Part shown: piece by piece, positions 1 to 23,315 of the stretch
Layout: the number at the start of each line of letters is the position of its first letter
Numbering within the stretch: the stretch's first letter is position 1
IMG/VR virus record: IMGVR_UViG_3300008114_001410
Location: 1 to 23,315 of that record
Length of the DNA stretch: 23,315 bases
From: a virus
Direction: 5' to 3' (one strand)
Notes under the pieces: model-generated
Database searches by the model: none
Seen by the model: the letters and a program-made list of their open reading frames with translations, nothing else
Told to the model about the DNA's origin: nothing
Position numbers and translations under genes: made by a program

Positions 1-30
1 TATATATAATATATTATATACTACAATAGA

Positions 31-88
31 TTTAGATAGTACTCTTGTCTTAAGTACCCTCCTGTCCTTGACAGGGGTACTATCTAAA
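31..88. promoter_or_regulatory. Leader with two competing hairpins
   Basis: A perfect 12-bp inverted repeat (31-42 with 77-88, TTTAGATAGTAC / GTACTATCTAAA) encloses a second hairpin: CCTGTC-CTT-GACAGG at 61-75, which extends with GTACC (54-58) pairing to GGTAC (76-80). Both folds need bases 77-80, so they exclude each other, as in an attenuator or RNA switch. It lies about 20 nt before the first ribosome site (100-104). A TTGACA at 68-73 has no convincing -10 downstream; TATAAT at 5-10 could be a -10 whose -35 lies outside the window. The role is inferred. Confidence 0.5.
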
Positions 89-109
89 AACTACTAGACG
101 GAGGATGAA

Positions 110-265
110 ATGTTCAACCCATTTAAGAAACGCATCAAGACAGAAACACTTGACTCTTTGATTAACATTCTCCTATCGGAGATTGATGAGATATCAGAGT
201 TGATTGAAGAACTTCGCAAAGACCTAGAAGACTTAACTGACTTCGTGGAAGAACGCCTTGATTAA
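110..265 (+). CDS. Small coiled-coil hypothetical protein (51 aa)
   Basis: A 51-residue protein starting MFNPFKKRIK, with a strong ribosome site (GGAGG, 100-104) 5 nt before the ATG. After a basic N-terminus the rest is acidic and leucine/isoleucine-rich with roughly heptad spacing, so it is probably a single amphipathic or coiled-coil helix. No known family is recognised. Its stop overlaps the TTG start of the next gene by 8 nt, suggesting translational coupling into the nuclease. It could be a small structural partner or regulator of the nuclease, but nothing in the sequence proves that. Confidence 0.7.
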   Translation: MFNPFKKRIKTETLDSLINILLSEIDEISELIEELRKDLEDLTDFVEERLD

Positions 266-446
266 GTTAGATGATTACACGCTACCTGAGCACATCAGTT
301 ACTCGGCATTCACAACCTATCTGACTTGCGGTTACCAGTACTACCTAGGCAGACTACTGCAGGTACCTGAGGAGCCAAGCATCTGGTCAGCAGGTGGCCG
401 TGCATTCCACTACGCAACGGAGTTGTACGACTATGACAACGAATGA
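258..446 (+). CDS. Cas4/RecB-like nuclease, N-terminal fragment
   Basis: A 62-aa product starting at TTG 258 (GGAAGA at 247-252 as a weak ribosome site; no other usual start is available in this frame). It has the typical N-terminus of phage Cas4/RecB-type PD-(D/E)XK exonucleases: an SYSAFTTYLTCGYQYYL stretch with the first Fe-S cysteine (C24), then GGRAFH with the helical His (H51) and ATE. It stops at TGA 444-446 just where the family would continue, and the continuation is in the +1 frame (433-1038). The gene is therefore split, through a programmed +1 frameshift, two interacting polypeptides, a natural mutation, or an assembly indel. The family assignment is fairly sure; the cause of the split is not. 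Confidence 0.7.
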   Translation: MIKLDDYTLPEHISYSAFTTYLTCGYQYYLGRLLQVPEEPSIWSAGGRAFHYATELYDYDNE

Positions 447-1038
447 CCTATGGGCTAAGGCTTGGAAGAAAGAAACCGAAGGCTTAGACCTCAACACTGC
501 ACGACGTGCAGGACGAGCAACTAAAGATAATCCCAACAAAGAAGATGGTTTCTGGTGGGATGCTAATGGTTCCATTTGGGTAGACAACTACATCAAGTGG
601 CGCAAGAACAATCCTAACTGGAAAATCTGGACAACTCCACAAGGTGCTCGTGCCATCGAACTGGAGTTGAACCCAGTAATCGCAGGTGTGCCAGTCAAGA
701 TGTTCATTGACAGAATCTTTGAGGTAGATGGTAAGTTAGTTATCGTTGACTTGAAGACATCACGTACACGCCCAACCTCTGACCTTCAGTTAGGCTTCTA
801 CAAAGTAGGAGTCGAACAGATGATAGGAGCAGAAGTCAATCTAGGAAACTACTGGATGTCTCGTGAGTCGGGGACAGGAGAGATGATTGACCTGAGTAGA
901 TATACGCTGGACACGCTTGAGTACTTTGTTGATGGTTTTGATAAAGCACGCAAGGCTGGTATATTTCTACCGAACCTACAATCGTGCAATTTCTGTGGAC
1001 TCACAGCACATTGCCAATTCACAAAGGAAAAGAAATGA
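433..1038 (+). CDS. Cas4/RecB-like PD-(D/E)XK Fe-S nuclease, catalytic part
   Basis: A 201-aa product counted from ATG 433, which overlaps the N-terminal fragment by 14 nt and has no visible ribosome site, so it is probably made by coupling or frameshifting. Catalytic motifs are visible: D93 (FIDRIF), D106-L-K108 in VIVDLKTS, and Q119 in QLGFYK. The C-terminus carries C185-x2-C188-x5-C194, the three C-terminal ligands of the 4Fe-4S cluster in Cas4/AddB-type nucleases; the fourth ligand is C24 of the upstream frame. Such enzymes resect DNA ends or act in phage recombination. It opens the replication module and overlaps the next gene by 4 nt (ATGA). It is not near any CRISPR array, so a recombination role is more likely than spacer acquisition. 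Confidence 0.75.
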   Translation: MTTNDLWAKAWKKETEGLDLNTARRAGRATKDNPNKEDGFWWDANGSIWVDNYIKWRKNNPNWKIWTTPQGARAIELELNPVIAGVPVKMFIDRIFEVDGKLVIVDLKTSRTRPTSDLQLGFYKVGVEQMIGAEVNLGNYWMSRESGTGEMIDLSRYTLDTLEYFVDGFDKARKAGIFLPNLQSCNFCGLTAHCQFTKEKK

Positions 1039-1436
1039 CAACAGAAAACTGGAAGTTACAGGTATCAGTTAAGTCACCCAATGGAGACTTGATTAACATT
1101 CGTGCCAACACAGCAGATGAACTTAGCGTAATGCTTGAAGGCATTGCAGACTACTCACATCAGATTGCTGCTACATCTAAGGCGGTTGCTGCTGCATACA
1201 CAGTGCTCCCTTTAGCGACTGGCGGTTCAACTCAAGACACCGCGCAGCAGCCATCCTTCGTGCCAACCCAGGCTCCAACTCAGTCCGTTGGGGTGGGCGG
1301 GATGTCTACACCGACTTGCGTACACGGAGCACGCATCTTCCGTCAAGGAGTCAGCAAGACGAATGGGAAGCCTTACGCATTCTGGGCTTGTCCAACACCG
1401 CAGGGAACACCAGACCAGTGCAAGCCCGTCAACTAA
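1035..1436 (+). CDS. Hypothetical protein with C-terminal zinc-binding motif
   Basis: 133 aa. Residues 1-60 look like a small alpha/beta domain; 61-90 are a Q/T/P-rich linker; the C-terminus has C95-x-H97, C119 and C129 around a G-x-SKTNGKPYAFWACP segment, which resembles the single zinc ribbons that bind single-stranded DNA or partner proteins. It overlaps the nuclease by 4 nt and precedes the helicase, so a single-strand-binding or accessory role in replication or recombination is plausible. No specific family is recognised. Confidence 0.65.
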   Translation: MTTENWKLQVSVKSPNGDLINIRANTADELSVMLEGIADYSHQIAATSKAVAAAYTVLPLATGGSTQDTAQQPSFVPTQAPTQSVGVGGMSTPTCVHGARIFRQGVSKTNGKPYAFWACPTPQGTPDQCKPVN

Positions 1437-1465
1437 TACAGGACGAGATGCTATAAGAATTGGTG

Positions 1466-1500
1466 GAGGGGTAGTCAGACGGGGAAGATGATTACCCCTC
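1466..1500 (+). promoter_or_regulatory. Hairpin upstream of the helicase gene
   Basis: GAGGGGTA (1466-1473) pairs with TACCCCTC (1493-1500), and three further pairs (one G-T) make an 11-bp stem with a 13-nt loop. It lies in the 88-nt gap before the helicase, the longest gap in the left arm. No clear U-tract follows (TTCCAACTT), so it is more likely an RNA-processing or translation-control element than a strong terminator. Confidence 0.4.
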
Positions 1501-1524
1501 TTCCAACTTAAGACAGGAGACGCA

Positions 1525-2307
1525 ATGAGAACTTTAGTAAGAAGCGTAGGACGACAGGACATTGGCGGTGAACCGCTACCAAGTTGCTTCAAAACATTTG
1601 ATAACAATAAGATTATATTTCGTAGGTCAGAAGTATCTATGCTCGCAGGTACACCTGGTGTAGGTAAGTCAACACTTGCTATCGCACTAGCGCTGAAGAT
1701 GAAGGTGCCTTGCCTGTACATCTCAGCAGATACCAATGCACACACTATGGCTATGCGCCTTGCCTCAATGATATCTGGTAAGAACCAGACAGATGTTGAG
1801 AACCTAATGAATGCTGACCCTGGTTGGACAAAGGCTGTGCTACAAAAGAGCAACCACATTGTCTGGTCATTTGAATCCTCACCCACCTTGCAAGATATAG
1901 ATGAAGAAGTCCAAGCATTTGAAGAACTCTGGGGTTGCCCACCTGTTGCCATCTTTGTAGATAACTTGATGGACATAGCCACTGATGGTGGCGAAGAGTT
2001 TGCTTCAATGCGTGCGATTATGAAGGAGTTGAAATACCTTGCTCGTGCAACTAACACTGCTATTATTATTTTACACCACACTTCTGAGGCTGTTATGGGT
2101 AACCCTTGCCAACCTCGTTCTGCCCTCCAAGGTAAGGTGGCACAACTTCCTGCACTTATCTGCACTCTTGGTGTTGTCGGTACTTCTATGGCTGTCGCTC
2201 CTGTAAAGAATAGATATGGGCGTGCCGATGCCAACGCTAACCTCACTTGTTGGCTATCATTTAACCCTGAGTATATGTACATCGAAGACATACCAGAGAA
2301 TGGATAA
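1525..2307 (+). CDS. DnaB/RecA-fold replicative helicase or ATPase
   Basis: 260 aa, started at ATG 1525 behind an AGGAGA ribosome site. Walker A is AGTPGVGKST (41-50); Walker B is VAIFVD (141-146); the sensor-like IILHHTSE lies near 181-188; and KNRYGRAD (228-235) matches the basic finger motif of DnaB/RepA-type hexameric helicases. The length suits a stand-alone RecA-fold core without the DnaB N-terminal domain. It probably forms a ring that unwinds phage DNA together with the split primase encoded 0.5-1.4 kb downstream. A KaiC/RadA-like recombinase of the AAA_25 group is the main alternative. Confidence 0.8.
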   Translation: MRTLVRSVGRQDIGGEPLPSCFKTFDNNKIIFRRSEVSMLAGTPGVGKSTLAIALALKMKVPCLYISADTNAHTMAMRLASMISGKNQTDVENLMNADPGWTKAVLQKSNHIVWSFESSPTLQDIDEEVQAFEELWGCPPVAIFVDNLMDIATDGGEEFASMRAIMKELKYLARATNTAIIILHHTSEAVMGNPCQPRSALQGKVAQLPALICTLGVVGTSMAVAPVKNRYGRADANANLTCWLSFNPEYMYIEDIPENG

Positions 2308-2310
2308 GAG

Positions 2311-2508
2311 ATGCTAAGAGAAGAAGAAGACGACATCACACAAGAGATGCGTCAATTAGTAATGGCTAAGGTAGCAGAAGAGATTGCCTCATTCATTATA
2401 AAGATTGAAGAAGCCAAGCCACCTGTCACTGATGAGTGGACGGAAGGCGTTGGTGTTGGTATGAACTGGGCTATCCGCATCTTGCGTAAGGATAAGAGTG
2501 CATACTGA
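2311..2508 (+). CDS. Small acidic hypothetical protein (65 aa)
   Basis: 65 aa, starting 3 nt after the helicase stop; AAGAG just upstream may serve as its ribosome site. Predicted mainly helical, acidic at the N-terminus and basic at the C-terminus, with a WTEGVGVGMNWAIRIL segment. No family is recognised. Its tight packing between the helicase and the resolvase-like gene suggests a helper in replication. Confidence 0.65.
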   Translation: MLREEEDDITQEMRQLVMAKVAEEIASFIIKIEEAKPPVTDEWTEGVGVGMNWAIRILRKDKSAY

Positions 2509-2853
2509 GTGGCATCACAATCGCGTAAACATAGAGGATACCGCAGTCAAAAAGTATTGGCGAACTATCTCGCAGAGAACGGGTTTCCGTTTGCTGAGAG
2601 CACAGGTGCTGGTCGTAGTGGTACTGACATTACTGGCACTATCGGTATCGACTGGGAAGTAAAGGCAAGAACAGGATTTAATCCCGCTGCTGCTATCGCA
2701 CAGTTGAAGGAAAGAGATAAAGGATTGCTTGGCCTAGTAGTCTTAAGACTTAATGGTCAAGGTGAGAAGTCAGTAGACGATTGGGTTTGCTTACTTAGAC
2801 TGGAGGATGCAGTGAAACTATTAAGGGATGCAGGATATGGTGATAAAAATTGA
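2509..2853 (+). CDS. Holliday-junction-resolvase-like PD-(D/E)XK nuclease
   Basis: 114 aa, starting with GTG 2509 immediately after the previous stop (TGAGTG). The N-terminus is basic (SRKHRGYRSQKVLANYLAE), followed by AGRSGTDITG with D40 and WEVKAR with E50-x-K52, the D...ExK signature of Hjc-like archaeal and phage resolvases and related VRR-type nucleases; Q65 would complete motif IV. It likely cleaves branched DNA before packaging or during recombination. The fold call is good; substrate specificity is inferred. Confidence 0.75.
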   Translation: MASQSRKHRGYRSQKVLANYLAENGFPFAESTGAGRSGTDITGTIGIDWEVKARTGFNPAAAIAQLKERDKGLLGLVVLRLNGQGEKSVDDWVCLLRLEDAVKLLRDAGYGDKN

Positions 2854-3217
2854 CAGTGACTTGCCAAACATCGCAGATGTCCTCACACACTATGGTGCAA
2901 ACATACGACAAAGACACGGGCAAGTCAACCTTAAGTGTCCGTTCCATTCAGATACGCACCAGTCTGGTTCAGCCAACCTCGACAAGAATATCTTTATATG
3001 CTTTGCCTGTGGGGTTCAAGGTAACTCGCTCCAAATTATTTCGTCAAGAGAAGGAGTAAACATACGTGAAGCAAAGCGCATTGCAGAAGGAATTACTGGG
3101 CAAAGCAGCGAACAAGTACGCGGGAAGCATCTCTCTGGCTCAAGACTACCTAGCAAGCAGGGGAATACCTCTGGAGGTAGCACGTCTGGCATCATTCGGC
3201 GTAGTCGCGGAGCCTGA
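2837..3217 (+). CDS. DNA primase, CHC2-type zinc-finger protein
   Basis: 126 aa from ATG 2837, preferred over ATG 2828 because AAGGG (2823-2827) lies 9 nt upstream. C34-P-F-H37 and C55-x2-C58 form the CHC2 zinc ribbon of DnaG/phage primases (LKCPFHSD, ICFACGVQG). Residues 80-126 run on as a basic Ser/Gly/Arg-rich tail, while the Toprim part begins in the +1 frame, overlapping by 152 nt. This is therefore the template-recognition half of a two-protein primase. It overlaps the end of the resolvase-like gene by 17 nt. Confidence 0.8.
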   Translation: MVIKIDSDLPNIADVLTHYGANIRQRHGQVNLKCPFHSDTHQSGSANLDKNIFICFACGVQGNSLQIISSREGVNIREAKRIAEGITGQSSEQVRGKHLSGSRLPSKQGNTSGGSTSGIIRRSRGA

Positions 3218-3695
3218 AGTTGGACACGAAGCAATGGTTGGCAGGTTATCAATCCCTTACATCACTAAGACTGGTGTTGTTGACTTGCGATTTCGTGCAC
3301 TTAACCCTGCCGTTGAGCCTAAGTATATGGGGTTAACTGGAGCAGAGACAAAGATGTACAACGTACTAGATGTTGAACGTGCAGGTGATTACATTGGTGT
3401 ATGTGAGGGAGAGATAGATACGCTTACCCTTTCATCTGTCATTGGCATCCCTTGTGTTGGTGTACCTGGTGCTAACAGTTGGAAGAAACATTACACACGT
3501 TTGCTTGCAGACTTTGAAAGAGTCTTTGTCTTTGCAGATGGTGACCAACCAGGCACAGAGTTCGCACGTAGCCTAGCCCGTGAACTGCCAGTTACTATCA
3601 TTCAGTTACCTGATGGGTACGATGTCAACTCTATGTTCGTGCAAGAAGGTGCTGACTACTTCCATCAGAAGATGGATATGAAGAATGGACTTTGA
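3066..3695 (+). CDS. DNA primase, Toprim catalytic protein
   Basis: 209 aa from GTG 3066. A good ribosome site (AAGGAG, 3051-3056, 9 nt spacing) supports independent initiation rather than frameshifting. AQDYLASRGIPLEVAR (25-40) is the usual linker helix of DnaG-type primases; GRLSIPY and DLRFRALN follow; the Toprim core has E114 (CEGEID, with D118) and D158-G-D160 (FADGD), the metal-binding acids, then PDGYDVN. It makes RNA primers on the phage fork with the zinc protein encoded just upstream in another frame. Stop and next start overlap by 11 nt. Confidence 0.82.
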   Translation: MKQSALQKELLGKAANKYAGSISLAQDYLASRGIPLEVARLASFGVVAEPEVGHEAMVGRLSIPYITKTGVVDLRFRALNPAVEPKYMGLTGAETKMYNVLDVERAGDYIGVCEGEIDTLTLSSVIGIPCVGVPGANSWKKHYTRLLADFERVFVFADGDQPGTEFARSLARELPVTIIQLPDGYDVNSMFVQEGADYFHQKMDMKNGL

Positions 3696-4056
3696 CGAAC
3701 TCGAACCACCTGAGTCTTACTGCCACGAATGCAAGACACAGTTTGAGAATTCATTTGAGTTGATAGACCATACGTTGGAAGATGATGAAGAGTTCAACCC
3801 GTACTACGTACTACCCAATGGATTCAAGTTGTTACTTGGTTCATTGCTAAGGTTTATGTACTACCACAAGGATGAACCAGAGAAGATTGCGTTGATTACT
3901 CAGTCAACATACGTAACTCTATTTGCATCAGAGATGGGTTACGATATGGTTGACGAATTGGTTGAGGATATGGTAGTGAAGACAGAGTTGCAGAACTTTG
4001 ATGAAGAACTAAAGAAACTATTGACAAAGGATGACGATGGAGAAGGCGGAGCGTGA
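3685..4056 (+). CDS. Small acidic protein with a zinc-finger-like motif
   Basis: 123 aa, strongly acidic. An N-terminal C13-x2-C16 with H29 (YCHECKTQF...LIDHTLE) resembles half of a C2H2 finger, and similar CHEC proteins occur in actinophage replication arms. The middle (PNGFKLLLGSLLRFMYYH) is hydrophobic and helical; the C-terminus is an acidic helix. Function is unknown; protein-protein contact in the replisome or a role in transcription are options. Confidence 0.65.
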   Translation: MDFDELEPPESYCHECKTQFENSFELIDHTLEDDEEFNPYYVLPNGFKLLLGSLLRFMYYHKDEPEKIALITQSTYVTLFASEMGYDMVDELVEDMVVKTELQNFDEELKKLLTKDDDGEGGA

Positions 4057-4062
4057 AGAGAT

Positions 4063-4428
4063 ATGGCAGATTATAACCCATCTGGCAGAACAAGGATTGA
4101 ACGTACAGTCATACAGCGTGGAGGGCCAGTTCCTCAAGGTAACACTATCAGTTCCACTTTTGAGCAAGACGTAAGAGATACGATGAAGGAACTCGGTGAC
4201 CTGCTGATAAGCAAGCATCGTGACTATGGCCCAAAGAATATCTCTGACTCACCAGGCGGTGCGCTCAATGGATTACGTGTACGAATGCACGATAAGACAG
4301 CACGCATCAACAACTTGATTGACAATGGCACTGACGCACAACACGAACCACTGGAGGACTCCTTCAAAGACCTAGCAAACTATGGTATAATTGCACTGTT
4401 AGTTCTACGAGGAAAGTGGGATAAGTAA
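4063..4428 (+). CDS. DUF1599 / nucleotide-modification-associated domain 1 protein
   Basis: 121 aa. The C-terminal 75 residues match the DUF1599 (Nmad1) pattern: KHRDYGPKNI, then RVRMHDKTARINNL and EPLEDSFKDLANYGI, an all-alpha MazG-like arrangement with conserved acidic and Lys/Arg residues. This family occurs in phages and is linked to nucleotide pools or modified nucleotides, but its reaction is not well defined. The N-terminal 40 residues are probably disordered. The start follows the previous stop by 6 nt; the stop shares one base with the next ATG (TAATG). Confidence 0.75.
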   Translation: MADYNPSGRTRIERTVIQRGGPVPQGNTISSTFEQDVRDTMKELGDLLISKHRDYGPKNISDSPGGALNGLRVRMHDKTARINNLIDNGTDAQHEPLEDSFKDLANYGIIALLVLRGKWDK

Positions 4429-4826
4429 TGGCATCTAAGTCATCATTTGACTTAGACTTTGGCTATGGTCGCAAAGGCGAACAACTTGTAGATGAGTTGC
4501 TTACTGGTAACCTTACTGTTGAAGTCAAGCGTGACCGCAAGTGGTTCAAGACCAACAACTTATACATAGAGACTGAGTGTTTCTTCCAAAAGGTGGGAGA
4601 CTGGGCACCCTCTGGACTAGGTGTAACTGAGGCAGGGTACTGGGCATTTGTGCTACAGGAATCAACCCTCATCGTACCTACTGCTGTGTTGCGCTATGCG
4701 GTGAAAGAATTTGGCAGGGCGATTAGTTGTTTCATACCACCTAATCAAAGTAAAGGCTTCCTCATTACAGTAGATGACCTAATGACTGCGACGAGAAAAT
4801 ATAAAGATGACGATAGAGTGGAATAG
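4428..4826 (+). CDS. PD-(D/E)XK-nuclease-like hypothetical protein
   Basis: 132 aa. GRKGEQLVDELL with E18 followed by VEVKRDRKW (E32-x-K34) and NNLYIETE resembles the E...ExK core of small PD-(D/E)XK nucleases, though the expected Asp strand is weak. A hydrophobic middle (AGYWAFVLQESTLIVPTAVL) would fit the remaining core strands. It would be the third nuclease-fold protein of this arm. It could instead be a catalytically altered DNA-binding relative. It overlaps the next gene by 20 nt. Confidence 0.55.
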   Translation: MASKSSFDLDFGYGRKGEQLVDELLTGNLTVEVKRDRKWFKTNNLYIETECFFQKVGDWAPSGLGVTEAGYWAFVLQESTLIVPTAVLRYAVKEFGRAISCFIPPNQSKGFLITVDDLMTATRKYKDDDRVE

Positions 4827-5451
4827 AATTGAACGCTGGCAATATATCATTGACTCAGTAACTGCTGAGTACCACAAGAAGTTTGAGATTGAACCAGAAG
4901 ATATACGTCAAGCCTTGTACCAATGGTTCGTTGAGCATCCCGTAAAGTTAGATACGTGGGAGGCTATCGGTGAACGTGATGCAAAGAACTTAATCTATCG
5001 TAGCCTACGCAATCAAGCATTGGATTACTGCCAACACTGGAAGGCTAAGTCGGGTGGCTATGAAACCTCTGACCTGTTCTACTATGAGGCTGATATGGTT
5101 GAGGCTTTGTTGCCCTCTGTATTACGAGGTGAGTTCGGTGTCACCACTAAGTTAAATCTTGGTAGGCCAGGCCGTCCATCTGCACCCAATGAGGGTGGCA
5201 ATCTGATGGCTATGATGATTGAGATTGACTATGCCTTCTGGAAATTACCTAAAGATGATAGGCGCATACTATTCCTGCGTCACGCTGAGTCGCTAGACTT
5301 TGCAAAGATAGGTGAAGAATTAGATATGGGTACTGAAGATGCTGTGCGTATGCGACACAAGCGTGCCATCAAGAAACTTATCCATAAGGTCGGTGGCTTC
5401 AAGCCATACAGAGATGTGGATGATGAACCTCAAGACTCCTTAGAGTCATAG
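4807..5451 (+). CDS. RNA polymerase sigma-factor-like protein
   Basis: 214 aa. Residues about 143-195 read as a sigma region-4 / LuxR-type helix-turn-helix: FWKLPKDDRRILFLRHAE, then LDFAKIGEELDMGTEDAVRMR and a basic helix HKRAIKKL. Residues 25-75 (PEDIRQALYQWFVE...KNLIYRSLRNQALDYC) could be a degenerate region 2. Related proteins in actinophages are annotated as sigma-like or HTH proteins. It ends the left operon and may redirect host RNA polymerase to later phage promoters; that role is inferred. Its last 22 nt overlap a convergent minus-strand gene. Confidence 0.65.
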   Translation: MTIEWNRIERWQYIIDSVTAEYHKKFEIEPEDIRQALYQWFVEHPVKLDTWEAIGERDAKNLIYRSLRNQALDYCQHWKAKSGGYETSDLFYYEADMVEALLPSVLRGEFGVTTKLNLGRPGRPSAPNEGGNLMAMMIEIDYAFWKLPKDDRRILFLRHAESLDFAKIGEELDMGTEDAVRMRHKRAIKKLIHKVGGFKPYRDVDDEPQDSLES

Positions 5452-5552
5452 TCTATCTCTGCTGGGTCAACCCATAAATCCTCTGGGTAATCCTTATCTA
5501 ACTCTGCTAGATATAGTTCGACTATCTCTTTCCAACTTTGTATTGTATTCAT
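5430..5552 (-). CDS. Tiny acidic protein (40 aa), last gene of leftward array
   Basis: 40 aa, MNTIQSWKEIVELYLAELDK at the N-terminus and an acidic C-terminus rich in Asp and Glu. A strong ribosome site (GGGGG about 6 nt upstream) and a 1-nt gap to the upstream gene support it. Its 3' end overlaps the sigma-like gene on the other strand by 22 nt, so the two transcripts are antisense there. No family recognised; an acidic DNA-mimic or partner-binding peptide is possible but unproven. Confidence 0.6.
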   Translation of the reverse strand: MNTIQSWKEIVELYLAELDKDYPEDLWVDPAEIDYDSKES

Positions 5553-5553
5553 C

Positions 5554-5721
5554 TTATCCCCCTGTGCTATAGAAACCAGTGCCAGTAAACTTTACTGCTG
5601 GTGCTGACCATACTCTGCTCATCGTAGTTTGGCAACAGATAGGTTCGGTGCTGTCGCCGTATGCCCTCTGTACTTCTTGTGTACCACCACATAGGTTGCA
5701 CTTGTATTCATATGTAGGCAT
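5554..5721 (-). CDS. FmdB-type putative regulatory zinc-ribbon protein
   Basis: 55 aa starting MPTYEYKCNLCG, the hallmark N-terminus of FmdB/CxxC_CxxC_SSSS proteins, with the family ending VKFTGTGFYST. The first CxxC (C8, C11) is intact, but the second knuckle is altered to an adjacent CC in EPICCQTTM, so zinc binding may be atypical. GGAGAG precedes the ATG, and it shares one base with the upstream stop (TAATG). Often called a regulatory protein, though its function is not established. Confidence 0.75.
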   Translation of the reverse strand: MPTYEYKCNLCGGTQEVQRAYGDSTEPICCQTTMSRVWSAPAVKFTGTGFYSTGG

Positions 5722-5897
5722 TACATCTCTCCATCTATAGGTGTAGGTGCTGTGCTGATGGAGCCACAGTCCTTGCACTTCTGCGTTAAATCATACCAAC
5801 CCACTGCCCTGTCCTCCTCATCCCACATCACAGTTATCTCAAACATCAAGCAACCACAGATACAGGCTAAGGTTGGTTCACCAGTGAGGTCGAACAT
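5721..5897 (-). CDS. Small zinc-ribbon protein of an actinophage-type family
   Basis: 58 aa from the ATG at 5897 (TGATG overlap with the upstream gene). CICGC near residues 11-15 and KCKDCG near 40-45 form a two-knuckle ribbon around a WDEEDRAVGWYDL strand pair, ending APTPID. Proteins with the same C-x-C-G-C / C-x2-C-G / APTP layout are common hypotheticals in actinophages, with unknown function. Confidence 0.7.
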   Translation of the reverse strand: MFDLTGEPTLACICGCLMFEITVMWDEEDRAVGWYDLTQKCKDCGSISTAPTPIDGEM

Positions 5898-6316
5898 CAG
5901 TACCAGTTTCTGCGCTGAGAATGTTTCCACGCTTGGCAAGGTGTCTGGTAGCGGTGTTCGATATAGCGATAGGCATTGAGTATCTGTACTGCTGGGTCTT
6001 TACTCTTCTCCTTCAACATCTGGGCTATACCAAAGGCACTGCTACGCTGGTTCTTGGCTAGATGGTCGAACCTACTCTCCTTATCAAACAATAGGCGGAT
6101 ACATTTACGTTCGTTTACATCCCAATCCCATCCGTGTTGAGCAAACTTCATAGCCATTACTCTGTTGTTGTGTTTCTGTTTCATCGTAGCCTTAGTCTGC
6201 TTGACCACCACCTTTGGGTTGACATCTACCTTCACATCTACTGTCAGGGTGTGAGTCAAGGGTGCAAGGCTAGCAAGTAGCACAATACCTATGACTATGA
6301 ACGCTCTCTTTTTCAT
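5897..6316 (-). CDS. Secreted lytic transglycosylase-like protein
   Basis: 139 aa. Residues 1-25 are a signal peptide or signal anchor (MKKRA, then a hydrophobic run FIVIGIVLLASLAPL). A Val/Lys-rich stalk (26-42) precedes a compact SLT-type domain at 63-139: CIRLLFDKESRF with catalytic-type E80, SSAFGIAQM, AYRYIEHRYQTPCQAW and a terminal NWY. C72 and C127 could form a disulfide. This matches the short transglycosylase domain common in actinobacteria and their phages, which cleaves peptidoglycan outside the membrane. With its own export signal it may act as a Sec-exported endolysin or in wall remodelling. It overlaps whiB by 4 nt. Confidence 0.78.
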   Translation of the reverse strand: MKKRAFIVIGIVLLASLAPLTHTLTVDVKVDVNPKVVVKQTKATMKQKHNNRVMAMKFAQHGWDWDVNERKCIRLLFDKESRFDHLAKNQRSSAFGIAQMLKEKSKDPAVQILNAYRYIEHRYQTPCQAWKHSQRRNWY

Positions 6317-6657
6317 ACACTTATTCTACCAATCTTTCTGCGAACATCACGTCTGTGACGTGCCTCGTGTCGCACTGAGTTATGACTGGCAGATAGCCCT
6401 GCTAATAGGGCACGCTCACCCGTGAGTAGGCCACCCCACACTGAGCCAACACCACCCACGCTAATAACATTCTCACTTTCTAGCCCTTGCTTCAGGCATT
6501 CTGCCTTGACTGGACATCTATGGCATACCTCGATGGCTTCTACTGTGCGTAGCACTGTTAGTTGCTGCTCGTCTGCATAGATTGAGTTCTCGTAGTGCCA
6601 TAAATCAGGGTCAGGGTGTCCGTTACACGCTGCTTCTGTGTGCCAGTTGCGGTTCAT
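6313..6657 (-). CDS. whiB: WhiB-family Fe-S transcription regulator
   Basis: 114 aa from ATG 6657, chosen because it overlaps the upstream stop by 4 nt (ATGA); a GTG three codons earlier is possible. C11, C45-x2-C48 and C54 are the four 4Fe-4S ligands, in AACNG and VCHRCPVKAEC. GSVWGGLLTGER (71-82) is the family turn that contacts sigma, followed by a basic tail (RHEARHRRDVRRKIGR) for DNA contact. WhiB proteins are confined to actinobacteria and their phages, which fixes the host phylum. Phage copies can act as dominant repressors of host WhiB targets or steer the host sigma factor. Confidence 0.92.
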   Translation of the reverse strand: MNRNWHTEAACNGHPDPDLWHYENSIYADEQQLTVLRTVEAIEVCHRCPVKAECLKQGLESENVISVGGVGSVWGGLLTGERALLAGLSASHNSVRHEARHRRDVRRKIGRISV

Positions 6658-6743
6658 CCACGCCACCAGTCTAGGAATAATTCTGTAGCCTTTTTGCGGA
6701 TGGTAAGTGCTACAAGTATTGCCATAATCAGTGTGACATCCAT
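6654..6743 (-). CDS. Tiny single-span membrane peptide (29 aa)
   Basis: 29 aa: a hydrophobic helix (VTLIMAILVALTI) followed by RKK and an aromatic tail ending WWRG. Placed by TAATG overlap with the upstream stop and ATGA overlap with whiB, so translation is coupled on both sides. Probably an inner-membrane peptide; no family recognised. Confidence 0.6.
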   Translation of the reverse strand: MDVTLIMAILVALTIRKKATELFLDWWRG

Positions 6744-6949
6744 TACCCCACTCTCACAATCTTGTGTGCCTCTGCATAATCTATGTCTTCCCACTCTGTA
6801 ACCTTGCTACTTTGTACTGAGTAAATCCATTCGTCGTACTCTGCAAGGCTCATCTCTGCAAGATTATCTGGTAGTTCTGTGCCCTCTGGTATCGTCACCT
6901 CAACACGCCTTGTGCCACTGATGAGATATGTAATCTGAAATTTATTCAT
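6743..6949 (-). CDS. Small acidic hypothetical protein (68 aa)
   Basis: 68 aa from ATG 6949, behind GGGAG. An N-terminal beta-rich part (FQITYLISGTRRVEVTIPEG) resembles small phage DUF-type strand-turn-strand proteins, then an acidic helical C-terminus with EWEDIDYAEAHKI. No family recognised. Confidence 0.65.
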   Translation of the reverse strand: MNKFQITYLISGTRRVEVTIPEGTELPDNLAEMSLAEYDEWIYSVQSSKVTEWEDIDYAEAHKIVRVG

Positions 6950-6960
6950 AGTCTCCCTCT

Positions 6961-7113
6961 CTAGTACCATTTGTATACCACTTCATTCCAACATCCACAC
7001 GTCGTGCAAGTAAACCAGTACGTCCCGTCTCTGTCTTCCCATTCTTCATTCTCTGCCTCGCATACCACGTCACCCTCTGGCATCGCTTCGCATAACACCA
7101 CATACTTAGACAT
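6961..7113 (-). CDS. Small cysteine-containing protein (50 aa)
   Basis: 50 aa. Five cysteines: C8, C18, and C36, C39, C41 in TCTTCGCW. The C-terminal CxxCxC could bind metal with C8/C18. A strong GGAGGGG ribosome site and TGATG overlap with the upstream stop support it. Function unknown. Confidence 0.6.
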   Translation of the reverse strand: MSKYVVLCEAMPEGDVVCEAENEEWEDRDGTYWFTCTTCGCWNEVVYKWY

Positions 7114-7271
7114 CACATCCCCTCCTCTGAGTTGTTTGTATAGTCACACTCTGGACAAGTGAAGACTTGCCCGTTTGCTATCGGTTGCTCCCACCTTGTA
7201 CCGCAATCGGCGCATCCATATTGGAAAGGATAACAAGATAGACACGCATAACTTCCGCATCCATAGGTCAT
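7113..7271 (-). CDS. Double zinc-ribbon protein (52 aa)
   Basis: 52 aa with eight cysteines: C5, C10, C13 and C20, C23 (CADCG), then C39, C42 (CPECD), giving at least one full four-cysteine ribbon and part of another. The ribosome site is GGGGG upstream. It overlaps both neighbours by 1 nt. It might bind nucleic acid or a host protein; no specific family. Confidence 0.62.
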   Translation of the reverse strand: MTYGCGSYACLSCYPFQYGCADCGTRWEQPIANGQVFTCPECDYTNNSEEGM

Positions 7272-7435
7272 CACTTACCCCCATACATACACTCTGATAG
7301 TTCGCCCCAACAATATCCTTCACCCTGCACATACCAGATATGGTTGATGAGTTCGTATCCACCCTTTAGCACTAGCCCTATGAGTACGAATGCTCCGATT
7401 GCTAGCACAATCTCACCGCGTTTAGTTAGTCTCAC
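7271..7435 (-). CDS. Small membrane protein (54 aa)
   Basis: 54 aa from GTG 7435 (GGGAGG about 8 nt upstream). Residues 9-23 (IVLAIGAFVLIGLVL) form one membrane span; the C-terminal part has two cysteines (YCWGELSEC) and would lie outside if the basic N-terminus (RLTKR) stays in the cytoplasm. No family recognised. Confidence 0.62.
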   Translation of the reverse strand: MRLTKRGEIVLAIGAFVLIGLVLKGGYELINHIWYVQGEGYCWGELSECMYGGK

Positions 7436-7621
7436 TTACTTACCCTCCCTTAGTTTGGTGACAAGTTCTCGTGCCTTGTCTAGGTTCTCCACTGTCCATA
7501 CTTCCCCGTCTCTATGGCGTACTGTCCACGTGATTGTGTCCTCGTCATAGTGGCGTGTGATGCTGTAGTACCCGTGAATATAGTGCCCTGCCTTGAGTCT
7601 AGTCAAGTGCATCTCGGTCAC
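7436..7621 (-). CDS. Small hypothetical protein (about 61 aa)
   Basis: Start uncertain: GTG 7621 fits best, with GAGGG 5 nt upstream; ATGs at 7651, 7633, 7624 or 7612 are possible. It has a strand-rich core (HYIHGYYSITRHYDEDTITWTVRHRDGE, quoted only in part by function) and a C-terminal helix ENLDKARELVTKLREGK. It resembles small phage proteins that show Y-x-I-x-R ... W-x-V pairs, but no family is recognised. It overlaps the upstream membrane peptide by about 23 nt. Confidence 0.6.
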   Translation of the reverse strand: MTEMHLTRLKAGHYIHGYYSITRHYDEDTITWTVRHRDGEVWTVENLDKARELVTKLREGK

Positions 7622-7700
7622 CATATCCCTCATCTTTAACTGTAATTCCATACAAGGCCACGAGTAAGATAGGTAGCACCGCTATGTATAAGTAAATCAT
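7599..7700 (-). CDS. Tiny single-span membrane peptide (33 aa)
   Basis: 33 aa: MIYLYIAVLPILLVALYGIT is one membrane span, followed by a short acidic tail (VKDEGYGDRDALD). It starts in an ATGA overlap with the upstream 20-aa gene. Function unknown. Confidence 0.52.
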   Translation of the reverse strand: MIYLYIAVLPILLVALYGITVKDEGYGDRDALD

Positions 7701-7759
7701 CGCAAGCACCCGCACTCTTTGACTGATATCAAGCAATCACCGCATAGAATCTCACTCAT
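7697..7759 (-). CDS. 20-aa cysteine-knuckle peptide
   Basis: Only 20 aa (MSEILCGDCLISVKECGCLR), with C6-x2-C9 and C16-x-C18, enough for a minimal four-cysteine metal site. It is bracketed by a TAATG overlap upstream and an ATGA overlap downstream, the same coupling as its neighbours. It may be a real micro-protein or only a translation-coupling relay. Confidence 0.42.
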   Translation of the reverse strand: MSEILCGDCLISVKECGCLR

Positions 7760-7980
7760 TAGCACTGCCCCCACGTCTGCGTCTCCAATTCTCCTAAGTC
7801 AAAATCTCTTGCCCAATCGGGGTAATCTATGTCCCTAAAGATAAGTTCATACCCGTCCCCTGCGTGCCAGAATAGCGTCGCGTAATAGGAAATCTCCTCG
7901 TGCGTGATGAGCAATCGCCTTGCAAACCCTGTTGACTTCTCGCTCAGTGCTATCACGTCGTAATCTTGCTTGGTCTCCAT
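7759..7980 (-). CDS. Small hypothetical protein (73 aa)
   Basis: 73 aa from ATG 7980 (AGGGGG upstream; TGATG overlap; an ATG one codon earlier is possible). Strand-rich middle (RRLLITHEEISYYATLFW) and an acidic C-terminus (DIDYPDWARDFDLGELE). No family recognised. Confidence 0.62.
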   Translation of the reverse strand: METKQDYDVIALSEKSTGFARRLLITHEEISYYATLFWHAGDGYELIFRDIDYPDWARDFDLGELETQTWGQC

Positions 7981-8099
7981 CATTCCCCCTGTGCTTCTGT
8001 GTCTGTCTTGCCTTCTTTGATACATCCCGTGCAGACATACCAGCCCCCATCTAGCCACTCAAAATCTGCTACGCCCTCACAATATACGCATTCATTCAT
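7980..8099 (-). CDS. Small zinc-ribbon protein (39 aa)
   Basis: 39 aa: MNECVYCEGVADFEWLDGGW, then YVCTGCIKEG. C4-x2-C7 and C28-x2-C31 make a clean four-cysteine ribbon. It starts in an ATGA overlap with the upstream gene. No function known; one of several zinc ribbons in the array. Confidence 0.62.
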   Translation of the reverse strand: MNECVYCEGVADFEWLDGGWYVCTGCIKEGKTDTEAQGE

Positions 8100-8257
8100 C
8101 CTGTCACCACCTTTCGCAAGTGTTCCTCGCATACTGGGATGTACCCATAGTCCGCCATCAGTGCCGTCACTGGTTGCTCGTCGCAATTAAGCGAGAGATT
8201 CCCGTGACATCTTTGTGCCATCAACTCTCGGAATAGTTCTGAGTGTGTCTGCTTCAT
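8096..8257 (-). CDS. Small Cys/His-containing protein (53 aa)
   Basis: 53 aa, MKQTHSELFRELMAQRCHGN, then LNCDEQPV and IPVCEEHLRKVV. C17, H18, C25, C43 and H46 could form a metal site. The ribosome site is GGGGAAG. It overlaps both neighbours by 4 nt. No family recognised. Confidence 0.6.
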   Translation of the reverse strand: MKQTHSELFRELMAQRCHGNLSLNCDEQPVTALMADYGYIPVCEEHLRKVVTG

Positions 8258-8418
8258 TCTGCTTCCCCTGTCTCGTATAAGTATCCACCCATAGATGCAC
8301 CTAACCCCGTGTGTATCACGATGTCCCCTGCGCTGTCTACTGTGAGCCTTGCTCCTGGCATATTCTCCTCAACCCATACCCTCAAGTCTTGGATTGTGTC
8401 TACTTCTTGGAGCATCAT
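8254..8418 (-). CDS. Small hypothetical protein (53-54 aa)
   Basis: 54 aa if the first of two ATGs (8418, ATGA overlap) is used, 53 aa from 8415 (TGATG overlap). Acidic; a helix (DTIQDLRVWVEENMPG) followed by a beta hairpin (RLTVDSAGDIVIHTGL). No family recognised. Confidence 0.6.
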   Translation of the reverse strand: MMLQEVDTIQDLRVWVEENMPGARLTVDSAGDIVIHTGLGASMGGYLYETGEAE

Positions 8419-8735
8419 TCGCTCATCTCCATCTCTTCCTCAAGTTCTGCGATGGCTTCGTTGAAGATGTCGCTGTAATAAACATAAAGGTCTAGGCTCA
8501 TTAGGTTGTAGATAGTATTCTCCCCTGCGTGCCCTACTCCCAACTCCGTTGCCCCTCTGTCGTTGAACTCGCTCGGCATCGCTTGCCATTCTTCTACGAT
8601 TTTATTATAGTAAATGGGCAGATACCCGTCTATCCACTCCCCACTGTTCTCTCGTATCTCGTCAAGGGTGACGTACCCCTTCTCCATCTCGGTCTTGAAT
8701 TCCTCTTTCATCGCTTGCTTGGTTTGGTAACTCAT
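8415..8735 (-). CDS. Acidic helical hypothetical protein (106 aa)
   Basis: 106 aa, among the longer proteins of the array, with the best ribosome site (GAGGAGGG, about 6 nt spacing). Charged helices at both ends (N-terminal MKEEFKTEMEKGY, C-terminal IAELEEEMEMSE), a GEWIDGYLPIYYNKIVEEWQ middle and a small LGVGHAGENTIYNLM loop. No family recognised. The acidic character would suit a DNA-mimic or protein-binding inhibitor, but that is only a hypothesis. Confidence 0.68.
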   Translation of the reverse strand: MSYQTKQAMKEEFKTEMEKGYVTLDEIRENSGEWIDGYLPIYYNKIVEEWQAMPSEFNDRGATELGVGHAGENTIYNLMSLDLYVYYSDIFNEAIAELEEEMEMSE

Positions 8736-8869
8736 CGCTTGCCCTCCTCTGGTAGATTCTTTAGCACGACAGCGAGAGAGTCAAGTCTCCCCTGCCAGTA
8801 CGCGTCACCGATATTCTCGCGCATCTTCTCGAATATGAATTCGGCTTCCTTCTCGATGAACTCGCGCAT
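8732..8869 (-). CDS. Small helical protein (45 aa)
   Basis: 45 aa, MREFIEKEAEFIFEKMRENI with amphipathic helical character, then YWQGRLDSLAVVLKN. It shares TAATG with its upstream neighbour and ATGA with the next gene. No family recognised. Confidence 0.58.
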   Translation of the reverse strand: MREFIEKEAEFIFEKMRENIGDAYWQGRLDSLAVVLKNLPEEGKR

Positions 8870-9036
8870 TAGTTGCCCCCTTCAATCCAGATATACGGAT
8901 AATCTCGTTCTACTTTCCACGCTTCGGCTAGTGCTTCGGCTTCTTCTCGTGTCTGATAATCTAGGCGAGATGTAAATCTCGCGTACTGCTTGGCCTTCTT
9001 CGGGTTCTCATATGCCCCGTGTACCCTGTAACTCAT
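8869..9036 (-). CDS. Small basic hypothetical protein (55 aa)
   Basis: 55 aa. MSYRVHGAYENPKKAKQYAR, then a DYQTREEAEALAEAWK helix and a YPYIWIEGG strand. The strand-helix-strand pattern with an EEAEA helix recurs in small phage proteins of unknown function. GGGAGGGA precedes the ATG; 1-nt overlaps on both sides. Confidence 0.6.
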   Translation of the reverse strand: MSYRVHGAYENPKKAKQYARFTSRLDYQTREEAEALAEAWKVERDYPYIWIEGGN

Positions 9037-9212
9037 CACATTCCCTCCCTGATGTTGACGTCCACGATTTCAACTGTGGCGACGTGTTCGATTGCTAGTG
9101 TGCCTTGTATAACCGCGTTTACCTTCTCCCATCCCCACGCTTCATAAGCGGGGTAGGATACGTGTCCGTCCTTGTTGGTAACCTTTAGCGCAATTCCTGT
9201 TGGCTGGCTCAT
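9036..9212 (-). CDS. Small hypothetical protein (58 aa)
   Basis: 58 aa, strand-rich (IALKVTNKDGHVSYPAYEAW and TLAIEHVATVEIVDVNI). No cysteines or membrane span. It shares one base with each neighbour (TAATG, TGATG). Function unknown. Confidence 0.58.
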   Translation of the reverse strand: MSQPTGIALKVTNKDGHVSYPAYEAWGWEKVNAVIQGTLAIEHVATVEIVDVNIREGM

Positions 9213-9424
9213 TAGTTCTCATCCTTTACTCTGAAATGAATCGTCTCGACTGTGCCCTTGTACCCGTAAGCCTTGCGGCTTAAGAGATAGTTCTCTGCAT
9301 CCTCTCGGCTTGCGAAGAACTCTTCATTTCTGCCGTCTTGCCAGTTCGTGAACTTCACACGATACCCGCCGACGATGTACGAATTGCACTCTGTGCTTGG
9401 TGTCTCTTCTGTCAATTGTGACAT
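9212..9424 (-). CDS. Small hypothetical protein (70 aa)
   Basis: 70 aa from ATG 9424 (GGGAG about 10 nt upstream). An in-frame ATG at 9493 would add 23 residues, but a candidate internal promoter puts transcription start near 9482, which favours 9424. IVGGYRVKFTNWQDGRNEEF, then a REDAENYLLSRKAY helix and a VETIHFRV strand: the same strand-helix-strand pattern as the 55-aa protein at 8869-9036. Confidence 0.6.
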   Translation of the reverse strand: MSQLTEETPSTECNSYIVGGYRVKFTNWQDGRNEEFFASREDAENYLLSRKAYGYKGTVETIHFRVKDEN

Positions 9425-9488
9425 CTTGCTAATCTCCCGTCTAGTTTCTTGCCGATACCTCGCACCTTGCTTGGTATCTTGTGCCCTA

Positions 9489-9518
9489 ATCATCTCTTGC
9501 AGATGTCGCGCTCGTCAA
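9489..9518 (-). promoter_or_regulatory. Candidate internal promoter of the leftward array
   Basis: On the minus strand TTGACG (9513-9518) is followed after 18 nt by GATGAT (9489-9494), matching the sigma-70 consensus at 5/6 and 4/6 positions. It lies in the 122-nt gap 9425-9546, the only sizeable gap in the array, and just downstream of a CRP-like box (9530-9545). The weak -10 suggests dependence on an activator. Confidence 0.38.
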
Positions 9519-9529
9519 GCGTTTAGGGC

Positions 9530-9545
9530 GGTGACTCTCGTCACA
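9530..9545. promoter_or_regulatory. CRP/GlxR-like box upstream of internal promoter
   Basis: GGTGA-CTCTCG-TCACA matches TGTGA-N6-TCACA at 9 of 10 positions. It sits 19.5 bp (centre) upstream of the candidate -35, close to the 18.5 bp seen at the main promoter, and just past the stop of the upstream gene. Confidence 0.5.
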
Positions 9546-9546
9546 T

Positions 9547-9717
9547 TTAGATTATCTCGTTAACCCTCTCCAAGAGTGCCGTGTAGGTAATCTCACCCCG
9601 TGAGCATTGAATTACTAGGGGCTTATAGTCGGGGTTCTCGTTGAATGCTTCCAAGATTAGGGCAGGGTCTGCCGATAGGTCTCCGCCTAGCATTGAAAGA
9701 ATCTCATAGATGCTCAC
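9547..9717 (-). CDS. Small helical hypothetical protein (56 aa)
   Basis: 56 aa from GTG 9717, which overlaps the upstream stop by 4 nt (GTGA), with GGGGTGG upstream. MSIYEILSMLGGDLSADPAL, a FNENPDYKPLVIQC middle and a GEITYTALLERVNEII helix. No family recognised. Confidence 0.6.
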   Translation of the reverse strand: MSIYEILSMLGGDLSADPALILEAFNENPDYKPLVIQCSRGEITYTALLERVNEII

Positions 9718-9821
9718 AATTCCACCCCGCAATCGGTGCAGAACTCGCGCCCCTCGTGATGGTTGGCGGTGCAGATGTCGCACCCGTTGAGACAGTCGCC
9801 TAGGTGTAGGGTTAGGCTCAT
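9714..9821 (-). CDS. Zinc-ribbon micro-protein (35 aa)
   Basis: 35 aa. C10, C14-x2-C17 and C28-x2-C31 (NGCDICTANHH, FCTDCGVEL) with nearby histidines: a compact zinc ribbon. It overlaps both neighbours by 4 nt. It belongs with the other tiny cysteine-rich proteins of the array. Confidence 0.6.
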   Translation of the reverse strand: MSLTLHLGDCLNGCDICTANHHEGREFCTDCGVEL

Positions 9822-9985
9822 TCCTCATCCCTCACAAATTCTCCCGTGAATGATAGGGTGAGGATATAAGCGCGGTTATAGGCGAGCCAGTCCTCAAGCG
9901 CACCGATACTGGCGAACTCGTGTTCTTCCTCTCGTATCTCTTCGCGGTTCCACTGGTTGCGGATGGTTGCAGATGCTGTGAGCAT
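9818..9985 (-). CDS. Small acidic hypothetical protein (55 aa)
   Basis: 55 aa from ATG 9985 (TAATG overlap with the upstream gene). An acidic REEIREEEHEF stretch, then SIGALEDWLAYNRAYIL and a TGEFVRDEE end. No family recognised. Confidence 0.6.
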   Translation of the reverse strand: MLTASATIRNQWNREEIREEEHEFASIGALEDWLAYNRAYILTLSFTGEFVRDEE

Positions 9986-10155
9986 TAGTTCACCCCGCAA
10001 GCCTTGAGGAACATCTCACGATTGAAGCGGTCATTCGTATCCGCTAGGGTTAGGGCGAATTGGTAGGCAATCTCGGCCACTGTCTCGCTATCATTGTGGG
10101 GCTTATTCATCCCCTTGATGACGTCTGCGATGAGTTGAAAGTCTTTACGGGTCAT
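9985..10155 (-). CDS. First gene of the leftward array (56 aa, unknown)
   Basis: 56 aa from ATG 10155, behind AGGAG with 8-nt spacing. An upstream extension to 10260 is rejected because it would run through the LexA box and the promoter. MTRKDFQLIADVIKGMNK, then SETVAEIAYQFALTLADTN and RFNREMFLKACGV: a typical small helical phage protein often found early in actinophage operons, function unknown. As the first gene behind the SOS-type operator it would be the first made on derepression. Confidence 0.68.
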   Translation of the reverse strand: MTRKDFQLIADVIKGMNKPHNDSETVAEIAYQFALTLADTNDRFNREMFLKACGVN

Positions 10156-10175
10156 AATCTTGTCTCCTGTTCTAT

Positions 10176-10191
10176 TCGAACATCTGTTCGA
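10176..10191. promoter_or_regulatory. Perfect actinobacterial LexA/SOS box
   Basis: TCGAAC-ATCT-GTTCGA matches TCGAAC-N4-GTTCGA, the LexA operator of mycobacteria and relatives, at all 12 defined positions. It lies in the 5' leader of the leftward array, about 35-50 nt past the likely transcription start and 20 nt before the first ATG, so bound host LexA would block elongation. A second palindrome, GAACAT-N7-ATGTTC (10178-10196), overlaps it. By chance a 12-base match is expected about 0.001 times in this window. Confidence 0.8.
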
Positions 10192-10231
10192 TGTTCTGTG
10201 CTTCGAGGTAGTTCTCTCGGCTACAAGAAGA

Positions 10232-10260
10232 ACAATATACGAGGGAGATAGGCGTGTCAA
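10232..10260 (-). promoter_or_regulatory. Main promoter of the leftward array
   Basis: On the minus strand TTGACA (10255-10260), 17 nt, TATTGT (10232-10237): a consensus -35 and a 4/6 -10 at ideal spacing. Transcription would start near 10225, giving a leader of about 70 nt that holds the LexA box, and run left through some 26 genes. Confidence 0.75.
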
Positions 10261-10270
10261 GAGATAAACG

Positions 10271-10286
10271 TGTGATGTCGGTCACA
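10271..10286. promoter_or_regulatory. Perfect CRP/GlxR-type box
   Basis: TGTGA-TGTCGG-TCACA matches the CRP/GlxR consensus TGTGA-N6-TCACA exactly, with one more flanking pair (G10270/C10287). It is centred 18.5 bp upstream of the -35 of the leftward promoter, near position -53. Host CRP-type proteins bind this sequence in actinobacteria; activation versus repression cannot be told from sequence. Confidence 0.6.
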
Positions 10287-10558
10287 CTTTCGGAACCCGT
10301 GAACCTTCCCAAATTAGGCGATGGATTCCATTTATATTGTACGCATCACGGGAATGTAGGGGCGAGATATTGACGGCGGATTGGAGAGTCACTCGCCACG
10401 AATTAAGATACACAAATGTTGCGTAATTCATTTATAAGTTACCAGTGAGTAACCTATTTAAACCTTAACCCTCAGGGTAAGGGTAAGTGTTGGACACGCG
10501 AGGGGGTAAGTGTCCAAGTCTATACGTCAGGGTAAGGGTTAGACATTTTGACCCAGGG

Positions 10559-10592
10559 TTGTTTAATTATGTGCCAGTACTATACTGTACTG
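10559..10592 (+). promoter_or_regulatory. Candidate rightward promoter inside an operator palindrome
   Basis: TTGTTT (10559-10564), 16 nt, TATACT (10581-10586). The -10 lies exactly between the arms of a perfect inverted repeat CAGTAC (10575-10580) / GTACTG (10587-10592), so a repressor bound there would block it. It would drive the virion genes; the -35 is weak (3/6). Confidence 0.38.
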
Positions 10593-10646
10593 TCACTCTA
10601 AAATTTTCTGTTATATTAGGGGTCATATAGTACTTGAACAGGACTT

Positions 10647-10662
10647 TTGCCCCAGAGGGCAA
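10647..10662 (+). terminator. Terminator-like hairpin
   Basis: TTGCCC-CAGA-GGGCAA, a perfect 6-bp stem with a 4-nt loop, followed by CTATTTTAAAAATA, a weak U-tract. If it terminates rightward RNA from the candidate promoter at 10559-10592, virion transcription would need antitermination. Confidence 0.32.
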
Positions 10663-10679
10663 CTATTTTAAAAATATAT

Positions 10680-10703
10680 CCCAAACCGATGTTCGGTTTT
10701 GGG
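10680..10703 (-). terminator. Terminator-like hairpin, leftward
   Basis: On the minus strand CCCAAAACCGA-ACA-TCGGTTTGGG (one bulge) is followed by ATATATTTTTAAAA, a stem plus T-rich tail suited to stopping leftward transcription coming from the terminase side. Confidence 0.38.
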
Positions 10704-10776
10704 TACTTGAACGGGTTATCTTATATAGCAAGAACTAATAAGTTCTAGCGAACTTCGCTTCGCTAGGGCTTCGCTC

Positions 10777-10803
10777 GTTCGATATAATATATAAATATCG
10801 AAC
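10777..10803. repeat. AT-rich inverted repeat before terminase
   Basis: GTTCGATAT (10777-10785) and ATATCGAAC (10795-10803) flank the 9-nt AT-only AATATATAA. A TATAAT lies at 10783-10788. It follows directly on an 8-bp hairpin CTAGCGAA/TTCGCTAG (10745-10766) and precedes CCTAC/GTAGG (10803-10815). Possibly an operator or part of a packaging/origin site. Confidence 0.5.
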
Positions 10804-10899
10804 CTACTTCGTAGGGAATGCGCCAGAGTTATGCCGTTAATTTATAGGCGTTATTGATGTTATATTTGCCCCTCCTTCAGGGCGACTGGATGGGATGTT

Positions 10900-12768
10900 A
10901 TGGGACGCAAAGCAGGAAAGCAAGACCTCTCCAAGGTCGAAGCCCAGGAACGGGTACTACTCCAACTTGAGCAGGGTTTGACCATTACTGCGGCTATGGC
11001 CACCGTCAACCGCAACGACACAACTTTTAGACAATGGGTGATGCAATCACCTGAGTTCAAAGAACGCTCCGAGAAAGCCCGACTTATGGGCAAAGGGGTT
11101 AAAGCAGACCTTAAGGACATTAAGGAAATCTCCTTCCCCGACTTCTGCGAGCAGTTCCTAGACTCACCCCTCTTTGACCATCACCTTGACTGGTATGACA
11201 TCATCGAAGGCAGAACACCTAGATGGATTCACCCAGCGATGACCTACGAGCCTGGCGCTCTCAACCGTGTACTTATCAACGTACCCCCTGAGCACGCCAA
11301 GTCCACAGTCATCACAACCAACTACGTCGTCCACAAGATTGTTACCAACCCGAATGCTAGAGTCATCATCGTCTCTAAGACCCAGGGTATGGCCCGTAAG
11401 TTCCTAGGGGCTATCAAGACCAGACTTTCACACCCAGCCTACACCAAGTTACAGGTGGCCTTCGGCCCCAATGGTGGCTACAAGGCAGATGCAACCCAAT
11501 GGTCAGCCGATATGATTTACCTAGGTACAGGCCGTGACTCAGGCGAGAAGGACCCAACGGTTCAAGCACTTGGCTTTGGTTCTCAGATTTACGGTGCTCG
11601 TGCCGACTTGATTATCCTAGATGACGTCGTGATGGGTTCTAACGCCCACGAGTGGGAAAAGCAACTTGAGTGGATTCAGAAGGAAGTTATCACCCGTCTT
11701 GGTCGCCACGGTAAACTTGTTATCGTGGGTACCCGAATCTCGGCTGTAGACCTCTACAAGATGATTCGTGACCCAGGCCAGTGGTCAGGTGGCAAATCAC
11801 CCTTCACTTACTTCTCACAACCTGCTGTCCTTGAGTTTGACGAGAAGCCAGAGAACTGGAAAACACTCTGGCCTAAGTCTAATATGCAAGAAAACGAAAT
11901 TGATGGGGCGGACGAAAATGGACTTTTTCCCAAGTGGGATGGACCTTCTCTCTTTACAAGACGCTCTGAGGTCGCACCGTCAGTTTGGGCTATGGTCTAC
12001 CAGCAAGAGGATGTCCAAGAAAACTCAATCTTCTCACCAACCTGCGTCGCAGGAAGTGTTAACGGAATGCGAAAGCGTGGGCCACTCAAACCAGGGATTC
12101 CTGGCCACCCTAAGCACGCTGAGTCAACATATACGGTAATCGGACTTGACCCTGCTATGGCAGGTGCCACAGGTGCGGTAGTCATTACATACAACCGTAC
12201 CGATGGAAAGATTTATGTTCTTGATGCTGTCAATATGACAGAGCCAACTCCTCAAAAGATTCAAGACTTGATTGAGGATTGGGTGGAGAAGTACCGTCCA
12301 CAAGAACTGCGTATTGAGATTAACGCTCACCAGAAGGCTTACGCCCTGGATGAGAACTTAAGAAACTTTCTAGCCCAGTATGGGTGCCAGTTGAACTCAC
12401 ACTTCACTGGTAAGAACAAGTGGGACACATCTTTTGGTGTGGCATCTATGGCAAGCCTATTCGGTAACACCAGAGATGGACGCTTCCAAGATAACAACTT
12501 GATTGAACTACCAAGCAACGAAGGCTCTGAAGGTTTGAAGACCTTGGTACAGCAGTTGATTACCTGGAAGCCTGACACTAGAAACCCCACAGATACTGTA
12601 ATGGCTCTCTGGTTTGCGGTTATCCGCGTAAGAGAGTTAATGCAACAGAGTACAAGAATCAGTCAGTACCAGACAAACCGATGGGCTACACGGGCACAGA
12701 TGTCCACACGTGGCTCACTGAATTTAGATGAAGCGTTTGCCTCACAATGGGCAGACCAATACGGTTAG
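10900..12768 (+). CDS. terL: Terminase large subunit with N-terminal HTH
   Basis: 622 aa. The packaging ATPase has Walker A as VPPEHAKST (128-136) and Walker B as DLIILDD (236-242). The C-terminal RNase H-fold nuclease shows D417 (IGLDPAMAG), E473 (RIEINAH) and D565 (PTDTVMALW). Residues about 13-50 read as a helix-turn-helix (LEQGLTITAAMATVNRND, then TFRQWV) like that of small terminase subunits, so DNA recognition may be fused to the motor; no separate small terminase is seen. Together with portal it packages DNA into the prohead. GGATGGGA precedes the start at only 4-5 nt. Confidence 0.93.
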   Translation: MGRKAGKQDLSKVEAQERVLLQLEQGLTITAAMATVNRNDTTFRQWVMQSPEFKERSEKARLMGKGVKADLKDIKEISFPDFCEQFLDSPLFDHHLDWYDIIEGRTPRWIHPAMTYEPGALNRVLINVPPEHAKSTVITTNYVVHKIVTNPNARVIIVSKTQGMARKFLGAIKTRLSHPAYTKLQVAFGPNGGYKADATQWSADMIYLGTGRDSGEKDPTVQALGFGSQIYGARADLIILDDVVMGSNAHEWEKQLEWIQKEVITRLGRHGKLVIVGTRISAVDLYKMIRDPGQWSGGKSPFTYFSQPAVLEFDEKPENWKTLWPKSNMQENEIDGADENGLFPKWDGPSLFTRRSEVAPSVWAMVYQQEDVQENSIFSPTCVAGSVNGMRKRGPLKPGIPGHPKHAESTYTVIGLDPAMAGATGAVVITYNRTDGKIYVLDAVNMTEPTPQKIQDLIEDWVEKYRPQELRIEINAHQKAYALDENLRNFLAQYGCQLNSHFTGKNKWDTSFGVASMASLFGNTRDGRFQDNNLIELPSNEGSEGLKTLVQQLITWKPDTRNPTDTVMALWFAVIRVRELMQQSTRISQYQTNRWATRAQMSTRGSLNLDEAFASQWADQYG

Positions 12769-12776
12769 GAACCATA

Positions 12777-13112
12777 ATGGCAAATAAACCACTAACTCCT
12801 CTTGAAAAATCAGCCCTTAAATATGTAAAGTATATTTACAAAACAGGCAACCCAGGAGACTTACAAAAAGTTTTAGATGCTATGGGTTCAGGAACTAAGG
12901 CTACTGTGGTAAGCGCCATTAAAAAATCCACTCCAGCATCTAGGGCGGCTAAAGTAAATAAGCCCACCAAGCAAGCCAAGCCAGTAGAAGTCAAAGTTCG
13001 TAGCAGAAGTACTAAAAAACTTTCTTCAGTTAAGAGCACCCCTCGTGGTGGCGGTATGCGTGGCGGCTTCGGCGGCGGCGGTGGCGGCGCATTTAACGAC
13101 GCAAACAGATAA
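12777..13112 (+). CDS. Basic protein with RGG-like tail (111 aa)
   Basis: 111 aa from ATG 12777, eight nt after the terminase stop with AGGA upstream. Residues 1-50 are a folded helical part (LTPLEKSALKYVKYIYKTG, DLQKVLDAMG); 55-90 are Lys/Ser/Thr-rich; the end is Arg/Gly-rich with GGGMRGGF and a run of six glycines, then AFNDANR. The lysine-rich and RGG-like tail suggests nucleic-acid binding. Between terminase and portal it could be a packaging accessory or head protein. No family recognised. Confidence 0.62.
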   Translation: MANKPLTPLEKSALKYVKYIYKTGNPGDLQKVLDAMGSGTKATVVSAIKKSTPASRAAKVNKPTKQAKPVEVKVRSRSTKKLSSVKSTPRGGGMRGGFGGGGGGAFNDANR

Positions 13113-13147
13113 TTAAATAATTATTTCAATCAAACGTTAGGATAACA

Positions 13148-14926
13148 ATGGCACTATCAATGGAACAGGTTGCAGCGCGAGTCCTGTCTATGCGCTATCG
13201 CAACAATGAGCGTGATGCTCGCAACCTTGACGTGCTTGCTGTCCGCAAAGGCAAAATCGCTGAGGTCTACCCAGACTTCTTCCCCGACGGCGTAGATGCA
13301 AACGTAGTAGCAAACTTTATTGACATCGTTGCTCGTGACCTCTCTGAGGTTATGGCTCCACTGCCAGCAGTAAACTGCTCAGCAGCAAATCAAGTTTCAG
13401 ATAAGGCACGCCAGTTCGCTGACAAGCGTACTCGTATTGCCTCTAACTACTTCAACCACTCAGACCTATCAGTACATATGTACTCAGGTGCTGACTGGTA
13501 TCTCACCTACGGTTTCGTCCCTTTCATTATTGAATTAGACGAAGAAGCAAAAATGCCACGTATCCGCGTAGAAAATCCTATTGGGGCTTACCCAGAATTT
13601 GACCGCTACGGACGTTGCGTTGCATTTGCTAAGCGATATGTAATGACACTAGGCGAATTGGTTTCACAATTTCCTGAGTATGAAAGAGAACTTCTTGGTG
13701 GCTACGGCTACAAGCAAGACCTCAACACTCAGATTGAGATGATTCGCTATTATGACAAAGACCAGTCAATTATCTATCTTCCTACAAAGGGCGACTTAGT
13801 TCTATCATATGCTAAGAACCCACTAGGTAAGATGATGATTGTTGTCGCACGTAAGCCATCTATTGACGGTGAACTTCGTGGACAATTTGACGACGTACTT
13901 GGCATCCAGTTACTACGTAACCGCTTTGCGTTGCTTGCTATGGAAGCAGCAGAGAAATCTGTTCAGTCTCCAATTGTTCTTCCTAACGATGTTCAGGAAC
14001 TACAACTTGGTGGAGACGCTGTTATCCGTACAGCAAACCCAGCAGGTGTTCGCCGTGTGGAACTTAACATTCCAGCGGGGGCATTCACCGAACAAGAAGT
14101 ACTTAATCAAGAATTGCGTGTTGGTTCACGCTATCCAGAATCGCGTACTGGAAACATTGATGCCTCTATCGTCACGGGACAAGGCGTACAGGCACTTATG
14201 GGTGCATTCGATACCCAAGTTAAGTCTGCTCAAGCAATCTTTGCTGCAGCCCTACGCGATGTTATTAGCCTCTGCTTTGAGGCAGATGAAGTAATCTATC
14301 CAGAAGAGAAGACCATTCGTGGTGTTGACTCTGGTTCACCTTACGAAATCACATACCGACCAGGCAGAGACATCAAGGGTGACTACTCAGCAGATGTCCG
14401 CTACGGAATGCTCGCTGGTCTTAACCCTGCACAGGGTCTTATCTTTATGCTCCAGGCTTTGGGTGGCGGTCTTATCTCTAAGGATATGGCTATGCGTGAA
14501 CTTCCATTCACAGTCAACGTCACACAAGAACTTGAGAAGATTGAAATTGAGCAGATGCGTTCTTCGCTTCTTGGTTCACTTACAGCCTTCTCACAGGCTA
14601 TTCCACAAATGGCAACTCAGGGACAAGATGCTTCAGAGGTGGTCCGTAAAATTGCTGCGGTTATCAAGGCTCGTCAAAAAGGTGTCGCATTAGAAGATGC
14701 CATTGAAGCCACATTCGCTCCGCAGCAACAAGTTCCTCCTGCTGGGGCACCACAAATGGTTGAGCAAACGTCCCCTGCTCCCGAAGGCGTTCCAGCAGGA
14801 GGCGCTCCTACAGAACAAGGTGGAGCACCAATAGAAGCACCACAGGCAGCACCAGATATTCAAACAATTCTCTCAAGCCTTTCAGCATCAGGTGCTGCAA
14901 ACGCAAGAGCAGTAACAAGAGGGTAG
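13148..14926 (+). CDS. Portal protein
   Basis: 592 aa. The N-terminal part (RNNERDARNLDVLAVRKG, FFPDG, NVVANFIDIVARDLSEVMAP) matches a portal type common in actinophages; a GADWYLTYGFVPFIIE strand region and a long helical stem (FAALLRD-like helices around 370) follow; the last about 70 residues are Pro/Ala/Gln-rich and likely disordered. Twelve copies would form the DNA channel at a head vertex. Position after terminase and before the protease supports the call. AGGATAAC precedes ATG 13148. Confidence 0.85.
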   Translation: MALSMEQVAARVLSMRYRNNERDARNLDVLAVRKGKIAEVYPDFFPDGVDANVVANFIDIVARDLSEVMAPLPAVNCSAANQVSDKARQFADKRTRIASNYFNHSDLSVHMYSGADWYLTYGFVPFIIELDEEAKMPRIRVENPIGAYPEFDRYGRCVAFAKRYVMTLGELVSQFPEYERELLGGYGYKQDLNTQIEMIRYYDKDQSIIYLPTKGDLVLSYAKNPLGKMMIVVARKPSIDGELRGQFDDVLGIQLLRNRFALLAMEAAEKSVQSPIVLPNDVQELQLGGDAVIRTANPAGVRRVELNIPAGAFTEQEVLNQELRVGSRYPESRTGNIDASIVTGQGVQALMGAFDTQVKSAQAIFAAALRDVISLCFEADEVIYPEEKTIRGVDSGSPYEITYRPGRDIKGDYSADVRYGMLAGLNPAQGLIFMLQALGGGLISKDMAMRELPFTVNVTQELEKIEIEQMRSSLLGSLTAFSQAIPQMATQGQDASEVVRKIAAVIKARQKGVALEDAIEATFAPQQQVPPAGAPQMVEQTSPAPEGVPAGGAPTEQGGAPIEAPQAAPDIQTILSSLSASGAANARAVTRG

Positions 14927-14941
14927 TAAAGGCTGGGGACA

Positions 14942-15484
14942 ATGACAACAATTATAGGATTACAATACGAAAAAGATTGTGTTCTGATTGCAGATAGCCA
15001 AACTACAGATGACAGTGGAAAGATTTTTACACATCCAGATGTCAAGAAGATTTCTGAACGAGGACAATTTTTGGTTGCTGGTTCAGGTGAGGTTCTACCT
15101 TGCGATGTAGCACAACATATTTGGGAACCTCCAGTTCCTACCAAGCAAGACAAGGAAGACCTTTACCACTTTATGATTGTAAAGGTTATGCCTTCTCTCC
15201 GTAAATGTTTATCATCAAATGGTTTTAACTTTGATGAGCCTAAGACAGAGCAACGCTTTCAGTTTCTGATTGCAGTATGCGGAGAAATTTTTGACATTGA
15301 TGATGACCTATCGGTTACCAGAAATGCAGATGGAGTTTATGCAACAGGGTCTGGCGCAGCGTATGCTATAGGAGCACTACACGCTGGAGCAGATGCCTAC
15401 GAAGCGATGGAGATAGCAGCGAAGGTTTCAGCCTTTACTGCTCCACCTTATATATCGAAAGTACAATTCAAGCATACTAAGTAG
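14942..15484 (+). CDS. HslV/proteasome-like Ntn-hydrolase (putative head protease)
   Basis: 180 aa beginning MTTIIG: after Met removal Thr1 is the expected nucleophile, as in HslV and proteasome beta subunits. D17 follows in LIADSQTT; VKKI at 33-36 supplies the lysine, two residues later than HslV K33; AGSGE matches the substrate-pocket region; and ATGSGAAYAIGALHAGADAY (about 131-150) with the following AMEIAAK matches the ATGSG-x-YA helix segment of HslV. No HslU-like ATPase is nearby. Its position right after portal is that of the capsid maturation protease, so it may process head proteins; it could instead be an independent peptidase packaged or used in the cell. Confidence 0.78.
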   Translation: MTTIIGLQYEKDCVLIADSQTTDDSGKIFTHPDVKKISERGQFLVAGSGEVLPCDVAQHIWEPPVPTKQDKEDLYHFMIVKVMPSLRKCLSSNGFNFDEPKTEQRFQFLIAVCGEIFDIDDDLSVTRNADGVYATGSGAAYAIGALHAGADAYEAMEIAAKVSAFTAPPYISKVQFKHTK

Positions 15485-15494
15485 GGAGAAATAA

Positions 15495-15929
15495 ATGGCA
15501 GAAAAAAGAGGCGGAATGCGCCCTACCGCACCGCAGAACAACCCTGCTAATATCTCAGCAACAGGTGGCAATGGTCAGGCTGGCACTCAGGCTGCTCGTT
15601 ACATCCCTGGAATGGCTTATGGCCAAGGTCAGGCAACAATGCAACAGCAACAGGGTGCACCTATGGCAGGCCCTACACCTCGTGGAGCAGTTAGAGAAGC
15701 ACCTATGAATGTTCCTGGTATGCCACCAATTACACCTCTCACAGCCCCTACAGAGCGTCCAGATGAACCAATTACAAGCGGCGTTGACTTCGGCCCAGGA
15801 GCAGGTTCTGAGGCTCTTAACCTACCTCGTGAGCGTTCTCTTTCAGAGATTCTTGCATCAATGATTGATATGGACCCTACTGGAGAAGTACAGGAACTAT
15901 ACGACTTCGTTGCATCACGAGGTCTTTAA
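15495..15929 (+). CDS. Q/G/P-rich protein, possible scaffold (144 aa)
   Basis: 144 aa behind GGGAG. Low-complexity N-terminal two-thirds (Gln, Gly, Pro, Ala, Met) and a short helical C-terminus SLSEILASMIDMDPTGEVQE, then LYDFVASRGL. Disordered with one C-terminal helix, next to the protease: fits a scaffold or assembly protein, or a protease substrate, but no family is recognised. The stop shares a base with the next ATG (TAATG). Confidence 0.6.
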   Translation: MAEKRGGMRPTAPQNNPANISATGGNGQAGTQAARYIPGMAYGQGQATMQQQQGAPMAGPTPRGAVREAPMNVPGMPPITPLTAPTERPDEPITSGVDFGPGAGSEALNLPRERSLSEILASMIDMDPTGEVQELYDFVASRGL

Positions 15930-18046
15930 TGATTAAAAAACCATTAAATAAAATTGCTGACGTTTCGCCAGGTACTGCGGTGGCTGCTGCCCAAGCAGGA
16001 CTTTCCGAAAAGGAAAAATCACAGGTTGCTGCATTTACTGAGTTAAAGAAGACTCACGAATACTTAAGCACACTTCCCCAGAATGACGCTTATCGCTCAT
16101 TCAATGCTCTTCCAAAAGAGTACCGCGAAGTACTTGCTATGACTTTCGACCCAAAGTACCAACAGCAAGATAAAGGTTTCTTTGGAAACTTTCTTGCAGG
16201 TGCAACAAGTGCATCAAATTATTCTTATAGAACCGTGCTTGACTTTGGTAAGCAAATTGTCGGTATCGAAACTGGCCGCAAAAAAGATGTAACACTTAAA
16301 GAAGCAACAACGCAATTACAGAATGTTGTAGGCGTTATCGGTCCACTTAAGTCTACCTATGCTGGTTTTCAAAGGGCTGGAACAACAACGGCAGCAGGTG
16401 ACCTACTTGAAAAATTGCTCCGCCCACAAGAAAAACTTGTAAAGCAACCATATGCTGCTTCAGAATTAGCAAGCAACGCTGGCGAGAATGCTCTTAAGGT
16501 GTGGGGTCAAGCAACTCTTGAGGGCTTGAAAGAACTAGCCCCAGGCGGACGCGACGCACTGCCAACAGATGCTTCTACAACTTGGAAGAAGTATTGGGAA
16601 CAAGCAGCAGATAAAGAAAACGTATTTAATTCAGATGAAGTAGCAATCATAGAAAAAAACACTGCTCCTGAAATTGCATTCGTTGCTAAAATTCTTGCTC
16701 GAAAAGAAAACATACTTGACAACTATGAAGAAATTCTAGCCGATGATAAGAAACTTGAAGTAGTAAATCGCTTTACTTCTGGCAAGCCAGAAGATAGAGA
16801 GTTTGCACAAGAAGTTGCTAAGGTCATAACCCAGTATTCAAACGCAAAAATTTCTGTTGGTCGTGACAGCACTCGTGAATTCCTTTTCCGTTTATTTCCA
16901 TTTGATGCAGAGAAGGCTGTTGCTGGCGATGGAGCATCACAGAAGTTCTTTACTGGCATTTCTGGCACAATTGACTTTGTTGTTACATTTGCACTTGACC
17001 CACTTATTGGTATAAGCAAACTTAAGCGTGTTGGTGAAACTGCTCGCTTTGGTCTTATTAAAATGGGCGAAGACCCACGTAACATTGAAAAAGCCTGGAA
17101 GAGTAGAACTGTACGTCGCTATTGGGACAGACTAGGCAAGTTACTTCAGACATATGAGAACGGAAGTATCGCTGTAAAGGCAGATACCCTTACACGCATT
17201 ACTGAACGCTTCCCCGAAATTAGCACAGACGTTGCTATGTATATGGCTCCAAACATCAAGGACGCTGACTCTGCTCTCAAGTTCTTTGTAAGTGGAGACA
17301 TTGTTGACGATATGATGCGTGGAAACGCTGGTATTCGTCGTACCCCTTTAGTTCCACGTTACTCAATTGCTCGTGCAATTAAAGACTGGACAAAAGATGC
17401 AGTTGGTAAAGGCATCGGAATTGAACGCTACCGCGTTGGCGAACTTCCAGAAACCATTGCAGACATTGCAAAGACCATTGAAGAGGGTCCAAACGCTTGG
17501 GCGTCTAGGCTTGGATTTAGAGAAGACACTCGTGTTCTTGCAGGACGTGCAGATGGAAAAGGTTTTGTTGCAAAAGACAGAAGCCTAGATGCAGTCCTAG
17601 ATAGAGCAATCTCTCGTCAGGTTTCTATTGCTCCAAAACTTGACAGAATGATTGTCCTTGATGACGCATCATCTGCTGACCAGGTTTATCGCCTTGCTCG
17701 TACAGTTATTGATAAGCACAACGCATCAGTATTTCGCATTGCTTGGATTGGTGCTACAGAGGGCGAACGTCTTCTTATGTACAAGGGCTTGCTTAAGACT
17801 CTTGGCGTAGGTATGGGCTTTGACCTTACTGAAGGCGGACGACGGTTCCTTGACAACATTGATGTAATGAGCAAGGAACTCTACTCAGTAAACCAGTCAG
17901 CACTTGACCTAGGTGAGTTTACTCGCATTTTGCGTACCACAGAAGCAGGAGGGGTCCAGGCTCCAGCAGGCATTCGTAGAATTGTTCAGGAAGTAACAGA
18001 AACTGCAGGTGCAGAAGGTGTTGCTCAACGTCTTGCTGCATCATAA
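15929..18046 (+). CDS. Giant virion protein, N-terminal part (705 aa)
   Basis: 705 aa, mostly helical, with Ala/Lys/Glu-rich N-terminus, a GFFGNFLAGATSASNYSYRT segment, a hydrophobic IDFVVTFALDPLIGISKL stretch (about 350-367) and a C-terminus RIVQEVTETAGAEGVAQRLA. It stops at TAA 18044-18046, and the reading continues smoothly in the +1 frame. Together with the next ORF it would be about 1,730 aa, suited to an internal or ejection protein, or tape-measure role. No conserved family is firmly recognised. Confidence 0.65.
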   Translation: MIKKPLNKIADVSPGTAVAAAQAGLSEKEKSQVAAFTELKKTHEYLSTLPQNDAYRSFNALPKEYREVLAMTFDPKYQQQDKGFFGNFLAGATSASNYSYRTVLDFGKQIVGIETGRKKDVTLKEATTQLQNVVGVIGPLKSTYAGFQRAGTTTAAGDLLEKLLRPQEKLVKQPYAASELASNAGENALKVWGQATLEGLKELAPGGRDALPTDASTTWKKYWEQAADKENVFNSDEVAIIEKNTAPEIAFVAKILARKENILDNYEEILADDKKLEVVNRFTSGKPEDREFAQEVAKVITQYSNAKISVGRDSTREFLFRLFPFDAEKAVAGDGASQKFFTGISGTIDFVVTFALDPLIGISKLKRVGETARFGLIKMGEDPRNIEKAWKSRTVRRYWDRLGKLLQTYENGSIAVKADTLTRITERFPEISTDVAMYMAPNIKDADSALKFFVSGDIVDDMMRGNAGIRRTPLVPRYSIARAIKDWTKDAVGKGIGIERYRVGELPETIADIAKTIEEGPNAWASRLGFREDTRVLAGRADGKGFVAKDRSLDAVLDRAISRQVSIAPKLDRMIVLDDASSADQVYRLARTVIDKHNASVFRIAWIGATEGERLLMYKGLLKTLGVGMGFDLTEGGRRFLDNIDVMSKELYSVNQSALDLGEFTRILRTTEAGGVQAPAGIRRIVQEVTETAGAEGVAQRLAAS

Positions 18047-18068
18047 ATCAATCTCCATTCTTGGCGGT

Positions 18069-21000
18069 ATGTTATACAAAACAAAGATGGCCAAAAAAGA
18101 GATTAAAGATATTCTTGAAGGCATTCGCCCAGCAGAACTAGAAGTTTTTAATGCCGCTGAACTTGATGGAGCACAGTATGCTGTTCGTGCATACCAACTA
18201 TCAAATCGTCGCTACCTTCCTAACCTAGTTGAACTTCGTCAGTTTGAACTTAGAGGAAATATCTTTTCAACAATTACTGGCAAAGTTGGCGAATCTGTAC
18301 TGTCGCAAAAAACAGTTGATGTTTGGTCATTCCTTAACTTGTACCCACGTCTAGGTATTCGTACCAGCATTGAAGAAGTCGGAACTTTCGGACTCATCAA
18401 TGGTCTTAAGGGCGTAGCAGATTACATTTCTGGCCGCCTTATCTCTCAAGAGATTCGTAAGGCTACATTGCCAAGCGGCAAGAAAACTATCATAGGGCAA
18501 AAAGAAGTAGAGTTTAGCCCACTTGGTCTCATCTCGCGTCAAGTGTACAGAATTATGAAGACAATGTACACACGAGATGAACTTGTTAAGTTTGCAGATG
18601 ACCCTGAGGCTATGGCAATTGCCGTAGGTAAGGCTATTCTTAACGATAGATTTAAGCCAGAGTTCTTGCGTACTGCTAAAGGTGCACGTATCTCAGGATA
18701 TGCCGAAGACTTTGTTCGCAACAATGGACAAGTAGTTACTGACACCATCAATGGCGCAGCAACTCGTGCAGAATTTAAGTTGGACGTAGCAGAAGAGACT
18801 ATGAGTAGCCTACGTCAGTATGGACCATCTCTTACAGAGAACCCACAAATTTTGCAAATGTTAAAAGATGCAAAGTTCCAGTCAGTGTTTTCTCAGATTC
18901 GTTACGATAGACCAGAATACCTACTCAACTGGTACCTTGATTTGCAGAATACAATTGGCAAAAAGAATATCTTTGGACAAATTGTATTTACAAATATCCT
19001 TCGTAAAGAAGAAGATGTTATTGCCGAACTTGTTAAGTTTATTGAAGGCAAGGGAAATACGCTTGCTAAGCGATTTGCTATATACAAGGCCGAAGGAGCA
19101 GAAGGTTTTGCTAAGCGTATCTATGTAGATGCTACAAACGGCCTACGTGATTACTCTGGCCGTCTTAACGTAAAACTTATTGAGGAAATCAAGGTAAGTG
19201 GTGGTATCACAAACTTTGACTTTGCTCAACTTGCCAAGTACGAGGAAGGCTTTGATAAGCCTAAGTTGGTTCTTGGACGCGAACTTATTCCTTACCAGGC
19301 TGGCGAAGCGCCACAGTTTATTGACCGAGTTGTAAAGAATGGCTACGCTTGGATTGGTCGCCAGATTGCACTCCTAGACCGTGAGCCTATTCTCTATGGT
19401 AACTATGTAATGTACCGCGAACAACTTGGTAAGTTGCAAAATAATCTAGTCAACTCATTTATTGAGGCTGGAATAACAAGAGAGACTGCAGAATTACTTG
19501 CAAGAAATCAGACTCACGAGACAGCATTAAACCTTGCTCGTAACAGAACGCTTGCATATGTAGATAACTCGGACATCCGAACAAATCTTGCATTTAGCAT
19601 CCGTAACTTTGGTCGCTACTATCGTGCAACAGAGGACTTTTGGCGTCGTGCTGGTCGTATTGCAAAGTACGAGCCAGAGGCTATCCAAAGACTTGCTATT
19701 CTTAACCAAACATTCCAGCATTCAGGGTTTGTACACAAGGATTCCAACGGTGAACTCTACTTTACCTACCCAGGTGATGACATTCTTAACGTCATTATGG
19801 GTGGAACAGTACTTCGCTTCCTAGGATTACCAGGAATGCAACCATTGCCAGTTAACTTTGGTGGTAAAGTCAAGATGCTTACCCCATCTCTTGACCCAGA
19901 ATCTGCAGCACCTAGAATCGGTACACCTCTTACGGCTATTCCGCTGGAGATTCTATCTAACTTACCTATTGTTGGTGAGTGGATTAAGGATGTAGAACCA
20001 ATTCTTACTGGAAGCAGGAGAGACCAACCATTCTGGCGCAAGGTTACTCCTATCAACGTACAACGTTTTATAGATATTATTGGAAGTCAAGAAGTTCTTA
20101 CAGAACAGAAGGCATCAGCAGTTGTTCAGGCTATGCGTCTTGGAATTTCTACTGGTAATGGTCCTAAAGAAGGCTCAGACATCAACGAATTTATGACATT
20201 CGTTATGAAGCAAGCCATTAACATTATGGCAATTCGCTTTACTATGGGTCTCTTTGCCCCAGCATCAGTTCAGACATTTGCCAACCAAGATGTTCCTCAG
20301 GCAATGATTGATGCAGGAGTATTTAGTTGGGATACAGAGTTTGCTAAGTTGGTTGAGAAGTATGCTGGTGACCCAGATGCTTTCAGCAAGGCTTATGTTC
20401 GCTTTGTAACCCTATATCCTAACAAGGCTGTATATGGAGTCTCAAAGACAGAGACTGGCACTGAGGCTTCCTTCCAGAAGACTATGGAAGCAGCAGACTT
20501 TGTAAAGAATAACAAGGATTTCATTCTTTATCACAAGCAAGCAGCATCATTCTTTGTTCCAGTAACTGGACAGAATGACATAGGTGCATATTCATACCTA
20601 AAGTCTGAAGGCTTTATTAAGAATAAGGACCTTGAGGACTTCCTGCGCCAGGCTGCGTCAGCAGAAGGCCGCCAGAAGTACAATGTACGTAAAGAATTTT
20701 ACGATGATGCAATCACAAAGTCCGACAGTGTTCAGGGTAGAAAAGAACTTCGTCAAAAGTGGGATGTAGAGAAGAATGCTTTTATGAAGCAATATCCTCT
20801 ATTGGCCGCAGAACTTGGTGATGTTAAGGCATACAAGGCTCTGAAGATTGAAGCACTTAATGACCTACGCAGCGTTGTATACAATGGCTTATCTCCAGAT
20901 AAGGACCTTGCTAACACATTTGCAACAATGATTTACAAGTATGACGAGTTCCAGGCTAGCGTAGATGCTATCCAAGGAAGTTCTCAGTCAGATGCTGACC

Positions 21001-21113
21001 GCAAGAGAATGATGAAAGATGATATACGTGAGTTCCTAAAGGCCACAGCGGGTACTAACCCTAATGCTGTATCGCTTTACTGGAACATATTCGATGGTTT
21101 GATTGGAGAATAA
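18069..21113 (+). CDS. Giant virion protein, C-terminal part (about 1,014 aa)
   Basis: About 1,014 aa from ATG 18069; ATG 18087 (MAKKEI) is also possible. None of these starts has a clear ribosome site. Helix-rich with YLPNLVELRQFE, then a WSFLNLYPRLGIRTSIEE block, motifs I associate with very large virion proteins of other actinophages, where the two parts seem to be one chain. A hydrophobic KQAINIMAIRFTMGLFA (about 715-735) might contact membrane. The start in the +1 frame directly after the upstream stop suggests one gene broken by a frameshift, real or technical. Confidence 0.62.
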   Translation: MLYKTKMAKKEIKDILEGIRPAELEVFNAAELDGAQYAVRAYQLSNRRYLPNLVELRQFELRGNIFSTITGKVGESVLSQKTVDVWSFLNLYPRLGIRTSIEEVGTFGLINGLKGVADYISGRLISQEIRKATLPSGKKTIIGQKEVEFSPLGLISRQVYRIMKTMYTRDELVKFADDPEAMAIAVGKAILNDRFKPEFLRTAKGARISGYAEDFVRNNGQVVTDTINGAATRAEFKLDVAEETMSSLRQYGPSLTENPQILQMLKDAKFQSVFSQIRYDRPEYLLNWYLDLQNTIGKKNIFGQIVFTNILRKEEDVIAELVKFIEGKGNTLAKRFAIYKAEGAEGFAKRIYVDATNGLRDYSGRLNVKLIEEIKVSGGITNFDFAQLAKYEEGFDKPKLVLGRELIPYQAGEAPQFIDRVVKNGYAWIGRQIALLDREPILYGNYVMYREQLGKLQNNLVNSFIEAGITRETAELLARNQTHETALNLARNRTLAYVDNSDIRTNLAFSIRNFGRYYRATEDFWRRAGRIAKYEPEAIQRLAILNQTFQHSGFVHKDSNGELYFTYPGDDILNVIMGGTVLRFLGLPGMQPLPVNFGGKVKMLTPSLDPESAAPRIGTPLTAIPLEILSNLPIVGEWIKDVEPILTGSRRDQPFWRKVTPINVQRFIDIIGSQEVLTEQKASAVVQAMRLGISTGNGPKEGSDINEFMTFVMKQAINIMAIRFTMGLFAPASVQTFANQDVPQAMIDAGVFSWDTEFAKLVEKYAGDPDAFSKAYVRFVTLYPNKAVYGVSKTETGTEASFQKTMEAADFVKNNKDFILYHKQAASFFVPVTGQNDIGAYSYLKSEGFIKNKDLEDFLRQAASAEGRQKYNVRKEFYDDAITKSDSVQGRKELRQKWDVEKNAFMKQYPLLAAELGDVKAYKALKIEALNDLRSVVYNGLSPDKDLANTFATMIYKYDEFQASVDAIQGSSQSDADRKRMMKDDIREFLKATAGTNPNAVSLYWNIFDGLIGE

Positions 21114-21114
21114 G

Positions 21115-21207
21115 ATGTCACAAGACAAAGATGGCGATGGATTCGTAGTCCCGACCAAAGCAGGGGAAGTAATCCCTGACGTTCTCCTTGACCAAAATGA
21201 TAAATAA
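21115..21207 (+). CDS. 30-aa acidic peptide or N-terminus of next gene
   Basis: MSQDKDGDGFVVPTKAGEVI, then PDVLLDQNDK. GGAG about 6 nt upstream is a good ribosome site, whereas the next gene (ATG 21197, +1 frame, 11-nt overlap) has none. DKDGDGF resembles one EF-hand calcium loop. Either a coupled leader peptide or the true N-terminus joined by a +1 shift. Confidence 0.45.
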   Translation: MSQDKDGDGFVVPTKAGEVIPDVLLDQNDK

Positions 21208-22291
21208 TAATACAAATGCAGACGAAACTGGTCTTGAAACAACATCTGGCTATGCTATCTACAACGATAAAGGCGAGCCTACATATGCTGACAACACAAT
21301 AGAGTTGGCTAAGTACCTTAATAAACTTGGTGCAGAGACTATCAAAAATCTCAAGCAGCAGTACGCATCTGCAGGTCAATATGATTACCCAGTAAACGGC
21401 AAGTTGGGCACATCTGACCCACTCATTTCTTTGGTTGCAAGGGCTTTGAACTACCAACAAATTACTGGTACAAAACTTCCACTTAGCGCTGCTATTTCTC
21501 AGGCTATTAAAGCAGATGCAGCAACAGGAGCCACTGGTGCAACTAGCCGTACTAGCGGTTCTCTTACAGCAAGGCCATCGGCTGCGGCTGAGATTCAAGA
21601 CACATTTAAGACTATGTTCGGTGAGGCAGCACCTAAGGATGCAGTAGATGCCTACTACAAGGAACTTAACGCCCTTGAACTATCACGCATTAGTAAGGCA
21701 AAAACCATTAAGGGTGTGGATGTAACCACTAAGGGTGTCACAGAACAAGAGCGTATTGACCTACTCAACAAGTATGTTAACCAGTACGCCAACATTCGCA
21801 TTAATGCAGCAAATGCAGGAGACCCTGTAGCCCAGGCAAACTTGGGTAAGGGTCAATTTGGTATTGCTTACACAACACTTAAGAATGCTTACTTTGAGAA
21901 TGGTATTCCAATCTCTCAAGCAACTTTCAACAAGCAGGTACTAGAATCAGCATCAGATAATGACCGCCTTAAGGCTAATATGAACTTGATTAACCTTCAG
22001 GCTAAGACGCTATTCCCAGCCCTTACCGAAAAGATTGATGCTGGATATACAGTAAAGCAATTGCTCAGCCCATACCTTCAGTCACGTGCTAATATCCTTG
22101 AAGAAGATGCAGACACTATTGACATTAAAGAACTTAAAGATGTAGCAAAAGACCCAAAGGGTTTGATGAACTTGTACGACTATGAAGTATCTCTGCGCCA
22201 AAATTCGAAGTGGCGCTTTACTAAGAATGCTCAGGACACTTTGGCTAATGTAGCCACTAGGTTAGCCCAGACATTCGGTTTGGTAGGATAA
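21197..22291 (+). CDS. Putative virion protein (364 aa)
   Basis: 364 aa from ATG 21197. Helix-rich with a Thr/Gly/Ser linker (GATGATSRTSGS, about 110-125). The C-terminus has QLLSPYLQSRANILE, then DTIDIKELKD and SLRQNSKWRFTKNAQDT, with an AQTFGL end: a pattern I associate with virion proteins of other actinophages that lie beside lysozyme or LysM proteins. Its role is unknown; a tail or internal protein is likeliest. It shares TAATG with the LysM gene. Confidence 0.62.
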   Translation: MINNNTNADETGLETTSGYAIYNDKGEPTYADNTIELAKYLNKLGAETIKNLKQQYASAGQYDYPVNGKLGTSDPLISLVARALNYQQITGTKLPLSAAISQAIKADAATGATGATSRTSGSLTARPSAAAEIQDTFKTMFGEAAPKDAVDAYYKELNALELSRISKAKTIKGVDVTTKGVTEQERIDLLNKYVNQYANIRINAANAGDPVAQANLGKGQFGIAYTTLKNAYFENGIPISQATFNKQVLESASDNDRLKANMNLINLQAKTLFPALTEKIDAGYTVKQLLSPYLQSRANILEEDADTIDIKELKDVAKDPKGLMNLYDYEVSLRQNSKWRFTKNAQDTLANVATRLAQTFGLVG

Positions 22292-23315
22292 TGGCACAGA
22301 CAGTAAAGGTAAAATCTGGCGATACTATGAGTGCTCTTGCTAAAAAAGCAGGAGTATCACTCAAAGCATTCATTGCTGCTAACCCACAGATTACTAACCC
22401 AAATCTTATTAAACCAGGGCAGATTCTTAATATACCCGTTGCTCAGCCAACAGCATCTACAACAGATTCAGCAGCATCAGTACGTCCAGACGCAGAGTAT
22501 GATGCAAGGATGGCAAGTGCAGCGCCTACATCTGGACCAATTCCAGGGTTCGTACCATCTCCAAAGTTCCCAGCAGGACCAAGAAATCCAGGAGGCGTTG
22601 GAAACGTTGGACCATTTCTTCCCGTAGAAGAAGAACCAGCAGCACCAGTAAAACCAACTTGGACAAAGGCTGGCACAGTTCAAACTGCTAATGGTCCTGT
22701 TGATGTTGATGCTAACGGTTTAGCAGCCGATGGCTCTAAGCCAGTCGCTGCTGCTGTGCCTTCTAATCCACTTAACACTGGTCCTACAGTGGCGCAGGTT
22801 GATTCGATTGCTGCTATCAAAGCACTTCTTTCATCATATGGAATTGGTGAACTTGGGGATGCAGTAACTAACGCTGTTATCAAGGGTTATTCAGCAGATA
22901 CTATTGACCTCATAATGCAAGACCCTAATAGCAATGACCCATTAGCGGTTGCATTCCAAACAAGATTTTCTGCAAACAAGGCCCGTGCAGCAGCAGGCAA
23001 GTCAGTACTTAGCCCAGGTGCATACCTTGCTTTGGAAAGACAGTACACGGAGACAATGCGTTCTTTTGGTGTAGCGGGACTTGCAAAACAAGAAACATTA
23101 AGTAGTTTTATCAGCAACGATGTGTCTCCTACTGAGGTAGCAGATAGAGTGGGTCTTGCTGTAACACGTATTCAGAATGCAGACCCAGAGACAAAGAAAG
23201 CCTTGGCTCAGTATTACCCAATGCTTAATCAAACAGATATTGTTTCATCTTTCCTTGACCCTAAGGAAGGCTTGCCTGCGCTACAACGTAAGATAACAAT
23301 GGCTGAAATTGGTGG
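22291..23315 (+). CDS. LysM-domain virion protein (partial, runs off window)
   Basis: At least 341 aa, open to the window end. Residues about 4-50 form a LysM peptidoglycan-binding domain: VKSGDTMSALAKKAGVSL, AFIAANPQI, LIKPGQILNIP. A Pro/Ala/Gly-rich linker (51-150) precedes a helical domain with IDLIMQDP, FSANKARAAAGKSVLSPGAY and ERQYTETMRSFGV, ending PALQRKITMAEIGG at the edge, which resembles C-terminal parts of actinophage minor structural proteins. LysM would hold the virion at the cell wall; the missing 3' part might carry a lytic domain. Confidence 0.8.
   Translation, partial: MAQTVKVKSGDTMSALAKKAGVSLKAFIAANPQITNPNLIKPGQILNIPVAQPTASTTDSAASVRPDAEYDARMASAAPTSGPIPGFVPSPKFPAGPRNPGGVGNVGPFLPVEEEPAAPVKPTWTKAGTVQTANGPVDVDANGLAADGSKPVAAAVPSNPLNTGPTVAQVDSIAAIKALLSSYGIGELGDAVTNAVIKGYSADTIDLIMQDPNSNDPLAVAFQTRFSANKARAAAGKSVLSPGAYLALERQYTETMRSFGVAGLAKQETLSSFISNDVSPTEVADRVGLAVTRIQNADPETKKALAQYYPMLNQTDIVSSFLDPKEGLPALQRKITMAEIG

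Follow-up and report, generated by a model that had tools for sequence, protein, structure and literature searches.

Candidate host GlxR and LexA operators at the array promoter of a group of freshwater actinophages

Introduction

Does a freshwater phage set the expression of an array of small genes by reading regulators that belong to its host? The question is raised by a 23.3-kb virus fragment, IMG/VR record IMGVR_UViG_3300008114_001410 (positions 1 to 23,315), which was analyzed over its whole length and is called the window here. Two short palindromes lie on either side of a leftward promoter in this fragment, and the original prediction was that they wire the array to host LexA and to a CRP/GlxR-type regulator, with DNA damage and a cAMP-type signal both acting on it. 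Nanopelagicales, on which the nearest cultured relatives of this phage grow, rank with the most abundant bacteria of fresh water, and it is only recently that phages infecting them were brought into culture. If the wiring is real, lytic phages of slow-growing, streamlined hosts read the condition of the host through its own regulators.

The window, its phage group and proxy hosts

Replication-type genes read rightward (DnaB-like, primase halves, nuclease, sigma factor) occupy 0.1-5.5 kb of the window, and from 10.9 kb onward genes of terminase and structural type are again rightward. Between them, at 5554-10155 on the minus strand, ORFs, Pfam, and PHROGs define a leftward array of small genes that includes WhiB-like, FmdB-like, and transglycosylase-like members. 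The WhiB-like regulator (6313-6666, minus strand; Pfam PF02467, E value 2.4e-11, and PHROGs) is an actinophage marker. The first array gene in the ORF list (9985-10155, minus strand) encodes 56 aa and belongs to phrog_19432, which has no functional annotation. Within the replication block, the primase is spread over two overlapping plus-strand frames, a CHC2 zinc finger of 129 aa (2828-3217) and a Toprim domain of 209 aa (3066-3695), which reflects a frameshift, separate genes, or an assembly error.

The gene for the terminase large subunit (terL; 10900-12768, plus strand), identified by homology search and profile match, served as the family anchor and has hundreds of relatives in IMG/VR. The closest annotated terminase records, OX376640/OX376641, have 83% identity to that of the window and come from Planktophila phages E7 and F5, the first isolates on Nanopelagicales, which lyse 'Ca. 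Planktophila' LanE-43 (PMC10202952). The window belongs to a group of freshwater actinophages; the cultured members nearest to it are lytic on 'Ca. Planktophila' (Nanopelagicales). For comparison of leaders, 67 relatives with a leader were used, their loci totaling about 760 kb, and the leader zone was defined as 500 nt, 450-950 nt upstream of terL.

A terminase search of genome contigs did not find a host contig. A 16S pattern meant for acI matched Corynebacterium only and still supplied an actinobacterial centre. The proxy hosts are 28 rhodopsin-encoding Actinomycetes genomes, 1.2-1.6 Mb in size and mostly with 41-51% G+C where measured. From size, G+C, and rhodopsin we infer that they are Nanopelagicales; they are stand-ins for the actual host.

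The leftward promoter and its leader

The promoter named in the original prediction is present. On the minus strand, a -35 hexamer TTGACA (10260-10255), kept in relatives, is followed after a 17-nt spacer by a -10 hexamer TATTGT (10237-10232); spacing from the -10 hexamer, used on its own, places the transcription start (+1) at about 10225, minus strand. The leader RNA starts with GTAGCCGAGAGAACTACCTCGAAGCAC (10198-10224, minus strand), which leader comparison and folding identify as recurrent in relatives and hairpin-forming, and a ribosome-binding site AGGAG (10164-10168, minus strand) can be read from the sequence ahead of the first gene. The 72-nt leader of the window has a fold z of -3.4. 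Consensus promoters in the leader zone of relatives number 37 leftward versus 2 rightward. We think it moderately probable that this is a host-type sigma-70/A promoter with a consensus GlxR operator just upstream of the -35 hexamer.

The hairpin at the leader RNA start has the form TAGCCGAG..ACCTCGAAGCAC and recurs with changes in relatives. It could be a processing or antitermination element.

The GlxR box is conserved and phased

The box just upstream of the promoter, TGTGATGTCGGTCACA at 10271-10286 (centre about -53.5), has 0 of 10 mismatches to TGTGA-N6-TCACA, as had been predicted; no other perfect copy occurs in the window. Base-composition arithmetic puts the chance of a perfect CRP box in 23 kb at about 0.03. 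The same palindrome was found in the same leader of 49 of the 67 relatives (56 occurrences) and is missing in perfect form from the other 18. By comparison, 29 permuted palindromes gave 12 leader-zone matches in total across the 67 relatives, 10 of which are AGTTG-N6-CAACT. On the array strand TTGAC lies 3' of the perfect box, with one exception. In relatives the middle of the box is TA-rich and matches the consensus TGTGANNTANNTCACA. Boxes exist in a cultured phage, since F5 has two perfect copies in the 38.7 kb examined, both in the leader; E7 has one GlxR box in its leader, 31 nt before TTGACT. Conserved sequence and position support the box as a family-wide part of the array promoter.

Two short palindromes picked by eye in a single window might both be chance matches. 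Against this reading stand the conservation of position, the helical phasing, and scrambled controls that gave no or almost no hits; it is extremely improbable for the pair, refuted for the GlxR box, and nearly so for the SOS box.

The gap between box and TTGAC in 44 dereplicated leaders is 10-12 nt (25 leaders), 20-21 nt (7), 30-32 nt (8), or another length (4). Periodicity at 10.5 bp is R = 0.86, in a test limited to the leader zone and including one row (L013 -891) that is a copy of the structured RNA described below. Without the 9-12 class R is 0.75 in 19 leaders and 0 of 20,000 uniform simulations were as high, statistics that overstate independence because leaders share ancestry. Gaps that fall into three classes spaced by a helix turn, with very few intermediate lengths, point to a protein required to face the polymerase from one side; an activator in contact with polymerase from a single face of the helix would be expected to leave such phasing. 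In Escherichia coli, class I CRP positions are -61.5 and -72.5. The box centres here (-53.5/-64.5/-74.5 from the inferred +1) have the right periodicity and lie about 3 bp off class I phase, so the polymerase contact would not be lac-type unless the start differs.

The direction of regulation could also be the opposite, with GlxR as a repressor or architectural silencer that would hold the array silent under some host conditions. Repression and activation are both known for CRP-type proteins, cAMP-CRP represses pir, dam, and recE of coliphage T1 (PMC6737242), and the -35 and -10 hexamers are near consensus in several leaders, where help is perhaps not needed. The site lies upstream of the -35 hexamer, however, where CRP(Mt) sites go with activation; occlusion hardly explains the 10-11/21/31-nt phasing; and several leaders have a weak -10 hexamer, such as GAGAGT. 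Repression is an unlikely reading on balance, and it appears likely from the layout of the sites that GlxR activates the array promoter. For Mycobacterium tuberculosis CRP(Mt), enrichment drops with mismatches and upstream sites activate (PMC4117774). The Corynebacterium glutamicum GlxR consensus is TGTGA-N6-TCACA, and a site made perfect gave more binding and expression/activation (PMC7999487).

The host GlxR protein and the cAMP question

A CRP-type protein (PF13545) gave one strong match in each of the 28 proxy hosts. A representative scores 266 bits against M. tuberculosis CRP, with an identical recognition segment, GASRETVNKALADFA, and a conserved cNMP-pocket region (GELSLFDPGPRTS, RRTN). 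Adenylate cyclases of class III, CYTH-type, and class I (PF00211, PF01928, PF01295) were each found in 0 of 28 proxy hosts while controls were positive, a search that covers three classes and leaves room for another. The predicted cAMP-type signal is unsupported, and we reject cAMP as the input because no cyclase was found in these 28 genomes. The host CRP may act without a ligand or with another one. The proxies have a CRP(Mt)-type protein with the cNMP-pocket region kept, yet the three cyclase classes were not found in them, which raises the question of what GlxR senses in bacteria seemingly without adenylate cyclase.

Perfect TGTGA boxes number 1 in 12 proxy genomes versus 5 for a reversed-pattern control, too weak a difference to argue that hosts avoid them. 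With proxy hosts nearly devoid of perfect boxes, we infer the host's own target motif from homology. This near absence would also suit a phage-encoded regulator that reads the TGTGA palindrome in place of host GlxR; phages often carry their own operators, and this array encodes WhiB-like and FmdB-like proteins. Against such a regulator, HMM profile searches found no CRP or LexA homologues in the phage loci examined, including 38.7 kb of F5, and the motif is the CRP/GlxR consensus, for which every proxy host has one such protein. A phage regulator is therefore improbable, and host GlxR is the preferred reader of the box.

The LexA box is real but optional

In the leader, TCGAACATCTGTTCGA at 10176-10191 has 0 of 12 mismatches to TCGAAC-N4-GTTCGA, in agreement with the original prediction, and is the only perfect SOS box in the window; the chance of one in 23 kb is about 0.001 by base-composition arithmetic. 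It occupies about +35 to +50 of the 5' UTR, its centre at about +42 of the inferred +1 and 20 nt 5' of the first ATG (10155). Enrichment in leaders is pronounced: 14 of 67 leaders contain the core CGAAC-N4-GTTCG, versus 2 places elsewhere in about 760 kb; full SOS boxes occur 6 times in leaders and 0 times elsewhere in the 67 relatives, and scrambled LexA-core controls gave 0 in the same leaders. A composite search for SOS-N65-95-CRP in IMG/VR found 19 contigs, and two controls with one half-site scrambled found 0 and 0. The CRP and SOS composite is also present in other, larger phages (L086-L088 and others).

LexA is encoded by all 28 proxy hosts, and RecA by one proxy genome according to a family-search match. 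Perfect SOS boxes, 1-3 per proxy host genome and 53 in total, precede lexA (perfect in 15 lexA loci, as fits an autoregulated LexA), recA (L172), or a DnaE-family polymerase gene, named at family level rather than as DnaE1 or DnaE2 because the loci cut the gene. All 14 leader cores have an A-NN-T spacer, as do 52 of the 53 host boxes, and the 16-mer of the window is the commonest perfect SOS box in the proxy hosts (14 of 53). The Streptomyces LexA motif is tCGAAC-N4-GNNCGa (PMC9380542). The proposed wiring of the array to host regulators is supported insofar as the sites match the specificity of LexA and of GlxR/CRP(Mt), each encoded by 28 of 28 proxy hosts; its cAMP component is unsupported.

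The position of the LexA box varies. It precedes the ribosome-binding site in the UTR in the window, L028, L063, and L021/30/32/34, abuts the GlxR box in L014, L016, and L017, and lies upstream of the promoter in L073, L077, and L078. Its presence requires at least 11 changes on the terminase tree, which implies repeated gain or loss through mutation or recombination. The five nearest relatives of the window (L003, L005-L008) do not have it; all five keep the GlxR box and the array. Dual LexA and CRP control does not extend to the group as a general property, as the SOS box is present in about a fifth of leaders and absent from these five. Beside L003, the LexA box of the window looks like a short lineage-specific insertion between the leader hairpin and the ribosome-binding site. 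Taken together, the leader comparisons indicate a LexA box that is real but optional.

Being transcribed in the window, where it folds as a hairpin in the leader RNA beside the ribosome-binding site, the UTR palindrome could act in translation or stability instead of as a LexA operator, and one clade has CCGAAC/GTTCGG, a compensatory-looking change. Such a symmetric change is equally expected for a dimer site, however, and the same sequence stands upstream of the promoter, outside this transcript, in the six leaders of the last two arrangements above (L014, L016, L017; L073, L077, L078). The spacer keeps the A-NN-T found in host SOS boxes, and the whole 16-mer is identical to one of them. The RNA-hairpin explanation is accordingly a doubtful one. 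For the palindrome as a LexA operator, repression of the array promoter seems reasonably probable from its sequence and placement.

A PHO-like repeat and other leader inputs

Some leaders have a different element in the place of the GlxR box. An 11-bp direct repeat, GTTCAYC-N4-GTTCATC or near, lies upstream of the array promoter in L023, L059, L067, and L071, all without a GlxR box; it was found in none of the GlxR-bearing leaders and in only two copies elsewhere in these loci. The repeat is similar to actinobacterial PHO boxes. An exact copy of it was found in three proxy hosts, and in two of the three it stands before the gene of a pst permease, identified in one of them as pstC by a family search. 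In a related terminase clade (L082, L083, L093-L095), CRP boxes, the PHO-like repeat, and SOS boxes occur together. Such arrangements suggest that different host regulators replace one another as inputs to the array promoter, with four leaders as the basis for PHO.

Other repeats were observed in the same region. The palindrome AGTTG-N6-CAACT, as AGTTGAAACTTCAACT, is upstream of the promoter in 10 relative leaders, 450-950 nt upstream of terL. A repeat of the TGTCGACAAATCGACA type lies upstream of the GlxR or PHO site in L012, L014, L016, L020, L022, L059, L067, and L101. Just upstream of the -35 hexamer in L012, L020, and L022, where others have the GlxR box, there is an 11-bp direct repeat, GTTAYCAAACT-GTTAYCAAAAA or near.

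Proposed mechanism and comparison with known systems

In the mechanism that we propose, host CRP(Mt)/GlxR would bind the operator upstream of the -35 hexamer on a fixed helix face and help RNA polymerase start the array, which from its host-type promoter would begin early in infection. Expression would follow whatever controls GlxR activity in streamlined actinobacteria, probably something other than canonical cAMP. Some lineages, including that of the window, would have gained a LexA box, placed either downstream of the start site and ahead of the first gene or directly next to the GlxR box. Host LexA bound there would dampen the array until LexA is inactivated by DNA damage, including damage that the infection itself causes. 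A possible benefit is that expression of host-takeover genes (WhiB-like, FmdB-like, and others) would be matched to host physiology, LexA serving as a damage-released brake. The full scheme, GlxR activating and LexA optionally repressing, is favored with modest confidence. Expression of the array probably depends on the condition of the host cell. A more tentative extension treats the leader as a modular socket: lytic phages of dominant freshwater actinobacteria might keep one promoter and exchange GlxR, PHO-repeat, and optional LexA modules, with a GlxR input that does without cAMP, such that each lineage would read a different aspect of host physiology at infection. If true, one promoter can be re-plugged to different regulators over short evolutionary times.

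Each component has precedents. Promoters of the CRP(Mt) (Rv3676)/GlxR regulon share with this leader the TGTGA-N6-TCACA site and the same recognition segment, and an upstream site fits activation; here, by contrast, the target is a lytic-phage promoter, the hosts have no detected cyclase, and the host genome is nearly without perfect sites. Coliphage T1 has host CRP at its promoters pir, dam, and recE, as proposed here, but in T1 CRP represses and glucose response runs through cAMP, whereas in this group position and phasing suggest activation and a cyclase was not found.

For LexA, the Streptomyces/Mycobacterium regulon uses the same 16-bp box (tCGAAC-N4-GNNCGa), with repair genes as targets instead of a phage leader. 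Host LexA at a phage promoter, as proposed here, is described for Bacillus phage GIL01 (PMC4551915, PMC6182141). GIL01 is temperate and LexA with the co-factor gp7 holds lysogeny, whereas in the present group the nearest isolates lyse their host, the box is confined to some lineages, and no co-factor is known.

Control of cyanophage genes by host PhoBR is established (PMC10976474). Cyanophages S-PM2 and P-SSM2, with PhoBR-controlled genes, are aquatic phages that read a host nutrient regulator, to which the PHO-like repeats in some of our leaders compare; the cyanophage targets include metabolic genes, whereas here the target is the main promoter of a small-gene array, at which these sites are apparently interchangeable with GlxR sites. 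The description of the switch as unusual is fair for the combination, although control of phage genes by host LexA, by CRP, and by PhoB has been described before in each case. Two elements are new as far as we have seen in the literature searched: a phased GlxR site shared across a family of lytic actinophages whose streamlined hosts have no detectable cyclase, and the modular addition of LexA and PHO sites.

A structured RNA inside the array

A second CRP-like match in the window, GGTGA-N6-TCACA (9530-9545), lies inside a structured RNA at 9482-9545 (minus strand) in the 5' UTR of an array gene. Folding and covariation define a hairpin with a GNRA loop, then a 7-bp stem around two hairpins, forming a three-way junction. 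Internal TGTGA-like boxes in the array were considered as further GlxR promoters and rejected: the inner base pair covaries with the GNRA loop, and the flank is the covarying three-way junction, with no -10 hexamer. Because these boxes belong to the RNA, the phasing test was restricted to the leader zone. A T-loop or tRNA-like reading was also set aside, as the loop letters fit poorly.

The fold z of the structured RNA in the window is -4.5. In ten ungapped copies, 98% of cells pair, and covariation is 0.303 versus 0.096 when shuffled and at most 0.022 when slid. On the model-fitted alignment, 19 of 21 pairs have double changes, and these lean toward an RNA structure. A search of Rfam gave no match to it in the four sources searched, and the RNA is apparently not previously described. 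An exact-pattern scan of IMG/VR returned no match with a pattern so strict that near-identical family copies were missed. The RNA model R1 has 75 matches in 84 sources, in phage arrays; the 41 copies examined downstream are usually followed, at 33-59 nt, by a start codon with a ribosome-binding site ahead of it. The motif GTGAS-GNRA-STCAC is also present in L013, L036, L065, L101, L102, and others.
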